From Granulimonas faecalis (GTDB taxonomy: Bacteria > Actinomycetota > Coriobacteriia > Coriobacteriales > Atopobiaceae), in NCBI RefSeq assembly GCF_022834715.1, contig NZ_BQKC01000001.1, positions 1,834,501-1,898,500 on the forward strand: a stretch of 64,000 nt of DNA, given 5' to 3'. The first letter of the stretch is position 1; every line of letters starts with the position of its first letter. The position numbers were made by a program, and so were the translations under genes. Below the pieces are notes generated by a model. The model was not told the origin of the DNA. It was given only the letters and a program-made list of their open reading frames with translations, and searched no databases. This document shows positions 1 to 64,000 of this stretch, piece after piece.

Positions 1-2729
1 GCCACGGCCCGGGACACCAGGCGCTCCAGATGCCCCCGGCGGATCCTGACGCCCTTGGCGATGCCGTAGCCGTACTCCCCGTTGTCCTCGAAGAGCGAGT
101 TGCCCCAGGCAGGGCCGTGCCCGGCGGCGTTGACAGCATAGGGCATGGCCGGCATGTAGGCGCCGTAGATGGACGAGCAGCCCGTGGCGTTGGCGATGAT
201 GAGGCGGTCGCCGAAGAGCTGGGTCAGCAGCTTGATGTAGGGGGCCTCCCCGCAGCCGCCGCAGCAGCTGGAGAACTGGAAGAGCGGCTGCTGGAGCTGC
301 GTGCCAGGCACCGTGGCGGCGGGCAGCAGGTGGTCCTTGAGGGAGACGGACGACCGGCAGAAGTCCAGGGCCTCCCTCTGGGTCTCGAGCTGCGTGGGCA
401 GCGGCTCCATGGACAGGGCGTGGCCCGGGCAGTTGTAGGCACAGCTGCCGCAGCCCACGCAGTCCTCGGGGAAGACCTGGATCCTGAAGGACAGGCCCTC
501 GTCCTTGAGGGCCGGCAACGTGACCGGCTTGGTGTCGAAGCCCTCCGGGGCGAAGGCGAGCTCGTCCCCCGTGGCGAGGTAGGGCCGGATGGCGGCGTGG
601 GGGCACACGTAGGAGCACTCGTAGCACTCCACGCAGGCGTCGGCGTCCCACCGCGGCACCGAGTAGGCCACGGCCCGCTTCTCCAGGGCCGTGGTGCCGA
701 GGGGCACGAAGCCGTCCGGCGTCATGGCGCTCACGGGTAGGTCGTCGCCGCGGAGCTCCTCCATGGGCCAGAAGACGTCGCGCACGTAGCCGCTCCTGTC
801 GGCCGGTGCCATCCTCTGGGCCACGGTCTCTGGGCCCTCGCCGTCCGTGGCCCAGGAGTCGGGGTAGTCGATGGCGGCGAGCGAGGCCAGCGCCCCGTCC
901 ACGGCCTCGAGGTCGGCCTTCACGACGTCGGCGCCCTTGGCGGCGTAGACCTCCTGGATGTCCGCCTTGAGGGCGGCCACGAACGCGTCGTAGTCCATGA
1001 GGCCGGTGAGCTTGAGGAACACGCACTCCATGATCATGTTGACGCGCCCGCCGAGCCCGGAGCGCTCGGCGAGGCCGCTCGCGTCCACGGCGTAGACCTT
1101 GGCCTTCTTCCTGGCGAGCGCCTGGCGCAGCTGCGCGGGGACGTGCTCCTCCCACGAGGCGGCGTCGGCCCAGGGCGCGTTGAGCACGAACGTGCCGCCC
1201 TCGGCCAGGCGGTCGGCCATGGGGTAGCCGCGGCGCACGTAGGTGGACTTGTGGCAGGCCACGTAGCCGGCGTCGTCAACGAGGTAGGGGCTCTGCACGG
1301 GCCTGTCGGAGAGCCGCAGGTAGCAGATGGTGAGGCCGCCGCTCTTCTTGGAGTCGTACCAGCTGTACTCCTGCACGCAGGCGCCCTGCTCCCGCGACAG
1401 GATGCGCGCCACCTGCTTGGAGGCGCCCACGGTGCCGTCGGAGCCAAAGCCGTAGAACACCGCCTGGGAGCACGGCCCCGGCAGGCAGCGGACGGGCCCG
1501 CCCACGGGCAGGGACAGGTGCGTGACGTCGTCGTCGATGCCCACGGTGAAGCGGCGCCTGGGCTCCTCGAGGGCCATGTTGTCGAACACCGCCTTGACCT
1601 GGGCCGGCGTGAAGTCCTTGGACGAGAGGCCGTAGCGGCCGCCGAGGACCTCGACGGGACGTCCGGAGGACAGCACGGCCAGGGCCACGTCCCCATAGAG
1701 TGGCTCGCCCAGGCTGCCGGGCTCCTTGGTGCGGTCGAGCACCGAGACGCGCCTGGCCGTGGCGGGGATGGCGTCGAGGAGGTGCTCGGCGGAGAAAGGC
1801 CGGTAGAGACGTACCGTTACCACGCCCACCTTCTCGCCGGCCGCCACGAGGTGCGCCACGCACTCCTTGGCCACCTGGGCCGAGGAGGCCATGGTCACGA
1901 CGACGCGCTCCGCGTCGGGGGCGCCGTCGTAGTCGAAGAGGTGATACCGCCGGCCCGTAAGCTTGGCGACCTTGTCCATGTTGGCCTGCACGACGGCGGG
2001 GAGCGCGTCGTAGGAGGGGTTGGCGGCCTCGCGGTTCTGGAAGTAGATGTCGGGGTTCTGGGCCGTGCCGCGGATGTCGGGGTGCTCCGGCTCCATGGCG
2101 CGGGCGCGAAACGCCCGCACGGCGTCCCGGTCCACCAGGGGCGCCATGGCCTCGGGCTCGATGACGTCCACGGTCTCGATGGCGTCCGACGTGCGGAAGC
2201 CGTCGAAGAAGTGGCAGAACGGCACGGAGCCGTCGATGGCGGAGAGGTGCGCCACGAGGGAGAGGTCCATGCACTCCTGCACCGTGGCGCTGGCGAGCAT
2301 GGCCACACCGGTGGCGCGGACGGCCATAACGTCCTGGTGGTCGCCGAAGATCGAGAGCGCGTGGGTCGAGAGCGAGCGGCACGTCACGTGGAGCACGCCG
2401 GGGAGCAGCTCGCCCGACACCTTGTAGAGGTTGGGGATCATGAGCATGAGGCCCTGGCTGGCCGTGAAGGTGCTGGCGAGGGCGCCTCCCGACAGCGCAC
2501 CGTGGAACGCGCCGGCCACGCCCTTCTCGGACTGCATCTCCTTGACGTCCACCGGGGCGCCGAAGAGGTTCTCGCGACCCTCGCAGGCCCAGCGCTCCAC
2601 GGTCTCGGCCATCTTGGAGGCCGGCGTGATGGGGTAGATGAGGGCGGCGTCGGACAGGGCGTAGGCCGCGTAGGCCGCGGCGGTCATGCCGTCCATGGCC
2701 TCGCGACGGGGATGCTGGGTTTGGGGCAT
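1..2729 (-). CDS. nifJ: pyruvate:ferredoxin (flavodoxin) oxidoreductase, 3' end off window
   Basis: Oxidatively decarboxylates pyruvate to acetyl-CoA and CO2 and passes electrons to ferredoxin or flavodoxin; a central cytoplasmic enzyme of anaerobes. The frame is open from ATG 2729, which has GGAGG six bases upstream, to the window edge (about 909 codons). An N-terminal thiamine/pyrimidine-binding part reads ALSDAALIYPITPASKMAE. Near residue 699 comes CVECYECSYVCP and near 755 CVGCGSCAYNCP, the two ferredoxin-type 4Fe-4S motifs. Near residue 822 SCCGGCGEAPY opens the C-terminal thiamine diphosphate domain, followed by NATGCSSIYGA and the WGNSLFEDN motif. The order matches single-chain PFOR (about 1170 residues), so roughly 250 residues lie beyond the window. 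It is divergent from the ClC-like gene. Identity is secure. Confidence 0.96.
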   Translation of the reverse strand, partial: MPQTQHPRREAMDGMTAAAYAAYALSDAALIYPITPASKMAETVERWACEGRENLFGAPVDVKEMQSEKGVAGAFHGALSGGALASTFTASQGLMLMIPNLYKVSGELLPGVLHVTCRSLSTHALSIFGDHQDVMAVRATGVAMLASATVQECMDLSLVAHLSAIDGSVPFCHFFDGFRTSDAIETVDVIEPEAMAPLVDRDAVRAFRARAMEPEHPDIRGTAQNPDIYFQNREAANPSYDALPAVVQANMDKVAKLTGRRYHLFDYDGAPDAERVVVTMASSAQVAKECVAHLVAAGEKVGVVTVRLYRPFSAEHLLDAIPATARRVSVLDRTKEPGSLGEPLYGDVALAVLSSGRPVEVLGGRYGLSSKDFTPAQVKAVFDNMALEEPRRRFTVGIDDDVTHLSLPVGGPVRCLPGPCSQAVFYGFGSDGTVGASKQVARILSREQGACVQEYSWYDSKKSGGLTICYLRLSDRPVQSPYLVDDAGYVACHKSTYVRRGYPMADRLAEGGTFVLNAPWADAASWEEHVPAQLRQALARKKAKVYAVDASGLAERSGLGGRVNMIMECVFLKLTGLMDYDAFVAALKADIQEVYAAKGADVVKADLEAVDGALASLAAIDYPDSWATDGEGPETVAQRMAPADRSGYVRDVFWPMEELRGDDLPVSAMTPDGFVPLGTTALEKRAVAYSVPRWDADACVECYECSYVCPHAAIRPYLATGDELAFAPEGFDTKPVTLPALKDEGLSFRIQVFPEDCVGCGSCAYNCPGHALSMEPLPTQLETQREALDFCRSSVSLKDHLLPAATVPGTQLQQPLFQFSSCCGGCGEAPYIKLLTQLFGDRLIIANATGCSSIYGAYMPAMPYAVNAAGHGPAWGNSLFEDNGEYGYGIAKGVRIRRGHLERLVSRAV

Positions 2730-2783
2730 GGGGTCCTCCACGGGATGGTCGGGCCAGGGGCCCAAGGGATGAACAGGCGGTCT

Positions 2784-2814
2784 ATACCCGCAGACAAGCG
2801 GGCAGGTCGGGTAT
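2784..2814. promoter_or_regulatory. inverted repeat in the nifJ / ClC-like divergent gap
   Basis: ATACCCG (2784-2790) and CGGGTAT (2808-2814) form a perfect 7-bp inverted repeat around a 17-base spacer. It lies between the start of the oxidoreductase (2729, minus) and that of the ClC-like gene (2852, plus), where an operator would be expected. No known factor is recognised, and the pattern could be chance in GC-rich DNA. Confidence 0.25.
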
Positions 2815-2851
2815 CTACGGAGACGACGGAAGCTCTGCGGAGGGAGTGCCT

Positions 2852-4111
2852 GTGGGCCAAAGGATGACGGCGGCCGCCACCTGGACAAGACGACGCCTCG
2901 AGGCCTACGACTGGGCCATGGGCGCAAGGCGCGTGGCCTTCGCCGTGGCCTGCGGCATCCTGTGCGGCCTTGCCAACGTGGTGCTCTGCCTCGGGGTCTC
3001 CTGGGCAGGGGACGCCTGGCGGGCACTGCCGTGGCTGAGCGCCCTCCTGCCGGCCCTGGCGGCCCTCGAGGTAGTCATGTACCGGCGCCTCGGGGTGGTC
3101 ATGGACCTGCGGCCCGGGTTCAACGGCCTCATGAAGGACATGGGGGCCAACCGGCGTCTCCCCACCAGGGTGGGCCCCACCATGCTGGCCGGGACCCTGA
3201 TGTCGCTTTTGGGAGGGGCGTCGGTGGGGCCGGACTCCGCCGCCAAGTACCTGGGGGCCTCGGTGGGGGCCGCCATGGTGCCCTGGTTCTCCGTGGACGA
3301 CGACAACGGCGAGCCGGCCTACGACTGGGCCGTGGCCTGCGGCCTGGCAGCCTGCTTCTCGGCCCTGCTCTGCGCCCCCCTGGGGGTCTTCGCCTACCTG
3401 GTGGAGCACCTGGCGGCCCGGCGATGCCGCGTGCGCCACCTGCCCACGGTGCTGCTCTCGTGCCTGGTGGCCGCGGCCTTTGCCAGGCCCATGGGCCTGC
3501 AGATCCAGACCCCCTTCGTTGGCTCCCGGGCCGCCGCGGCACCCGACCTCGCAGGGGCGCTCCTGGTGGCCGTGGGCGCCGCCGTGGCGGGCGTGGGCTT
3601 CGAGGTGGGGGTCCGCCTTCTCGAGGGGCTCCGCAGCCGCATGGGCCGCGACCCCATGCGGTGCCTGGTCACGGGAGGGGTCGTGGTGGCCGTGGCGCTC
3701 CTCGTCGTGCCGGGCCTTATGGGATGGGCGGGCCTCGGCACCGACCTGGTGGTCCCGGCCCTAGCGGAGCCCCACGGCGGGTGGGGCTTCGCCCTCAAGC
3801 TGGCCCTCACCGTGGTGTGCCTGGGCTTTGGGCTGCGGGGCGGCGAGGTCACCGTGATGTTTGTGACGGGGGCCCTCATGGGGTCGGCGGTGGCGTCCCT
3901 CTGCGGGGCCGACCCGCTGCTCACAGGCGCCTTGGCCATGGCGGCCCTCTACGGCGTGGCCCTCGGCTGCCCCATCTCCGGCGCGCTCGTGGGCTGCGAG
4001 TTCTTTGGCTGGGGCTTCGCCCCCTGGCTGCTCCCCTGCATCGGGGCCGCGTGGCTGGGACGGACCGCCTTGAAGGGTGTCGTCGACCAGGTGCGGCGGC
4101 ACCGGGAGTAG
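2852..4111 (+). CDS. ClC-like (voltage-gated chloride channel family) membrane protein
   Basis: A polytopic membrane protein of about 419 residues with some ten hydrophobic segments. GGASVGPDSAAKYLG (about residues 125-140) resembles the GREGP anion-selectivity region of ClC proteins, and FGLRGGEVTVMFVTGALMG (about 325-345) resembles the conserved G-x-F-x-P region, so a ClC-type chloride or fluoride channel or exchanger is likely. The signatures are degenerate, as in several short bacterial ClC branches. Start choice: GGAGGG at 2839-2844 is seven bases from GTG 2852 but only one base from the in-frame GTG 2846, so 2852 is preferred; ATG 2864 is a further option. Divergent from nifJ. No cytoplasmic CBS domains are present. 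Confidence 0.6.
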   Translation: MGQRMTAAATWTRRRLEAYDWAMGARRVAFAVACGILCGLANVVLCLGVSWAGDAWRALPWLSALLPALAALEVVMYRRLGVVMDLRPGFNGLMKDMGANRRLPTRVGPTMLAGTLMSLLGGASVGPDSAAKYLGASVGAAMVPWFSVDDDNGEPAYDWAVACGLAACFSALLCAPLGVFAYLVEHLAARRCRVRHLPTVLLSCLVAAAFARPMGLQIQTPFVGSRAAAAPDLAGALLVAVGAAVAGVGFEVGVRLLEGLRSRMGRDPMRCLVTGGVVVAVALLVVPGLMGWAGLGTDLVVPALAEPHGGWGFALKLALTVVCLGFGLRGGEVTVMFVTGALMGSAVASLCGADPLLTGALAMAALYGVALGCPISGALVGCEFFGWGFAPWLLPCIGAAWLGRTALKGVVDQVRRHRE

Positions 4112-4186
4112 CCCCTCGGCAGGAACGGCGGCTCAAGCCCGCCCTGCGGCCACCCCGAAAACCGACGCCGCCTACGCCCGGCAGGC

Positions 4187-4262
4187 CCGCCGTCAGAAAT
4201 CGAGGTTTCAGGCCGGAGGCCGACACCCCCGGGTGGACCGTCCGCAATCGCGGTTTCAGACA
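4187..4262. repeat. two-unit intergenic repeat (family D)
   Basis: Two direct copies of a CCGTC-n-G-n-AATCG-n-GGTTTCAG element, at about 4189-4211 and 4239-4261, fill the convergent gap between the ClC-like gene and the AEC permease gene. Read on the other strand the core is CTGAAACC-n-CGATT, which resembles the CTGAACGCGATT core of the family C repeats elsewhere in the window, so the two may be related. Function unknown. Confidence 0.5.
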
Positions 4263-4301
4263 GACTCGCCCGGCAGCCCATCCGACAACCCCGCCCCAGG
4301 C

Positions 4302-4336
4302 ACAAAAAAGAGGGCCCGCCGCCGTGACGGGCCCTC
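4302..4336 (-). terminator. rho-independent terminator of the AEC permease gene
   Basis: GAGGGCCCG (4310-4318) pairs with CGGGCCCTC (4328-4336), and on the minus strand the stem is followed directly by a run of six T (AAAAAA at 4304-4309 on the plus strand). It sits 31 bases past the stop of the minus-strand permease gene. Confidence 0.85.
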
Positions 4337-4367
4337 GAAGGCAAGGCCTTGAGCCGTTGGACGTGCC

Positions 4368-5555
4368 CTAGTGGAACATGGAGCAGAGGATCGGCATGAC
4401 CCACACCCACAGGATACAGGTGGCGGCGAAGCACACCGTGGAGACGGCCACGGAGTTGGCGCCTTCCTTCACGTAGATGTTGTAACGGCTCGAGATGATG
4501 ATGCCGGAGAACGCCGGGGGCAGGGCCACAGCCATGGCCAGCATCGAGATCTTGGACGGGTCGCTGCCCATACCCAGGGCAAAGCCGGCGGCCACGATCA
4601 CGGCGGGCATGAGGATCAGGCGGTAAAACGTGTTCCAGATGACCTCCTTGTTCACGCCCAGAGAGACCGTGGACAGGGCGAGGCCGGCGGCCAGCACGGC
4701 CACGCCGGAGTTGGCCTTGGCGATGAGCTCGAAGCAGGGGTCGAGCTCGGAGGGGAACCGAACGCCGATGAGCACGAGCAGCACGGCGATGAGCGGGGCG
4801 GCTGCAACGGGCTTCTTCACCGCGTTGACGATGGCGGCCACATTGGGGTTCTTGATGGCGTGCTTCTTGGCGTGACCGCGCTCCTCGGCGCGGATGACGT
4901 CGATCTCCTTGCGGATGCCGTGCTCCTTCTCGGCGGCGCGGGCCTCCTGGTCGGTGACGGGGGCGCCGGCCGGGGTGGCGGGGGTACTCGGGGCCTTGGC
5001 GTCGTCGACGGCAGCCGAGCCGGCAGCCGGGACGGCGGCGGAGGCGGCGGGCACGGCCTTGGTGCCCTTGGCGGCCTTGGCGCGCATCTCGCTCTGGCCC
5101 TTGTTGATGAGGTAGAAGCCGAGCGGAATGGTCACGGCGTTGACCACGATGGACACGATGCCGATGACCAGGTTGGTGGTCACGTCGTTGCCGTAGATCG
5201 GGTCGAGGACGGCAAAGCCGAGGAACCCGATGGTGGGCGAGCCGGCGATGAGGGCGCAGACGGCGGCCTCCTGGGTGGTGTGGTGGAACAGTTTCTTGCA
5301 CAGCAGGTAGCTGAGCATGAACATGCCCGTCACGCCCACGAGGGACAGGATCGTGAGCACCAGGTCGCTCGCGAGCATCTCGCGGGTGGCCTTGACGATG
5401 GAGACGAACAGGGCTGCGGGCAGGGCGATGTCGAGCACGACCTTGTTGAGGCCCTGGCGCTGGTCGTCGTCGAAATAATGGACGCGACCGCAGATGTAGC
5501 CAAGGGCCATGATCACAAGGATCGGCACGATGTCGTTGACGATGATCTTGATCAT
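4368..5555 (-). CDS. AEC-family permease, probable oxalate/formate transporter
   Basis: A 395-residue inner-membrane transporter of the auxin efflux carrier family, with two bundles of hydrophobic helices. It begins MIKIIVNDIVPILVIMALGY and carries AGSPTIGFLGF in the first half and ALPPAFSGIIISSRYN in the second. Between the bundles is an unusually long Ala/Pro-rich then charged cytoplasmic loop (about residues 151-236). ATG 5555 is chosen because GAGGAGAAAA stands eight bases upstream; an in-frame start 13 codons earlier lacks a site. The gene follows oxc by 66 bases and probably shares its transcript. E. coli has the same association (AEC protein YfdV beside the frc and oxc homologues yfdW and yfdU). 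An oxalate or formate substrate is inferred from context, not from the sequence. Confidence 0.85.
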   Translation of the reverse strand: MIKIIVNDIVPILVIMALGYICGRVHYFDDDQRQGLNKVVLDIALPAALFVSIVKATREMLASDLVLTILSLVGVTGMFMLSYLLCKKLFHHTTQEAAVCALIAGSPTIGFLGFAVLDPIYGNDVTTNLVIGIVSIVVNAVTIPLGFYLINKGQSEMRAKAAKGTKAVPAASAAVPAAGSAAVDDAKAPSTPATPAGAPVTDQEARAAEKEHGIRKEIDVIRAEERGHAKKHAIKNPNVAAIVNAVKKPVAAAPLIAVLLVLIGVRFPSELDPCFELIAKANSGVAVLAAGLALSTVSLGVNKEVIWNTFYRLILMPAVIVAAGFALGMGSDPSKISMLAMAVALPPAFSGIIISSRYNIYVKEGANSVAVSTVCFAATCILWVWVMPILCSMFH

Positions 5556-5621
5556 GGATGCGCTTTTCTCCTCGGGTGCGGGGCCGCCCGCCAAGGCGAC
5601 CCCGCACGATGGCCTCGCGGC

Positions 5622-7409
5622 TTACTGGGCCGGCTTCTCCTGGACGAGCTTGCCGTCCACGACCTCCTCGTTCAGGTCCTCGCACTCGCTCGTGGCGAGG
5701 GGGCCGACGACGGGCTTGGGGTTGAGGTCGCCGATGTGGCCGGACTCGACGCCGGCGTGGACGGAGAGCTGCACGTTGATGAAGGCGGGCTTGCCGGAGG
5801 CCAGGGCCTCGGTGAGGTCGGCCTCGAGCTCGGCGGGCGTGGTGGCGAAGTAGCCGGTGGCGCCGAAGGCCTCGCCCACCTTCTCGTAGTGGGCGCAGGC
5901 GTCCAGCGTCAGCGGGCTCGGGTCGCCGGAGTCGCCGAGGTCCTCGAAGTCGCCGCGGTAGATACCGCCGTTGTTGAGGACGATGGTGACGATGGGGAGG
6001 TCGAAGCGGCAGGCCGTCTCGACCTCGAGGGGCGCGAAGCCGTAGGCGGAGTCGCCGGAGATGGACACCACGGGCTTGCCGGTGGTGACGGCGGCGGCGA
6101 TGGCGTAGGGCATGGCCACGCCCATGACGCCCCAGGTGCCGCAGTCGAGGCGGTGGCGGGGCAGATACATGTCGACGATGTCGCGGCAGTCGTCCAGGGT
6201 GTTGGCGCCGTCGTTGGTCACGTAGACGTCGTGGTTCTTGTCGAGCACGCGCTTGATGGCGCCCAGGGCGTTCTGGTGGGTCATCGGCACGGTGTCGGCC
6301 GTCTCAGCGCCGCCAAAGCGCTCGTCGTTCTTCTTGGTGTCCGCGGCGAGGAGGTCGATCCACTCCTGGCTGGCCTGGATCTTGTGGGAGGACAGGCCGT
6401 CCACGAGCTGCCCCATGACGGTCTTGATGTCACCGAGGAGCGGGCAGTCGATGTGGCGGGCGTTGCCGAACTCGGCACCGTCGATGTCGATCTGGATGAA
6501 CTTGACGTCGGGGTTGTACTTCTTGCCCCCACCGTAGCCGAGCATCCAGTTGAGGCGGCCGCCGATGAGCAGGATGACGTCGGCCGTGCGCAGGGCGAGG
6601 CCGCGGCAGGAGGCGGTGGAGTGGGGGTCGTCGTCGGGGATGAGGCCCTTGGCCATGGACATGGGCTGGAAGGGGATGTTCGTCTTGTCGACGAACTCGG
6701 CGACCTCCTTCTCGGCGCGGGCGTAGGCGGCGCCCTTGCCCACGACGATCATGGGGTTCTTGGCGTTCTCGAGCAGCGTCAGGGCCTTCTCGACCATAGC
6801 CTGGTCGGCGGGCTGCGCCGGGTTCAGGTTCTCGGCCGTGAACAGGATCTTCTGGGCGGCGTCCTCATCCATGGTCTGGCCCATGAGGTCGTCCGGCATG
6901 TCCACATACACGCCGCCGGGACGGCCGGTGGTGGCGGTGCGGATGGCGCGCTCGATACCCAGGGGGATGTCCTCGATGCGGTCGATGCGGAACGAGTCCT
7001 TGGCAAAGGGTACAGCGTAGGCACGCTGGTCGAGACCCTCGTACTCGCCCTCGTGGAGGTCGACGGTGTGACGGACCGAGGAGCCGGCCAGCTGGATGCA
7101 GGGCCAGCCGTTCTCGGTGGCCTCCTTGAGGGAGGCGAGACCGTTGAGGAAACCGGGGGCCGAGACCGTGAGGAAGACGCCGGGACGACCGGTGAGGAAG
7201 CCCTCGGCCGCGGCGGCGTTGCCGGCGTCGGCCTCGTGGCGCATACCCACGTACTTGACGCCCTTGGCCTGGGCGATACGGGCAAAATCGGTGACGGGGA
7301 TGCCCACCACGCCGTACATGTTCTTGACGCCGTTGGCGATCAAGGTGTCGGCGAGGAAATGCATGCCGTCGGTGAGACCCTGATTCGGGGCGGCGGTTTG
7401 GTTGCTCAC
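5622..7409 (-). CDS. oxc: oxalyl-CoA decarboxylase
   Basis: A thiamine-diphosphate enzyme converting oxalyl-CoA to formyl-CoA and CO2; 595 residues against about 565-570 in known family members. MRHEADAGNAAAAEG holds the cofactor-activating glutamate. The ThDP/Mg motif runs from GDSAYGFAPLEVE to VLNNGGIYRGDF, in the oxalyl-CoA decarboxylase form (GDS rather than GDG, NNGGIYRG). The C-terminal tail is extended and acidic. GTG 7409 is the likely start: GGAGG at 7415-7419 lies five bases upstream, whereas ATG 7427 would place that site inside the coding sequence. The gene is divergent from frc, whose product makes its substrate, and is followed by the AEC permease. Identity is firm. Confidence 0.95.
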   Translation of the reverse strand: MSNQTAAPNQGLTDGMHFLADTLIANGVKNMYGVVGIPVTDFARIAQAKGVKYVGMRHEADAGNAAAAEGFLTGRPGVFLTVSAPGFLNGLASLKEATENGWPCIQLAGSSVRHTVDLHEGEYEGLDQRAYAVPFAKDSFRIDRIEDIPLGIERAIRTATTGRPGGVYVDMPDDLMGQTMDEDAAQKILFTAENLNPAQPADQAMVEKALTLLENAKNPMIVVGKGAAYARAEKEVAEFVDKTNIPFQPMSMAKGLIPDDDPHSTASCRGLALRTADVILLIGGRLNWMLGYGGGKKYNPDVKFIQIDIDGAEFGNARHIDCPLLGDIKTVMGQLVDGLSSHKIQASQEWIDLLAADTKKNDERFGGAETADTVPMTHQNALGAIKRVLDKNHDVYVTNDGANTLDDCRDIVDMYLPRHRLDCGTWGVMGVAMPYAIAAAVTTGKPVVSISGDSAYGFAPLEVETACRFDLPIVTIVLNNGGIYRGDFEDLGDSGDPSPLTLDACAHYEKVGEAFGATGYFATTPAELEADLTEALASGKPAFINVQLSVHAGVESGHIGDLNPKPVVGPLATSECEDLNEEVVDGKLVQEKPAQ

Positions 7410-7715
7410 GTGTACCTCCAATGTCATATGCGGTGGCAGAGCCGCTTCATCGCACGGGGTCTCTTCCCCCGAACCGCGTCGCTCTGGCGCCCGAACCCAA
7501 AAAAAGCGGACGTAATACATCTCAAGTCCCTTTATTACATGAGGTAGAGTCCACTGTTTTTCTGTCAGATTTATAAAATTATATTTATGTAGAGTGATTG
7601 TGGACTTGGGGACACCCCGTGGGGACCCCGGAGGCCACGGGTACCCACGACCACGAGAGCCATCATCGCCCAGACCGCCCGAAGGCGGCCTCCACGGTTC
7701 GAAGGAAGGAATCCC
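7410..7715. promoter_or_regulatory. AT-rich divergent promoter region of oxc and frc
   Basis: A 306-base gap without a gene. Its centre (about 7495-7600) is strikingly AT-rich against flanks above 60% GC. On the minus strand TATAAT occurs at 7583-7578, a plausible -10 for oxc, although no good -35 stands 16-18 bases above it. AGTCCAC (about 7548-7554) and GTGGACT (about 7600-7606) form a spaced inverted repeat bracketing the AT core, a possible operator. The frc start has GAAGGAA about eight bases upstream of ATG 7716. No regulator gene adjoins the module. Confidence 0.55.
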
Positions 7716-9047
7716 ATGGCAGACACCACCAACACGGCGCCCCTCGCCGGCATCAAGGTCATCGACTGGACCCAGGTCCAGTCCGGCCCCTCCTGCACCC
7801 AGCTCCTCGCCTGGCTCGGCGCCGAGGTCATCAAACTCGAGAAGGTTCACGGCGGCGACCCCACCCGTAACGAGATGAACGACGTGGACGGGTCGTACTC
7901 CCTGTACTACCTGCAGCTCAACGCCAACAAGAAGTCCCTCACCCTCGACATGAAGGACGACGCCGGCAAGAAGGTGCTCACCGACCTCCTCAAGGACGCC
8001 GACGTCTTCGTCGAGAACATCGGCCCGGGCGACGTGGAGAAGCTGGGCTTTGGCTGGGAGCAGGTGCACGCCATCAACCCCAAGTGCATCATGGCCTCCC
8101 TCAAGGGCTTCAACCAGGGCAGCCGCTATGCCCACGTGAAGGCCTTCGAGCCCGTGGCCCAGTGCGCCGGCGGCGCCGCCTCCACTACCGGCTGGAACAC
8201 CGGCGACTTCAACGTTCCCACCCAGTCCGGCGCCGCCCTGGGCGACTCCAACACCGGCATGCACCTGTGCATCGGCATCCTCGCCGCCCTCATGCAGCGC
8301 GAGCACACCGGCGAGGGCACCTATGTGTACCAGTCCATGCAGAACGCCGTGCTCAACCTCTGCCGCATCAAGCTCCGCGACCAGCTGATTCTCGACCACC
8401 TGCACGAGCTCAGCTACTACGCCTGCTACCCCGGCTACAAGTGGGGCAAGGCCGTGCCGCGCCCCGAGAACGCCGAGGGCGGCCTGGTGCTGGGCTGGTG
8501 CTACCGCGCCAAGGGCTGGGAGACCGACCCCAACGCCTACGTCTACATCGTCATCCAGCAGTCGCCCAAGGGCTTTGAGAACTTCTGCAACGCCCTTGGC
8601 TTCCAGGACTGGCTCACCGACCCCAAGTTCTCCACGCCCAACGCGCGCGACGAGCACAAGGCCGAGGTCTACGCCCGCGTGGAGCAGTTCACCATGCAGT
8701 ACGACAAGGACACCCTCACCACGATGCTCGGCGAGAAGGGCGTGCCCGTGGGCCCCGTGCTCGACTGGTACGAGCTGGAGAACGACCCCGACCTCAACAG
8801 CGACGGCACCATCGTCACCATCGACCAGGACGAGGCCCGCGGCTCCTTCAAGACCATCGGCCTGCCCTTCAGCCTCGCCAACTACAAGCCCGACTACAAG
8901 CGCGCCCCCAACCTCGGCGAGAACAACGTCGAGATCCTCAAGGGCCTGGGCTACACCGACGACCAGATCGCCCAGATGGAGCAGGCCGGCGTCATCGGCT
9001 CCAACAACGGCGTGAAGGCCGACCTCGTGACCCCCGCCGCAAAGTAA
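7716..9047 (+). CDS. frc: formyl-CoA:oxalate CoA-transferase
   Basis: A class III CoA-transferase that moves CoA from formyl-CoA to oxalate, making the oxalyl-CoA used by oxc. The 443 residues match the family (about 428). It opens with LAGIKVIDWTQVQSGPSCTQ, followed by FVENIGPGDVEKLGFGWEQV and SGAALGDSNTGMHL. In the last motif Asp177 corresponds to the catalytic aspartate (Asp169 of the Oxalobacter enzyme). The glycine-rich loop thought to gate the active site is present around residue 255 (ENAEGGLVLGW). It stands alone on the plus strand, divergent from oxc-AEC, and ends at a strong hairpin. With oxc it makes a complete oxalate-to-formate cycle. Confidence 0.96.
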   Translation: MADTTNTAPLAGIKVIDWTQVQSGPSCTQLLAWLGAEVIKLEKVHGGDPTRNEMNDVDGSYSLYYLQLNANKKSLTLDMKDDAGKKVLTDLLKDADVFVENIGPGDVEKLGFGWEQVHAINPKCIMASLKGFNQGSRYAHVKAFEPVAQCAGGAASTTGWNTGDFNVPTQSGAALGDSNTGMHLCIGILAALMQREHTGEGTYVYQSMQNAVLNLCRIKLRDQLILDHLHELSYYACYPGYKWGKAVPRPENAEGGLVLGWCYRAKGWETDPNAYVYIVIQQSPKGFENFCNALGFQDWLTDPKFSTPNARDEHKAEVYARVEQFTMQYDKDTLTTMLGEKGVPVGPVLDWYELENDPDLNSDGTIVTIDQDEARGSFKTIGLPFSLANYKPDYKRAPNLGENNVEILKGLGYTDDQIAQMEQAGVIGSNNGVKADLVTPAAK

Positions 9048-9072
9048 CCCGCACCACCGAGAGCGACTCGAA

Positions 9073-9104
9073 GGGCCCCCTGCATCGTCAGACGCAGGGG
9101 GCCC
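9073..9104 (+). terminator. GC-rich hairpin after frc
   Basis: GGGCCCCCTGC (9073-9083) and GCAGGGGGCCC (9094-9104) form a perfect 11-bp stem with a 10-base loop, 25 bases after the frc stop. There is no T-run, so it is terminator-like rather than a canonical intrinsic terminator. Confidence 0.6.
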
Positions 9105-9108
9105 GACC

Positions 9109-9160
9109 TGTCCCAACACCCGGACACTTTTGTCCCAATGGTCGGGCACTTTTGTCCCAC
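9109..9160. repeat. family A repeat cluster, site 1
   Basis: Two full 15-bp units at 9122 and 9144, 22 bases apart, plus a partial unit ending near 9115. Each unit is GGACACTTTTGTCCC or GGGCACTTTTGTCCC, itself a 5-bp inverted repeat around a T-rich loop. Spacers are AACACCC and AATGGTC. It fills the convergent gap between frc and the ABC exporter. Confidence 0.8.
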
Positions 9161-9161
9161 C

Positions 9162-12100
9162 CTACTCGCTGCGCAGCGCCTCCACCGGGTCCTTCCTCGC
9201 GGCCATGCGCGACGGGATGAACCCCGCCGCCAGCGTGAGCGCCACCGAGATGGCCACGAGCATCAGGCCGTCCACCGGGGGCAGCACCGCTATGCCCGCG
9301 ACGCCGTAGTTCTGCTCCACCACGATGCAGATGGGGATGTCGATGAGCACGACCACTGCCACGCCGATGAGGCCGGCCAGCAGCCCCTCGATGAAGGTCT
9401 CGGCCGTGAAGATGCGCGTGACGTCGCCCTTGGAGGAGCCGATGGCCCGCAGCACGCCGATCTCCTTGGTGCGCTCGAGCACCGAGATGTAGGTGATGAT
9501 GGCGATCATGATGGAGCTCACCACCAGCGAGATGGCCACGAACGCCAGCAGGGCCATGGTTATCATGTTGATGATGTCGGTGATGGAGCTCGTCATCATG
9601 CCCACGAGGTCGTTGTAGGTGACCTTGTCGGCGTCGGTCTTGGCCTGGGCGTTGTAGCCGGCGATGAAGTCCTCCACACCCCTCTTGGCCTCGAAGTCGC
9701 AGGGGTAGATGACGATCCGCTCCGGCCGGTCCTCGGTGGCGTACCCCAGCTTTACCAGCACGTCGTCGTAGGTGCGCGGCGTGTCGCCGGAGTAGCGGGC
9801 CATGAGGGCGTCGATCTGCTCCTGGGTGGGCGCCGTCATGCCCGCCATCTCGGCCAGCTGCTCGGGCGTGAGCGACGACAGGTACTGCTCCATGAGGGCC
9901 TCGGTGTCCACGCCCTGCAGGTACTGCGCCACGAGCGTCGACGTGTCCATGCTCTCCATGTACTGTCGCATGAGGGCGTCGGTGTCCACGGTCTTCATGT
10001 ACTCGGCGAGCAGCGCGTCCTTGTCGATGGAGCCCAGGTACTGCCCCATAAGGGCCTTGCCGGCGTCGGAGGCCATGAACTCGCGCGCCATGGCGTCGCG
10101 CTGATCGGGCGTCATGGCGGCCAGGATCTGGGCCGGGTCCACCTGCACGCCGAGCTGCTGGGCCAGCTGCTGCCTCTGCTCGTCGGAGAGGCCCTTCACG
10201 ACGTCGGCCATGAGCTGGACGCGCTGGTCTTCGGTGAGCATGGCCATCATCTGCTCGGGCGTGACGTCGGCGAGTATCGCCTGCACGACCTGCTGCTTCT
10301 GCTCGGGGGTGAGCCGCGAGAGGATCTCCTCCGGCGTGATGCTGTCGAGCACCATCTCGCGGATGCGCTCCTGCAGCTCGTCGGCCGAGACGTCGCCCGA
10401 GAGGAGCGCCTGCACGAGGGCGCGCTGCTCCGGGCTCAGCTTGGAGAGGTCCACCGTGACGGTGTCGCCGCCCGGCGCCGGCGTGTCGCCCGTACCGGCG
10501 TCCCCGGCCCCATCGCCGCCGGCATCCCCTGCGCCGTCCCCGGGTGCCGCCGCCTCGGCGTCCACGAGGTGCAGCGTCACGGTCTCGGGCGCGTGCCAGA
10601 CACCGGCCGTCACCACGGCCCCGCCACGCCACGGGCCGTCGGCGACACGGGCCCCACCGGCAAAGTCCGTGCGGGAGAACATCGAGGTCATGGTGTTCAT
10701 TGCCGCATCGACGCCGGCCGCCGCGGAGCCGCCGTCGTCCTCGAAGGCCTCGCCCGTGAGCACGTTCCTGTCGGGGTCGGCAAGCTGCGCCCTCACCACC
10801 GGCTGCTCGGCCGCCACGGCCATGAGCCTGCGGGCGAGCGCCCCGGTGTAGACCACACCGCCGGTCATCGGGGCGCCGTCCTTGGCCTGGAGCACGCCCA
10901 CGACCTCCACGGGCACGCCGTCGGCCATCCGGGACGCCACGTACGGGGCGTCGTCGCCCTTGTCCACATACACGCCGTCCTGCTCCTGGTAAAGCTGTGA
11001 GGGCGAGAACACCGTGTAGGTCCTGCCGATGGCGTCGTCGAAGGCCACGGTGTGCACCGGGTCCTCCACCTCCTCGCCCTTCTCGACCGAGGAGACGAGC
11101 TCGTCCATGGAGCCCTCGTCGATCAGGCCGAGGGTGTAGAGCACGAAGTCGCTCACGCGGCCGCTCTCGTCCACCACGAGGGCCACCTCGCCCTCCCCTT
11201 CCGGCCAGCGGCCGGACCTGAGATCGTACTGCCCCTCGCGGAGCGACTCGTCGTCGACGAGCTGGCTCCACTGCGAGGAGGTCGTGGCGTTGGATGCCAT
11301 CATGGACTGCGCCATGGTGCCGGCCCCGTCGAACAGCGTGCGGGGAGACACCCGGCTCACGCCGCCGCCCTCGTCCTCACGCCACACCTGGGGCGACACC
11401 TCGTAGTCGTAGGAGATCGCGGTGACGTAGGGGCCTATGTCCGCATGGTGTCCCTCTATATAGGAGCGGAAGGCGCCGAGGTTGTTGGTCTTCACCAGCG
11501 TGTCGATCTGCTCGACGGTCTTTGCCACGACGTTGTTGGAGACGATGGCGTCCTCCTGCCCACCGTCGCCGCCCGTGCCATAGCCCGCGATCTCCATACG
11601 CTCGTTGATGGAGTCCTCGCTCATGGCCCCCATCATGTCCACCGTCTGCCGGCTGATCGTGATGGGGTAGGCGCCCATGGTGTCCGACTCGATGCCGGCG
11701 ATGTAGTCGTTCATGCCGTTGGAGAGCGACAGGATGAGCGCGATGCCGATGATGCCGATGGCTCCGGCGAACGCCGTGAGGACGGTGCGACCCTTCTTGG
11801 TGCGCAGGTTGTTGGCCGAGAGGGCCAAGGCCGTGAGGAACGGTAGGTGCGTGTGGCGGGGCTTGGGGTCCATGGGCTCGGCGGCGAGCTCGGCGGCCGT
11901 GGGCGGGTTGGAGTCTGACAGCACCTGGCCGTCGGAGAGGCGCACGATGCGGGTGGCGTAATCCTCGGCGAGCTCGGGGTTGTGTGTGACCATGACCACG
12001 AGACGGTCCCTGGAGATCTCCTCGAGCAGGTCCATGATCTGCACCGACGTCTTGGAGTCGAGGGCGCCCGTGGGCTCGTCGGCCAGGATGATGTCGGGGT

Positions 12101-12575
12101 CGTTGACGATGGCGCGGGCGATGGCCACGCGCTGCATCTGGCCGCCGCTCATCATGGCCGGCTTCTTGGCGAGCTGGTCGCCCAGGCCCACCCGCTCCAG
12201 GGCCTCGGTGGCGCGGCGCGTGCGCTCGGCCGCCGAGACGCCGTCGAGCGTGAGCGCGAGCTCCACGTTGGCAAGCACCGTCTGGTGCGGGATCAGGTTG
12301 TAGCTCTGGAACACGAAGCCCACGGAGTGGTTGCGGTAGGCGTCCCAGTCGGCGTCGGAGTAGCCCTTGGTGGACCGGCCGTTCACGAGCAGGTCGCCCG
12401 ACGTGTACTGGTCGAGGCCGCCCACGATGTTGAGGAGCGTGGTCTTGCCGCAGCCCGACTGGCCGAGGACGGCCACGAACTCGCTTGTGCGAAACGCCAG
12501 GGATACCCCGCGCAGGGCCGCCACCTCGCCGTCTCCCACAGGGTAGGTCTTGACGACGTCCTTGAGCTCCAGCAT
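9162..12575 (-). CDS. ABC exporter with fused ATPase and FtsX/MacB-type permease
   Basis: A 1137-residue membrane protein. Residues 1-225 are an ABC ATPase of the LolD/MacB type, with Walker [11 protein letters not shown] (about 38-46), signature [14 protein letters not shown] and Walker [12 protein letters not shown] first membrane helix follows near residue 270 ([21 protein letters not shown]), then a large external domain (about 300-930), then three helices of an FtsX domain (about 985-1130, with [19 protein letters not shown]). Such proteins extrude peptides, lipoproteins or drugs, or transmit mechanical force. The external part contains LTPEQ-rich helical repeats and five 13-residue tandem units (about 845-910). 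ATG 12575 follows GGGAGGA. The upstream ArsR gene, separated by a terminator, may regulate it. The substrate cannot be told. Confidence 0.9.
9846..10040 (-). repeat. five 13-residue (39-bp) tandem repeats inside the ABC exporter
   Basis: Five consecutive units beginning Y(L/M): [52 protein letters not shown] and [13 protein letters not shown]. They are encoded by 39-bp units. They sit in the external domain after a stretch of LTPEQ-type repeats and look amphipathic, consistent with an extended helical stalk. Confidence 0.85.
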
Positions 12576-12591
12576 GGGGTCCTCCCGCCGC

Positions 12592-12632
12592 AAAAAGAAA
12601 CCCCCGGTTCCCGACCGTAGTCAGAACCGGGG
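12592..12632 (-). terminator. rho-independent terminator between arsR-type gene and ABC exporter
   Basis: CCCCGGTTC (12602-12610) pairs with GAACCGGGG (12624-12632), and the minus-strand read continues into TTTCTTTTT. It ends transcription of the upstream regulator gene, or attenuates read-through into the exporter whose start is 17 bases further on. Confidence 0.8.
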
Positions 12633-12673
12633 AAAATAACTTTTCACTGAGAGTATAGCCGATGCGGGAGCAC

Positions 12674-13072
12674 CTACTCCTCGGCCGCGACCCCCTCGAG
12701 GTCCTCCGCCTCGATGTCCTGCCCGCTCATGCGGATGACCGTGGTCTCGGTCTCGGCGACCTCGCCCATGGGGCGCGCGCGGTGGGACTTGGCCGTGCGG
12801 GCGGGCCTCAAGGCGCCGACGAAGCGCTCGATGCGGTCCACCGTCTCGATGTTGATGGAGTAGTGGGTCCACTTGCCCTTGCGCTTGCACACGACGATGC
12901 CGGCACTCAGCAGCACCTTCATGTGATGGGAGAGGGTGGACTGGGCGATGTCGAGACGGTCGAGCAGAGCACTGGCGGTCACGCCGGGATGCCTCGCGAT
13001 GAACCGGACGATGTCGACACGGTTCTCATCTGCCAGCGCCTTGAACACAGCGGCGCCGTCCATGCTCTTCAT
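12674..13072 (-). CDS. ArsR/SmtB-family transcriptional regulator
   Basis: A winged-helix repressor of 132 residues. The N-terminal half has the ArsR pattern: AAVFKALADENRVDIVRFI, then VTASALLDRLDIAQSTLSHHMKVL as the helix-turn-helix, then VCKRKGKWTHYSI as the wing. The obvious metal-binding CxC motif of arsenic or cadmium sensors is absent, so the signal is unknown. The C-terminal 45 residues are an acidic tail. ATG 13072 is preferred over an upstream start because GGGAGGAG precedes it by eight bases. It lies directly upstream of the ABC exporter in the same direction, with a terminator between, so it may control that exporter and itself. Confidence 0.88.
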   Translation of the reverse strand: MKSMDGAAVFKALADENRVDIVRFIARHPGVTASALLDRLDIAQSTLSHHMKVLLSAGIVVCKRKGKWTHYSINIETVDRIERFVGALRPARTAKSHRARPMGEVAETETTVIRMSGQDIEAEDLEGVAAEE

Positions 13073-13651
13073 TGGGAAACTCCTCCCGGCACTCGAGGTG
13101 AGAATGGTCATGCATATTCTGTTACTTCTCGGCGCTCTTGTCTAGAAACAAAACCTAATTAGTCTGATATGCGCCAAACTTTTCCAGAACCCCACGTTAA
13201 GGTCGCATCATCGGGGTTCGATCCGGCTCCCCCGATGAGAGTACGACGGCCGTCGATGCACTCCTTATCCCGCATCCCTGGACGACACGCCACGCATTGT
13301 CGAATCGACTGAATATTCTGCAAACATCTCGGCCCCCCACCCTCCGGTCACGATGCTTCGACCGTTGGCGATGGCAACATCCGAGAAAGACCACGAGGAG
13401 CTAAACGCCGAGCCGCCCCGTGCGGTTGGATTCGGTATGCGATAAAAACAATCCAGTTGTCTTCCTACGTTTTTGCCTTTCTCGATACAGGGCGATTCCG
13501 TGGAGCGACGGAGCTCCCAAGAGGGACAGATTCTTATATTGATAGGCATGCGTGGGTCATCCCGATCCGTTGAGCTGTCAGCTAGGATTCAACATGTTTT
13601 AAGACATCGATGTATCCCGCAATTATATATGCATATTTATGATCTGCTTTT
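13073..13651. other. gene-free stretch with lower GC
   Basis: About 580 bases upstream of the ArsR gene with no convincing coding frame; short open frames lack ribosome sites and recognisable products. Near the regulator start, TAGACA and CAGAAT stand 17 bases apart on the minus strand (about 13140-13110), a possible promoter. An interrupted inverted repeat TTGT-CTAGAA-ACAA overlaps the -35 box (about 13137-13150). The remainder shows nothing recognisable. Confidence 0.4.
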
Positions 13652-13686
13652 GCATAAAGAAAGGCCCGTCCCAAAGTACGGGCCTT
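13652..13686 (-). terminator. rho-independent terminator of the lipoprotein gene
   Basis: AAGGCCCGT (13661-13669) pairs with ACGGGCCTT (13678-13686); the minus-strand read then continues TCTTTATGC. It lies 30 bases past the stop of the lipoprotein gene. Confidence 0.75.
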
Positions 13687-13716
13687 GATGGCGGAAGACG
13701 GCGGCTGGGGCGTGTC

Positions 13717-14286
13717 CTAGGCGTCGGCGGGGGCGCCGTAGGTGTCCAGGACCTGCCCTTGGCCGTCCACCAACCGGACGGTGCAGGCGAGGTCGTCGCC
13801 GACGATGACCTGGTGCAGGCAGGCGGCGTAGATGACCGTGCTGGCGGCGTTCTCCCCCTGGCTGCCCATGCCGGCCTTGGTGCAGGTGAGCGTGACCTCG
13901 GTGAGGCCGTCGTTGTAGGCGATGGCGCTCACTTGCGGGAAGTCGGGCGAGTTGGGAATGGCGTCCAGCAGCTGGCGCGTGCGATCGAGGTCGGCCTCGC
14001 AGAAGGCCTCGAAGGCGGCGTCGCTCATGGTCACGGTGTAGTTGCCGTCGGAGTCGCGCACGATGTCGGTGCCGCCGGCCTCCTCGAGGGCGCGCCTGCT
14101 GGCACCCTCGTCCTTGGAGCCGAAGTACGCCTGGGGTACGGTGAAGCGGCGCCCCTGGACCCCCTGGCCCTGGGTCGCCGTCGCAGGCGTCGAGGCGTCG
14201 CACCCCACGAGGGCAACCCCGGCACCCACGGTCAGGGTCCCCGCCAGGACGGCGCAGAGGGCGCGGGTGCCCACGAATCGATTCAA
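13717..14286 (-). CDS. putative lipoprotein of unknown function
   Basis: A 189-residue secreted protein. The leader begins MNRFVGTRALCAVLAG and reaches a lipobox LVGC near residue 30, so after cleavage the cysteine should be lipid-anchored outside the membrane. The mature part includes TVPQAYFGSKDEGASRRALEEAG and ends TVRLVDGQGQVLDTYGAPADA; no family is recognised. The likely start is TTG 14286, with GGGAGGG ending five to six bases upstream; an ATG seven codons earlier would place that site inside the gene. A terminator follows and the DUF2974 gene is divergent. A substrate-binding role cannot be claimed from the sequence. Confidence 0.75.
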   Translation of the reverse strand: MNRFVGTRALCAVLAGTLTVGAGVALVGCDASTPATATQGQGVQGRRFTVPQAYFGSKDEGASRRALEEAGGTDIVRDSDGNYTVTMSDAAFEAFCEADLDRTRQLLDAIPNSPDFPQVSAIAYNDGLTEVTLTCTKAGMGSQGENAASTVIYAACLHQVIVGDDLACTVRLVDGQGQVLDTYGAPADA

Positions 14287-14405
14287 AGTGTCCCTCCCTG
14301 CGAACATTCGTTTTGTGGTTCATGCCATGGTAGTGACCGCAGGGGTTTCAGGGTGTGGGCAGGGGTACACATCATCAGAACCACAAGGAGAGCCAAGGAG
14401 GGCGC

Positions 14406-15761
14406 GTGGCAGACATTCTCGACTATCTCGACTGGTACGGGGACGTGCCCCTGGAGGCCGTGCCCTTCAACGAGGTGGACAACGTCGTGCTGGCGCAGTT
14501 GTCCTACTGCGCCCTGGAGGGCGTGGTGCCCACGGTCGCCGAGGGCGGGACCGTGACCATGGCCGAGGCGGCCGAGCGCTTCCTCGAGGTCAACGGCAAG
14601 GAACAGATCTACGGCTGGGCCGGCGTAGTCTCGCCCTACACGGTCCTGCTCCCGCAGAAACTGGCGGCCGGCCGGCGGTTCCGCGACGCCCGCCTGGGAC
14701 GCCTCCACGCCCGGCTCGACGCACGCAGCGGCGAGCAGCTCTGCGTCTTCCACGTGGGGCTGTCGGACGGGTCCACCTACGTGACCTTCCGGGGCACCGA
14801 CGACACGGTCGTGGGATGGCGCGAGGACTTCGAGATGACCTACGACGTGGTGCCGTCGCAGACCGACGCGGCCACCTACCTCGACGTCACCTGCGGGGAC
14901 GTGCCGGCCCCCATCATGGTGGGCGGCCACTCCAAGGGAGGCAACCTGGCGGTCTACGGCGCCGCCATGTGCGGCGAGGCCGTGCGCGGGAAGGTCTCGG
15001 TCATCTGGAACAACGACGGCCCGGGCTTCGACCCCGAGGTCCTGCCCGAGGAGAGCATCGCCCCGGTGCGTGACCGCATCCGCACCTACGTGCCGGAGTT
15101 CGACGTGGTGGGCCAGCTCCTCTCGGTGGGCGAGCCCACCAAGGTGGTGGCCTCGGACGAGCGCGGCGTGATGCAGCACTCCGCGTTGAGCTGGCAGGTG
15201 CTGGGGCCGTCGTTCGTGGAGTCGCCGGGCATCCTGCCGGAGGCCAGGGCGGTGAACCGCGCCTTCGACTCGTGGCTCGACTCCGCCGACCGCGAGAAGC
15301 GCCGACACGTGTTCACGGCGTTCTTCGACTCGCTGCAGGATGTGGGCGTGGAGGGCCTCTCGGACCTCATGAGCGGCGACCCGGAGATCGTGGCCGGCGT
15401 CACGGCCCGGATCGCCGGGGCCGAGCCCGAGGTGCGCGACTACATCATGGACCTGCTCGGCGTCCTGGCCAGCGGCTACATGCAGACACGCGTCTCCCAG
15501 GCGGCCCAAGCCACGACGGAGACCGTCCATCAACTGCTGGGCGGGGGCGCCGCACTGGGCGGCGAGCCCGTCTTCGACGAGACCGGGCCGCTGGACCCCG
15601 CGGAGATGAGGCGGTACCAGCGCTACATCGGGCGCAAGCGCACCCTCGACAATGCCCGGCGCTGGCTGGGGCTGGACCGCCCCGCGGTGCGGGCGGTCCT
15701 GGGGGCGGCGGCGGGAACGGCGGTGGGGGTGCTGCTGTTCAAGGCCCTGCGGAGGCGCTGA
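14406..15761 (+). CDS. DUF2974 (Mbeg1-like) alpha/beta-hydrolase domain protein
   Basis: A 451-residue cytoplasmic protein of the DUF2974 family, which has a lipase-like alpha/beta-hydrolase fold. The nucleophile elbow is VGGHSKGGNLAVYGA (serine near residue 180), preceded by STYVTFRGTDDTVVGWREDFEM, the usual second signature. Start: GTG 14406 four bases after AAGGAGG; an ATG 17 codons upstream lacks a site. The last 25 residues are hydrophobic then basic (AGTAVGVLLFKALRRR), hinting at membrane association. It is convergent with the PF06541 gene across a shared hairpin. The substrate is unknown. Confidence 0.85.
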   Translation: MADILDYLDWYGDVPLEAVPFNEVDNVVLAQLSYCALEGVVPTVAEGGTVTMAEAAERFLEVNGKEQIYGWAGVVSPYTVLLPQKLAAGRRFRDARLGRLHARLDARSGEQLCVFHVGLSDGSTYVTFRGTDDTVVGWREDFEMTYDVVPSQTDAATYLDVTCGDVPAPIMVGGHSKGGNLAVYGAAMCGEAVRGKVSVIWNNDGPGFDPEVLPEESIAPVRDRIRTYVPEFDVVGQLLSVGEPTKVVASDERGVMQHSALSWQVLGPSFVESPGILPEARAVNRAFDSWLDSADREKRRHVFTAFFDSLQDVGVEGLSDLMSGDPEIVAGVTARIAGAEPEVRDYIMDLLGVLASGYMQTRVSQAAQATTETVHQLLGGGAALGGEPVFDETGPLDPAEMRRYQRYIGRKRTLDNARRWLGLDRPAVRAVLGAAAGTAVGVLLFKALRRR

Positions 15762-15776
15762 GGGGCGCCCGCGCAA

Positions 15777-15807
15777 GGCCGGGGCCCACGTCGCGGGAGC
15801 CCCGGCC
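15777..15807. terminator. bidirectional hairpin between convergent genes
   Basis: GGCCGGGGC (15777-15785) and GCCCCGGCC (15799-15807) form a perfect 9-bp stem with a 13-base loop midway between two convergent stops. No T-run is present on either side. Confidence 0.6.
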
Positions 15808-15816
15808 GGAACGACC

Positions 15817-17316
15817 CTACTGCGTCCTCGCGCTCGACGACACCTCCATCGTCATGGTCTGGAAGCGATCGGCCATGTACTCGTTGTCGTAATGCACGGC
15901 ACAGAACCGCTCGATGGGGTTGGTCTGCGGCACGCCGGCCTCCCGGAGGTACCAGCAGTCGAGGGTGGTGAGGGTGGCCACGCCGTCGAAGATGATGAAG
16001 ATGGCGCAGATGGTGGTGAGGGTGTAGCGCCAGCCCCAGGGGATGCGCTTGATGAAGTACAGCATGACGGGCAGCAGCAGCTTCACCCACACGAGGCCGA
16101 GCAGGCCCCAGCAGCACATGTAGAAGAAGTTGGTGCGGCCGTCGATGTTGAGGAAGGTGCCGCTGTAGTTCCACGCCGTCACGCCGAACGCGTACTGCAT
16201 GAACCAGCTGGTGAAGAACTCGAAGGCACCGCCGATGACGGCGCTCACAAGGAAGATCACCGGCACGGGCCTGTTGTGGAAGTGGTTGAGGGCGATGGTC
16301 ATGAGGCAGGCGCCGAAGCCGTAGATGGGCGAGAACGGGCCCCACAGCATGCCGGCGCGGTCCATCCACCAGTGGTTCCCGATGAAGAAGTAGACCGTCT
16401 CGACGATGAGGCCGAGGACCGACGCGATGGTGAAGATCCAGAACAGGTTGAAGAAGTTCAGCGTGATGTAGCCGGTGCCCGAGCGCCTGCCGGGGATGGT
16501 GGTGCGCTCGTCCTTGGAGAAGACCATGGCCTTGAGCGACTCGGTGTCGGTGCGGCGGTTGGCGCGCTCGAGGGCGAGCTCCGGGTCCCAGTAGGAGTGC
16601 AGGGCCACGAGCAGGGCGGCGAGGAGCCCGTAGACGATGAGCACGCTCGTCATGCCGAACACCATCACGTGGCAGAGGATGACGCCCGTGAGCAGGAGGA
16701 TGCAGCCCTCGCAAAGGGCCAGGCGATGGGCGCTGTCGCCCTGGAGGATGCGCAGCGCCATGGCGAAGAGCCCCGCCGCGAGGGCGAGCATGAGCACCGA
16801 CTCCACGACGAACACCACGACGGTGACGTCGAGGTTGCCACGCACGCCGCCGCGGGCCACGTCGAAGATGGCTTCGGAGGCGAGGGTGCCGAACAGCGGG
16901 ACGAGGAAGACGCCGGCCACGAGGAGCAGCACGGCGTAGCTGGCGGCCGTGACCGACACGGTATGGCCGAGCAGCGTCACGAAGCGGGGCTTCCTGCGGG
17001 TGCCGTCGCGCTTGAGGATGCCCTCGCCGGCGGCGTCGACCTCGGCGGGCGTGGGGGTGGCCTCGTCGGGGGGCTCCGGGGCCACGGGCCCGTAGACGGC
17101 GTCGGCGAGGCGGTCGCGCTCGCACAGGGCGATGCGGCGGTCGAGCGTCCGGCGCTCCCTCACCAGGGACGCCTGCTCGCGGCCGAGATCCTTGATGCGG
17201 CGCTCCACCTGCCCGCGACGGGCGAGGAGCTGGGAACGGCTCGTGAGGGCGTCCACGCCGGACTCGTCGCCGGCACCCTTGGCCGGGTCTTTCGCCTTCG
17301 CCTGCCTGAGGATCAT
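15817..17316 (-). CDS. PF06541-type (ABC_trans_CmpB) membrane protein with N-terminal coiled coil
   Basis: A 499-residue membrane protein. Residues about 25-75 are charged and heptad-like (RRGQVERRIKDLGREQ and on), probably a cytoplasmic coiled coil. Four or so hydrophobic segments follow (about 110-250). From about 290 the second half matches the putative ABC-transporter type IV family PF06541: FWIFTIASVLGLIVETVYFF, then MLWGPFSPIYGFGACLMT and further helices. The function of that family is unproven and no ATPase gene adjoins. ATG 17316 is the only good start, although its ribosome site is weak. It lies downstream of the MarR gene but is separated from it by a strong terminator. Confidence 0.8.
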   Translation of the reverse strand: MILRQAKAKDPAKGAGDESGVDALTSRSQLLARRGQVERRIKDLGREQASLVRERRTLDRRIALCERDRLADAVYGPVAPEPPDEATPTPAEVDAAGEGILKRDGTRRKPRFVTLLGHTVSVTAASYAVLLLVAGVFLVPLFGTLASEAIFDVARGGVRGNLDVTVVVFVVESVLMLALAAGLFAMALRILQGDSAHRLALCEGCILLLTGVILCHVMVFGMTSVLIVYGLLAALLVALHSYWDPELALERANRRTDTESLKAMVFSKDERTTIPGRRSGTGYITLNFFNLFWIFTIASVLGLIVETVYFFIGNHWWMDRAGMLWGPFSPIYGFGACLMTIALNHFHNRPVPVIFLVSAVIGGAFEFFTSWFMQYAFGVTAWNYSGTFLNIDGRTNFFYMCCWGLLGLVWVKLLLPVMLYFIKRIPWGWRYTLTTICAIFIIFDGVATLTTLDCWYLREAGVPQTNPIERFCAVHYDNEYMADRFQTMTMEVSSSARTQ

Positions 17317-17339
17317 GGAAAGCCAATCTCGCGGTAAAT

Positions 17340-17376
17340 GAAAGGGGCCGATGGGGTTCTATTCCCCATCGGCCCC
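17340..17376 (-). terminator. strong terminator of the MarR-type gene
   Basis: GGGGCCGATGGGG (17344-17356) and CCCCATCGGCCCC (17364-17376) form a perfect 13-bp stem with a 7-base loop, followed on the minus strand by TTTCATTT. It separates the MarR gene from the downstream PF06541 gene. Confidence 0.85.
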
Positions 17377-17409
17377 TTCGGCAACCGAGCAGTGCCCTGC
17401 GGCACCGCG

Positions 17410-17904
17410 TCAGGCGTTGGCCACGGCGGCCCGCCCCGTTTCGTCAGCGCCGGCGCCCTGGCGGGAGACCTCCTCGGCCGCCTCACTGATGGCGTTGAGC
17501 ATGTCCACGATCTGGTCGACGTTGTCGGTGCCCACGCGGGCGGCGATGGCGCCCACGGTGTCGAGCACCTGGTCGTGCTGGCGCTCGTAGATCACGGAGT
17601 CGGGGCGCAGGCGCGTGTAGACGCGGCGGCGGTCCTCGGTGGAACGTTGGCGCTCGATGATGCCCTTCTCCTCCATGCACTGGAGGGTGCGGTTCATCTG
17701 GCTCTTGAGGATGTGGGACTCGCGGCAGAGGTCGGTGGCGGTCAGGCGCCGGCCGGGGTGCTCGATCTCGTTCTTCATCAGGATGTTGCAGATGAGGGCC
17801 TCGTTGTAGCGGAGGTCCCGCAGCTGGTGCACTTGGGAGACACTCGTGGTGACCCGCAGCCACGCTGCGAGCATACGCTCTTTGTCCTGCCTGTCCTTGT
17901 CCAT
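17410..17904 (-). CDS. MarR-family transcriptional regulator
   Basis: A 164-residue winged-helix regulator. The core is LTATDLCRESHILKSQMNRTLQCMEEKGIIERQRSTEDRRRVYTRL in pieces: a recognition helix around residues 70-85 and a wing with the conserved DRR (about 97-99). The N-terminal helix and C-terminal helices would form the dimer interface. ATG 17904 is preceded by a G-rich site; an in-frame start 13 codons upstream is less likely. It is divergent from the FMN reductase, a common pairing for MarR proteins sensing quinones or oxidants, so that gene is a plausible target (inference). Confidence 0.9.
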   Translation of the reverse strand: MDKDRQDKERMLAAWLRVTTSVSQVHQLRDLRYNEALICNILMKNEIEHPGRRLTATDLCRESHILKSQMNRTLQCMEEKGIIERQRSTEDRRRVYTRLRPDSVIYERQHDQVLDTVGAIAARVGTDNVDQIVDMLNAISEAAEEVSRQGAGADETGRAAVANA

Positions 17905-18266
17905 GGATGCCCCCGGTTCGCACGCTGGCCTCGACACCGGCACCCCGCACCGCAGGCGGCGAGGGGAATATGCAACCGGTTATCTTATGCACTATAGTAC
18001 CCGCGGCGTCGTTCAGCTGAAAGGGTTCTTTTAAGCAGAAAAATGAGGGATAACGGGAAACCTAGGGTTTCATGATAGATATATTATTCAGGTACGGTCA
18101 GAGTGTCGAAAAAAAGCGTTTTCACCTCTGTTCTTCCAATATTACAGAACAGTTTCAGATAAGAGGGCCAATGGAACCGACCCGGGGCCACAGATGGGCC
18201 ACGAACGATACCTCCTCAAGCGAGTGGGCACAAACCGGTGAAGGACCCCTCTGAAGAAGGAGAGAC
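17905..18266. promoter_or_regulatory. divergent control region, MarR gene / FMN reductase
   Basis: A 362-base gap without a gene, AT-rich in the middle. Two perfect 8-bp palindromes, AACCGGTT (about 17973-17980) and ACTATAGT (about 17990-17997), lie 9 bases apart just upstream of the MarR start, as MarR operators often do. TATAGT within the second could be a -10 box. The reductase start has AAGGAGAGA upstream. No other feature is seen. Confidence 0.4.
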
Positions 18267-18818
18267 ATGGACAAGATCACCCTCGTCGTGGGCTCCACGC
18301 GCACGGGCTCGTTCAACCAGCAACTGGCGGACGTTGTCCGCGAGACGGTAGGCGACCGCGCCGCCGTGGCCCAGCTCGACTACACGGACGTGCCCTTCAT
18401 GAACCAGGACATCGAATGGCCGACCCCCGACGCCGTGGCCCGCGTGCGCGGCGAGCTGGCCGCCACCGACGGCATCTGGATCGTGACCCCCGAGTACAAC
18501 GGCCTCATGCCGGCCCTGGTGAAGAACCTGCTCGACTGGATGAGCCGGCCCATGCTGGAGGGCTCCGCCGTCACGGCGGTGGCCGGGAAGCCCGTGGTCA
18601 TGAGCGGCGCCGGCGGCCGCCAGGCGGCGGCCGGCTCGTTGGCGGAGTGCAGGCGGCTCTGCGAGTCCATCAAGATGGATGTCGCCGCAGACCCCGTGGG
18701 CGTGGCCATCGGCAAGGGCTACGGAACCGGCGTCCTCGAGGTGTCGGACGACGACCGCACCCGCCTGGCCGCCCAGGCTGACGCCCTGCTCGCCGCCATG
18801 GAGGGCGCCGGGGACTAG
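18267..18818 (+). CDS. NADPH-dependent FMN reductase family protein
   Basis: A flavodoxin-like oxidoreductase of 183 residues that uses FMN and NAD(P)H to reduce quinones, azo compounds or metal ions. The N-terminal GSTRTGSFNQQLAD is the phosphate-binding loop and IVTPEYNGLMPALVKNLLDW is the second family signature (about residues 72-92). Length is typical of the ChrR/YieF group. AAGGAGAGA precedes ATG 18267. It is divergent from a MarR regulator and overlaps the convergent dehydratase-like gene by four bases at the stops. The physiological substrate is unknown. Confidence 0.9.
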   Translation: MDKITLVVGSTRTGSFNQQLADVVRETVGDRAAVAQLDYTDVPFMNQDIEWPTPDAVARVRGELAATDGIWIVTPEYNGLMPALVKNLLDWMSRPMLEGSAVTAVAGKPVVMSGAGGRQAAAGSLAECRRLCESIKMDVAADPVGVAIGKGYGTGVLEVSDDDRTRLAAQADALLAAMEGAGD

Positions 18819-20152
18819 ACCCCTGCCGCAGGGCCGTCCGCCCCGGGGTCCGCGGCCCCGGACGCGGTGCGCGAGAGCGACTCGAGGAACGCCCCCACCC
18901 GGGTGGCCATCTGGCCCGAGGGAGCGTTCCTCGGATCGCAGCCGTCCCCGGACAGCACGAGCAACGGGATGCCGGCCTCGTCGAAGGCCTTCTCGGCCAC
19001 GCCGGCGAGGCCGAGCGTCTGCTTGCAGCCCCAGTGGCCGAAGAGCACGGCGCCGTCCGCCCCGGCCTCGCGCGCCCGGGCGAGCGCGGCGTCCACCCGG
19101 CGCCCAGCCGGGCCGTTGGACGTAGAGAAGACCAGGCGGCGGGCCATGAAGTCGAAGGGCCGCTCCGGGTCCAGGGCATCGAGCACGTCGAGGGAGTCGC
19201 AGGCCATGTCGTCGCCCACGAGCTCGGCCTCGGCGCCGCCGTCGAAGATGCGGCCCATAGCCCCCTGCCAGTTGGGCAGGGTGTGCAGCCAAAACACGCG
19301 AGGCACGCCCCGGCCGCCCGCGCCCTCGGCGGCCCCAGCGGCCTCGGCGGCGGCCACCATGTCGGCCACGAAGTCCTCCGCGGCCTCGGTGCCCAGGAAC
19401 ACATGGGTGCACACGAGCAGACAGAGCTCGGAGGTGAGCGTGGTGGGCAGGCTGCACCGCGACCTCAGGGCGCAGTAGCGCCGCATCCCCTCCAGCGTGC
19501 GGCGCGACCGGCGGCACACCTCGCGCAGGCGGTCCTCGTCGACCTCGGCGCCGAGGACGTCGCCGAGGGTCGCGGCGAGGTCGCGGAGCTGGTCGGCCAC
19601 ATAGGCCACGTCCTCCTCGGAGGTGCCCTGGGGGACGTCCACCACGAGGTGCGGGGCGCCGGCGGCCTCGGCCATGGAGCGGAAGCTCACCTGGTTGGCG
19701 TCGCAGGCCAGCGTGGTGTTGGCCACGAGTGCCGGCGGGCCCAGGACGCCCGCGTCCTCCATGCCGAGCATGAGCTTGTGGTAGCTGCAGAAGCTCTCGG
19801 GGACGCCGGCGGCCTCGGCACGCTCGCAGAAGCCCTCGGCGCAGCGGGTGCAGGCCACGTAGACCGAGACGACCTCGGGGATCATCGGCGCCACCCCGGC
19901 CGCGTGGAGCAGCTCGCAGGGCAGGAAGATGTTGACGACACACGACGCCTCGGGATGCCTGAGGGAGCCCACCACCCCGGAGGCGATGACCCCGTTGCAG
20001 CGGTCCTGCGCCGCGACGACCCCGCGGCCGCCGGTGAGGCGCCCCTTGAGGGCCACGGCCGAGTAGGCGAGGCAGAGCAGCCCCCGCGCCCGGGCCGGGT
20101 CGTCCACCGCGGCCCTGTCCACCCAAGATCCGAGCAACGTGACAGGGTCCAT
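18815..20152 (-). CDS. 2-hydroxyacyl-CoA dehydratase family (HgdB/BcrB-like) single subunit
   Basis: A 445-residue member of the family covering 2-hydroxyacyl-CoA dehydratase and benzoyl-CoA reductase subunits, which bind a 4Fe-4S cluster through cysteines. Visible motifs are FLPCELLHAAG (about 75-86), ACTRCAEGFCERA (about 100-112), GHWGCKQTLGLAG (about 375-387) and SGDGCDPRNAPSGQMATRV (about 405-423). The usual partner subunit and ATP-dependent activator are absent next to it, so it may be one of the solo family members of unknown role rather than a working dehydratase. ATG 20152 follows AAGGAG. It overlaps the reductase gene tail-to-tail. Confidence 0.85.
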   Translation of the reverse strand: MDPVTLLGSWVDRAAVDDPARARGLLCLAYSAVALKGRLTGGRGVVAAQDRCNGVIASGVVGSLRHPEASCVVNIFLPCELLHAAGVAPMIPEVVSVYVACTRCAEGFCERAEAAGVPESFCSYHKLMLGMEDAGVLGPPALVANTTLACDANQVSFRSMAEAAGAPHLVVDVPQGTSEEDVAYVADQLRDLAATLGDVLGAEVDEDRLREVCRRSRRTLEGMRRYCALRSRCSLPTTLTSELCLLVCTHVFLGTEAAEDFVADMVAAAEAAGAAEGAGGRGVPRVFWLHTLPNWQGAMGRIFDGGAEAELVGDDMACDSLDVLDALDPERPFDFMARRLVFSTSNGPAGRRVDAALARAREAGADGAVLFGHWGCKQTLGLAGVAEKAFDEAGIPLLVLSGDGCDPRNAPSGQMATRVGAFLESLSRTASGAADPGADGPAAGV

Positions 20153-20268
20153 GGCGCTCCTTTCAGGGAGAATGGTCCAGGGCCATGGTAGCCCATTGTG
20201 AGAGGGACCCTTCGAGGGTAGGAGAGGTCCGAAACCGCACCGCCAAAGAGAAGAAACCGGAGGAACCC

Positions 20269-20781
20269 ATGAGCGACACCGACGAGGTCAAAACCGACCA
20301 GACCGCCTACGAGGAGGCCGAGGAGAGATTCGACGCCCAGCCGGCCGCCGTGGCCGCCGAGACCGAGGGCGTACTGGACGAGGAACCCGCGTTCACCGGA
20401 GACGGCGGCCCCGAGCCCGAGAAGGCTGTCCCCGGGTCCGTCGCGGCCGCGGCCCCCGCAGCCACCGCCCTGCCCCACCCTGCCGCCGACAACGGCAAGG
20501 GCGCCGGGAAGGCGGGCTACCGCCGCGCCGCCAAGGTCTACGACTGGCTCGGGTTCATCGGCGGCGTCTTCGCCGTGGCCCTCGGTATCACCATGCTGGC
20601 CATGGGTACCCCCGAGGCCATCCGCTTCGGCGCCGACTTCTACACCGAGGCCTTCGCGGCCATGACCCAGATCGCCTTCATCCTCAAGGTCGGGTTCTTC
20701 GGCGTCCTGGTGGCCATGGGCCTCGGCCTCATGGGCACCTTCGGCCCGCGCCTCATGGCCAAGGACCACGCCGACCGCTAG
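20269..20781 (+). CDS. small membrane protein with acidic Ala/Pro-rich N-terminus
   Basis: 170 residues, no recognised family. Residues 1-80 are acidic and rich in Ala and Pro, so probably disordered and cytoplasmic. Two hydrophobic helices follow, VYDWLGFIGGVFAVALGITM (about 90-110) and IAFILKVGFFGVLVAMGLGL (about 132-152), joined by a short loop. ATG 20269 (MSDTDEVKTDQ) has GGAGGAA just upstream; an in-frame start 28 codons earlier has none. It is divergent from the dehydratase-like gene and followed in the same direction by a soluble helical protein. Confidence 0.7.
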   Translation: MSDTDEVKTDQTAYEEAEERFDAQPAAVAAETEGVLDEEPAFTGDGGPEPEKAVPGSVAAAAPAATALPHPAADNGKGAGKAGYRRAAKVYDWLGFIGGVFAVALGITMLAMGTPEAIRFGADFYTEAFAAMTQIAFILKVGFFGVLVAMGLGLMGTFGPRLMAKDHADR

Positions 20782-20893
20782 GCCGCGGAAGGGCCGCCGG
20801 GGCCCGCAGGCATCGCGCGCTGATAAGGGACACCGGGGTCGCGGGTAGAGACCCCGACATAAACCGAAGGCCTGCCAAAGCAAGGAGAACCCC

Positions 20894-21547
20894 ATGAACA
20901 CCTCCCTCACCCAGCGCTTCATCGTCTGCGCCCTCGACGGCGACGGCAACTTCGCCACCAAGGAGGCCAAGGCCTGCTCCGTGGCCTGCGCCCTGTACGA
21001 GCTGGCCAGCGACGGCTTCGTCAAGGTGGCCCGCGACGACGACAAGGTGCGCTGCGAGGCCCAGCTCCCCGTGAGCCAGCGCGACCTGCTCCCCCTCTAC
21101 GACTATGTGGAGCAGCACCGCGTCGTCGACGCCGACAAGCTCCTCGAGCACATGCTCGGCAAGGAGTTCTCCCCCTTCATGGCCTCCCTCTGCGACCCCC
21201 TGCGCGAGGCCGGCCTGCTCGTGACCGACAAGAGCGAGACCACCTTCGTGCCCTCCCCCGACGCCCGCAAGGAGATCGTGGGCCACGTCGTGCGCGCCCT
21301 CGACGGCGACGAGCCCATGAAGCGCGACGACGCCGCCCTGCTCGCCTTCATCGACGGCGCCGGCCTGGCCGACGACGTGTTCGGCCGCGAGGAACGCCGC
21401 GACATCAAGGAGCTCCTCAAGGACCGCAAGTGGGACTCCTTCAAGTTCGCCACGACCCCCGAGGGCAAGGACACCTTCGTCTCCGCCTGGAACGACGTCG
21501 AGAAGGTCTACGCCCCCATCGTCCGCGAGTACGTGGCCAAGCACTAG
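20894..21547 (+). CDS. GPP34-like (GOLPH3 family) soluble protein, tentative
   Basis: 217 residues without membrane segments. The start MNTSLTQRFIVCALDGDGNF, followed by an Ala-rich stretch ending ALYELASDGFVKVARDDDKV, resembles the N-terminus of bacterial GPP34 proteins (LT-x-RF-x-ALD, then a helix and a short beta hairpin), a family related to the phosphoinositide-binding Golgi protein GOLPH3. The rest is helical and charged. The match is by pattern only. AAGGAGAA precedes ATG 20894 and a clear terminator follows. It may be co-transcribed with the upstream membrane protein (112-base gap). Confidence 0.55.
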   Translation: MNTSLTQRFIVCALDGDGNFATKEAKACSVACALYELASDGFVKVARDDDKVRCEAQLPVSQRDLLPLYDYVEQHRVVDADKLLEHMLGKEFSPFMASLCDPLREAGLLVTDKSETTFVPSPDARKEIVGHVVRALDGDEPMKRDDAALLAFIDGAGLADDVFGREERRDIKELLKDRKWDSFKFATTPEGKDTFVSAWNDVEKVYAPIVREYVAKH

Positions 21548-21570
21548 CCGGCGGCCCGCCAAGGCCCTTT

Positions 21571-21605
21571 AGGCCCCGTGCGACCCTGCCGGCCGCACGG
21601 GGCCT
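21571..21605 (+). terminator. rho-independent-like terminator after the GPP34-like gene
   Basis: AGGCCCCGTGCG (21571-21582) pairs with CGCACGGGGCCT (21594-21605), a perfect 12-bp stem with an 11-base loop, followed by TCTCAT. It lies 24 bases beyond the stop. Confidence 0.75.
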
Positions 21606-21664
21606 TCTCATGGCGGGAGCGGACCGCGCTACACTGAGGGCAACCCGCCCTCGAGAGGAGTCCC

Positions 21665-22846
21665 ATGAACGGCTTCACCTTTCACATCCCCACCAAGATC
21701 TACTTCGGCGACGACGAGTTCGGTCACCTGGGCGAGGAGGTGGCCTCCCACGGCAGCACCGTGCTGCTCACCTACGGCGGCGGGTCCATCAAGCGCACCG
21801 GGCTGTACGACCGCGTGCTCTCCCAGCTGCGCGGGCAGGGGATGACCGTGGTGGAGCTGGGCGGCATCGACCCCAACCCACGCATCGCCTCCGTGCGCCG
21901 CGGCGCCGAGCTCTGCCGCGAGGCCGGCGTGGACGTGGTGCTCGCCGTGGGCGGCGGCTCCACCATCGACTGCTCCAAGTTCATCTGCGCCGCGGCCGTG
22001 AGCGACCGCGACCCATGGGACTGGTTCGCCGACAAGACCACGCCCATCGACGACGCCCTGCCCCTGGTGACCGTGCTCACCCTGGCCGCCACCGGCTCCG
22101 AGATGGACAACGGCGGCGTCATCTCCAACCCTGAGACCAACCAGAAGGAGGGCAGGGGCGCGCCGTGCCTGCTGCCCAAGGCGAGCTTCCTCGACCCGGC
22201 GAACACCTTCACGGTGCCGCCGTTCCAGACGGCCGCCGGCTCCGCCGACATCATCAGCCACACCTGCGAGGCCTACTTCTCCCAGGACCACGACCTCTAC
22301 TTCCTCGACACCTTCATGGAGGGGCTCCTGCGCACGGTGATGCGCTTCGCCCCCAGGGCCATGGAGCACGGCGACGACTACGAGGCCCGGGCCAACCTCA
22401 TGTGGGCCAGCAGCTGGGCCATCAACGGGTTCGCCGACGGCGGCAAGACCCAGGCCTGGAGCGTGCACCCCATGGAGCACGAGCTCTCCGCGTTCTACGA
22501 CATCACCCACGGCCTGGGGCTCGCCATCCTCACCCCGGCCTGGATGCGCCATGTGCTGGCCAAGGACCCCGAGGGCACCTTGCCCAAGTTCTGCCGGTTC
22601 GCGGAGAACGTCTTCGGCATCTGCGACCCCTCCCTCAGCGACATGGAGCGGGCCGAGGCCGGCATCCAGGCGCTCCAGGACTTCTTCTGCGACGAGCTGC
22701 AGTTGGCCGGGAGCCTCTCGGCCATCGGCATCGACGAGGAGCACTTCGGGGCCATGGCCGAGAAGGCCTGCCACGGCCCCGCCATCAAGGGCTTCGTGGA
22801 GCTCACGCCCGCGGACGTGGTGGAGATCTACCGGGCCTGCCTGTAG
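21665..22846 (+). CDS. iron-containing alcohol dehydrogenase (butanol-dehydrogenase type)
   Basis: A 393-residue NAD(P)-dependent group III alcohol dehydrogenase, cytoplasmic. The cofactor loop is LAVGGGSTIDCSKFI (about residues 97-111). The metal ligands lie in SADIISHTCEAYFSQ (about 193-207), WSVHPMEHELSAFYDITHGLGLAI (about 266-289) and nearby. The opening FTFHIPTKIYFGDDE is typical of the BdhA/YugJ branch that reduces butyraldehyde, acetaldehyde or related aldehydes. GAGAGGAG precedes ATG 21665. It stands alone between hairpins, so it is probably monocistronic. Exact substrate unknown. Confidence 0.93.
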   Translation: MNGFTFHIPTKIYFGDDEFGHLGEEVASHGSTVLLTYGGGSIKRTGLYDRVLSQLRGQGMTVVELGGIDPNPRIASVRRGAELCREAGVDVVLAVGGGSTIDCSKFICAAAVSDRDPWDWFADKTTPIDDALPLVTVLTLAATGSEMDNGGVISNPETNQKEGRGAPCLLPKASFLDPANTFTVPPFQTAAGSADIISHTCEAYFSQDHDLYFLDTFMEGLLRTVMRFAPRAMEHGDDYEARANLMWASSWAINGFADGGKTQAWSVHPMEHELSAFYDITHGLGLAILTPAWMRHVLAKDPEGTLPKFCRFAENVFGICDPSLSDMERAEAGIQALQDFFCDELQLAGSLSAIGIDEEHFGAMAEKACHGPAIKGFVELTPADVVEIYRACL

Positions 22847-22926
22847 GGGGCACCGCCTCCTCCCTGCGCTTGAAAGCCGTTGAGGGCCTTCGGGCGCAGA
22901 CGGGAGCGGCAGGCGGCGTTACGGAG

Positions 22927-22959
22927 GAGAGGGCTTTCACGGACCGTGAAAGCCCTCTC
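22927..22959. terminator. perfect 16-bp inverted repeat after the alcohol dehydrogenase
   Basis: Positions 22927-22942 are the exact reverse complement of 22944-22959, with one central base. The hairpin would be very stable, with only a weak A/T tail (AATATT) on the plus strand. It stands 80 bases past the dehydrogenase stop and before the broken MFS gene. Between them (about 22867-22890) is a short element resembling the family C repeats. Confidence 0.6.
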
Positions 22960-23038
22960 AATATTCCGTACGAACGCTCATACCAAAAAGGGGGTTACCT
23001 ACCTCGCCGTCGTCGCCGCGTCGTTAGGTCTGGTCCCC

Positions 23039-24007
23039 TTGGCACACCACACATCCATCGCCCTGCCCGCCGAGCAGGACGCCCGCCGCCCCATCCTCAC
23101 CCGTAGCTTCGGATGGGGATTCGTGGCATCGTTCGCGCTGCACTGCAACCTCTACGTGCTGTCGGTCATCATGACGACCCACTGCATGGAGCGCTACGGG
23201 CCGACATCGCCACGGCGTCGCTCGCCACCGGCATCTTCACCATCGGCTGCCTGGGGGGGGCCGGTTCCTCGGCGGCCCCGTCACGGACCGACTCGGCCTC
23301 GTCCCCATCGCCATCCTGGGCTTCTCCCTCACGGCGGCCTCGTCGCTCCTCTACCTCGTGGCGGGCGACATCCACGCCGTCATCGCCATCCGCCTCTGCC
23401 ACGGGCTCTTCTACGGCGTGGCCTCCACCACGGTGACGTCCATGGCGTCGGCCCAGGTGCCCGAGGAGCGCCACGGCGAGGGTATGGGCTACTTCATGCT
23501 CTCCGTGACCCTGGCGTCGGCCGTGGGCCCGCTCGTGGGCATCGCCCTCATGGGCAGCGCCAACTACGCGGCGCTGCTCCTGCTCGCCGCCGGCCTCGCC
23601 GCAGCCGGGTTCGCATCCACGCTGCTCTGCGGCCCCACCGCCGGGCAGGAGGAGCTGGGCCGCGAGCTGGAGGACCTCGAGTCGCTGGAACCCGACGCCC
23701 CCCCCGAGGTGGACTTCTCCCCCGACGGCGTGCGCCTGCTGCCCACGTCCCCGGGTCTCGCGCGGTTCCTCGAGCTCTCTGTGCTGCCCGTGGGCGCCGT
23801 CATCTTCATCAGCTACCTGGTGTACGGCGCGGTGTCCGCCTATCTCGACCCCTTTGCCCAGCAGGCCCACCTCATGGGCGGCGCCGGCTTCTTCTTCCTC
23901 GCCTACGCGGCGCCCATGCTCGCCTCGAGGCCCTTCACGGCCAAGATCCTCGACCGCCACCCTGATGGTGCCCGGCTTCGTGGCCCTGGGCGCGGGCATC
24001 GGCCCGG
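23039..24007 (+). pseudogene. MFS transporter, frameshifted and 3'-truncated paralogue
   Basis: A degraded copy of the intact MFS gene at 25179-26471. The reading frame starts near TTG 23039 (LPAEQDARRPILTRSFGWGF). It shifts first near 23202, where GGG stands in place of the paralogue's GGGG (MERYG/ADIATASL), and again at the G8 run 23253-23260 (IFTIGCLGG/RFLGGPVTDRLG). The third frame then runs collinearly through YGVASTTVTSMASAQVP and DPFAQQAHLMGG to about 23955. After a further small deletion near LDRH it stops matching, about 100 codons short, where family C repeats begin. Two of the lesions are single bases in G runs and could be sequencing errors; the missing 3' end could not. It would not encode a working 12-helix transporter. 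Confidence 0.85.
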
Positions 24008-24147
24008 CACCTGAATGCGATTGAGGGCGACCCTCTCGGCACCTGAACGCGATCAAGAGCGGATCCGGCGTCCCTGAACGCGATTGGGGGGGCGACTTCT
24101 GGCGCACGGGCGTGCCGGGAGTCGCCCCCCAACCGCGTTCAGGTGCA
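24008..24147. repeat. family C repeat cluster, site 1
   Basis: Direct units begin at 24008 and 24039 (CACCTGAA-y-GCGATT-type). A long inverted pair follows at 24074-24142: CTGAACGCGATTGGGGGGG at one end and its near-complement at the other, around a 25-30 base centre. It lies exactly at the 3' break of the MFS pseudogene and before the LysR gene. Confidence 0.7.
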
Positions 24148-24209
24148 GAGGGGGGGCCGCAGCTGCCCGGCGGCCCGGTGCGCCTGGCCCGGTGGTCCGG
24201 CGGCCGGGC

Positions 24210-25070
24210 TCAGGCTCCGAGGGAGACGAGCTCCTCCACAAAGGCCGTGGTGGCGGCGGAGAGGCTCCCCTCCCCGCGGTGCACCACCCCGAACCGGAAC
24301 GGGTCGATGGCCGCCATGGGCACCATCACGGCCCCGAAGGCCTCCACGGGACCGGCGAGGTCGATGGTGAGGCAGATGCCTATGCCCGCCCCCACCATGG
24401 CCTTGGCCGTCTCGATGTCGGCGGTGGAGAAGCGGACGTCGGGCTCCACCCCCTCCTCGGCCATGAGTAGGGCCGTGTCGGTGCCGCGGCCGGGGCGGAT
24501 CTGCACCAGGGGCTCGCGGTCGAAGTCCGAGAGATGCAGGAACGGCCGGCGGGCAAAGGGGTGCTCGCGGGGCACGAGGGCCACGTAGCGGCTCTCCCCC
24601 AGATAGGTCCAGCTCCTGCCCTGCTGGGGGCCTCCCACGCACACGTCGACCTCGCGGGCCGTGAGCCACCGGGCGAGCTCCGGCGTGGCGCCCTCCCTGA
24701 GCTGCACGGTGACGCCGGGATGGCGGTCGCCGAACCGTGCGATGGCGGGGGCGAGCCAGTGGGCCGCCAGGGAGCGGGCGCTGCCCAGGCGCACGGTACC
24801 GCGGTCGGGGGAGGCGATCTCGGCCGCGAGGCCCTTCACGCGGCCGGAGAGCACCGCGAGCTCCCGCAGGTCGGGCACCAGGGCCTCGCCGGCCTTGGTG
24901 GGCACCACGCCGCGGCTCGTGCGCTCCAGGAGGGTGACCCCCAGCTCCGACTCCAGGGCGTCGACCAGACGCAGGACCCCGGCGGGGGTGTAGCCCATGG
25001 CCCGGGCGGCCGCCGAGAAGCTCCCCGTGGACACCGCCTGCAGGAACGCCTCCACCCTGGTCTCGTCCAC
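24210..25070 (-). CDS. LysR-family transcriptional regulator
   Basis: A 286-residue regulator. The N-terminal winged helix reads VEAFLQAVSTGSFSAAARAM, then LRLVDALESELGVTLLERTSRGVVPTKAGEAL in pieces (residues 7-65), followed by a linker helix. The co-inducer domain (about 90-286) is of the periplasmic-binding fold, with VRLGSARSLAAHWLAP and the lobe boundary near ALVPREHPF. GTG 25070 stands four to five bases from AAGGAGG. It is divergent from the intact MFS transporter with a TTTAC-N5-GTAAA operator between them, so regulation of that transporter is likely. The ligand is unknown. Confidence 0.93.
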   Translation of the reverse strand: MDETRVEAFLQAVSTGSFSAAARAMGYTPAGVLRLVDALESELGVTLLERTSRGVVPTKAGEALVPDLRELAVLSGRVKGLAAEIASPDRGTVRLGSARSLAAHWLAPAIARFGDRHPGVTVQLREGATPELARWLTAREVDVCVGGPQQGRSWTYLGESRYVALVPREHPFARRPFLHLSDFDREPLVQIRPGRGTDTALLMAEEGVEPDVRFSTADIETAKAMVGAGIGICLTIDLAGPVEAFGAVMVPMAAIDPFRFGVVHRGEGSLSAATTAFVEELVSLGA

Positions 25071-25080
25071 GATGCCTCCT

Positions 25081-25095
25081 TTTACGGTTTGTAAA
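25081..25095. promoter_or_regulatory. putative LysR operator, TTTAC-N5-GTAAA
   Basis: A perfect inverted repeat with arms TTTAC (25081-25085) and GTAAA (25091-25095), fitting the T-N11-A pattern of LysR-type boxes. It lies 11 bases upstream of the LysR start in an AT-rich gap shared with the divergent MFS gene. Confidence 0.6.
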
Positions 25096-25178
25096 TACTA
25101 CTTCTATATACCATCTATTCCATCATATGCAAGGACCGTTCACCATGGGGCTCCCATCGACCCAGAAGGAGTTCGTCC

Positions 25179-26471
25179 GTGCTGCCCAGCGTTTCCCACG
25201 TCCTTGCCCTCCCCCGCCTCCAGAACGCCGCCACCCGGCAGGAGCCCATCCTCACCCGCTCCTTCGCCCTCGGGTTCGTGGCGTCGTTCGCCCTGCGCGC
25301 GAACCTCTTCGTGCTCTCGGTGGTCATGTGCGCCTACTGCATGGACCGGTACGGGGCCGACGTGGCGTCCGCCTCGGCCGCCTGCGGCATCTTCACCATC
25401 GGCTGCCTGGCCGCGCGGTTCCTCGGCGGCCCCGCCACCGACCGCCTGGGCCTTCGGGCGACGACCCTGGCGGGCCTGGGTCTCACCTGCGCCTCGAGCC
25501 TGCTCTACCTGGCCGCCGGCACCCTCGACGCGATCCTGGCGATCCGGCTGGTCCACGGCCTGTGCTACGGCGTGGCCTCCACCACGGTGACCTCCATCGC
25601 GTCGGCCGACCTGCCCGAGAGACGCCACGGGGAGGGCATGGGTTACTTCATGCTGTCGGTGACCCTGGCCTCGGCCGTGGGACCGCTCCTGGGCATGGTG
25701 CTCTCCGCCGGCCCCGCCAGCGACCTGCTGTTCATGGTGGCCGCGGGGCTGGCCGCCGTGGCCATGGCCGCCACGGCCCTGACAGGTCCCCTTCCCGCCG
25801 ACGAGGCCCGGGAGGCCACCGCCCTGGAGGATGTGGACTCCCTCGAGCCGGGGGCCTCCTCCGTGGACTTCGACCCCGCAGGGGTCCGTCTCCTGGCCAC
25901 GCCCCGGCCCCTGGCCCGGTTCCTGGAGTGCTCGGCCCTGCCCGTGGGCGCCGTGGCCTTTGTGGGCTACCTGATCTACGGGGCCGTCTCCACCTACCTC
26001 GACCCCTTTGCGAGCCAGGCCGGCCTCATGGGGGCAGCCAGCGTCTTCTTCGTGGTCTACGCCCTCACCATGCTTGCCACCAGGCCCATGACGGCCAAGC
26101 TCCTCGACACCCGCGGCCCGGCCCCGCTGCTCGTGCCCGGCTTCGTGGCCATGGGCGCCGGCATCGTCGTCATGGGCATGGCGGCCAACGGCGCGGCCCT
26201 GCTGGCGGCCGCGGCCCTCATCGGCTACGGCATGGGCGCCATCCAGCCCACAGGGCTCGCCATGGCCACCCGGCACCTGGACCGCAGCCGCTACACCGTG
26301 GCCAACGCCACCTTCTACATGATGGGCGACCTCGCCTGCGGCGTGGCGCCGGTCATCTTCGGCCTGATCGTGCCCATGGTGGGCTACCGCGGCCTGTTCT
26401 GCGGGCTGGTGCTCGTTGCGGCAGCGGGCGTGGCGCTCTTTGAAGGGCTGCACCGCAAGCGGCTGGTGTAG
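25179..26471 (+). CDS. MFS transporter
   Basis: A 430-residue inner-membrane transporter with about twelve hydrophobic helices. The sequence RFLGGPATDRLGLRATTLAG (about residues 83-102) is the loop 2-3 motif A of the major facilitator superfamily (G-x3-D-R-x-G-R-R type). The pattern suggests a drug or small-metabolite exporter, but the substrate is not evident. GTG 25179 is chosen because AAGGAG lies eight bases upstream. It is divergent from the LysR gene and ends three bases before the convergent DUF2087 stop. A degraded paralogue lies on the other side of LysR (23039-24007), suggesting an old local duplication. Confidence 0.9.
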   Translation: MLPSVSHVLALPRLQNAATRQEPILTRSFALGFVASFALRANLFVLSVVMCAYCMDRYGADVASASAACGIFTIGCLAARFLGGPATDRLGLRATTLAGLGLTCASSLLYLAAGTLDAILAIRLVHGLCYGVASTTVTSIASADLPERRHGEGMGYFMLSVTLASAVGPLLGMVLSAGPASDLLFMVAAGLAAVAMAATALTGPLPADEAREATALEDVDSLEPGASSVDFDPAGVRLLATPRPLARFLECSALPVGAVAFVGYLIYGAVSTYLDPFASQAGLMGAASVFFVVYALTMLATRPMTAKLLDTRGPAPLLVPGFVAMGAGIVVMGMAANGAALLAAAALIGYGMGAIQPTGLAMATRHLDRSRYTVANATFYMMGDLACGVAPVIFGLIVPMVGYRGLFCGLVLVAAAGVALFEGLHRKRLV

Positions 26472-26474
26472 GCC

Positions 26475-26768
26475 CTAGCGATCCGCCGCCTCGCCCCGAG
26501 GCCCCGCGAGACGGTATGCCGTCCCGCGGTCGTCGCGGATCAGATAACCCCCGTCGACCAGCATGCGGCGAAGCCACACGTAGTCTTCCATCACAGGGGC
26601 GAGCACCTCGTTTACCTGGGATTCAGAATAAGGGCGGCCCGGCTCGAACCTCCTCGCCGCCCAAGCGACAAGGGCCTCCTTCATCGCCCGCTTTGCGGGA
26701 ATGGACGTCACTCGTCCTTGAGAATCAAGATAGCGCCTAGCAAAGTCAGAGACCCTGTCCTCGCCCAT
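26475..26768 (-). CDS. DUF2087 domain protein
   Basis: A 97-residue protein that is essentially one DUF2087 domain. It contains RVTSIPAKRAMKEALVAW, then YSESQVNEVLAPVMEDYVWL and LRRMLVDGGYLIRDDRGTAYRL, the signature order of that family. DUF2087 often occurs alone or at the end of HTH regulators and is thought to act in regulation or nucleic-acid binding. ATG 26768 with AGGAAGG upstream is preferred to longer in-frame starts, which would run across the divergent control region. It is divergent from the 39-residue peptide gene, with only 90 bases shared, so it could regulate that cassette (inference). Confidence 0.8.
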   Translation of the reverse strand: MGEDRVSDFARRYLDSQGRVTSIPAKRAMKEALVAWAARRFEPGRPYSESQVNEVLAPVMEDYVWLRRMLVDGGYLIRDDRGTAYRLAGPRGEAADR

Positions 26769-26858
26769 GGGCACGCCTTCCTGCCGGGGGAACACCGTTT
26801 GTCTAGTAATAACATCCATTCGCTGAATTACCCCAGACATCAGGAAAGGAGGATAGCA

Positions 26859-26978
26859 ATGGAGGACATGCAGACTACGATGAGTTCTCAAGACCGTGAG
26901 ACCGAAAACTCGACTGCGAGCGACCTGTTCATTGAGGTCTTTGACCACGAGGACTATTTGGTCAAGTACTGCAACTAG
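26859..26978 (+). CDS. 39-residue peptide, candidate precursor or leader peptide
   Basis: A short gene with an excellent ribosome site (AAAGGAGG six bases before ATG 26859) encoding 39 residues: a Met/Gln/Ser/Thr-rich polar N-terminal half (MEDMQTTMSSQDRETENSTA), then a more hydrophobic, acidic C-terminal half ending DYLVKYCN with a single near-terminal cysteine. No family is recognised. The two-part layout, the hairpin just after the stop and the MFS gene beyond it resemble small exported-peptide cassettes. The alternatives are a leader peptide controlling the transporter by translational attenuation, or an unrelated small protein. No modifying enzyme gene adjoins, and local GC is lower than the surroundings. 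Confidence 0.6.
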   Translation: MEDMQTTMSSQDRETENSTASDLFIEVFDHEDYLVKYCN

Positions 26979-26987
26979 CAACCCTTC

Positions 26988-27015
26988 GGGCCCACCCTTA
27001 AATGAGGGCGGGCCC
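26988..27015 (+). terminator. hairpin between the peptide gene and the MFS gene (attenuator-like)
   Basis: GGGCCCACCCT (26988-26998) pairs with AGGGCGGGCCC (27005-27015) with one A-C mismatch and a TAAATG loop, nine bases after the peptide stop. No T-run follows, so partial termination, mRNA processing or stabilisation are all possible. It would set the ratio of peptide to transporter. Confidence 0.65.
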
Positions 27016-27038
27016 ACCCTCATCTCCTTGCATACAAA

Positions 27039-28238
27039 ATGAAAGAAACCACCTCCTTATTTTTTCTTATCACAGCCCGCACACTTTCGTGTTTTGGTGT
27101 CTGGGCCGTGTCCACGGCTGCCCCGTCGACTGTTTTTAACGAAACGGGCAATTACGCCCTTATGGCCCTCCTGTTTGTTTTTCGCTCGGTCCCGGCCCTT
27201 CCAGCCAACGCGGCCCTCTTCGCTTTGGAGGCTCGTGGGCATACGGCTCTATCCATGCTGCCGCACATCGAGCTTCTTCGCTGTCTTCTCTATGTTCCCA
27301 TTGTTTTCTTAAGAAGTGATTATATATTATTCTTTTTAACATTAGCATGGAGCTTCACCGAGGCCCTCGCGATGCCTTGCTATTTCTCCTTGGCACCCGC
27401 GCTCTCCTCAACAGCCGAAAACGGCAAGGCCATCAACCGCCTTCTCACCGCAACCAATGCCGCCATGTTGTTAAGTCCTGCAATAACCGGCCTTCTCGCC
27501 ACGCGGTTCTCTTTCGAAGCCCTCTCCCTGGGAGCCGCCGTACTTTTCGCCGGATCAGCTGCACTTCTTCGTTTTCTTGCCGTCAATGCAAAGCCTTTGA
27601 TTTCAACCGGCCATGATGAATGCGAAATTGTCGAAGTGGGCAGTGGCGGCCATTGGCATCTGACTGGTGTAGTTAAATCTATTCCATTATTTGTAAGCAT
27701 TTTTCTCTTAGTTGACTTTACATCCGGTCTGGCCTTCGGAACCCTTAATTCGCTCATGCCCATCGCTGCCACCGAGACCTCAAGCAACTCCGTCGCCCTG
27801 TACGGCGGCTTCCTCTCCCTGCTCATGGCCGGCCAGCTTTGCGGCAATGTTGTCTACGAGTTTCTCGGAAAGCGGCAGTTCGCCCCGAATCGCCTCTGCT
27901 TTTTAGCCACCGGCTTCTCCCTTTTTGCCTATCTTTGCTTTGGCTGGGTGTCCTGGTGGCCGCTGCGCTGCGCCATGCTTTTTCTCACTGGCCTTGGAAA
28001 CTCGGTGCAAGACGTATGCCTCCTGACCTCCCTCCAGACACCAAGCTGTCCCTCTGGCAGCACCCGCACGATTGCCCTGCGCGAGTCCCTAGGATCAATC
28101 GCCGTGCTCCTCTCTTCTGCCGCGGTGGCAGCAATGATCAAGTTAATTTCTATACCCCTTATCGTCACCCTTTCCTTTGCCGTGGCAACGCTTGCGTCGG
28201 TGGCAGCCTGGTCCCGTCTCAATGGGCCGCGATCCTGA
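27039..28238 (+). CDS. MFS-type permease of low-GC cassette
   Basis: A 399-residue polytopic membrane protein with about eleven or twelve hydrophobic segments and MFS-like length. The segments include LMALLFVFRSVPALPANAAL, IVFLRSDYILFFLTLAWSF and LVDFTSGLAFGTLNSLMPIA. Similarity to characterised exporters is weak by eye. The gene is AT-richer than its neighbours and uses codons such as TTA, ATA and AGA that they avoid, which suggests transfer. Notably no Shine-Dalgarno sequence precedes ATG 27039, in contrast to the strong site of the peptide gene upstream, so translation may be coupled or deliberately weak. It probably exports the peptide product or a drug (inference). Confidence 0.75.
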   Translation: MKETTSLFFLITARTLSCFGVWAVSTAAPSTVFNETGNYALMALLFVFRSVPALPANAALFALEARGHTALSMLPHIELLRCLLYVPIVFLRSDYILFFLTLAWSFTEALAMPCYFSLAPALSSTAENGKAINRLLTATNAAMLLSPAITGLLATRFSFEALSLGAAVLFAGSAALLRFLAVNAKPLISTGHDECEIVEVGSGGHWHLTGVVKSIPLFVSIFLLVDFTSGLAFGTLNSLMPIAATETSSNSVALYGGFLSLLMAGQLCGNVVYEFLGKRQFAPNRLCFLATGFSLFAYLCFGWVSWWPLRCAMLFLTGLGNSVQDVCLLTSLQTPSCPSGSTRTIALRESLGSIAVLLSSAAVAAMIKLISIPLIVTLSFAVATLASVAAWSRLNGPRS

Positions 28239-28370
28239 GCGGCCCTCGCGCAAGACCCAAGGAAGGAGGGCCTGGAGCGGGGACGGGCCGTCGGCCCAGG
28301 GTCGCGGGGGAAGGCCGCCGGTCAGGCCCATTCAGGCCCATTGCCGTCCCGTCCGGGCCGCTTGGAGAAA

Positions 28371-28548
28371 TGCCCACAGAAGCTTTTGCGGGTGCCGAGA
28401 GGCGCCGAAAGTACCCACAGAAGGTTTTACGGGTGCCGAGGGGCGCCGGGACCACCCGCAGAAGCTTCTACGGGTGGAAAAGTACCCGCAGAACGTTTCA
28501 CGGGTGACGAGAGGCGCCGGGACCGCCCGCGGAAGCTTCCACGGGTAC
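28371..28548. repeat. family B hairpin array, five units
   Basis: Five copies, starting near 28371, 28412, 28452, 28483 and 28523, of a 24-bp imperfect palindrome CACCCG-CA-GAAGCTTC-CA-CGGGTG. They are spaced 31-41 bases and separated by GCCGAG and GGCGCCG pieces. The array fills the 350-base convergent gap between the MFS gene and yaaA; the remainder of the gap (28239-28370) shows nothing else. Confidence 0.8.
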
Positions 28549-28588
28549 CGGTACGCGCCGGGACCGCCCGCCCGCCGGCCGGCCCCGC

Positions 28589-29359
28589 CTACCGCCGCGT
28601 GAACACCAGCCTCGTGCCGTCGTCTGCGCTCCGCTCGGCGTCCAGCGCGTACCCGCCACGGTCGAAGGCCGCAAGGCCCTCCTCCGACCCCACGCCCTGC
28701 TCGGCGCACCACCGCACAAAGGTACCCCGGGCCTCCTTGGCGGCCGTGGCCCGCTGCACCCACCGGCCGTCGTCGGCCACGGTGCCAAAGAGGCAGGTCA
28801 CACAACGCACGCCTGCCACCAGCCACGGCAGCACGGCCCGGGCGTACTCCTTGGAGGCCACGTTCACGAGCAGCCCCTCCCCCTCCGGAAAGAGGGACCG
28901 GGCCAGCCACGGGCCCCAGAAGCCGTAGAGGTCCCGGCAGCCGCAACCGCCCCAGCCGGCACCTGCGGCTAGGCGCGCCCCCATCTCCAGCCGATAGGGC
29001 GCCACGGCGTCGAAGGGGCGCAGCACCCCGTATAGGCCGGAGAGTATGCGCAGGTGCCCTTGGAGGTATGCGAGCTCCCCCTCGGTCATGACCGAGGGGG
29101 CCATGCGCGTGTACTGGATACCGCGGTAGGCCAGGACCGCCGGGGCGCGACCGTCCGGCCCCCACGCGTCGAGGGCGTCCAGGGCCTTCCCGGTGAGGGC
29201 GTCCGAGGTCTTCCAGAGCCGTTGGAGCTCCCTGCGGCCCATGGCCCGCAGGTCCTCCGTGAGCCGCTCGGCCTCGGGCAGGAACGCCGGCTCTGCCAAG
29301 GGCAGCGGTCCCTCGCACGCGGCCATCCCCTTGGCCGGTGAGACGATCAGCCGCAGCAC
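28589..29359 (-). CDS. yaaA: YaaA-family protein (DUF328), peroxide-stress related
   Basis: A 256-residue cytoplasmic protein of the YaaA family, which in E. coli limits intracellular free iron during peroxide stress and binds DNA. It begins LRLIVSPAKGM and contains YRGIQYTRMAPSVM (about 85-98), LRILSGLYGVLRPFDAVAPYRLEMG in pieces (about 105-130), DLYGFWGP and LVNVASKEY (about 145-180), the family hallmarks. It is the last gene of a minus-strand run: eight bases after the peptidyl-tRNA hydrolase, itself 22 bases after a cation transporter, so the three are probably one transcript. A link to metal homeostasis with the transporter would fit YaaA's known role (inference). Confidence 0.92.
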   Translation of the reverse strand: MLRLIVSPAKGMAACEGPLPLAEPAFLPEAERLTEDLRAMGRRELQRLWKTSDALTGKALDALDAWGPDGRAPAVLAYRGIQYTRMAPSVMTEGELAYLQGHLRILSGLYGVLRPFDAVAPYRLEMGARLAAGAGWGGCGCRDLYGFWGPWLARSLFPEGEGLLVNVASKEYARAVLPWLVAGVRCVTCLFGTVADDGRWVQRATAAKEARGTFVRWCAEQGVGSEEGLAAFDRGGYALDAERSADDGTRLVFTRR

Positions 29360-29367
29360 GGCGCCCC

Positions 29368-29781
29368 CTAGTAGAGCGGCAGGTCGCCGGTGATGGGGTC
29401 CACCTGCTCGGGGAAGAGCGGCTCAAAGGCGAGGCAGGTGTAGGTGGGCTCGCCGTGGAACTCGGTGATGCCGGCGTCCCTCACGAGGGAGACGACGAAG
29501 CCCTCATCCATGCCCTGCTCGGCCACGTCGAGCAGGGCCTCCTCGCCGTCCACGTAGACGCACACCTTGGCCACGCCGGCCGAGAACCACGCCGCCAGGG
29601 CGGAGTCGTCGCCGGCGGCGAAGACCGGCTCGCCGTCCTCGCCCAGCGTGGTTCCACGTGCCGCCAGCGCCTTGAGCACGGCGTCCACACAGGCATGGCC
29701 CGCCTGGGCGGCGATCTTACCCTTGCGCATCTTGAGGTCGCGGCGCATCACGATCATCTGCTTGGCCTTGTAGGCGGCCAT
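29368..29781 (-). CDS. peptidyl-tRNA hydrolase, Pth2 type
   Basis: A 137-residue hydrolase that frees tRNA from prematurely released peptidyl-tRNA, of the archaeal/eukaryotic Pth2 fold rather than the bacterial Pth fold. Hallmarks are KQMIVMRRDLKMRKGKIAAQAGHA (in pieces, residues 7-30) with the conserved lysine/glutamine/histidine region, AGITEFHGEPTYTCLAFEPL near 105-124, and a short C-terminal tail. Pth2 is uncommon in bacteria, though scattered in actinomycetes and others; a normal Pth may exist elsewhere. It lies in the CDF-PTH2-yaaA run with 22- and 8-base gaps. Confidence 0.88.
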   Translation of the reverse strand: MAAYKAKQMIVMRRDLKMRKGKIAAQAGHACVDAVLKALAARGTTLGEDGEPVFAAGDDSALAAWFSAGVAKVCVYVDGEEALLDVAEQGMDEGFVVSLVRDAGITEFHGEPTYTCLAFEPLFPEQVDPITGDLPLY

Positions 29782-29803
29782 GGCACCTCCCGGGACGAAA
29801 CGG

Positions 29804-31078
29804 TCACTCCGCGTAGTCTACGTCCACATGGACCGTGAAGGTGTAGTCGGGGTGGCGCTTCTCCAGGTCATCGACGATGCGCCCCTTGAACGCCTCCACG
29901 TCGGTGACCGAGAAGTCGCGCACCACGTCGAAGACCACGCGGTTGTGGTCGTGGTCCACATAGAGCCCGTGCATGGACAGCACCCCCTCGTGGGCCATGA
30001 CCTCGGCGCGGATGGAGTCGTTGAACTTCTTCCACTCCGGGTCCTCGGGGTCGGCGCCGTAGACGCCGCAGGTGAGGATGATGTTGTGCTCGCGGTACAC
30101 GCGGTCCGAGATCTTGCGCGAGAGCGTGTCGATCTCCATGGCCGTCATGTTGGCCGGCACCTCCAGGTGCACGGAACCGATCATCTCGTTGGGGCCGAAG
30201 GAGTCTAGGAACAGGTCGTGGGCGCCGATGACCGGCGGGAACGACGCTATCTCTGCGCGCAGGCCACGGGCAAGCTTGGGGTCGATGCGCTCGCCGAGAA
30301 TCTCGCTTACGATGCTGCGCAGCATGTCCCAGCCGCTCTTGGCCACCACGAGGGAGATGAGCGCGGAGACCCAGCCGTCGATGGTGACGTGCCAGAGCAT
30401 GGTCACGGCGATGCCGACAAGGGTGGCCCCGGTGACGAGGGCGTCGAACAGGGCGTCCACGCCCGAGGCGTCCAGGGCGTCGGAGCGGGTCTCGCGGGCC
30501 TTGCCGCGGGTGTAGAGCCCCAGCCACACCTTGACGGCGATGGACAGGACGATGACCACGACGGCCACCCAGTCGTAGGTGGACAGGGTGGGGTGCAGGA
30601 TCTTGAGGACGGAGTCGCGCAGGGTGATGACGCCCGTGGCGAACACGGCCGCCGCCACGAGGAGCGCCGAGAGGTACTCCACGCGGCCGTAGCCCATGGG
30701 GTGTTCCCTGTCGGCCGGGCGGGCGGCGAGCTTCACGCCGACGATGGTGACCACCGAGGAGACGGCGTCGGTGAGGCTGTTCACGGCGTCGAGCACGATG
30801 GCGAGGGAGTTGGACGCAAAGCCGATGGCCGCCTTGGCCACGGCGAGCGCCACGTTGGCCACGATGCCCACGGCGCCGCAGCGCACGACGACGGCGTTGC
30901 GGTCGCGCTCGTCGGCGGGCGCGTAGGGAATACTCTCGCCGGAGAGGCCCCGAGAGGCGCCGGACGCCGGGGCGCGGCCGGTCTTGCCTGCGGTTTTCTC
31001 GGCAGTGGGCTTCTCGTCGGTGCGGGTGCTTGCCATGGGGTGCGGTCGCCTTCGTTCGTTCGCGTTCTCACAGGACAT
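29804..31078 (-). CDS. cation diffusion facilitator family transporter
   Basis: A 424-residue divalent-cation (zinc, manganese or iron) exporter. Six hydrophobic helices lie in residues about 85-300, and REHPMGYGRVEYLSAL is the family loop 2-3 signature. Metal-site aspartates are visible in helix 2 (LDAVNSLTDAVSS) and helix 5 (DALDASGVDALFDALV). A C-terminal cytoplasmic ferredoxin-like domain (about 310-424) has a His-rich end (YVDHDHNRVVFDVV). ATG 31078 has AGGA six bases upstream; ATG 31036, 14 codons later, is possible but has no site. The first gene of a three-gene run with PTH2 and yaaA. Confidence 0.9.
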   Translation of the reverse strand: MSCENANERRRPHPMASTRTDEKPTAEKTAGKTGRAPASGASRGLSGESIPYAPADERDRNAVVVRCGAVGIVANVALAVAKAAIGFASNSLAIVLDAVNSLTDAVSSVVTIVGVKLAARPADREHPMGYGRVEYLSALLVAAAVFATGVITLRDSVLKILHPTLSTYDWVAVVVIVLSIAVKVWLGLYTRGKARETRSDALDASGVDALFDALVTGATLVGIAVTMLWHVTIDGWVSALISLVVAKSGWDMLRSIVSEILGERIDPKLARGLRAEIASFPPVIGAHDLFLDSFGPNEMIGSVHLEVPANMTAMEIDTLSRKISDRVYREHNIILTCGVYGADPEDPEWKKFNDSIRAEVMAHEGVLSMHGLYVDHDHNRVVFDVVRDFSVTDVEAFKGRIVDDLEKRHPDYTFTVHVDVDYAE

Positions 31079-31240
31079 CAGGTTCCTACCCGCCCACCCC
31101 CGGACCCTACACCCGGGGCCCAAGACCGTGGGTGTCCCGTGGCGGGCCGCGACGCCGATTCAAGGGACCGGTCCCTCGGGGAACAGGGTCTTTTGCAAAG
31201 CAAGGGAAGCCCCGCGGGGGCGCCGGAGAAAGGGGACGCG

Positions 31241-31507
31241 ATGTCCGAGCACATGAACGCCGAGAAGGCCGAGAAGACCCTGGTGGACGACGTCATCCGC
31301 GAGGGGGCCCTGGAGAACGAGACCCACTCCATGGAGGCCTCCATCAAGCCCAACTACGACGTCGAGGGCAGCTACGGCGACCCCGCGGTGGCCGAGGCCG
31401 TCGACGGCGCCGAGGGCCGCGTCGTCGAGGAGAACCTCACCGTGGGCACCGACGAGAACGGCAACCGCTACGCCGAGGTCTCCGAGAGCGTGACCGGCGA
31501 GGAGTAG
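31241..31507 (+). CDS. small acidic protein of unknown function
   Basis: 88 residues, very acidic (about a quarter Asp and Glu), with no hydrophobic segment and no recognised family. It begins MSEHMNAEKAEKTLVDDVIR and ends YAEVSESVTGEE. GAAAGGGG precedes ATG 31241 and a terminator follows its stop. Codon use is like the neighbours and the reading frame is clean, so it is probably a real gene. It is divergent from the cation transporter. Confidence 0.6.
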   Translation: MSEHMNAEKAEKTLVDDVIREGALENETHSMEASIKPNYDVEGSYGDPAVAEAVDGAEGRVVEENLTVGTDENGNRYAEVSESVTGEE

Positions 31508-31563
31508 GCCGGCCGCCGGGCCCGGGCCACGCCGGTCCGCCCCCCCTGACAAGACTCCGCCCG

Positions 31564-31606
31564 AGGGCGCCGCTGGCCGATCCGTTCGGTCACCGGCGCC
31601 CTTTTC
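31564..31606 (+). terminator. rho-independent terminator of the small acidic protein gene
   Basis: AGGGCGCCG (31564-31572) pairs with CGGCGCCCT (31594-31602) and is followed directly by TTTT. Confidence 0.8.
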
Positions 31607-31644
31607 GTCACGGAGACACCCGGTACCGCCCCTGGAGGTCCCGA

Positions 31645-31692
31645 GACAAGAAGGGCGCCCCCGGCCGGCACGGGGTCCGACCGGGGGCGCCC
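31645..31692 (-). terminator. terminator of the LPXTG surface protein gene
   Basis: GGGCGCCCCCGG (31653-31664) and CCGGGGGCGCCC (31681-31692) make a perfect 12-bp stem; the minus-strand read continues TTCTTGTC. It starts 14 bases beyond the surface-protein stop. Confidence 0.8.
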
Positions 31693-31706
31693 ACCGCAGC
31701 CGCTGC

Positions 31707-34700
31707 CTAGGGGCGGCGGCGCCGGACGAGGACGAGGAGCGCGGATGCCGCGGATGCCGCCAGGGCCACAGCACCTGCCACCGACGACCCGTCGCCGGTC
31801 ACGGGCAGGAGGCCGAGGGGATGGCGGGAGACGATGGTCCGTCGGCCGTCGGATCCGGTGGAGGGCAGCTCGCGGTCGGCCGGAAGGACACCGCCGTCGG
31901 GGCCCGCCCCCGCGGGCCAGACGGTGTCACTGCCATAGCGCGGGTGGGTGCGCTCGTAGAGGCCCCACCCGCCCGCAGGCGAGAACGGCTCGCCCCGGCC
32001 GGGGCCCGACAGGGGCAGCGACACCTGGGAGGGCATCTCCCCGAAGGCGATGGCGACGTTGCCGATGTCGCGGCCGACGGCGTCGGGGGTCACCAGGGCG
32101 TCGAAGACGAGGGTCGCGGTCTGGGGGCCGCAGACGGTGCCCACCGAGACCGCCAGGGTCCGGCTCCACGGGTCGTAGCACCCGTCGTCCACGGCGATGT
32201 CGGCACCATCGGGGCCCAGGAGGCGGATCGAGCCCGAGACCGGCTCGAGGCCCCGGGGGACGTCGTCGCGCAGCACCGCGCCCATGAGGGCCGACCCCTC
32301 CTGACGGAGGGAGAGCGAGAGCCGGTAGCGGACGGTATCGCCCACCCGGGTGGTGCCGTCGGAGCGGTCGAGGTTCTCGACCTCCTTGGTCACCACCACG
32401 TCCTCGGGGGCCGGGTCGGACCCCAGGATCTGCGACGGGGTGGCCGGCGGGGTGGCGACCTCCACGACACCGGGGTCGTCAGGGTCGCCGGGCGCGTCGG
32501 GGTCGAGGGACGGGAGGTCGTCGGGGTCCACGGCCGTGCCCGGGGCGGGGGCGTCGGGGTCGCCGGGGGCCTGGGGCACGGAGGCGCCCACGTAGGCCAC
32601 GTTGGCGCCGTCGGAACCCAGGGCGGAGGCTCCCACCACGGCCTCGAAGGTCACGATGAGCGACTCGCCGCCCCAGAGCTCCCCGCAGTGCAGGGCGAGG
32701 ACGCGGGTCTGGGCGTCGTAGCACCCATCTGCCACCGTCAGCTCGCGGCCATCGGGGGTGGTGAGGCGCACGGTGCCCGGCACCGGCTCGATGCCCGCGG
32801 GGAGCGGGTCGGCCACCCGTACGTCGTCCACCCGGGTGGCCGGGGAGCCGCCGAGGGACACCTCCACCGTGTAGCGCAGGCGGTCGCCCACCAGGGTGCG
32901 CCCCGCCTGGGCGGGACGGCTCAGGTTCTCGACGGTCTTCCGGGAGGCGAGGGCACCGTCGGCTGGCTCGCCCGGGGCCACCTCCGAGCCACCGGGGGGC
33001 GTCACCGCCGGGGCGTCGTCCGGCTCCACGGGCCCCACCGTGGGGGGAGCCCCCTCGTCCTGGTCGGGGTTGGGCCGGGTGCCCGTGGCCGAGGCGCTGT
33101 TGGAGAGGTCCGCAGCGTCGCCGTCGCGGCCGACGGCGTCGTCGGCCACAACGCACTCGAAGGTCACCGTGGCCGACGACCCGCCGTACACCGTCCCGCA
33201 GGCGACCTCGAGCACCGCCCTGCCGTCGGCGCCGGGGGCCGAGAGGCGCCACTGGCCCGGAACGAGGGGGCCATCGCCCTCGGCGGGCCGCCCGTCCACG
33301 TCCAGGAGGTCGGCGCCGTTGGTCAGATGGACCGAGCCGCCGTCGAGCTTGAGGCAGGAGGGCAGGGCGTCGGTGACCACGACGTCGGTCCAGGCCGAGC
33401 CCGCGGCCCCGTTGGAGGCCGTGACTGTGTAGCGGAGCCGGTCGCCGGGGCGGGTGGGGCCGTCGGGGTGGGTGAGGTTGACCACGGCCTTGGCCACGGC
33501 GGGGGCCGGCTCCACCGACGCGTCGGGCAGCACCGTCACCTCGAAGGAGAAGGTGGTGCCCACATAGGCGCCGTTGGGCTCCTGCACGATGGTGAGGTTG
33601 CCCTTGCCCACCGCCTCGGGGTCGAGGGTCACGGTGATGCGGCCGGCCTCGTCGCGCACCGGCACGCCGTCCTCGTCGCACACGATCTGGGCCGTGAAGA
33701 CCGACCCGTCCGAGGCAGTGACCCTCACCGGCGCGGAGCTGGCGGTGGAGAGCTTGAGCTCCACGCGGCCGGGATGGGGGTCGTCGTCGGTGGGGGCCCG
33801 GAAGACCGTGGTCACGGTCCCCTTCACCAACCGGCTTCCGTCGTCGCCCTCCTCGGGCTCGCCCTGCTCCACCACCAGGTGGTTGGCCGGGTCGTCGGGG
33901 TCGCCGGGGTCGCCGGGGCCCGGCTCCACCTCTGCCCCGGGGTCCACGGGGTCGATGCGCACCGTGGCCGAGGGGACGTCGTCGTCCTCGGTGGGGTTGG
34001 CGCTGGCAAGGTAGTTCTTCGAGGGCAGGTAGCGCACGGTGACCTCGTGCTCGCGGTCATCGGTGGCCGTGGGCACGAGGATGTCCCGGTCGGCGGGCAC
34101 GAAGGTGTACTCGAAGCGGGTGGTGCTGCCCCCGGCGCCGTTGTCCACGCGCCAGGCGTTCTGGGGCAGCGTCACGGAACGGGCGCCGTCCAGCACCTTG
34201 GGCTCAAAGAGAAGCTCGACGGGCTCGCCCACGGCCTCGCCGTCCACATAGAGCTGGACCTTGCCCTCCGGGGCCTTGCAGGTCGCGGCCACGGGGCAGT
34301 CGGGGTCGTCGTCGAAAAAGCCACCGGAGATGTTTGCCGCCACCTTGATGGCCTGGCGGGCGTCGTGGCCGTCCGAGCCGGGCGCGCCGTCGGCCACCCA
34401 CTGCGCCTCCACGAGGGCGACCCGGGAGGGCACCGGGGTGATCTCGCACCAGCCCACGGCCCTGTGGCCCCAGTAGTTCTCCTTGAAGTCGGCGTAGATG
34501 GGGTCGGGGTTGTCGGAGAACTGGGTGGAGGTCATGGTGAGGCGCATGACCCCCTCGTCGGAGGGCAGGCCGCCGTCCTCCGAAACCTCCGGGCCCACAG
34601 GCTCGCCGTCGCGCCCGGTGTAGACCTGGTACTTGTAGGTGACCTTGTCGGGATCCGAGAGGGTCTTGGGCAGGGCCTCGTCGGTGGTGATGGAGTTCCC

Positions 34701-36467
34701 GGCCCCGCCGATGTCGTAGGGTTCGAAGGGCAGGCCGTCGTAGGGTTTCACGAGCTTGTCGGCGTAGGAGGCCGGCAGCTCGAAGTCGACGTAGCGCTTG
34801 AGGGTGTCCTCCTGGCCGGGGTTCCTGAAGAGCGGGTTGACCTTCTGCACGGCGCCGTTCTCGTCGACGTAGGAGAGGTTGACCGTGACCTGCTCGGAGG
34901 TGGCCTGCTTGGGCAGCCACAGGTAGAGCTTCCCGTCGTAGAAGCGGTGGGGCGCACCGTAGTCGTAGCGCTGGCCGGCCACCAGGAGCTCCCAGTCATG
35001 GATGAGGTTGTCGCCGCCCACCACGGTGCCGTCCTCGTTCACGCGCTTGATCTCGGCCGACAGGTCGATGGTGACCATGAAGACCTTGTTGGGGTCGTTG
35101 GGGTCGCCGGTGTTGTAGCCCGGGGCCATACCGGCGTCGTTGCTCCAGGCGGTGTCGCCGATGCCCAGGAAGTAGCGGACGGGGTCGGTGCAGAACACCG
35201 AGCCGCCGGAGATCACGACGAAGCCGCCGGACCCGCCGATGTCGGGGAAGACGTTGTAGCGGCCGCCGTCGGAGTGGGCCCCGCCGCCACCGGTGCCGTG
35301 ATGGGGAATGAGGGTGCCGCCGGTGACGGTGACGGTGTGGCCGGCGTTGGTGGACCAGCACGCGCTGCCGAAGGCACCGCCGTGCCACCCGCCGAACGAC
35401 TCGATGAAGCCGCCGTTGATGTTGATGTCGCCGGCGTAGGTCACGCCGCGGCCCAGGCGGGGCGTGGGGATGGCGTCGGGGAGCATGGCCCCGTAGCCGG
35501 AGCAGTCGCTGTGGCCGGCGCCGATGCCGGCCCCGTGGAGGCCGCCGTGGGTCTCGATGGTGCCCCCGTTGAAGGTCATGGCCGTGGCGGTGCCGTTGGC
35601 CTCGCCGCCGGCACCGATGCCGGCCGAGTAGCTCGTGCCGCCCTCGCCGGAGAAGTTCCAGCCGTAGACGTCCACCTTGAGGCGCCCGCCGTTGAAGGTG
35701 AGGGTGCCGCCGTCCTCGTAGGAGGAGCCGCCGATGCCCGAGCCCTGGCCCCCGCCGTGAACCTCGAGGTAGCCGGGGTCGTCGCTGTCGAGGGCCGAGG
35801 CGTGGGACCCGGCCTCCACCACGGTGCCGTCGGACAGGACGATGTCGGCCGCCACCTTGTCGCCCTCCACCCGGGCCATGGCGCCCGACGCGTCGCGGTT
35901 GTCGCGCCCGTCGTCGACCACGAGCGAGGAGCCCTCGCCGCAGCGGATGCCGGCGTATATGGAGCCGCCGGCGGTCACCGTGAGGCTGTTCTCGGTGCCG
36001 TCGGCGACCTTGAGGTAGAGGGAGGTGGGGGCCACGATCTGGGACCCGCGGGCGGCCCGGCTGCCGTCGGCCGTGCCATAGAGGTTGGTGGCCACGTCGA
36101 TGGGGCAGACCGTGGCCGACGCGATATGGACACCGGCCAGGGTGAGGTCGGCCGCCACGCCGGGGTCCACGCGCACCGTGGTGGCGGAGGTGGCCACACC
36201 GTCGGCGTTGGCCAGGGTCAGCGGCGCAGGGCCCGTCACGTGGAGCACCGTGCCGTCGAGGCGCCAGTCGACGCCCTCGACACCTCCCGCCACCTTGAGG
36301 TCACCCGCCGCGGACCAGGCGCGGCCGTCCTGGGCCGCCTGGGCCGACAGGCCGTCGACCCCCTCGGCAAAAGCCCGCGCCACCGGGGCCGGGACGGCTA
36401 CCGACAGGGCGAGCAGGGCGGCGAGCGCCAACCTGCGTCCACGCCGGCCAAACGACGACTTTCCCAT
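31707..36467 (-). CDS. large LPXTG-anchored cell-surface protein (adhesin-like)
   Basis: 1586 residues. The basic leader MGKSSFGRRGRRLALAALLA ends near AFA (about residue 34), so it is secreted. Residues about 60-430 are Gly-rich with repeated GIGG/GAGIGAG and LTFNGG/MTFNGG turns, like a right-handed beta-helix. A middle region (about 430-950) has beta-rich stretches and Pro/Asp-rich linkers. Three copies of a roughly 140-residue DUF11-type repeat follow (about 985, 1170 and 1358), each with V-x-NL then GD-x-(L/V)RY-x-(L/V). The C-terminus has LPVTG at about 1554, a hydrophobic helix and RRRR: a sortase sorting signal. A second motif, LPSTG, lies 20 residues before it. Likely role is attachment to host or plant material. 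GC-rich and monocistronic. Confidence 0.92.
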   Translation of the reverse strand: MGKSSFGRRGRRLALAALLALSVAVPAPVARAFAEGVDGLSAQAAQDGRAWSAAGDLKVAGGVEGVDWRLDGTVLHVTGPAPLTLANADGVATSATTVRVDPGVAADLTLAGVHIASATVCPIDVATNLYGTADGSRAARGSQIVAPTSLYLKVADGTENSLTVTAGGSIYAGIRCGEGSSLVVDDGRDNRDASGAMARVEGDKVAADIVLSDGTVVEAGSHASALDSDDPGYLEVHGGGQGSGIGGSSYEDGGTLTFNGGRLKVDVYGWNFSGEGGTSYSAGIGAGGEANGTATAMTFNGGTIETHGGLHGAGIGAGHSDCSGYGAMLPDAIPTPRLGRGVTYAGDININGGFIESFGGWHGGAFGSACWSTNAGHTVTVTGGTLIPHHGTGGGGAHSDGGRYNVFPDIGGSGGFVVISGGSVFCTDPVRYFLGIGDTAWSNDAGMAPGYNTGDPNDPNKVFMVTIDLSAEIKRVNEDGTVVGGDNLIHDWELLVAGQRYDYGAPHRFYDGKLYLWLPKQATSEQVTVNLSYVDENGAVQKVNPLFRNPGQEDTLKRYVDFELPASYADKLVKPYDGLPFEPYDIGGAGNSITTDEALPKTLSDPDKVTYKYQVYTGRDGEPVGPEVSEDGGLPSDEGVMRLTMTSTQFSDNPDPIYADFKENYWGHRAVGWCEITPVPSRVALVEAQWVADGAPGSDGHDARQAIKVAANISGGFFDDDPDCPVAATCKAPEGKVQLYVDGEAVGEPVELLFEPKVLDGARSVTLPQNAWRVDNGAGGSTTRFEYTFVPADRDILVPTATDDREHEVTVRYLPSKNYLASANPTEDDDVPSATVRIDPVDPGAEVEPGPGDPGDPDDPANHLVVEQGEPEEGDDGSRLVKGTVTTVFRAPTDDDPHPGRVELKLSTASSAPVRVTASDGSVFTAQIVCDEDGVPVRDEAGRITVTLDPEAVGKGNLTIVQEPNGAYVGTTFSFEVTVLPDASVEPAPAVAKAVVNLTHPDGPTRPGDRLRYTVTASNGAAGSAWTDVVVTDALPSCLKLDGGSVHLTNGADLLDVDGRPAEGDGPLVPGQWRLSAPGADGRAVLEVACGTVYGGSSATVTFECVVADDAVGRDGDAADLSNSASATGTRPNPDQDEGAPPTVGPVEPDDAPAVTPPGGSEVAPGEPADGALASRKTVENLSRPAQAGRTLVGDRLRYTVEVSLGGSPATRVDDVRVADPLPAGIEPVPGTVRLTTPDGRELTVADGCYDAQTRVLALHCGELWGGESLIVTFEAVVGASALGSDGANVAYVGASVPQAPGDPDAPAPGTAVDPDDLPSLDPDAPGDPDDPGVVEVATPPATPSQILGSDPAPEDVVVTKEVENLDRSDGTTRVGDTVRYRLSLSLRQEGSALMGAVLRDDVPRGLEPVSGSIRLLGPDGADIAVDDGCYDPWSRTLAVSVGTVCGPQTATLVFDALVTPDAVGRDIGNVAIAFGEMPSQVSLPLSGPGRGEPFSPAGGWGLYERTHPRYGSDTVWPAGAGPDGGVLPADRELPSTGSDGRRTIVSRHPLGLLPVTGDGSSVAGAVALAASAASALLVLVRRRRP

Positions 36468-36519
36468 GGCAGACTCCTCCTCAAAGGGCAGGGGCCGCCC
36501 CCAGACGGTCCGCGGCCCA

Positions 36520-36550
36520 TATTCAGGTCAATCTTGAATTGACCTGAATA
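36520..36550. promoter_or_regulatory. 13-bp perfect inverted repeat upstream of the surface-protein gene
   Basis: TATTCAGGTCAAT (36520-36532) and ATTGACCTGAATA (36538-36550) are exact reverse complements around CTTGA. A second small repeat, TTCAA-N5-TTGAA, lies just beyond (about 36557-36571). The gap is AT-rich and directly upstream of the surface-protein start, so an operator for its repressor or activator is likely. A terminator role for the preceding GH28 gene is excluded by direction: that gene also reads leftward and ends at 36593. Confidence 0.6.
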
Positions 36551-36592
36551 TACTCTTCAATTCCCTTGAAAAGAAGCGCCCTTTGTCGCGGC

Positions 36593-38036
36593 CTACCGGG
36601 CCCGATGCAGCCCGTCCCCCGCCGGCACCTCGGTGCCGTCCACCGTCAGGAGGGGCCCGTCCACCCCCGAGAGCGCCACGTCGCCGCAATCAAGGGGCCG
36701 CACCCCCGAGACCACGAGGCTTCCCCGGCAGAAGGCGCCCACGCCACCCGCCATGGCCGGCGCCCCCTCGTCGGGGCCGTCGTCGAAGGCCACCTCCACC
36801 CGGCGGAACACGAGGCGGTCCACGGGGTCCTCCGGAAGGCCCGCCACCCAGGCGGCGCACCACTTGGCGCCGCGCACGACGATGTCCTCGAAGGTGAAGG
36901 AGCCCAGGCGGGGCGTCGTGGCGTCCACCGGGCGGCACGAACGGTCCTGGACCCAGGCCTCCATGCCGTCGGGGTCGCAGTTGTAGAGGGCGTTCACCAC
37001 GAACGGCACCCCCACCCCCTCCATGGCGATGCGCCGGAAGACGACGGAGGTCACCAGCGAGTCCCGGCCGCGGCCCCGCCTCGTCTTCACCCGCAGGCCC
37101 CGGTCGGTCCGGCTGAAGACGCAGTCCTCCACCACCACGACGGAGACGTCCCCGGCCGTCTCGCTGCCGATGGCCACGGCCCCGTGGCCGTCGTGCATGG
37201 AGCAGTGGGTCACGCGTACGGCCGTGCAGGGAGGGCGCACCGGGCGCTCCATGGAGAGCTTGCCGCTCTTGATGGCCACGCAGTCGTCGCCCACGGAGAA
37301 CTCGCACCCCGAGACCAGCACGCCGGTGCAGCTCTCGGGGTTGACCCCGTCGGTGTTGGGGGGGAGTCGGCCGGACTCTTCAGGGCGAGGCAGAGGAACC
37401 TCGCATCGCGGCAGAGCACCGGGTGCACGTTCCAACTTGGGCTGTCCCTGAGGGTGCCGACCAGGGCCACCCTCTCGCACCCCTCGAGAAAGACGAGGCG
37501 GGGCCGGGCGGCCGCCCGGATGCGCTTGGGGTCGTGCCACCAGGTGTCGGCGGTGGCCTGGCCGTCCACCGTGCCGGGGCCGTAGACGCAGGCGTCACGG
37601 ACCCCCACGGCGTTCACGACGGCGGCGGACATGGCACAGGACTCCCCCTCCCAGGTGCCCCCTCCCAGGTGCCGAGCGGGTACGGGGCGCCGCCGTCGGT
37701 GCGGGCCTGGCTGGGAGGGAGGAGCGCCCTCCCCTCCCGGTCGTAGACGGCCAGCAGCTCGGCCCCCTGGGCCAGATGGAGGGAGACGCCGTCCTTGAGC
37801 CACAGGCTCGACACCCGGTAGCGCCCCGCCGGCACCTCCACGGTGCCGCCCTCGGCGCAGCGGGCCACGGCCGCCTGGATGGACCCGGTGTCGTCGCGAC
37901 GGCCGTCTCCCGCGGCCCCGAAGTCGCGGATGTCGAGCCGCACGGACTCCGGCGGCGTCTCCACCACGGCGGCGCGGGCGCAGGCCCAGGAGACAACAGC
38001 TTTCCGGGGCATCCAGACGACATCGGCGGTTTCCAT
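36593..38036 (-). pseudogene. glycoside hydrolase family 28 (polygalacturonase-like), two frameshifts
   Basis: A pectin-type hydrolase gene split over three frames. It starts at ATG 38036 (METADVVWMPRKAV; AGAGGAAG upstream) and runs through LDIRDFGAAGDGRRDDTGSI to PYPLGTWEG. There a 14-bp tandem duplication (37644-37671) shifts the frame. It continues as ESCAMSAAVVNAVG...ALKSPADS, shifts again at the C7 run (G7 on the plus strand, about 37358-37364), and ends in the frame NTDGVNPES. The GH28 catalytic motifs NTDG, GDDCVAIKSG, GHGAVAIGS and RGLRVKT are all intact in the last part. Removing both lesions gives a protein of about 475 residues with no signal peptide. The first lesion is a clear duplication; the homopolymer one might be a sequencing error. 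No complete enzyme can be made as read. Confidence 0.88.
37644..37671. repeat. 14-bp perfect tandem duplication causing a frameshift in GH28
   Basis: CCCCCTCCCAGGTG occurs twice head to tail (37644-37657 and 37658-37671). Deleting one copy restores the reading PYPLGTWEGESCAMSAAVV across the site. Slipped-strand duplication is the simplest origin. Confidence 0.9.
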
Positions 38037-38060
38037 GGGCCGGCTTCCTCTCGGCTCGAT

Positions 38061-38113
38061 GGGACAGAAGTGCCCGACCATTGGGACAAAAGTGTCCGGG
38101 CACTTTTGTCCCA
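38061..38113. repeat. family A repeat cluster, site 2
   Basis: Units at 38061 and 38083 (GGGACA-x-AAGTG-type, 22 bases apart), and a third in the opposite orientation at 38098, so the last two form a 30-bp head-to-head palindrome. It lies 25 bases upstream of the GH28 start. Confidence 0.8.
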
Positions 38114-38179
38114 ACCTTGCCCGCCGTCGAGCCGCCGTCACGTTGGTCGGGCTCGCATGGCGTCGCCACGCCCCCTCCC

Positions 38180-38284
38180 CACCTGAACTCGGTTGGGGGC
38201 GGATTCCGGACCCCTGAAAACAGCTGAGGGCGACTTCCGGCGCAAAAGCGCGTCGGGAGTCGCCCTCAATCGCGTTCAGATGGG
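38180..38284. repeat. family C repeat cluster, site 2
   Basis: A direct unit at 38180 (CACCTGAACTCGGTTGGGGG), a second near 38212, and an inverted unit ending near 38284 that closes a roughly 70-base hairpin with the second. It is in the gap between the DeoR stop and the GH28 start. Confidence 0.7.
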
Positions 38285-38329
38285 AGGGAGGAGGGCGGGA
38301 GGCGCACCGGCCGCGACCCCTGTCCCCCG

Positions 38330-39070
38330 TCAGACGGCGCGGACCGTCGCGACGTCGGCCCAGTCGGGCGGCACCTCGTCCGTGAGGACCGTCACCGCCT
38401 CCAGCGGGTCGAACACCACGGGCCCCACGCGACCGAGCTTCGTGTGGTCGGCCAACAGGAAAGGCCGCCCTGTCCGCGCGATCGAGAGCCTCTTCACCTG
38501 TGCCTCCAGCCGCTCGGCCGTGGTGAGCCCATACTCGCGGCTCACGCCGTTGGCGCCCCAGAACCCCAGGGTGAACCGGTAGCGCGACAGCGTCTCCACG
38601 GCCTCGGGGCCCACGAGTGCCGCCGTGGCGGGTTTGACCTCGCCGCCGAGCACCACCACCGAGAGCCCGCGGACCGCGAGGGCCGCCGCGCTGTCCAGCG
38701 AGTTGGTGACGTAGGAGGCACGGGTCTCCCCGATGTGGTCCACGAGCGCGCGGCACGTGGTACCGGCGTCTATGTAGACGAGGTCGTCGGGGCCGATGAG
38801 CGACGCCGCGTACCGGGAGATTCGCGCCTTCTCGGCCGTGCGGAGGTCCGCCCGCTCGCCGATGGTGAGCTCGCGGCGCACGTGCTCGTCCTCCAGGCAC
38901 ACGGCGCCGCCGTGGACCTTCACCAAGCGTCCGGCGGAGTCGAGCTTGTCGAGGTCGCGCCGGATGGTCGACTCGCTGATGCCGAACGACTCAGCCAGCT
39001 CGGGGACGGTGGCCGCCCCGTTGCGGCTCACCGTCTCCACGATCCGGTCCAGGCGCTGCCGCGCGATCAC
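38330..39070 (-). CDS. DeoR-family sugar-metabolism regulator
   Basis: A 246-residue repressor. The N-terminal helix-turn-helix is VPELAESFGISESTIRRDLDKL (about residues 22-43), followed by the DeoR hinge LVKVHGGAV. The C-terminal sensor domain (about 75-246) is the sugar-phosphate isomerase-like fold with VYIDAGTTCRALVDHI and YVTNSLDSAAALA. It starts at GTG 39070 and overlaps the upstream oxidoreductase stop by four bases (GTGA), so the two are translationally coupled. It probably controls its own operon through the inverted repeat at 40206-40240. The effector, presumably a phosphorylated sugar or polyol, is unknown. Confidence 0.93.
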   Translation of the reverse strand: MIARQRLDRIVETVSRNGAATVPELAESFGISESTIRRDLDKLDSAGRLVKVHGGAVCLEDEHVRRELTIGERADLRTAEKARISRYAASLIGPDDLVYIDAGTTCRALVDHIGETRASYVTNSLDSAAALAVRGLSVVVLGGEVKPATAALVGPEAVETLSRYRFTLGFWGANGVSREYGLTTAERLEAQVKRLSIARTGRPFLLADHTKLGRVGPVVFDPLEAVTVLTDEVPPDWADVATVRAV

Positions 39071-40146
39071 GCCTGCCGCTCCTCGGGGTACACGACGCCC
39101 CAGGCGGCACGGAGGGACGTCATGAGGTCCATGACGTCAGCCGCGTGGCCGATGAGGGCGCGGGCATCCTCGTCGCCGGCCACGGCGCGCTCGAGGTCGG
39201 CCATCTCGTAGCAGAGGGCGTAGGCCTCCTCACCGGCCGCGACCTCCTCCACCGAGCCGTCCTCGGTCCACACGATCCTGGCACTGTCTGCGCGGGGGTA
39301 CTCGTCCACCTGGATATAGCAGCGGTCGAAGGAGAGCACGCCGCGCTTGGGCTGCTTGGAGTGGAGCGAGAGGCTGACGACGGCAAGTTGCTGCTCGGCG
39401 TTGCGGGCGACGATGCCGCCCTTCTCGTCCACGCCGGTGGACGCGAGGTTGCCGAGGGAGACGAGCTCGTCGGGCTGGCTCCCCATGAAGAGGCGGGCGA
39501 AGGTGAGGGCGTAGACGCCGATGTCGAGCATGGCGCCGCCGGCCAGGTCGGAGTTGTAGAAGCGGTTGGTGAGGTCGCCGTACTCCTTGTAGCTCCCAAA
39601 GCTCGCCTGCACGAGGTTGAGCGGGCCGAACTCGCCGGCATCCGCGCGGCGGCGGAGCTCCCGGTAGAGGGGCATGTGGAGGATGGTGGTTGCGTCCATC
39701 AGCTGGACGCCGTTCTCGGCGGCGAGGGCACGGGCCTCCTCGAGCTCGGCGGAGTTGAGGGTGATGGCCTTCTCGCAGAGCACGTGCTTGCCGGCGGCGA
39801 GGGCGTCGCGCAGGTAGGCGATGTGGGTGTTGTGCGGCGTGGTGATGTAGACGGCGTCGATGGCAGGGTCGGCGTAGAGCTCCTCGACGGTCTCGTAGAC
39901 GCGGGGCACACCGTGGCGCTCGGCGAAGGCGTGGGCCTTGGAGGCCGTGCGGTTGGCCACGCCGGCGAGGCGGCGGCCGGCGAGGGCGAGGGACTCGGCC
40001 ATCTGGTTGGCGATGACGCCGCAGCCGATGACGGCCCAGTTGAGCTGGGGCGCAGTGAAGATGTCGTCGGGGAACGGCTGGGACTGGGCGCGGGCGAAGG
40101 CGGCCTCCGCGGCCGCGGCGGCGTCGAGCGGGGCATGCTCCGACAT
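39067..40146 (-). CDS. Gfo/Idh/MocA-family oxidoreductase
   Basis: A 359-residue NAD(P)-dependent sugar or polyol dehydrogenase. The Rossmann motif is VIGCGVIANQMAESLALAG (about residues 38-56). YITTPHNTHIAYLRDAL and HVLCEKAITLN (about 100-128) follow; the lysine of CEKAIT is the usual catalytic lysine (normally EKP). GGAMLDIGVYAL near 215 is the second family motif. The C-terminal beta-sheet domain completes the fold. ATG 40146 follows GGGAGGT. It is the first gene of a two-gene operon with the DeoR regulator, suggesting induction by the substrate. Confidence 0.92.
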   Translation of the reverse strand: MSEHAPLDAAAAAEAAFARAQSQPFPDDIFTAPQLNWAVIGCGVIANQMAESLALAGRRLAGVANRTASKAHAFAERHGVPRVYETVEELYADPAIDAVYITTPHNTHIAYLRDALAAGKHVLCEKAITLNSAELEEARALAAENGVQLMDATTILHMPLYRELRRRADAGEFGPLNLVQASFGSYKEYGDLTNRFYNSDLAGGAMLDIGVYALTFARLFMGSQPDELVSLGNLASTGVDEKGGIVARNAEQQLAVVSLSLHSKQPKRGVLSFDRCYIQVDEYPRADSARIVWTEDGSVEEVAAGEEAYALCYEMADLERAVAGDEDARALIGHAADVMDLMTSLRAAWGVVYPEERQA

Positions 40147-40205
40147 GGGACCTCCCGGTGGTAGATGCGGCTGTGCGCCGGTTCTTGCGTGACTGTGGAC
40201 AGTAT

Positions 40206-40240
40206 TGCGCATTTTTGCTCGTTCTGCGCGAGAATGCACA
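40206..40240. promoter_or_regulatory. putative DeoR operator upstream of the oxidoreductase operon
   Basis: TGCGCATT (40206-40213) and AATGCACA (40233-40240) form an inverted repeat with one mismatch, and inner CTCG/CGAG arms (40218-40221 and 40229-40232) lie symmetrically around the centre. It is in an AT-richer patch 60-95 bases upstream of the operon start, a typical place for autoregulation. Confidence 0.5.
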
Positions 40241-40281
40241 GAAAATGGAGGGGCTGCTGCCCCCCCCCCGTCCCAACCGTC

Positions 40282-40306
40282 CCAACACCCGGACACTTTT
40301 GTCCCA
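40282..40306. repeat. family A repeat, site 3 (single unit)
   Basis: One GGACACTTTTGTCCC unit (about 40291-40305) preceded by a partial unit and the AACACCC spacer. A run of ten C lies just upstream (about 40260-40269). It sits between the oxidoreductase start and the C_GCAxxG gene stop. Confidence 0.7.
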
Positions 40307-40376
40307 GCCGGGATCGCCGCCCCGTCCACCGCCCAGCCTCATCCGCCGCCCTGCCCGCCCCCCAACGGGGCGGCCC

Positions 40377-40862
40377 TCAGCCGTCGAGGTTCTCGATGGC
40401 CAGCTCGCGGCAGACGATGTCGGCCACCTTCCAGGCACAGAGGCCCGTGAGGACGATGCACTGCCCCCTGTGCTCGCCGGCCGCCATGTCCATGCCCCGG
40501 GTGAGCACCCGGCAGCAGACGGCGTTCTTGCCGTTGTTGGCCCGAAACCAGTCGTGGAGCTCGTTGGAGAGGGCCATGGCGCGACGCACCTTTGGGTCCG
40601 CGGGGCCGTCGGGGGTCGTGCGCCCAAAGAACATGCCCAGGGCCATGACCCCGCCGTTGAGCGCCCCGCACACGCAGCCCGAGCGCCCCATGCCCACGGC
40701 CATGGCCGAGCTCATGGCCACCACGTCGTCGGCCACGTCGAGGTCGAAGATGTCGCAGACCGCCCCCATGAGGGCCTCGCAGCAAAAGAAGCCGCCGCGG
40801 TAGTTCTCCTCGGCGTCTCGGACCACCTTGTTGGGGCTCACGGCCACGGCACCTATGTTCAT
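40377..40862 (-). CDS. C_GCAxxG_C_C family redox protein
   Basis: A 161-residue cysteine-rich protein of the C_GCAxxG_C_C family (PF09719), thought to be redox-active and often found beside electron-transfer or metal-handling genes in anaerobes. The hallmark is GCVCGALNGGVMALG (about residues 73-87), flanked by NYRGGFFCCEAL (about 28-38) and AVCCRVLT (about 120-127). ATG 40862 follows AAGGAG by six bases; an in-frame start six codons earlier has no site. It appears to be monocistronic. Partner proteins are not evident. Confidence 0.9.
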   Translation of the reverse strand: MNIGAVAVSPNKVVRDAEENYRGGFFCCEALMGAVCDIFDLDVADDVVAMSSAMAVGMGRSGCVCGALNGGVMALGMFFGRTTPDGPADPKVRRAMALSNELHDWFRANNGKNAVCCRVLTRGMDMAAGEHRGQCIVLTGLCAWKVADIVCRELAIENLDG

Positions 40863-40928
40863 GGTTTCTCCTTGTCGCATTTTTATATATCAATGCAACA
40901 ATACCATGGTTTTACCAAGACAGGAGCC

Positions 40929-40962
40929 GGGCCCGCGTCGCGGCCATCGGCGACACGGGCCC
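40929..40962 (-). terminator. GC-rich hairpin after ettA
   Basis: GGGCCCGCGTCGC (40929-40941) pairs with GCGACACGGGCCC (40950-40962) with one mismatch. It lies 35 bases past the ettA stop. There is no T-run. Confidence 0.6.
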
Positions 40963-40996
40963 AGCGGGGCGGACGGCTGCGGCAGAGGGAGGGACC

Positions 40997-42691
<1,695 letters not shown>

Positions 42692-42754
42692 AAAAAGCTC
42701 CCTGTGCTGCACTTGTGGCTGGACGGACCTTTCATCTTGCCACAGCCGGCCGCT

Positions 42755-43018
42755 TCACTCCCTCACATAGAGCTTGTTGGAGCGCGGAAACTCCCGACGA
42801 CAGGCCTCGCGGAGGGCCCGCCTGGCCTCGGAGCCGGCCGGGACCTCCACCACCTGCGACGAGAAGCCCTGCTCGGCCACCCTCACCATGCCGTCGACCG
42901 CACTCACCGTGACTGAGCGATCCTTCTTGAACGTGAGAAGCCTCACCGTGCCCGAGGCCCCACGCCCACACAGGCCCTGGGCCCGCCCCAGGGCCTGCTT
43001 CATGGCCACAAGCTTCAT
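42755..43018 (-). CDS. 87-residue protein, possible antitoxin partner
   Basis: A small basic protein beginning MKLVAMKQALGRAQGLCGRG, with TFKKDRSVTVSAVDGMVRVAE as a likely beta hairpin, and a helical C-terminus (EARRALREACRREFPRS). No family is recognised. It starts at ATG 43018, seven bases after GGGGAGG, and overlaps the stop of the preceding RelE-like gene by four bases (ATGA), as many toxin-antitoxin pairs do. Either role assignment is inferred from layout; a simple two-gene operon of unknown function is possible. Confidence 0.55.
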   Translation of the reverse strand: MKLVAMKQALGRAQGLCGRGASGTVRLLTFKKDRSVTVSAVDGMVRVAEQGFSSQVVEVPAGSEARRALREACRREFPRSNKLYVRE

Positions 43019-43413
43019 GGGCGCGCCTCCCCTAAGAAACGGTCGAGCTCGCGGAGGAAGTCGCGGCGCACAAGGGTCTGCGTGATGTAGACCACCGTGG
43101 CGCGGCCGCCCTCCACCGAGAATGCGATACGCACGCTGCCGGCGTCGCGCGAGTTCACGCGGCACTCCTTGAGGGCGCACCCCCGCCAGCGGCCGGCTCC
43201 TTTGCAATGGAAGAACCCGGCCTGCGCCTGGGTCTCCACAGCGGCGGCCACCCGGACGCGGAGGTCGGGCCACCGGCGCAGGGCCTTGTCGCAGCCGCGC
43301 TTGTCAAAGGAGACATCTGCGGCATTGAGGACCCCTCCGCCCTCGTCGCACGTGCCGGCGGCTGCGGCCGATCCGGGACAGAGCGGCACTTTTGCTCCAA
43401 GACCCTTCTTCAT
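43015..43413 (-). CDS. 132-residue protein with RelE/ParE-like C-terminal half, possible toxin
   Basis: The N-terminal 50 residues are low-complexity. The remainder (from about residue 45, RRWPDLRVRVAAAVE) has a layout reminiscent of RelE/ParE-fold toxins: helices, then CALKECRVNSRDAGSVRIAF, then VVYITQTLVRRDFLRELDRF. Similarity is by pattern only and the usual catalytic residues cannot be assigned. ATG 43413 has AAAGG six bases upstream. Translationally coupled to the 87-residue gene. Order would be toxin first, as in higBA. Alternative: unrelated cytoplasmic protein. Confidence 0.5.
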   Translation of the reverse strand: MKKGLGAKVPLCPGSAAAAGTCDEGGGVLNAADVSFDKRGCDKALRRWPDLRVRVAAAVETQAQAGFFHCKGAGRWRGCALKECRVNSRDAGSVRIAFSVEGGRATVVYITQTLVRRDFLRELDRFLGEARP

Positions 43414-43538
43414 GGACGCCTTTCTCGCCTTGGGTTTTCTGCCGGCGCCGAAGTGCCAGCGGCCTGTGTGGTTTTCTATGCCCCCAAAGGGTCCCCAACA
43501 ATATGGGGGGCGGCCGAGGTGACCGGCTGAGATGAGGC

Positions 43539-43676
43539 GCTCCAACTTGCAAGTTGGAGCGGATTTGGAGGGAGAAGGAGCCGTTAATCCACACCAAGTA
43601 GCAAGTTGGAGCGTTTTTCGGGCCAAAGCGGGCTGCCGGGCGCCGCCAGCACGCTCCAACTTGCAAGTTGGAGCGT
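43539..43676. repeat. family E: 22-bp perfect palindromes plus a half copy
   Basis: Two identical perfect 22-bp palindromes, 43539-43560 and 43653-43674, with core CCAACTTGCAAGTTGG, and a half copy GCAAGTTGGAGC at 43601-43612. The half copy and the last unit are followed by GTTTTTC or GTTTCTCC on the plus strand, as in terminators. The surrounding 368-base gap (43414-43781) lies between the divergent RelE-like and glycosylase genes and holds nothing else recognised. Confidence 0.8.
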
Positions 43677-43781
43677 TTCTCCGAATCGGTCCAGGCCGCC
43701 GGCCGAGACGACCCACCGGCTCGACCCCGGCCCAGCAGGCCTATGCTGAACAAACCGCCCCGCCCCTCCCGAAAGGCAGCC

Positions 43782-44396
43782 ATGGCCCACACCCCCACCC
43801 TCGTGACCCACACCATCGAGCCGCTCTTTGACAGCCGCAGCCGCGTGCTGATGCTCGGCACCATGCCGAGCCCCAAGTCGCGGGAGTACGGCTTTTACTA
43901 CGGGCATCCGCGCAACCGCTTTTGGCCCGTGATGGCCCGCCTCTGGGACGAGCCGCCGGCGACCACCATTGCCGAGAAGAAGGCCCTCATGCTGCGCCAC
44001 CGCCTCGCCGTGTGGGACGTGCTGGCGGGCTGCGAGATCGTGGGCGCGTCGGACGCCTCCATCAAGCGGCCGCGCCCCAACGACCTGGCGCGCATCATTG
44101 ACGCCGCGCCCATTGAGGCCGTGGTGACCTGCGGCTCTGCAGCGACGCGCCACTACGAGCGCTTCGACGCGCCGCGGTGGCCCGAGCTGCCCCACCTGGC
44201 GCTGCCGTCCACGAGCCCGGCCAACGCGCGCATGTCGCTAGACGCGCTCGTTAAGGCCTACGCGCCCGTGAGGGACCTGGCCGAGGGCGGCGAGGCGGCG
44301 GCAAGGGTGCTGGCGGCGCTGGCTCCGACAGCCGCGGCGGTCTCGGACCCGGAGGACTCGGCTCCGGGGGTCTCGGCCCCGGGGGATGCGCGATGA
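43782..44396 (+). CDS. DNA-deoxyinosine glycosylase (uracil-DNA glycosylase superfamily, family 6)
   Basis: A 204-residue base-excision repair enzyme that removes hypoxanthine formed by adenine deamination. The motif LMLGTMPSPKSREYGFYYGHPRNRFW (in pieces, about residues 25-50) is the family 6 active-site signature. IKRPRPNDLARII (about 92-104) and PSTSPANARMS near 148-158 form the second conserved region. AAAGG precedes ATG 43782. The Ser/Pro/Ala-rich tail is dispensable-looking. It overlaps the SGNH hydrolase by four bases (ATGA), so the two are co-translated, although no functional link is known. Confidence 0.88.
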   Translation: MAHTPTLVTHTIEPLFDSRSRVLMLGTMPSPKSREYGFYYGHPRNRFWPVMARLWDEPPATTIAEKKALMLRHRLAVWDVLAGCEIVGASDASIKRPRPNDLARIIDAAPIEAVVTCGSAATRHYERFDAPRWPELPHLALPSTSPANARMSLDALVKAYAPVRDLAEGGEAAARVLAALAPTAAAVSDPEDSAPGVSAPGDAR

Positions 44397-44956
44397 TCCT
44401 GATGCTGGGCAACAGCCTGACCACGCGGAACGGGATGCCCGACCGGCTGGCGGCACTCCTCGGCCGCGAGGTGGCCGTGCACGCCCGCGGCGGCGCGCGG
44501 CTGGCGGAGCAGGCCAACCCGGCCACGCGGCTGGGCGCGGCCACGGCGGCGGCGCTGGCCGCAGGCGGCGTGGATGCGCTCGTGCTGCAGGAGATGGGCC
44601 ACGGCCCGGTCACGGCGACCGGGCGGTTCCTGGAGAGCGTGGCTCGGCTGGCGGCCATGGCCCGGGAGGCGGGCGCGGTGCCGGTGGTGTACGGCACGTG
44701 GGCCTTCGGCGCCGGGAGCGCGGCCCTGGGGAGGCTGGACCTCTCCCCTGCGGAGATGCACGGCGCCATGCAGGCGGCGCTGGGATGTGTGGAGCGGGAG
44801 TGCGGCGTGGCCGTGGCCAACGTGGGCGCGGCGTTCTGGGAGGTCGGCGACGGGGGCGCCGTGGGCGCCGGTCTCCTCGCCGCCGACGGCGTGCACCCGA
44901 GCGGGGCCGGCAGCGAGCTGGCAGCCAACGTGCTGGCGGGGACGCTTGGAGCCTGA
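44393..44956 (+). CDS. SGNH/GDSL-type hydrolase
   Basis: A 187-residue esterase-like protein. Block I is MLGNSLTTRNGMP (catalytic serine near residue 8), block II is a Gly-rich stretch HARGGARL, block III is LVLQEMGHGP, and block V is ADGVHPSGAGSELAA (aspartate and histidine near 165-168). There is no signal peptide. The family acts on acyl or acetyl esters, including sugar acetates. It overlaps the glycosylase stop by four bases, so it is in the same transcript. The downstream gap carries a repeat cluster and marks the left edge of the low-GC island. Confidence 0.8.
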   Translation: MILMLGNSLTTRNGMPDRLAALLGREVAVHARGGARLAEQANPATRLGAATAAALAAGGVDALVLQEMGHGPVTATGRFLESVARLAAMAREAGAVPVVYGTWAFGAGSAALGRLDLSPAEMHGAMQAALGCVERECGVAVANVGAAFWEVGDGGAVGAGLLAADGVHPSGAGSELAANVLAGTLGA

Positions 44957-44969
44957 CGGCCTGCTCGCG

Positions 44970-45075
44970 CCTTCGGTGCACAGGCCCATGCCCTCGGTGC
45001 ACGCTTTTCCACTCACCGAAGGCCCGAGGCCCCGCACCGCCACCCACCGAAGGCCCGACCCCGTGCACCGAGGCC
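44970..45075. repeat. family G repeat cluster (CACCGAAGGCCC units)
   Basis: Units in one orientation at about 44970 and 44992 (TTCGGTGCA type), and inverted CACCGAAGGCCCGA units at 45014-45027 and 45045-45058, with a further TGCACCGAGGCC at 45064-45075. Together they could fold into alternative hairpins. It sits after the SGNH gene, just before the left direct repeat of the low-GC island. Confidence 0.65.
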
Positions 45076-45077
45076 TT

Positions 45078-45109
45078 GAACCCGCATGGTGCCCTTGTCG
45101 TCCATCCGG
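45078..45109. repeat. left copy of imperfect direct repeat flanking the low-GC island
   Basis: GAACCCGCATGG, then a variable base, GCCCT and CGTCCATCCGG. The copy at 47196-47226 matches in about 27 of 32 aligned positions with one gap. The interval between them carries two minus-strand genes and AT-rich DNA. It could be an attachment-site remnant or another dispersed repeat. Confidence 0.5.
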
Positions 45110-45151
45110 GACCGTTAACTCAACCGCGGGCCTGCCGTCCAGCCAAGCCTA

Positions 45152-45910
45152 TCAGCCCAGTCGCACCTCCCTATCGGCCCGCTCCCCGAGGAGCACCGCG
45201 CCTGCACAACACACCTGAATCGCGATCAACACTGCGACGGCGGGCACGAGCTCGCCGCGGGGGACAGCGTCGGTCCACGCAATGAAGTCCCAAGGATCCA
45301 ACAGGGCGATCCCGTGCCCCAAAGTACCGGCAGCGCACCCGGCCGCAACGCTGCCCACAAGCACCGCAACGGGCACACAACGCCGTTGTGCCCGACGCAC
45401 GATCCAGACGGCGGCGACCGCGACCTGGAGCCACATGAGAAGGTACGAGACGCGTAAGACGCTGGCAGAGGGCTCATACCAAGGCCTCACATGGCAATAT
45501 GAGGCACCGACGACCAGATAGGCCGCCACCTGCATTCCGATGATGGCCGCCAGCACGGCCGCTAGAACCTGTCCGGGCCCAAGAGGGTGCGCCACCGAAC
45601 GCCGACCTCTCGCCATGAGGAAAACGGCCACCGGCACGCAGAGGGCCATCAGGCAGAACAGCCCTTGCGCGACCGGATGCCATTCGGCGACAAGGAGGAC
45701 GAGGGGCCGCACCTCCCCGAGCGCGAGCGCCGTGCTGTTGCCGAGAGGCACAAGCAGGCTCGCCTCGCACAGTGCCACCACCGCCTCTGCGATCGCCCAC
45801 GAACAAGAACGCCGCCGAACAAGTCGCACGCAGAGGATCACGGCTATGAGCAGGGACGCCCCCACTACCCAAGCAGCAGGGGCATCCGAGTACAATTTAA
45901 CTAATGACAC
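45152..45910 (-). CDS. polytopic membrane protein of unknown function
   Basis: 252 residues with six or seven hydrophobic segments (for example VVGASLLIAVILCVRLV, LAAVLAAIIGMQVAAYLVV, VPAVAVLIAIQVCCAGAVLL). No family is recognised. GTG 45910 follows GGAGAG; the stop of the upstream amidase gene is eight bases earlier, so they look like one transcript. GC is lower than that of the surrounding genes, especially at the 5' end. Immunity or export functions cannot be assigned. Confidence 0.65.
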   Translation of the reverse strand: MSLVKLYSDAPAAWVVGASLLIAVILCVRLVRRRSCSWAIAEAVVALCEASLLVPLGNSTALALGEVRPLVLLVAEWHPVAQGLFCLMALCVPVAVFLMARGRRSVAHPLGPGQVLAAVLAAIIGMQVAAYLVVGASYCHVRPWYEPSASVLRVSYLLMWLQVAVAAVWIVRRAQRRCVPVAVLVGSVAAGCAAGTLGHGIALLDPWDFIAWTDAVPRGELVPAVAVLIAIQVCCAGAVLLGERADREVRLG

Positions 45911-45918
45911 AAACTCTC

Positions 45919-46893
45919 CTAGCGGCGAATGCGATAATACCTTCCTGAATTGTTATAATTCGGCCAGCCTCGATTCCAATCTAGATAGCCAGAAGAATGC
46001 TGAGCAATCCGAAGGCGCGTTCCATCCGTGGTATACACGAAGCCACAATGATCGACCACGCCGTCTGCACCGCAATCGAGTCCGATAATGTCCCCTGACC
46101 GGACATTACTCACGAACGATGACCAAGTCCGCGTGGTATAACCGCTTCCAATATAATTCTTGAACGTATTGGCATTTACCCAAGAATTAGACTTGTTCGT
46201 TTTCCCAAGCCACCACCACCCGCTCGCAGTCGAATTCTTGCAATCCATTGAGACGCCGGCGTGATGGAGGATTTGTGAAACAAAGTTCGTACAATCTGCC
46301 CCACCGATATACCCATAGTTTGCATTGTAAGTAGTTGCGAACTGGGCTGCATACGATCGAGCAAGCTCAAGATTAATTCCCGAGTTGAACGGCTGAATGG
46401 CGCTCTCCGAAAGACAGGGGTCTGGGCTGGGCAGCAAGAACGAAACAGCATCTTCCGCTTCATCAGAAGCCATATCTCCCACAGATTGCGCTATCTCAAT
46501 GCACTGAAGTCCCTGCTTAATCGCTTCATTTTCAATTGGGTTTTCTAGGATATCCAGAAATGAGAGCACCTCGCTCTCTTCTTGATAGGAAAGATTTAAA
46601 TCGCCCACTCGCTCTATATAAACACCTGCCGTTTCTGCACTAAGGGAGGGAAGACCGAGATCATTGCACTTCTGCAGAAAAGCAGCATGATCGGATGCAA
46701 AGCGGTCCACAGCGACATCAGTGTCTTTAAATACATCAAGGAGTTCCTATTCTTTTCCAGACACAGCAGCAAAGGAGGGAATCCGCGTATAAGGATCCTC
46801 CAGATAGCCGTCCTCAGTGGCGTAGGCCCGGCCGGCGCAGACGAACACAACCCCAAACAAGACCGCAAGCAGGGTAACGACAGCTTTCTTCAT
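45919..46893 (-). pseudogene. secreted amidase_6-type protein gene with in-frame amber codon 49
   Basis: The gene starts at ATG 46893 (AAAGGA upstream) with a signal peptide MKKAVVTLLAVLFGVVFVCA cleaved after AYA. Codon 49 is TAG (46749-46747), after VSGKE; the same frame then continues ELLDVFKDTDVAVDRFAS to 45919. The remaining part holds the amidase_6 (PF12671) signature: YNANYGYIGGADCTNFVSQILHHAG with the catalytic-type cysteine, WVNANTFKNYIGSG, and DHCGFVYTTDG with the histidine. The full product would be 324 residues. Translation could restart at GTG 46710, but without the signal peptide. Low GC; unlike its neighbours, so probably transferred and then inactivated, or read through by suppression. 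Confidence 0.88.
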
Positions 46894-47195
46894 CTCAAGT
46901 ATCCTTTCTCTTATCTTTCAACCTCCCTTCCAGTAAAGCGAGAATTAAGATACACAACCCATCGGAATTGTATAGAAAACCTGAACGGTATAATTCGAAT
47001 GGCGAATGGTTTTGATAGCTATTTTCTAAGTTATTGCTTTATTGTTCTATCTGCCATTATTAATTCATATTCGTATATTATTATTGTTTGCATTCATTTC
47101 GTTGAGTATTTATTAAGCGTCTCGTAACAGGCATTATGCCGACAACGAAGTACGCCAATTGACACATGTCACCGCTCCCTTTGCCATGAAGCCCC
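46894..47195. other. AT-rich gap at the right end of the low-GC island
   Basis: About 300 bases, mostly A and T, between the amidase start and the right direct repeat, with no coding frame. It contains several TATAAT-like words in both directions (for example near 46987), expected by chance at this composition, so no promoter is assigned. The gap ends about 60 bases before the DUF3810 start. Confidence 0.45.
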
Positions 47196-47226
47196 GAACC
47201 CGCATGGGGCCCTGCCGTCCATCCGG
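47196..47226. repeat. right copy of imperfect direct repeat flanking the low-GC island
   Basis: GAACCCGCATGG, GGCCCTG, CCGTCCATCCGG; same orientation as the copy at 45078-45109. It lies 28 bases upstream of the DUF3810 start. Confidence 0.5.
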
Positions 47227-47254
47227 TATGGTGGGGCCGTCGAGAGGAGGGGCC

Positions 47255-48421
47255 ATGCACCTGCACCACCCGCGCCCGCGCCGCGCCACCGTTGCCGCAG
47301 GCGCATGCCTCGCCATGGCGGCCGCGGCCCTCGCCGGCTCGTCCTGGCTTGCCGCGCACCCCTCCGACGCCTGGGCCTGCGGCCCCTACGTGGCCCTCTC
47401 CGACGCCGTGGGGTTTCTGCCCGGGCTCGTGCCCTTCTCCGTGGCGGAGTGGGTCCTCGTCCTCGCCGCTACGGCCGCCGTCGTCTACTTCGCACGCTCC
47501 GTCGCGGCCGTCGTCCGTGCCAGCCGCGGCCGCCGCCTCGCCGCCGCCGGGCGCCGCGCGGTGCCGGCCGTCGCCGTGGTCGCGGCAGCCTGGGCGCTCT
47601 TCATGGCGCTCCAGGGCCTCAACTACAGCCGGCCCACCTTCGCCGAGCTCGCCGGCTACGGGCCGGTCCTGCAGGAGGCGCGTGCCCTCCCGGCCGAGGA
47701 GCGCGCCCGCCGGCTGACGGCCCTCTGCGAGGAGCTCGGGCGCCGCGTGGACGAGAGCCGCGTCGCGCTGGGACCCGTCTCGGATGGTTGGCTCCGCAAC
47801 CGGCCGTCCGCCACGGGCGGAGCCGCCGGCGACTTCCCCGCCATGGCACGGGCCGCGACGTCCCAAGTACGGGCGCTGAACGACCGCTACCCGGGCCTCT
47901 TTGCCGTGGACTTCTCGGACCCCAAGCCGGTGCTGGCGTCGCGCGCCATGTCGCTCGTGGGCATCACCGGCGTCTACTTCCCCTACACGGCCGAGGCCAA
48001 CGTCAGCTGCGACTGGCCGCGCCTCTCCATCCCGGCCACCATGGGCCACGAGCTGGCCCACCGCGCCGGGTTCATGCGCGAGGACGAGGCCAACTACATC
48101 GGCTACCTGGCCTGCGCGGCATCGGACGACCCCCTCGCCCGCTACAGCGGCCTCACCATGGCCTACGACGAGGCCATGGCCGCGCTCCACCGGGCCGACC
48201 CCGAGGCCTGGGCCCGCATCCACGGCGAGAGGGACCTGGCAGTGGCAGGTGACCGCGCCGCCCGGGCCGACATGGCGGCGGCCTACCGCGGCCCCCTCCA
48301 GGACCTCGGCGACGCCGTGAACGACGGCTACCTCAAGGCCAACGGCCAGGAGGCGGGCACGGCCAGCTACGGCCTCATGGTCGACCTCCTGCTGGCGGAC
48401 CCCGCCCTCCAGAGCGCCTGA
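47255..48421 (+). CDS. DUF3810 membrane metalloprotease-like protein
   Basis: 388 residues of the DUF3810 family. Three hydrophobic segments occupy about residues 12-115 and anchor it in the membrane; the rest is soluble. A zinc-protease type HELAH lies in MGHELAHRAGFMREDEANYIGY (about residues 262-284); the downstream E-A-N-Y-I-G-Y motif supplies the third ligand and is family-specific. The substrate is unknown. ATG 47255 follows GAGGAGG; a much longer in-frame start would include the repeat upstream. It stands alone between the low-GC island and a family C repeat cluster. Confidence 0.85.
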   Translation: MHLHHPRPRRATVAAGACLAMAAAALAGSSWLAAHPSDAWACGPYVALSDAVGFLPGLVPFSVAEWVLVLAATAAVVYFARSVAAVVRASRGRRLAAAGRRAVPAVAVVAAAWALFMALQGLNYSRPTFAELAGYGPVLQEARALPAEERARRLTALCEELGRRVDESRVALGPVSDGWLRNRPSATGGAAGDFPAMARAATSQVRALNDRYPGLFAVDFSDPKPVLASRAMSLVGITGVYFPYTAEANVSCDWPRLSIPATMGHELAHRAGFMREDEANYIGYLACAASDDPLARYSGLTMAYDEAMAALHRADPEAWARIHGERDLAVAGDRAARADMAAAYRGPLQDLGDAVNDGYLKANGQEAGTASYGLMVDLLLADPALQSA

Positions 48422-48442
48422 GACCGCCGCGCTCCTCCTCCG

Positions 48443-48578
48443 CACCTGAATGCGGTTGAGGGCGACATCGGGCGGCGTCGAGTCGGAGAATCCGCCCCTA
48501 GGCGCGTTCAGGGAGGGGAAATCCGCCCTCAAACGCGTTCAGGTGCGGAAGGGGTCGCCCTCAGACGCGTTCAGGTGC
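48443..48578. repeat. family C repeat cluster, site 3
   Basis: One direct unit near 48443 (CACCTGAATGCGGTTGAGGG) and three inverted units ending near 48511, 48545 and 48578, all with GCGTTCAGG. Just beyond, GGTGCCGAGAGGG-type words repeat four times (48576-48650). The cluster fills the convergent gap between DUF3810 and RpiR. Confidence 0.75.
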
Positions 48579-48666
48579 CGAGAGGGGTGCCGAGAGAGGG
48601 GGCAGCAAGGAGGACGGCGGCAAGGGATGCCGAGAGGGGTGCCGAGAGGGACAGCCTCAGACGGCC

Positions 48667-49476
48667 CTACTCTGCCCCCGCCCGCCCGCGCTCCGGGCCC
48701 CGCTCCCCCGCGTACTCGGCGAAGATCCGGTCGAACAGGTACGCCACGCCGTAGGTGGCGAAGACCCGGTGCAGCGGCTCGCCCTCGGCCATGGCGTGGC
48801 CGATGAGCAGGGCGTCGTCGAAGGGGGTCTGCACAAGCTCGTCGTCGCAGGCCGAGACGAGCACCTTCCAGGCCTCGCAGCCCTCCAGGAGGTCGAGGCA
48901 GCGCTTCACGGAGCCGCCCGAGGTGGACACGGCCACGAGCAGGTCGGCGGGGCCAAGCGACGCCAGCAGGGCCTCCTTGGGATCGCTCTCGCTCACCAAG
49001 CGCACGAGGCGCCCCTCCATGACCATGGCCCGCTGGAACTCGCCCAGGGCGGCCGCCGAGGAGTCGGCGGTGAGCACCGTCACGGAGCGCGCGCCGTGGA
49101 GCGAGGAGACCAGCGAGGCCGCCATGGGCGTGTCCATGGCGGCGTCCACGGAGTCGTAGAGGCGGTCGATCTCGGAGCGCAGCCGGCCCGCGTCGCCCCC
49201 GGAGGCCATGTAGGCCAGGAAGTAGTCGCGGAAGAGCGGCCACTCGCCGCCGCAGCGAGCGACGTCGGCGAAGTCAGCGAGACCGAGGGCCGTCACGGCG
49301 CTGCGGAGCTCGGGGCGGGTGACGTCGGCCGCGGCCATGACGTCGCGGCTGGATATCTGGGAGAGGGAGCCGAAGTGCTCGAGGAGGTAGGCCGCCACCC
49401 GGCCCGTCGGGGAGCCGGGGTCGGCGTTGTAGGCGGCGAGCAGGGACGTGAGGAGGTTGCGGCGGGAACGGTCCAC
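48667..49476 (-). CDS. MurR/RpiR-family transcriptional regulator
   Basis: A 269-residue regulator. The N-terminal helix-turn-helix is VAAYLLEHFGSLSQISSRDVMAAADVTRPELRSAV in pieces (about residues 25-62). The C-terminal sugar isomerase (SIS) domain covers about 105-250, with LLVAVSTSGGSVKRCLDLL as the phosphosugar-binding loop. GTG 49476 follows AAGGAG by seven bases and is preferred over an in-frame start 14 codons upstream. It is divergent from the YxeA gene with no sugar genes nearby, so its target is unclear. Confidence 0.9.
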   Translation of the reverse strand: MDRSRRNLLTSLLAAYNADPGSPTGRVAAYLLEHFGSLSQISSRDVMAAADVTRPELRSAVTALGLADFADVARCGGEWPLFRDYFLAYMASGGDAGRLRSEIDRLYDSVDAAMDTPMAASLVSSLHGARSVTVLTADSSAAALGEFQRAMVMEGRLVRLVSESDPKEALLASLGPADLLVAVSTSGGSVKRCLDLLEGCEAWKVLVSACDDELVQTPFDDALLIGHAMAEGEPLHRVFATYGVAYLFDRIFAEYAGERGPERGRAGAE

Positions 49477-49706
49477 GGAGGGTCTCCTTGTCGTCCGAAC
49501 GACGGTCGGGACCACCATACCTCACGGCGCGGTCGTCACCGCCGTCGCCCCCCACCGACCCCTCAAGAGACAGAAATCCGAGGGTGCCACCCTTACGAAA
49601 CCGTCACCGCGATGTCACCCCCTTCGATGGCCCGTCACCGGGCCCCTTGGGACCATGGGTCCACCGGGTGCCGGACGGCCGGCGCCCCAGACAGGTGGGA
49701 GGTCCC

Positions 49707-50060
49707 GTGGCAAGGAAGATCGTCATCGGCCTGGTGGCCGTGGCAGGGGTGTGCGCGGTGGCGGCGGCGCTCCTCGTCCTCAAGTTCGGCGAGCCGGCCC
49801 GGGTCTACGTGCAGACCGACGACAACCTCGTGCAGCCCATCGAGCCCCACGGCGGCATGACCTACTCCTACCACCTCGACGGGGCAACGCCCGACGGCAA
49901 GCCGGCCCCCGTGACCCTCGACACCGAGCGGATCCTGCGCGACAAGGCCTACCTGTTGCTCGAGACGCGCCCCCTCGTGGGCGTGATCTCGTGGGAGGAG
50001 GTCTCCTGGGACCAGGTGCCCGAGGCGGCCCAGGCGCTCCTCACTCCCCCGGAGGGGTGA
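49707..50060 (+). CDS. YxeA-family (DUF1093) secreted or membrane-anchored protein
   Basis: 117 residues. It begins with an N-terminal signal/anchor helix (IVIGLVAVAGVCAVAAALLV), then a beta-rich outside domain with VQTDDNLVQPIEPHGGMTYSYHLDG and YLLLETRPLVGVISWEEVSW, the layout of the YxeA family. Bacillus YxeA is of unknown function, encoded beside an ABC transporter. GTG 49707 follows GGGAGGT; a longer in-frame start would be Arg/Pro-rich and implausible. It stands just before the PFK gene (96-base gap) in the same direction. Confidence 0.75.
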   Translation: MARKIVIGLVAVAGVCAVAAALLVLKFGEPARVYVQTDDNLVQPIEPHGGMTYSYHLDGATPDGKPAPVTLDTERILRDKAYLLLETRPLVGVISWEEVSWDQVPEAAQALLTPPEG

Positions 50061-50156
50061 CGCGCCGGCCCCGGCGGCGGCAGGCCGACCCGGTACCCTG
50101 TCGCCGCCGGTTGCCCTAAAGTGGGTCCTGCACGTTTCGACACGCGAGGAGGGCCC

Positions 50157-51404
50157 ATGGCACCACAGGAGAGCTGGAACGCGACGGTGCTGGTAGGGCA
50201 GTCGGGAGGGCCCACGGCGGCCATCAACGCCACGCTCGCCGGCGTCTTCGAGTGCGCCCACCAGCTGGGGGCCCGGGTGCTGGGCATGCGCAACGGCATC
50301 GAGGGCGTGCTGGCCGGCCGGGTGGTGGACCTCGACGGCCTGCTCTCGGACCCGCTCCAGCTCGACCTCCTCCGCCGCACGCCGGCGAGCCTGCTCGGCA
50401 GCTGCCGCTACAAGCTCCCCGACCCCGACGGCGACACCGCGCCGTTCGAGCGGCTCTTCTCCCGCTTCGAGACCCTCGGGGTGGACGCCGTCCTCTACAT
50501 CGGCGGCAACGACTCCATGGACACCATCGAGAAGCTCGCCCGGTACGGCGAACGCGCGGGCAGCCCCATCCGCTTCATGGGCGTGCCCAAGACCATCGAC
50601 AACGACATGGTGGGCACCGACCACACCCCCGGCTACGGCAGCGCGGCCAAGTTCGTGGCCTGCGCCGTGAAGGAGGTGGCCCGCGACTCCGCCGCTTATT
50701 TCCTCAAGAGCGTCACCGTGGTGGAGATCATGGGTCGCGATGCCGGCTGGCTCACGGCGGCCTCCACCCTGGCCGGGCGCCCCGGCGCGGGCGGCCCCGA
50801 CATCATCCTGCTGCCGGAGGCCCCGCTCGACGTCGACGCCTTCGTGGCCGCCGTGGAGGGGCTCCTGGAGGAGCGCGACACCGTGGTGGTCGCCGCCAGC
50901 GAGGGCGTGGTGCGCGCCGACGGCGAGCCACTGTTCCGCGACGAGTCCGTGGGCATCGACGCCTTCGGCCACGTGGCCACCCAGAGCGGCGTGGGCCGCT
51001 ACCTGGCCGCCCTGGTCAAGGGGCGCCTGGGCGTGAAGACGCGCGCCGTGGAGTTCTCCACGCTCCAGCGCTGCGCCTCGCACCTGGCGAGCGCCACGGA
51101 CCTCGAGGAGGCCTCCACCCTGGGAGGCGTGGCCGTGCAGGCGGCCAAGGACGGCTGCACGGGCATGGTCCCGGTGATGCGCCGCGAGCACAACCGCCCC
51201 TACTCGGTGTCCTATGGGCTGTCGGCCATATCGGCCGTGGCCAACCGCGTGCGCCCGGTGCCCGCGGAGTGGATCCGTCCGGACGGCATGGGCGTGACCG
51301 ACGAGATGCGGGAGTACGTGCGCCCGCTCATCCAGGGCGAGGCCGCGCCCACCTTCGTGGAGGGCCTGCCCTGGCACCTGTGGCTTCCCGAGGAGGACGC
51401 GTGA
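50157..51404 (+). CDS. 6-phosphofructokinase, pyrophosphate-dependent type
   Basis: A 415-residue phosphofructokinase, phosphorylating fructose 6-phosphate in glycolysis. The signature ATVLVGQSGGPTAAINATLAG opens the phosphate-binding site. YIGGNDSMDTIEKL (about 117-130) carries N-D where ATP-using enzymes have D-G, and GVPKTIDNDMVGTDHTPGYG (about 140-160) has the lysine of PPi-type enzymes, so inorganic pyrophosphate is the likely phosphoryl donor. EIMGRDAGWL near 197 is another conserved block. ATG 50157 follows GAGGAGGG. It overlaps the SpeE-like gene by four bases (GTGA). Confidence 0.92.
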   Translation: MAPQESWNATVLVGQSGGPTAAINATLAGVFECAHQLGARVLGMRNGIEGVLAGRVVDLDGLLSDPLQLDLLRRTPASLLGSCRYKLPDPDGDTAPFERLFSRFETLGVDAVLYIGGNDSMDTIEKLARYGERAGSPIRFMGVPKTIDNDMVGTDHTPGYGSAAKFVACAVKEVARDSAAYFLKSVTVVEIMGRDAGWLTAASTLAGRPGAGGPDIILLPEAPLDVDAFVAAVEGLLEERDTVVVAASEGVVRADGEPLFRDESVGIDAFGHVATQSGVGRYLAALVKGRLGVKTRAVEFSTLQRCASHLASATDLEEASTLGGVAVQAAKDGCTGMVPVMRREHNRPYSVSYGLSAISAVANRVRPVPAEWIRPDGMGVTDEMREYVRPLIQGEAAPTFVEGLPWHLWLPEEDA

Positions 51405-52273
51405 GGGGCCCGTTGAGGGTCGCGGCCGCCGTGGCCGTGGGCGCCGGGGCCGCCGTGGCGGCTGCTGCCGCCACGACCGTGCTGGGGCGCAGGGACGACC
51501 GCCTCTTTCCCACGATGTTCGGCCGGGCCCACGTCTTCACCACCACGAGCCCCGACGGCCGCGCCATACGGGTGCTGTCCCTCGGCGGCGGCTGGCAGAC
51601 GGTCATGTACCTGGACGACCCCGACGAGCCCGCGGCCGCCTATGCCCGGGGCTTCGACCTGGTGCTGCGCGACGGGGCCGCCAGGGCGGAGGACGCGGGA
51701 GGGCGGGCCGCCGTCGAGGGGGCCGACGCCCGGTCGGTCCTCGTCATCGGCGGCGCAGGCTGCGCATGGCCGCGGCATGCCGTGGCCGTGGACGACGCCG
51801 TGCAGGTGACCGTGGTGGAGGTGGACCCGGCCGTGGTGGCCATCGCACGCCGGGAGTTCCACTTGGACGACGCCGTGGCCAGGGCCGGATCAACCCCCTC
51901 CGGCGAGCCCCGCCTGCGGGTGGTGACCGACGACGGCCTGCGGTTCCTCGCGCGGCGGGCCATGAAAGGCGGCAGGCCTTTCGACGCGGTGATCAACGAC
52001 GCCTATGCCGGCACCGACGCCCCCGAGGCGTTCCTCTCGCCCGTGGGCCTCTCGCTGGCCAAGGGCGCCATGGCCCCCGGAGGCCTCTACGTGGCGAACG
52101 TGGTCTGCTCCCCCACCGACCCGTCGCCGGTGCTCGCAGCGCGGGACGCCCTGCTCGGCACCTTCTCCCACGTGTGGGACGTGCCGTGTCCCGACCCCCT
52201 GGCCGAGGAGGAGAACCACCTGCTGGTGGCGAGCGACGCTGACCGGGAGGTGCCGGGCGCCTACCCCCTGTGA
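51401..52273 (+). CDS. spermidine synthase-like (SpeE fold) protein with N-terminal anchor
   Basis: 290 residues. The first 25 residues are hydrophobic (VAAAVAVGAGAAVAAAAATT), a signal or anchor. The Rossmann core of SpeE-type enzymes follows: VLVIGGAGCAWPRHAVAV (about 112-129), VTVVEVDPAVVAIARREF (about 136-153) and FDAVINDAYAGTDAPEAF (about 195-212). Such orphan SpeE-like proteins are common in actinomycetes and need not make spermidine. GTG 51401 overlaps the PFK stop by four bases, so translation is coupled. Convergent with the lipase across repeats A and B. Confidence 0.82.
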   Translation: MRGPLRVAAAVAVGAGAAVAAAAATTVLGRRDDRLFPTMFGRAHVFTTTSPDGRAIRVLSLGGGWQTVMYLDDPDEPAAAYARGFDLVLRDGAARAEDAGGRAAVEGADARSVLVIGGAGCAWPRHAVAVDDAVQVTVVEVDPAVVAIARREFHLDDAVARAGSTPSGEPRLRVVTDDGLRFLARRAMKGGRPFDAVINDAYAGTDAPEAFLSPVGLSLAKGAMAPGGLYVANVVCSPTDPSPVLAARDALLGTFSHVWDVPCPDPLAEEENHLLVASDADREVPGAYPL

Positions 52274-52280
52274 GGGGCCG

Positions 52281-52338
52281 TGTCCCACCAGTCGGACACT
52301 TTTGTCCCATCACCCGGGCACTTTTGTCCCAACGGGTG
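52281..52338. repeat. family A repeat cluster, site 4
   Basis: Full units at 52294 and 52316 (22 bases apart), with a partial unit 22 bases before (ending near 52286). Convergent gap of the SpeE-like and lipase genes. Confidence 0.8.
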
Positions 52339-52365
52339 GGCGTCTCGGCCGTCACGCGGACGCCG

Positions 52366-52420
52366 GCACCCGCGGAACGTTCTGCGGATGCCTTTTCACC
52401 CGTAATAGCTTCCGCGGGCG
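52366..52420. repeat. family B hairpin pair, site 2
   Basis: Two units at 52366-52392 and 52396-52420 (CACCCGCGGAACGTT type and CACCCGTAATAGCTT type). They lie between family A sites 4 and 5 in one convergent gap. Confidence 0.75.
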
Positions 52421-52437
52421 CCCCCCCATGCGTCCAA

Positions 52438-52482
52438 ATGGGACAAAAGTGCCCGACCATTGGGACAAAAGTGTCCGGGTGA
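52438..52482. repeat. family A repeat cluster, site 5 (inverted relative to site 4)
   Basis: Units at 52440 and 52462 in the GGGACAAAAGTG orientation, 22 bases apart. With site 4 they make a mirror arrangement around the family B pair. Confidence 0.8.
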
Positions 52483-52505
52483 TGGGCCAGTGGGGCAGGG
52501 GCGGG

Positions 52506-54557
52506 TCAGTCGAAGACCGCCACGTAGCGGGCGTCCTCCTCCCCCACCTTGACGGTCATGACCCGGTCGCGGCTCACGAGGCGCCCCGGCGTCCCGTCGC
52601 CGGCGTCCTCGTGCCAGCCGCGGAACCGGTGGCCGGCCACCTCGTAGGCGCGGAGCAGGGCGTGGTCGCCGGCCATGAGGCCGCGGTCTCCCACGGCGTC
52701 GCCGCCGTCGGGGCGGGGCGGGTACGGCACGGCGTCCACGGCGAGCGTCGGCGGGAAGTCGCCCCTCTCGGCGAAGCTGGCCCAGGCCTCCTCCACGCGC
52801 CCCTGGGGCAGGCGCCCCACGAGGTCGGCCCCGTCGAGGACCAGGGAGTGGCCGGCAGCCAGAGACCCGGCCGAGAAGACCTCCTGGGCGAGCACCGCCC
52901 CCTCGGGGTGGCAGACGGCGCAGGTGGCGTCGATGGCGGCGTTGTCCTCTCGGGCGGTGAGGCGCACGAGGTAGCGGCCGTCCACGGGCAGCCACAGGCA
53001 GAGGCGGTCGGCGCGGTGGTCGGCATAGACCGCCACGGAGTCGGGGGTGTCGAGGAGGTCGGGGTCCACCTTGTCGCCCACGATCCGGCTCACCACACGG
53101 CCGCCCTCGGCCCGGGGCTGCAGGGCCGCCCCCTCAAGGCTCACGGCGCCGTCGTTGAAGGTGTCGGTGGGGTGCGGGTCGTCGAGGCAGACGACGTCCA
53201 CGTCCAGGGTGCCGTAGAAGGTGATGCGCCGGGTGTCGGCGCGCCAGCCGTCCAGGACGTCCTCGCCGAGGGCGTCGACGGCCTCCAGGCGCGCCAGGTA
53301 GTGCTGCTCGTTGTGGGTGATGGGGCTCAGGGGCTTGAGGAACTGGTCCTCCACGAAGTAGCTCAAGGCGTGCCAGTAGGCCCCGGCGGCCAGCCGGGCC
53401 AGGGAGGCCGCGGCCTTCACCCGCTCGAGGCCGGCCGTTCCGGCCACCCGGCAAAACGCCTGGAAAAAGTCGCTGAACGGGTGCCAGTGGCACCCGGCGG
53501 CATGGGGCAGCGCGTACATCTCGGCCACCGTGGCGGCGCAGCACACCGCCTCGTGCACGAAGGAGTCGGGGCCGGCGATGCCGTGGACGGTGTAGGCCCT
53601 GGCGCCGCCGAGGGCGAGGAAGCGCCTGTCGGCGTCGGCCTTGGTGCGCTGGAAGGCCCGGTAGGACGTGGCGATGGAGGGTAGGAAGACGTCGGTGCCG
53701 TAGCGTCGGAACCCCCAGTGGGCGGCTGGGATGCGGCCGATGAAGTCCTCCGGGTGGTTGATGTTCCAGATGTTGCCGTAGCGCGGGCCGTGGGCGTCCT
53801 CGTCGAAGGTGGTAAGGCTGCAGGCCAAGGTGTAGGTGTAGACGTGGTCGGGCGTCACGGAGAATCCGCGGTCGCCCCAGGTGTCCAGGTCCATGCCCAA
53901 GATGTTGGAGATGGGGCCGCCGCGGCTGTGGCCGCAGTTCCAGATGCGGGTGGTCGCGGTGTCCAGGCCGTGGTCGCGCAGGTAGCGCTCGAGGTTGCCC
54001 AGGCACTCCAGCTCGCTGGCGCGGAAGCCCTCGTGCCAGCGGAGCGAGGCGTAGTCGCCGCCTTCCACGGAGTCCGCGACGTCGGCGTTCGAGAGCCACT
54101 CGAGGGTGGGAGATGTCCCGCGCACCACACAGGCCACGAGCTCGAACCCCTCGCCGTCGGGACCGGCGAGCGCCTGGTGGCCGAAGGCGTAGGCCACGAG
54201 GTTGACGTCATGGTCGATGTCGGCGTGGTCGTCCCTGTTGCGATGCAGGTAGGAGCTGATGTCGACGTCCTTGAAGCCGTAGGCGGCCATGGTGTCGAGG
54301 ATATAGGAGAAGCCGTTGGCCTGGCGGTTGCCGTAGGTGGCCGAGGCGAGCCCCATGGACGACGTGGCCAGCAGCGGGTTGTAGCGGTCCGCTGGGAGCG
54401 AGAACCACGCCGGGTCGAAGGGCGCCGTGCAGGAGGCGGGGATGTAGCCCTCCTTGGTCTCGTGCTCGATCTTGGGGTCGTCGGTGCCGTAGGAAACCTC
54501 GACGCGCCGCAGGGTGGGGCTGGCGAGGAGCTGGTCGTAGGGTATAGCGGGCTGCAT
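52506..54557 (-). CDS. large lipase-family (alpha/beta-hydrolase) protein
   Basis: A 683-residue soluble hydrolase with no signal peptide. The nucleophile elbow is WNCGHSRGGPISNILGMDL (serine near residue 214), the class 3 lipase-like pattern G-H-S-x-G-G. VVRGTSPTLEWLSNADVADS before it is the usual lipase strand, and HPEDFIGRIPAAHWGF carries an aspartate. The C-terminal third (about 480-683) is beta-rich and ends with RFRGWHEDAGDGTPG, a putative accessory domain. ATG 54557 follows GGGAGG. Substrate is not known; acyl-ester hydrolysis is inferred from the fold. Divergent from the JetD-type gene across repeat clusters. Confidence 0.8.
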   Translation of the reverse strand: MQPAIPYDQLLASPTLRRVEVSYGTDDPKIEHETKEGYIPASCTAPFDPAWFSLPADRYNPLLATSSMGLASATYGNRQANGFSYILDTMAAYGFKDVDISSYLHRNRDDHADIDHDVNLVAYAFGHQALAGPDGEGFELVACVVRGTSPTLEWLSNADVADSVEGGDYASLRWHEGFRASELECLGNLERYLRDHGLDTATTRIWNCGHSRGGPISNILGMDLDTWGDRGFSVTPDHVYTYTLACSLTTFDEDAHGPRYGNIWNINHPEDFIGRIPAAHWGFRRYGTDVFLPSIATSYRAFQRTKADADRRFLALGGARAYTVHGIAGPDSFVHEAVCCAATVAEMYALPHAAGCHWHPFSDFFQAFCRVAGTAGLERVKAAASLARLAAGAYWHALSYFVEDQFLKPLSPITHNEQHYLARLEAVDALGEDVLDGWRADTRRITFYGTLDVDVVCLDDPHPTDTFNDGAVSLEGAALQPRAEGGRVVSRIVGDKVDPDLLDTPDSVAVYADHRADRLCLWLPVDGRYLVRLTAREDNAAIDATCAVCHPEGAVLAQEVFSAGSLAAGHSLVLDGADLVGRLPQGRVEEAWASFAERGDFPPTLAVDAVPYPPRPDGGDAVGDRGLMAGDHALLRAYEVAGHRFRGWHEDAGDGTPGRLVSRDRVMTVKVGEEDARYVAVFD

Positions 54558-54640
54558 GGGGCCTCCCGAGGGATCGGCGGGCGCGGGTCTGTCGGGGTGG
54601 TCTCTACCCCGCGGCGCACGCATCCCGGCGCCCCGCCCCA

Positions 54641-54684
54641 TCACCCGGACACTTTTGTCCCAATGGTCGGACACTTTTGTCCCA
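54641..54684. repeat. family A repeat cluster, site 6
   Basis: Units at 54647 and 54669, 22 bases apart, separated by AATGGTC. They lie 84 bases upstream of the lipase start in the 623-base divergent gap before the JetD-type gene. Confidence 0.8.
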
Positions 54685-54773
54685 CATCGCCGGCGGAGCG
54701 GGGGCGCCCCGGTCCGAGGCCGCGGCGGAGCCGCCCTACAGGGGTCGCATGCAGCGGGGCCACCCTGTAGGGG

Positions 54774-54990
54774 CGCCCTGCAACGGGGCGTTGCGACAGG
54801 GACCCGCTGCGGGGCGGCGGATCGCGCATCGGGGCGCCTTCGCGTGCCGAAACCCACCCTCCAAGACCCCCTTGCGGCAGGAATGCGCTGGAGGGCGCAC
54901 GGCAACGCGGGCCCGCGCCAGAGGGGCGTTGCAGGGCGGCCCTGCAGGGCGCCGTTGCGGAGAGACCCCACCACGGCCCACGGGCCCCGC
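54774..54990. repeat. family F, complex GC-rich inverted repeats
   Basis: CGCCCTGCAACG (54774-54785) recurs as its exact reverse complement CGTTGCAGGGCG (54927-54938), and each is embedded in GGGGCG/GTTGCG-type repeats and CCCTGCAGGGCG-like palindromes. The 623-base gap 54558-55180 thus contains families A, F and H in order and no gene. Confidence 0.6.
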
Positions 54991-55067
54991 TGCGGACGTG
55001 CCCCCCGCTGGGACGCCCCGGCGACACGGTCGCCGCCGGGGGAATCATCAATACCGCAATAAGAGGA

Positions 55068-55096
55068 GTGACAGATGGGCCAGGCGCCTCTGTCAC
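55068..55096. repeat. family H hairpin, copy 1
   Basis: GTGACAGA (55068-55075) and TCTGTCAC (55089-55096) close a stem of 8 bp around TGGGCCAGGCGCC. The other copy, at 63461-63489, differs by one base. It stands 85 bases upstream of the JetD-type start. Confidence 0.75.
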
Positions 55097-55180
55097 GCGG
55101 CGCACACGAGAGGAGCCGCGCCCCCTCTGCCACATCCGGTAGCATGGGGCGCGGCACGGCGGCGACGGCGAGGAGGGCCC

Positions 55181-56575
55181 ATGACACAGGAGCGACGCTA
55201 CCCCACCTTCGGAGAGGTGCGCTTCTCCGTGCTGCGGCACTTCGAGGCCCGGCGGTTCGCATACGCCGCCGCGCTGCTCCGCGACGCCGAGCCGCCGGAG
55301 CCGTTTGACCTCGACCTCGGCGCCCCCTCCCAGCAGGAGCTGAACACCGGCCCGCAGCCCTGGCTCGAGGCCGCCGACGAGCTCGACCGCGCCATCGCCG
55401 AGGCGCGGCTCCCCCACACCGCCGTGCCCCGCACCGACCCCGCCACCGGCGCCCCCATGGAGCTGCCGGCGGCCCTGGTCGGCCTCACCCCCGAGGACGT
55501 CTCACGCCTCTCGGGGCCCTTCTCGGCCACGATGTCGCGGCTCAACGCCCATGCCCGCGCGTTCCGCCCCTACGGTCCCTTTTCGGCCGGGGAGGCCGAG
55601 GAGCTCCTCTGCCTGTCTGAGTGCTGGGACCGCGAGGGGATCAAGCTCCTGCTGGAGGTGGCCGACTGGTTCCTGACCCACGACCCCACCGGCCTCACCG
55701 CGCGGCAGCTGCCCGTCGACGGCCTGGGAAGCAAGTGGCTGGACGACCGGGACCGCCGGCGCTGCGTGCTGCTGCTCACCCATCGGCGCGGCCTCGGCCT
55801 CTCGGAGCGGGAGCGCGTGTGGCAGTGGCGGCTGCTGGACCCCGCATGGGCGTCGGACCCGGGGCACCCCCGGTTCGCGTTCGCGCTGTCGGGCGACGCG
55901 CCCTGGGAGCCGCCGTACGAGCCGAGGACCGTCGTGGTGAGCGAGAACCGCGACTCCATGGAGGCGTTCCCGCTGTCGGTCCCCGGGGCCGTGTGCCTGT
56001 GGGGGCAGGGCGCCACCGCTCCGCGGGCCCTCGACGACCTTCCGTGGCTGGCGGCGGCCGAGCACGTCTACTACTGGGGCGACATCGACGCCGCGGGCCT
56101 GGAGATCGCCGACCGCTTCGTGGCCGCCTGCGAGGCACGGGGCGTGGCCGCGCGGACCCTCGCCATGGACGGCGGCACCTACCGGCGGTTCTCACGCTTT
56201 GGCGTGGATGTGGACGAGGGCGCGCGGCGCGCGGCGCGGCTGGACCACCTGAACGGTGCCGACAGGATCCTCTACAAGCGGCTCTGCTCCAAGGACTGCC
56301 CGGGCCCGCGCCGCGTGGAGCAGGAGAAGGTCCCCTACGAGTGGGTGCTGTCCCAGATGGCCGAGACGGGCGGCCCCGCCGTGCGGCAAGCCGCGGGCGG
56401 CGGGACGGCGGGCTCCGGCGAGCCGGACCGACGCGGGGCGACCGGGACCACCGTGACGGTGCACCTCTCCCCCGAGCAGATGGAGCTGGTGTCCGACGCG
56501 GCCCGGGCGGCGTCCATGGGCGTGGCGGCCTACGTGCGCGCGATGGCCCTGGAGGCCGCCGACGGGTGGGAGTAG
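55181..56575 (+). CDS. orphan JetD-type (DUF3322/DUF2220) nuclease with RHH-like C-terminus
   Basis: A 464-residue protein of the Wadjet JetD family. The N-terminal half follows the DUF3322 pattern (LPVDGLGSKWLDDRDRR, then LERVWQWRLLDPAWA-type arginine-rich block). The C-terminal half is the TOPRIM-like DUF2220 domain: VVVSENRDSMEAFPLSVPG (about residue 250-270, catalytic-type glutamate), DDLPWLAAAEHVYYWGDIDAAGLEI (in pieces, about 290-310; the two aspartates of GDID), then RVEQEKVPYEWVL. In Wadjet, JetD is the endonuclease that cuts small circular DNA after JetABC loads on it. Here no JetA, JetB or JetC gene adjoins. A further C-terminal segment (about 424-464, TVTVHLSPEQMELVSDAA... AYVRAM) resembles ribbon-helix-helix DNA-binding domains of MobC/CopG type. 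ATG 55181 follows GAGGAGG. Confidence 0.85.
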   Translation: MTQERRYPTFGEVRFSVLRHFEARRFAYAAALLRDAEPPEPFDLDLGAPSQQELNTGPQPWLEAADELDRAIAEARLPHTAVPRTDPATGAPMELPAALVGLTPEDVSRLSGPFSATMSRLNAHARAFRPYGPFSAGEAEELLCLSECWDREGIKLLLEVADWFLTHDPTGLTARQLPVDGLGSKWLDDRDRRRCVLLLTHRRGLGLSERERVWQWRLLDPAWASDPGHPRFAFALSGDAPWEPPYEPRTVVVSENRDSMEAFPLSVPGAVCLWGQGATAPRALDDLPWLAAAEHVYYWGDIDAAGLEIADRFVAACEARGVAARTLAMDGGTYRRFSRFGVDVDEGARRAARLDHLNGADRILYKRLCSKDCPGPRRVEQEKVPYEWVLSQMAETGGPAVRQAAGGGTAGSGEPDRRGATGTTVTVHLSPEQMELVSDAARAASMGVAAYVRAMALEAADGWE

Positions 56576-56605
56576 GGCGCCCGGGCAAGCCGTCCCGTCA
56601 CCCCG

Positions 56606-56793
56606 TCACCCGTGGATCCTCATCGTGCCAATCGTGTGGATGAAGGCGGGGTCCCCGTGGTCCACGATCTCGCTCGCGCCGCGGTCCAGGGAGGCGACCT
56701 CGCCCATCTCGGCCTCGGAGAGCTCGAAGTCGAAGATGTCGATGTTCTCCTCGATGCGCTCGCGGTGCACCGACTTGGGGATGGACACCACGC
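56606..56793 (-). pseudogene. 3' remnant of an aldo/keto reductase gene
   Basis: The last 62 or so codons of an aldo/keto reductase: GVVSIPKSVHRERIEENIDI followed by FDFELSEAEMGEVASLDRG. The family motif normally preceded by a full (alpha/beta)8 barrel starts abruptly at the junction near 56794. No start codon or ribosome site serves it. Confidence 0.85.
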
Positions 56794-56794
56794 C

Positions 56795-56957
56795 GCTGCT
56801 CACCTTCTACACCGAGAAGGCCGGGGGGCGGCCGGAGGGCCGCTCGCTCGTGCCCATTGGAGACGCGGGCGCGACGCAGACCCTCTACCTGCTCTGGAGG
56901 CATGGCGACCGGTGGGCGCCGATGGCGGAGCGGGGGGCCGCGGCCCACGGCAGGTAG
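56795..56957 (+). pseudogene. 3' remnant, probably of a LysR-family regulator gene
   Basis: About 53 codons in frame (LTFYTEKAGGRPEGRSLVPI, then ATQTLYLLWRHGDRWAPMAE) ending at TAG 56957. The pattern (charged loop, then a TLYLLWR strand and a short helix) is that of LysR C-termini. It begins right where the aldo/keto reductase remnant ends on the other strand. Identity as LysR is tentative; as a remnant it is clear from the lack of any start. Confidence 0.55.
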
Positions 56958-57009
56958 CGGGGCGGCCGCGGCGAGTGGCGGCGCAGACCGGCCGCCTGTC
57001 CCTTTGGTC

Positions 57010-57024
57010 GGACACTTTTGTCCC
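57010..57024. repeat. family A repeat, site 7 (single unit)
   Basis: GGACACTTTTGTCCC with a partial unit 22 bases before (TCCCTTTGGTC). In the gap between the reductase/LysR scar and GH13. Confidence 0.7.
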
Positions 57025-57060
57025 ACTTCGGGAGGGCCGGCCCTTCGCCACTTTGACCGG

Positions 57061-57116
57061 GCACCCGCAGAAGCCTCCACGGGCGCCTTTCCGCCTGCAG
57101 AAGCTTCCACGGGCGG
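57061..57116. repeat. family B hairpin pair, site 3
   Basis: Units at 57061-57087 and 57090-57116 (CACCCGCAGAAGCCT type and CGCCTGCAGAAGCTT type). They lie between family A sites 7 and 8, mirroring the A-B-A arrangement at 52.3 kb. Confidence 0.8.
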
Positions 57117-57130
57117 GCCGTCCGGCGATT

Positions 57131-57170
57131 GGGACAAAAGTGCCCGACCATTGGGACAAAAGTGTCCGGG
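57131..57170. repeat. family A repeat cluster, site 8
   Basis: Units at 57131 and 57153 in GGGACAAAAGTG orientation, 22 bases apart, spacer GACCATT; upstream of the GH13 stop. Confidence 0.8.
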
Positions 57171-57201
57171 TGGTGGGACAGGGGCGCGGGGCGAGGGGCC
57201 C

Positions 57202-58944
57202 CTAGTTGAAGCTCTTTGCCCAGTTGACCAGGGAGTCGTGGTAGGTGTTCTCGGCCACGTCGCGGCGCATCTGCTCGGTGACGGGGCCACGCATGGCCAT
57301 CTGGGCCAGGACCGAGAGCTGCAGCTCCTGCACGGTCATGTCCTCGAAGGGCCTCTCGCGCCCGAGGAGGAAATCCATGGACAGCTCGGGCGTCTCCCGG
57401 CCCTCCCCCTCGTCGGCTTCGCGGGCCACAACGGCCTCGCGGGCGCGGTCGAGGAGCTCCTGCTCGGCGGCACGGGCCTCCGCGGCGCGAGCCTCCTCCT
57501 CGGCACGGCGCCGCTCGGCCTCCTCCCGCATGCGGCGCTGGGCCTCGCGGGCGGCCTCCGCGGCAGCAGCGGCACCGCCGTCGGCGGTGCCCTCCCCGTC
57601 TGATCCGTCCGCGGGGCGCCACACCTCACCCGAGCACGCTTCCATGGGCAGGTCCACCACACCGTCGTGGGCCCTCGCCGTGCGCCCGGCGAGCGCACCC
57701 GTGTAGGCCGGGCGGCCCAGGGCGTCCACGGTCACCGTGGCGGGGTTGTCGTCGTTGTTCACCGAGACGATGGCGCTGTCGCCGCCCTCCAGTGTGCGGG
57801 CAAAGGCGTACTGCCGGTTGGTGAGGGCCAGCTCGCGGTACTCGCCATAGGACAGGGCGGGCGTCTCGCGGCGGATGGCGCCCAGGGCGGTGATGAGGGC
57901 GGCCGACGGCGAGTCCCGAAAGTCCGCGAGGTCCAGGGCCGGGCGCAGCATGTCGTCGGCGTAGGGGGTCCGCTTGCCCTCGATGGCGAACTCGCTTCCG
58001 TAGTAGACGGACGGCGTGCCGGGCAGCGTGTACATGAGCACGTGGACCGGCTCGAAGTGGCGCTTGTCGTCCAGCTTGGTCCAGATGCGGTCCACGTCGT
58101 GGTTGTCCACGAAGTTATAGAGGCGCAGGCCGTCCACGCGGTCGCCGCCCATGTCGTAGTTGCGCTTGACGGTGTGGGCGATCTCGAAGTAGTTGTGGTC
58201 GTTGTGGCCGCTGTAGAGGGCCTTGTGGAGGCTGTAGTTGGTCACGGCGTGGAGCGTGTCGCCGTTGACCCAGCGGCTGTACTCGCCGTGGATGACCTCG
58301 CCCATGAGCCAGAAGTCAGGCTTCACGGCGTTGGCCACCGCGCGCAGGGCGTGCATGAAGTCGAAGTCCAGCACGTCGGCGGCGTCCAGGCGGATGCCGT
58401 CGATGTCGAACTCCGCCACCCACATGCGCACAGCGTCCAGCAGGTAGTCGCGCACGGCGGGGTTTCTCTGGTTGAGCTTGACGAGCAGGTCGTAGCCGCC
58501 CCAGGTGCCGTAGGAGAGGCCGTCGCCGTAGGAGTTGTCCCCGCCGAAGTCCACGTTGCAGAACCAGTCGCGGTAGGGGCTGGCCTCGCGGTGCTCGAGC
58601 AGGTCGCAGAAGGCGAAGAAGTCGCGGCCCACGTGGTTGAACACGCCGTCGAGCACCACGCGGATGCCGCGGTCGTGGGCGGCGGCCACGAGGTCGCGGA
58701 GGTCGTCGTTGGTGCCCAGGCGCGTGTCCACGAGGCGGTAGTCGCAGGTCTCGTAGCCGTGGCCCACGCTCTGGAACAGCGGGCCGATGTAGAGCGCCGT
58801 GACGCCGAGGCCGCGCAGGTGGTCGAGCCAGGGGACGAGCCCCGGCAGGCGGTGCTGCGGCTCGCCGTAGGGGTTCTGGCGCGGCGCGCCCAGGAGACCC
58901 AGCGGGTAGATGTGGTAGAACACGGCCTCGTCGTACCAGGGCAT
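57202..58944 (-). CDS. GH13 alpha-amylase family enzyme with coiled-coil C-terminal extension
   Basis: 580 residues, cytoplasmic (no signal peptide). GH13 conserved regions: I DGVFNHVG (about 100), II GIRLDAADV (about 182, nucleophile aspartate), III GEVIHG (about 217, acid/base glutamate), IV FVDNHDVDR (about 279). The opening WYDEAVFYHIYPLG and the aromatic-rich loops are those of neopullulanase/cyclomaltodextrinase-like enzymes that act on maltooligosaccharides. Beyond the beta-sandwich (about 450) lies a 50-residue Ala/Glu/Arg-rich coiled coil (about 465-510) and a helical tail ending SLVNWAKSFN, not usual in GH13. ATG 58944 follows AGAGGA. The 4-alpha-glucanotransferase at the right edge may act in the same pathway. 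Confidence 0.92.
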   Translation of the reverse strand: MPWYDEAVFYHIYPLGLLGAPRQNPYGEPQHRLPGLVPWLDHLRGLGVTALYIGPLFQSVGHGYETCDYRLVDTRLGTNDDLRDLVAAAHDRGIRVVLDGVFNHVGRDFFAFCDLLEHREASPYRDWFCNVDFGGDNSYGDGLSYGTWGGYDLLVKLNQRNPAVRDYLLDAVRMWVAEFDIDGIRLDAADVLDFDFMHALRAVANAVKPDFWLMGEVIHGEYSRWVNGDTLHAVTNYSLHKALYSGHNDHNYFEIAHTVKRNYDMGGDRVDGLRLYNFVDNHDVDRIWTKLDDKRHFEPVHVLMYTLPGTPSVYYGSEFAIEGKRTPYADDMLRPALDLADFRDSPSAALITALGAIRRETPALSYGEYRELALTNRQYAFARTLEGGDSAIVSVNNDDNPATVTVDALGRPAYTGALAGRTARAHDGVVDLPMEACSGEVWRPADGSDGEGTADGGAAAAAEAAREAQRRMREEAERRRAEEEARAAEARAAEQELLDRAREAVVAREADEGEGRETPELSMDFLLGRERPFEDMTVQELQLSVLAQMAMRGPVTEQMRRDVAENTYHDSLVNWAKSFN

Positions 58945-59103
58945 GGGCGATCCTCTCCACACGGGTGCTCGTTCCAGAGGCCCGAGTCTAGCCAACGGCG
59001 GCAGAATGTTCAACTTTGTTTCAGTCTGTGAACCGTTTGCCGGGCCCGCGGGGTGCGTACCCGTTCCGGGGGCGGAGGGCGGCGGCGCCCGCCGTGGCGG
59101 ACG

Positions 59104-60501
59104 TCAGACCTCGCGGCGCGCTGCCCGGCCGGCGAAGAGGATTCGCCGGCACTCGGCGTAGGTCACGGCGTAGTAGAGGGCCATGAACACCACGACGCCG
59201 GCCACGGTGGCCCCCGCCATGGCGCCGAACCCGCCGGCGCCCACGCCCATGGCCAGCAGCGCGATGAGGGTGAGGCCCACGGCGTCGTGGAGCAGCGCGC
59301 CCGCGAGCGGCACCCCGAAGTACACGGCCAGCTGAGAGCGGAGCGAGCGGCCCATCATGGCGTCGTCGGCGCCGAGGTCCGCCAGCACCCGGTAGCGGAT
59401 GGCGCTGTCGGCAGCCTCGGAGAGCTGCTGCAGCGCCAGGACCGCCATGGCCGACAGCAGGAAGGCGATGCCATAGAACAGTCCGATGAAGCCGATGGGC
59501 GCCCATGTGAACGGGTCGGATATGCCGGCTCCTGGCGCCACGCCGTCCCTGATGCCCACCGAGAAGGCCAGGCCCGCGACCACCATGCACACGCCGCAGG
59601 CCAGCAGCACGCACACCATGGCCATGGCCATGGCCGAGCTGGACGCCTTGGCCTCCACCTGGCGCACCGTGAAGCACGTGAGGCCGGAGAGGTAGCGGCG
59701 GGGGTGCCTCCGCAGCCACGCGGGGACGCAGTGGGCCAGCGAGCGGAACAGCAGGTACGTGCCCGCAAGGGCAACGAGGCCGAAGGGGAGCAGCATCGCG
59801 AGGAACATGCCGGGCTGGAGCAGGACCGTCGCCCACACCGCCGCCACGAGCACGGCGCCGCCGACCAGCTGGAGCCGCTGGGCCCACGGGCGCCCCTCGC
59901 CCAGGAGCCGCTCCGGACGCCTGTCGGCCGAGAACAGGGCGGCGGGGGTGCTCCTCGACACCACCCGTCCCGACGAGACGCAGGCCACGGCCACGAGCGC
60001 CGCGAAGCAGCCCAGGGTCCAGAGGAACGAGCCCGTGGAGAACACGAGGGCCGGCGCCCAGGCCACGCCGAAGACGTAGGCCTCGAGCAGCATGAAGTAG
60101 GGCGAGAACACCACGCCCGCGGCGACGCCCGCGGCAAAGGAGGCCGCGCCCACGAGGAACCCCTCGTAGCGCAGGATCCTCGACACATGGGGGCCGTCCA
60201 TGCCCAGGATGGCGTAGAGGGCGAACTCCCGCTTGCGGCGCCTGAGGATGAATCGGAACCCGTAGCTCACCAGGAAGGCGAAGACGATGACGACGAACAC
60301 CGAGAACGCGCTCATCACCGTGTTGAGCTGCTGGGATCCCAGGGTGGCGCGCTGGCGCTCGGTGAGGGCCATGGCGGCGAGGTAGTCGCCGGATGCGGAG
60401 AACGAGTAGAGCAGGCAGGCCGCGAAGGCGAGGGTGGCGAAGAACACCGAGTAGTCCTTGAGGCTGCGGCGCACGTTGCCGAGGGCCAGCTTGAGGTACA
60501 T
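59104..60501 (-). CDS. FtsX-type ABC permease without adjacent ATPase
   Basis: 465 residues with about eight to ten hydrophobic segments. It starts MYLKLALGNVRRSLKDYSVFF, and FILRRRKREFALYAILGMDGPHV is the FtsX signature (about residues 70-95), as in BceB/VraG-like permeases of peptide-antibiotic exporters. Typical BceB proteins are about 650 residues with a roughly 200-residue outside domain; this one lacks that domain. No ATPase or two-component genes adjoin, so either the ATPase is encoded elsewhere or the system is partial. ATG 60501 is preferred to a longer in-frame start without a site. Confidence 0.82.
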   Translation of the reverse strand: MYLKLALGNVRRSLKDYSVFFATLAFAACLLYSFSASGDYLAAMALTERQRATLGSQQLNTVMSAFSVFVVIVFAFLVSYGFRFILRRRKREFALYAILGMDGPHVSRILRYEGFLVGAASFAAGVAAGVVFSPYFMLLEAYVFGVAWAPALVFSTGSFLWTLGCFAALVAVACVSSGRVVSRSTPAALFSADRRPERLLGEGRPWAQRLQLVGGAVLVAAVWATVLLQPGMFLAMLLPFGLVALAGTYLLFRSLAHCVPAWLRRHPRRYLSGLTCFTVRQVEAKASSSAMAMAMVCVLLACGVCMVVAGLAFSVGIRDGVAPGAGISDPFTWAPIGFIGLFYGIAFLLSAMAVLALQQLSEAADSAIRYRVLADLGADDAMMGRSLRSQLAVYFGVPLAGALLHDAVGLTLIALLAMGVGAGGFGAMAGATVAGVVVFMALYYAVTYAECRRILFAGRAARREV

Positions 60502-60720
60502 GGCGGGGCCTTTCGGGAGGGGGCGGGTCGTCGGGCGCGGGACCTGCGCCCGACGCCCGACCGGCTGGCAAGGGGACAGCCGGCGACTCCCATGGTGCGC
60601 CGCCCGGGACGCCGCTGCCATCGCCCGGGCTTACATCGCGGTGACGGAGGTGTAAGGGTGGGGCCCGCAACGCCGCGGCGGTGCGGGCCCCACGGGTGAT
60701 CCCTCCCGGCGGGGCGGCCC

Positions 60721-61236
60721 CTATGCCTTGGCGCGGGCCACCCTGAGGGTGACCCACGTGGCCACCGTGCCCACGATGAAGAGGTTGGGGCAGAAAGCGA
60801 AGGCCCAGATGGCGGGCAGCGTGGGGACCCAAGCGCCGAGGACGTCGTCGGCGCCGCCCACGACCACGCCGTACAGGCTCATGACCGTGGCCGTCACCAG
60901 GATGTTCGTGAGGGCCATGGCCGCGGAGCGGGAGCGGTCGCCGGAGAGGCGGCTCACGAGTTTAGAGGCCACGAGCGCCACGATGGGGTCGCCCACGACC
61001 AGGCACACCGCCATGGCGGCGACCCAGCCGACGCCGTAGGCGGGCGCCGCCCGGGCAAAGGCGTCGGCGGGGAGCGCGCCGTGGACCACGTGGCCTCAGG
61101 GGGCCATGAGCAGGAGCATGCCCGTGAGCATGCAGGTCTTGAAGACCCAGGTCTCGTAACGGCCCTCGGCGCGACCCACGCGCTTGATCACGCAGTCGCC
61201 GTAGATCGCCCTGACGACGGGAGCGGTGTTGCCCAT
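60721..61236 (-). pseudogene. small four-helix membrane protein gene with in-frame TGA codon 47 (DUF2798-like)
   Basis: The frame opens at ATG 61236 (MGNTAPVVRAIYGDCVIKRV), reads a first hydrophobic helix TCMLTGMLLLMAP, hits TGA at 61098-61096, and continues in the same frame GHVVHGALPADAF...WVAAMAVCLVVGDPIVALV through further helices to the stop at 60721. The total would be 171 residues. A duplicated two-helix pattern resembles DUF2798 (tentative). A single nonsense change from TGG or CGA is the simplest reading. Translation could restart at GTG 61089. No selenocysteine signals are apparent. Upstream lies the thioesterase operon. Confidence 0.75.
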
Positions 61237-61448
61237 ATGGAGTTGTCCTTCTGGTGAGAGGCGGAGGTGCCCGAGTGCCCGAGCGCCCGAGACGCCCCGC
61301 GGGCCCGCCGCAAAGGTGGCGGATGGCCTGACGGCGGCCGCGCAACCAGCCTAGTGCAAAGCGGGGGTGTCGCGTAAGCGCCGGCGTCGACCGGAGGGCG
61401 CCACGGCCGGAGGGTGGCCATGCTCAACGGCAGAACGACGACCCTGGC

Positions 61449-61946
61449 CTAACCCAGCCTCTCCACCTTGACGCCGTTGCGACCCACCTCGATGTCCAGG
61501 GCCGCCAGGACGTCCAGGGCCTTCTCGGCATCCTGCCGCGCGTGGGTCACGCGCTCCTTCTTGAGGCCGCGCCCCGCCTCCACCGCCGCCACAGCCGCCG
61601 CGTGGTCGCCCTTGTGGGCGGCGTTGACGGCATGCCAGTCCACGCCGGCGAACCAGCCGGCAACGGTGAGGTCCAGCGGCACCCTGCCCTCCAGCATGAG
61701 CATGGCGATCACCGGGTAGCCAGCGTAGCCCTGCCAGTACGTGGCGTTGTCGTTGCTGCGGTAGACCTCGCGGCCGTCGGCGCCCGTCTCGCGGCGCACC
61801 GTGTAGCGCCTGGCGCCGTCGCTCGACACCACGGTGCAGGTGGCGCCGTCGTCGCCCAGGCGCGCATGGCCGTCCTCGACGGCCGTCCAGGCCTCGTAGA
61901 CCTTCTCTGCGGGAGGCAGCTTCTCCACAGGGACCATCCCTTCCAT
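61449..61946 (-). CDS. protein of unknown function in thioesterase/MIF operon
   Basis: 165 residues, soluble, no recognised family. It has a beta-rich N-terminal half (TCTVVSSDGARRYTVRRETG, then YWQGYAGYPVIAMLMLEGRV) and a helical C-terminal half (HAAAVAAVEAGRGLKKERVT). ATG 61946 lies three bases after the stop of the MIF-like gene, so translation is likely coupled; the in-frame ATG three codons on is an alternative. Last gene of a three-gene minus-strand run. Confidence 0.7.
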   Translation of the reverse strand: MEGMVPVEKLPPAEKVYEAWTAVEDGHARLGDDGATCTVVSSDGARRYTVRRETGADGREVYRSNDNATYWQGYAGYPVIAMLMLEGRVPLDLTVAGWFAGVDWHAVNAAHKGDHAAAVAAVEAGRGLKKERVTHARQDAEKALDVLAALDIEVGRNGVKVERLG

Positions 61947-61949
61947 CTG

Positions 61950-62300
61950 TCAGAAGTTGGAACCGTTCCAGCCGAAGTCGGGAGTGGAGCCGTACCGCAC
62001 GTAGACGCGCGCCGGGTCGATGCCCAGGACGTCGCGGAGCTCGTCGCAGATGGGCCCGGTCATGGACCCCCAGACCGCCGGGTCCACGGCGGCGCGGGAA
62101 AAGACGTCCACGGTCACGTAGGCAGCGGGCTCGTCGGCGGAACCGCCCATGTAGATGGGCAGGTCGTCGTCGAAGACGCACATGAGCCAGGACTCGCTCT
62201 TGCCCGGGACCTTGGCGATGAGGGCGCCGTAGAACGACTTCAGGGTGTCGCGCTGGCTCTCGGAGACGGGCTCGGAGGTGTAGGTGCGGATGACGGGCAT
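61950..62300 (-). CDS. tautomerase of the macrophage migration inhibitory factor (MIF) family
   Basis: A 116-residue tautomerase superfamily protein. The residue after the initiator methionine is proline (MPVIRTYTSEPV), the catalytic Pro1 exposed on Met removal. The MIF-like pattern continues: LIAKVPGKSESWLMC (about 34-48), VTVDVFSRAAVDPAVWGSM and VYVRYGSTPDFGWNGSNF, which gives the N-G-S-x-F ending typical of MIF. The family works as a trimer; bacterial members may act as phenylpyruvate tautomerases or bind host receptors. ATG 62300 follows AGGAGAG. Spaced 11 bases from the thioesterase gene and three from the next. Confidence 0.88.
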   Translation of the reverse strand: MPVIRTYTSEPVSESQRDTLKSFYGALIAKVPGKSESWLMCVFDDDLPIYMGGSADEPAAYVTVDVFSRAAVDPAVWGSMTGPICDELRDVLGIDPARVYVRYGSTPDFGWNGSNF

Positions 62301-62311
62301 GGCCTCTCCTC

Positions 62312-63166
62312 TCACTGGCTGACGAGGGGGTTGTACCCGCCGACGGACCCTGCCGGCGCGCCCATGGCCACGAGGGCCGCCGCCACCACCTGACCGTCAC
62401 GGCACACGAGCACGGAGGACGAGGACGGCGGCTCCGGCCGGGGCGCGGGGCCAACGGAGGGCGGGAGCCCGGCGTCGGCCAGCGCAGGCAGGCGGGAGGC
62501 GTCCACGCCGTCGGCGCGCAGGACGTCCAGGCGATCGCCCTCGAAGCACTGGCGCAGGAAGTGGACCTCCATGTCGCGGACCTCGAGACGGTCGTAGACG
62601 GCCGACGGGAACGCGTCCACCACGAGGCCCGGGTAGCGCAGGTTGGTCATGTGCCGGAACGAGTCGAGGTCGGTGAAGCCCACGGTGTGGGTGCGCACGC
62701 GATCGAGGGGTGCGGGGTCGGCCGGGAGGTCGCGCCACGGCCCCACCGGCGCCGTGCCGAGGTCGCGCTCCAGGGCCGACGGCGCAAGGCCCACGGCCTC
62801 CGGCGTGGCCACCGCGCGGGCGCGCACGTCGTAGAAGCAACTCTCCACGCGGCCCGCCGCCACGAGGGCGCCGTCCTGCTCGACGAGGACCTCGTTGTTG
62901 AGGAAGCGCGCACCCGGCGCCGCGTAGATCCAGGTGGTGAGGGTGACCGGCACGCGCACGGCGGCCTTGCGGGCCACGGCCAGCCGGTAGCGGGCGAACA
63001 TCCAGCCGATGCCGCGGGTGCGCACGAGGTCGTCGTGGTCGAGGCCCAAGGCGGCGGCGTGGCCGAGCACCGACTCCTGGAGCATGGCGAGGAGCCCGAG
63101 CGTGCCGACCCGACCGCTCTCGTCGGCGTCGCGGTACAGGGGCGTGTAGGCGGTCCGGAAGGCCAC
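62312..63166 (-). CDS. acyl-ACP thioesterase family protein
   Basis: A 284-residue double hotdog protein releasing fatty acids from acyl-carrier protein. VAFRTAYTPLYRDADESGRV opens the first hotdog. GIGWMFARYRLAVAR (about 62-76), RFLNNEVLVEQDGALVAAGRV (about 95-115) and VGFTDLDSFRHMTNLRYPGLV (about 170-190; the N-x-H/N-x-R catalytic loop) follow the FatA-type pattern. GTG 63166 is seven bases from AAGGAGAG. It is the first gene of the run with MIF and the unknown protein. Upstream lies family A site 9. Confidence 0.85.
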   Translation of the reverse strand: MAFRTAYTPLYRDADESGRVGTLGLLAMLQESVLGHAAALGLDHDDLVRTRGIGWMFARYRLAVARKAAVRVPVTLTTWIYAAPGARFLNNEVLVEQDGALVAAGRVESCFYDVRARAVATPEAVGLAPSALERDLGTAPVGPWRDLPADPAPLDRVRTHTVGFTDLDSFRHMTNLRYPGLVVDAFPSAVYDRLEVRDMEVHFLRQCFEGDRLDVLRADGVDASRLPALADAGLPPSVGPAPRPEPPSSSSVLVCRDGQVVAAALVAMGAPAGSVGGYNPLVSQ

Positions 63167-63250
63167 GGGTCTCTCCTTGGGGCGGGGCGGGCGCGGGCGC
63201 GACACCCGGTCACGGGGCTGGTGCATGGGGTTTATTCCCCGACGCCACCC

Positions 63251-63310
63251 GGGCACTTCTGTCCCAATGGTCGGGCACTTTTGTCCCAACACCCGGGCAC
63301 TTCTGTCCCA
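63251..63310. repeat. family A repeat cluster, site 9 (three units)
   Basis: Units at 63251, 63273 and 63295, exactly 22 bases apart, with spacers AATGGTC and AACACCC; two are variant GGGCACTTCTGTCCC. Same order of spacers as at site 1. The gap 63167-63496 (330 bases) contains this cluster, a terminator and a family H copy and no gene. Confidence 0.85.
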
Positions 63311-63370
63311 GCCTCACGCGGTTTCATGCACGGCCGCCCACATCGACGGCCCCATGGACGCAAAAGGCAG

Positions 63371-63408
63371 TTCGCCAAGGCCCCCTTGGACCGAGGGGCC
63401 TTGGCGAA
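63371..63408 (-). terminator. terminator of 4-alpha-glucanotransferase gene
   Basis: TTCGCCAAGGCCCC (63371-63384) and GGGGCCTTGGCGAA (63395-63408) form a perfect 14-bp stem; the minus-strand read continues CTGCCTTTTG. It lies 88 bases beyond the glucanotransferase stop. Confidence 0.75.
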
Positions 63409-63460
63409 CACGGGCAACCCATGCAGGGCGCCCATTGCAATCAAGAAAGAAACATACGAA

Positions 63461-63489
63461 GTGACAGATGGGCCAGGCACCTCTGTCAC
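63461..63489. repeat. family H hairpin, copy 2
   Basis: GTGACAGA (63461-63468) and TCTGTCAC (63482-63489) around TGGGCCAGGCACC; differs from the copy at 55068-55096 by one base. Ends seven bases before the 4-alpha-glucanotransferase stop. Confidence 0.75.
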
Positions 63490-63496
63490 GTCCTGC

Positions 63497-64000
63497 CTAG
63501 CGCGGGGACCTGCCGCTCTCCTCCGTCAACAGCCGCAGCAGCGGCTCGGCCGATGCCAGGCCCTCGGCGTCGGCCTGCCACCGCCAGTTGCCCTCGGCCT
63601 GGCCCGGAACGTTCATGCGGGCCTCGGTGCCCAGGCCCATGACGTCCTGCAGCGGCATCATGACCACGCGCGTGTCGCTCCGGAGCGCATCGGCCATGAT
63701 CCTCTCGGCGACGGTGAGCGCCTCGTTGTCGTCGGCGATCCCGTAGGCGGAGCGCACGAAGCCCAGCAGGGTGTCGGTGTCGTGGGTGCTCGTGTAGGCC
63801 ACCTTGCCCGGGGTCGGGGCGTAGCCGCCCCTGAGGTCGGCATCGGCGAACTCCAGCACGTCCATGCCGGGGAAGCCGCATTGGGCCACGAGGCCGCGGA
63901 TGGCCGGCGTGATGGTGCCCAGGTCCTCGGCGATCACGGGCAGCGGGCCAAAGACCTCGGCCGCCCGCTCGAAGAGCGCCTTGCCCGGGCCCGGCAGCCA
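63497..64000 (-). CDS. malQ: 4-alpha-glucanotransferase (amylomaltase, GH77), 5' end off window
   Basis: The C-terminal 167 codons of an amylomaltase, which transfers glucan chains between maltooligosaccharides. The sequence IAEDLGTITPAIRGLV holds the GH77 acid/base-region motif. GFPGMDVLEF, VAYTSTHDTDTLLGFV (conserved aspartate in HDTDT) and MMPLQDVMGLGTEARMNVPGQAEGNW (in pieces) are the remaining signature blocks. The ending NWRWQADAEGL is typical. The frame is open to the right edge of the window, with roughly 330 residues beyond. It may share a maltodextrin pathway with the GH13 gene at 57202. Confidence 0.93.
   Translation of the reverse strand, partial: WLPGPGKALFERAAEVFGPLPVIAEDLGTITPAIRGLVAQCGFPGMDVLEFADADLRGGYAPTPGKVAYTSTHDTDTLLGFVRSAYGIADDNEALTVAERIMADALRSDTRVVMMPLQDVMGLGTEARMNVPGQAEGNWRWQADAEGLASAEPLLRLLTEESGRSPR

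What the first reader, a model, noticed from the sequence alone, without database searches (positions are those of the whole stretch)
55181..56575. Solo JetD-type nuclease fused to a ribbon-helix-helix-like domain, with no JetABC
The DUF3322/DUF2220 signatures and the TOPRIM-like acidic residues (glutamate in SENRDS, aspartates in WGDIDAAG) are intact. In known Wadjet systems JetD acts only with the SMC-like JetABC complex, absent from both sides here. The added C-terminal RHH-like segment could supply DNA targeting in place of the SMC loader, so this may be an independent DNA-cutting or plasmid-control protein. It is bracketed by dispersed repeats and a deletion scar, as defence genes often are.
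Basis: partly seen in the sequence, partly recalled or inferred. Interest (0 to 1): 0.82.

Follow-up and report, generated by a model that had tools for sequence, protein, structure and literature searches.

The report
Orphan Wadjet JetD nuclease with added tail
One actinobacterium keeps only the DNA-cutting part of a four-part anti-plasmid machine, and that cutter carries an extra short tail resembling a known DNA-binding domain, so it may cut DNA by itself or may be a leftover; only this one example was found.

Summary
Window 55181-56575 encodes a 464-residue, full-length type I Wadjet JetD (MksG): DUF3322 plus JetD_C, an AlphaFold2 core with pLDDT mostly 90-98 that best matches solved MksG/JetD, and all 16 residues invariant in 77 aligned JetDs, including the Toprim acids.

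JetA and JetB are absent from the whole genome (2 contigs, 96% complete). The only over-cut-off JetC-type ATPase hit is not JetC. In 77 of 80 named relatives JetD sits beside JetC, so solitude is exceptional.

The tail (424-460) looks like a ribbon-helix-helix domain of the NikA/MobA or DUF6290 kind (E about 1e-5, just under Pfam's cut-off). AlphaFold2 draws one long helix, so this is probable, not shown. No other JetD examined has such a tail.

The protein sits on by far the longest branch of the JetD tree, yet strict positions are kept, allowing at most about 0.28 neutral substitutions per site. Best reading: a selected, solitary JetD nuclease whose tail helps it bind DNA; a recently orphaned, fading Wadjet remnant is the main rival. 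The flanking repeats are a genome-wide family and say nothing about defence. New variant of a known kind, single instance, function untested.

The parts
55181..56575 (+). orphan type I Wadjet JetD (MksG-like) gene, 464 aa
   Evidence: Pfam JetD_C 95.6 bits, DUF3322 47.4 bits; PADLOC JetD1 1e-54; AF2 model matches 8b7f Z 23.2 and 7til Z 18.2
55217..55759 (+). N-terminal DUF3322 (arm/CAP) domain, residues 13-193
   Evidence: E. coli JetD N-terminal domain 8q72_M aligned to residues 7-127, Z 8.2
55916..56353 (+). Toprim nuclease domain JetD_C, residues 246-391, with E255, D301, D303, E380, E382 kept
56366..56446 (+). low-complexity Gly/Ala linker, residues 396-422 (disordered in the model)
   Evidence: pLDDT under 50 at 406-425; GC3 0.93
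56450..56560 (+). probable ribbon-helix-helix segment, residues 424-460
   Evidence: NikA-like PF21983 E=9.8e-6, DUF6290 0.0015, MobA 0.0025; shuffles none; GC3 1.00, GC2 0.52; AF2 shows one helix only
55170..55175 (+). Shine-Dalgarno-like GAGGAG just before the ATG
   Evidence: sequence
54638..55098 (.). intergenic repeat mosaic upstream of jetD; longest other copy at G000:C1:1551902-1552331, 77% identical
57010..57190 (.). copies of the GGACACTTTTGTCCC dispersed repeat downstream of jetD
56606..56803 (-). truncated C-terminal remnant of an aldo/keto reductase gene (rearrangement scar)
   Evidence: PF00248 positions 254-290 of 291, E=6.6e-4

Best explanation
It is a genuine type I Wadjet JetD that has lost (or left) its JetABC motor and acquired a C-terminal RHH-like tail, and it has been kept under selection as a stand-alone, metal-dependent Toprim endonuclease. 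Proposed mechanism: the protein dimerises through its Toprim domains as MksG and JetD do; two RHH tails, on flexible linkers, pair to make a DNA-binding ribbon; this tethers the nuclease to particular DNA (perhaps plasmid or mobile-element sites, since the nearest RHH families are oriT-binding NikA/MobA-type proteins and RHH regulators such as DUF6290), raising local concentration enough to replace loading by JetABC; the two Toprim sites then cut the duplex. Shown: the gene, intact core and invariant acids, absence of JetA/JetB/JetC, uniqueness of the tail, long but constrained branch. Inferred: that the tail folds as RHH, binds DNA, and that the protein cuts without partners in the cell.
For: Full JetD domain set; confident JetD fold; 16/16 invariant residues kept; 22 of 24 columns conserved at 95% or more kept although the branch is 2.34 substitutions per site against a median of 0.33, so any neutral phase is at most about 0.28 substitutions per site; no JetA/B in the genome and the JetC-family hit is not JetC, whereas JetC adjoins JetD in 77 of 80 named relatives; RHH-family hits of the tail with clean shuffled controls; tail has coding-type codon bias, GC3 1.00; precedent that MksG alone cuts DNA; solitary JetD_C proteins of another kind are widespread in the same bacterial family, one of them fused to a DNA-binding IHF domain and conserved in two genera.
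Against: A single genome; no orthologue with the same tail in 398 class-mates or elsewhere, so selection after orphaning cannot be measured. It has the lowest retention of all 77 rows at Toprim columns conserved at 80% or more (23 of 31), including R314V and E361D. Tail scores are under the curated cut-offs and AF2 gives one long helix without a strand. Free JetD is thought to be autoinhibited and weak without JetABC (PMC10586767). Part of the constrained branch may date from when the lineage still had JetABC.
Confidence: 0.48

Rival explanations
1. Fading Wadjet remnant: JetABC was recently removed in a repeat-mediated rearrangement and jetD, fused to a neighbouring RHH gene end or carrying an irrelevant extension, has not yet decayed. 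It does nothing selected.
For: The locus is a synteny breakpoint: the PFK side and the amylase side lie far apart in two related genomes, with repeats and a truncated reductase between; Toprim positions conserved at 80% or more are the least well kept of 77 JetDs; in this G+C-rich DNA long open frames occur by chance, e.g. a 318-codon open stretch in another frame of the same gene; another orphan, in Actinoplanes xinjiangensis (L057), is N-terminally truncated.
Against: Strict positions are kept: neutral drift at most about 0.28 substitutions per site; no trace of JetA/B/C fragments beside it; body and tail both carry coding-type codon bias and there is a good ribosome-binding site.
Confidence: 0.33
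2. The protein works with another partner (host SMC or SbcC-like ATPase, or an unrecognised loader) that replaces JetABC, and the tail is a protein-binding rather than a DNA-binding element.
For: The CAP/N-terminal domain is as well conserved as in JetABC-linked JetDs: 14 of 15 columns at 80% or more; AF2 draws the tail as a helix; an SbcC-like ATPase is encoded elsewhere.
Against: No neighbouring candidate gene; jetD is monocistronic between a divergent gene and a convergent remnant. No evidence links SbcC or SMC to any solitary JetD.
Confidence: 0.1
3. The tail acts as an RHH operator-binding or autoregulatory segment (antitoxin-like), and the nuclease is a toxin-like or silenced enzyme.
For: Second-best RHH family is DUF6290, and the tail aligns with small RHH proteins encoded in relatives.
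Against: Nuclease and RHH are on one chain, no toxin or antitoxin partner gene adjoins, no matching operator was identified.
Confidence: 0.05
4. JetABC exists in the part of the genome missing from the assembly.
For: Completeness is 96%, not 100%.
Against: JetABCD genes are adjacent in nearly every relative and the DNA beside jetD is fully assembled without them; only 2 contigs.
Confidence: 0.04

Closest known systems
MksG / JetD of type I Wadjet (MksBEFG of Corynebacterium glutamicum, PDB 8b7f; JetD of P. aeruginosa, 7til; E. coli JetD(E248A), 8q72)
   Same: Same two-domain architecture (DUF3322 + Toprim JetD_C), same catalytic acids (E255 matches MksG E236 and E. coli E248; D301 matches D279; E380/E382 match E349/E351 by alignment), best fold matches.
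   Different: No JetABC in the genome; extra linker and RHH-like tail; very long branch; R314V and E361D changes.
Solitary JetD_C (formerly DUF2220) proteins of the same bacterial family, including the JetD_C-IHF fusion at G000:C1:1798716-1801118
   Same: Toprim JetD_C domain without JetABC; in the fusion, an attached DNA-binding domain.
   Different: They lack DUF3322, score only about 27-46 bits to JetD_C, have long charged linkers, and are conserved across species; not orthologous to the window protein.
NikA-like / MobA / DUF6290 ribbon-helix-helix proteins
   Same: Profile match over about 35 residues of the tail.
   Different: Scores are under curated cut-offs; here attached to the C-terminus of a nuclease instead of being a small free protein.

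Membership tests
Type I Wadjet JetD (protein family) | DUF3322 N-terminal domain plus JetD_C Toprim domain above curated cut-offs | tested here: met
   47.4 and 95.6 bits against cut-offs of 22
Type I Wadjet JetD (protein family) | Toprim metal-binding acids and downstream EQE motif | tested here: met
   E255, D301, D303, E380, Q381, E382 invariant in 77 JetDs
Type I Wadjet JetD (protein family) | JetD fold | tested here: met
   AF2 model; 8b7f Z 23.2 and 7til Z 18.2, well above the rest; the large rmsd fits the known hinge between domains
Type I Wadjet JetD (protein family) | Falls inside the tree of JetABC-linked JetDs | tested here: met
   Nested with Coriobacteriia and Bifidobacterium JetDs, support 82/89; long branch, exact place unsure
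Wadjet system (JetABCD) | Adjacent JetA, JetB and JetC | tested here: not met
   Absent from the window and from the genome for JetA and JetB; the JetC-type hit fails the JetC profile
Ribbon-helix-helix superfamily (tail) | Match to an RHH profile over its curated cut-off | tested here: inconclusive
   NikA-like 26.1 bits against cut-off 27, E=9.8e-6; RHH_1 14.0 against 20.5
Ribbon-helix-helix superfamily (tail) | Strand-helix-helix fold, dimeric | tested here: inconclusive
   AF2 monomer shows one helix 431-460 and no strand; the strand needs a dimer, which could not be modelled
Stand-alone JetD nuclease | Metal-dependent DNA cleavage without JetABC | not testable with these tools
   Only by analogy with MksG (PMC10123090)

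The most novel reading that the evidence does not exclude
A JetD nuclease has been freed from its SMC motor and re-targeted by a fused oriT-binding-type RHH domain, giving a one-protein anti-plasmid or anti-mobile-element endonuclease that recognises DNA by sequence instead of by circular shape.
Probability: 0.15. Interest if true: 0.8.

Novelty: new variant of a known kind. Interest (0 to 1): 0.42.

Why it matters
Wadjet is understood as a motor that measures DNA and then licenses JetD to cut. A JetD that survives under selection without the motor, with a candidate DNA-binding tail, would show how the effector can be uncoupled from the sensor and would make 'what does JetABC really supply?' testable with a single protein. 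If it is only a remnant, it is a useful snapshot of how Wadjet systems decay.

Tried and rejected
JetABC fragments in the flanks by profile search of frames down to 15 codons with filters off: nothing. The JetC-type Walker B hit at G000:C1:1817931 does not match a JetC profile and reads like SbcC. Phage and viral collections for relatives: none; plasmids: three distant JetD hits, two in Rhodococcus and one in Stenotrophomonas. Tail against PDB by sequence: only chance hits. Tail against plasmids: best annotated hits are TraJ and MobC proteins but E is 2 or worse, so only suggestive. Tail relatives in viral contigs: none. Rfam around the gene: nothing. The idea that the repeats mark a defence island was dropped because the same repeats lie between many genes. 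I expected the N-terminal domain to be the part that changed most after loss of JetABC; by conserved columns it is the Toprim periphery instead. Active-site geometry in the AF2 model was not measured. Papers on orphan or solitary JetD, or on JetD with ribbon-helix-helix: none in the library.

Full report
What is there. The window's ORF 55181-56575 (+) encodes 464 residues with a ribosome-binding site just upstream. Pfam gives JetD_C (95.6 bits, residues 246-391) and DUF3322 (47.4 bits, residues 13-193), both far above the cut-off of 22; PADLOC names it JetD of type I Wadjet (1e-54). An AlphaFold2 model from 77 aligned JetDs has mean pLDDT 89, mostly 90-98 over residues 11-390, and its best solved matches are C. 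glutamicum MksG (8b7f, Z 23.2) and P. aeruginosa JetD (7til, Z 18.2), ahead of topoisomerase VI A. The large rmsd of these matches (12-18 A) fits the flexible link between the two domains that the literature describes. The 16 columns invariant in the 77-row alignment include E255, N256, D301, D303, E380, Q381 and E382; by alignment E255 matches E. coli E248 (the E248A of 8q72) and MksG E236, and D301 matches MksG D279.

JetABC is absent. In the genome holding the window (2.23 Mb, 2 contigs, 96.3% complete) no JetA (DUF3375) and no JetB (DUF4194) is found. One hit to the SbcC-type Walker B family is over its cut-off, and it does not match a JetC profile built from relatives. No fragment of any of the three lies in the window. 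By contrast JetC adjoins JetD in 77 of the 80 named loci found by profile; two of the other three are cut by contig ends and the third (L057, Actinoplanes xinjiangensis) is an N-terminally truncated orphan. Among 120 relatives, 8 have JetB over the cut-off, and each of these 8 also has a type I JetD.

The tail. Residues 396-422 are a Gly/Ala-rich linker and 424-460 resemble a ribbon-helix-helix domain: NikA-like PF21983 at E=9.8e-6 (26.1 bits, cut-off 27), DUF6290 at 0.0015, RHH_1 at 0.05, TacA at 0.09, and NCBIfam MobA at 0.0025; eight shuffled tails gave no hit. Small proteins in related genomes align with it through the T-x-T-[VMI] strand and the [YF][VMI]R motif of helix B. AlphaFold2, both in the full protein and on the tail alone, draws a single helix 431-460 without the strand. 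RHH strands pair only between chains, so a monomer model neither proves nor disproves it; I rate RHH at about 0.75. None of the other JetDs examined carries such a tail.

Selection. On a maximum-likelihood tree the protein nests with Coriobacteriia and Bifidobacterium JetDs (support 82/89) but on a branch of 2.34 substitutions per site, the median end branch being 0.33. Of 24 columns conserved at 95% or more in the others it keeps 22; if changes there were neutral, a neutral phase could be at most about 0.28 substitutions per site. Part of that constraint may predate the loss of JetABC. The weaker tier tells the other way: in Toprim columns conserved at 80% or more it keeps 23 of 31, the lowest of 77 rows. 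An open frame alone is weak evidence in such G+C-rich DNA, but G+C by codon position is coding-like in body and tail.

Surroundings. jetD is monocistronic: a lipase-like gene on the minus strand upstream and a truncated aldo/keto reductase remnant on the minus strand downstream. In two genomes of another genus of the family that share DNA with both flanks, the PFK-side genes and the amylase-side genes are in different places (G046: 1.81 Mb and 0.35 Mb; G022: different contigs), so jetD sits at a rearrangement junction. The bracketing repeat GGACACTTTTGTCCC occurs 18 times in the window against 0.07 expected and at dozens of further places in the genome; it is an intergenic repeat family and does not single out this gene. 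A 460-base repeat mosaic lies directly upstream.

Mechanism. JetD is a dimeric, metal-dependent Toprim nuclease that JetABC loads and activates on small circular DNA. MksG alone cuts DNA in vitro, best with Mn2+ (PMC10123090), though a review notes that JetD alone needs artificially high concentration and lacks circle specificity, and is probably autoinhibited (PMC10586767). A tail that binds DNA and dimerises could raise local concentration and replace loading; that is the inferred step. The nearest RHH families are oriT-binding mobilization proteins and DUF6290, so plasmid or mobile-element sites are a reasonable guess for the target, no more.

Comparison with what is known. It is a member of the JetD family by every feature tested, and it is not a Wadjet system because JetABC is missing. 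Solitary JetD_C proteins are not in themselves strange in this bacterial family: about 20 of 120 relatives carry one while having no JetB, the eleven read in full from this group show shared motifs and long charged linkers, and the window's own genome has one fused to an actinobacterial IHF domain, conserved in two genera. Those are a different, more distant kind. What is new here is a true Wadjet-type JetD without the motor and with a candidate DNA-binding tail, seen once.

Verdict. Observation confirmed; interpretation partly supported. New variant of a known kind, interest 0.42. The functional claim rests on analogy, and a recently orphaned remnant remains a serious rival.

Noticed in passing
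L003:8717-11119 (-), i.e. G000:C1:1798716-1801118, same genome, about 90 kb from the window gene: An 800-aa ORF joins a JetD_C Toprim domain, a long Pro/Ala/Glu-rich linker and an actinobacterial IHF (H2TH) domain. The fusion is conserved in G022 and G046 (78% identity over the Toprim part); G000 and G022, the two checked, also have separate IHF genes. It looks more conserved, and perhaps more telling, than the window gene.
   Followed up: partly
L152-L162 and others listed: About 20 of 120 relatives without JetB encode a solitary JetD_C-like protein (open frames about 420-755 aa) with motifs V(T/S)ENLDP, LYWGDIDRAG and IPQEILT and a long charged linker: a family-wide chromosomal Toprim protein with no Wadjet partner.
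   Followed up: partly
window 9122, 38061, 40291, 52294, 54647, 57010, 63251 and dozens of further places in G000: GGACACTTTTGTCCC dispersed repeats, often paired 22 bases apart, sometimes with a second palindrome GTGACAGATGGGCCAGGCACCTCTGTCAC; a REP-like intergenic family.
   Followed up: partly
L057:7962-8777 (Actinoplanes xinjiangensis): Another JetD without JetABC in its 16.6-kb locus, but N-terminally truncated: a likely decayed orphan.
   Followed up: partly
window 56606-56803 (-): C-terminal aldo/keto reductase fragment abutting unrelated sequence: a rearrangement scar next to jetD.
   Followed up: partly
G000:C2 (about 147 kb second contig), 99193-99486: The second contig carries its own IHF-like gene; it may be a plasmid or chromid in a strain that lacks an intact Wadjet.
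   Followed up: no
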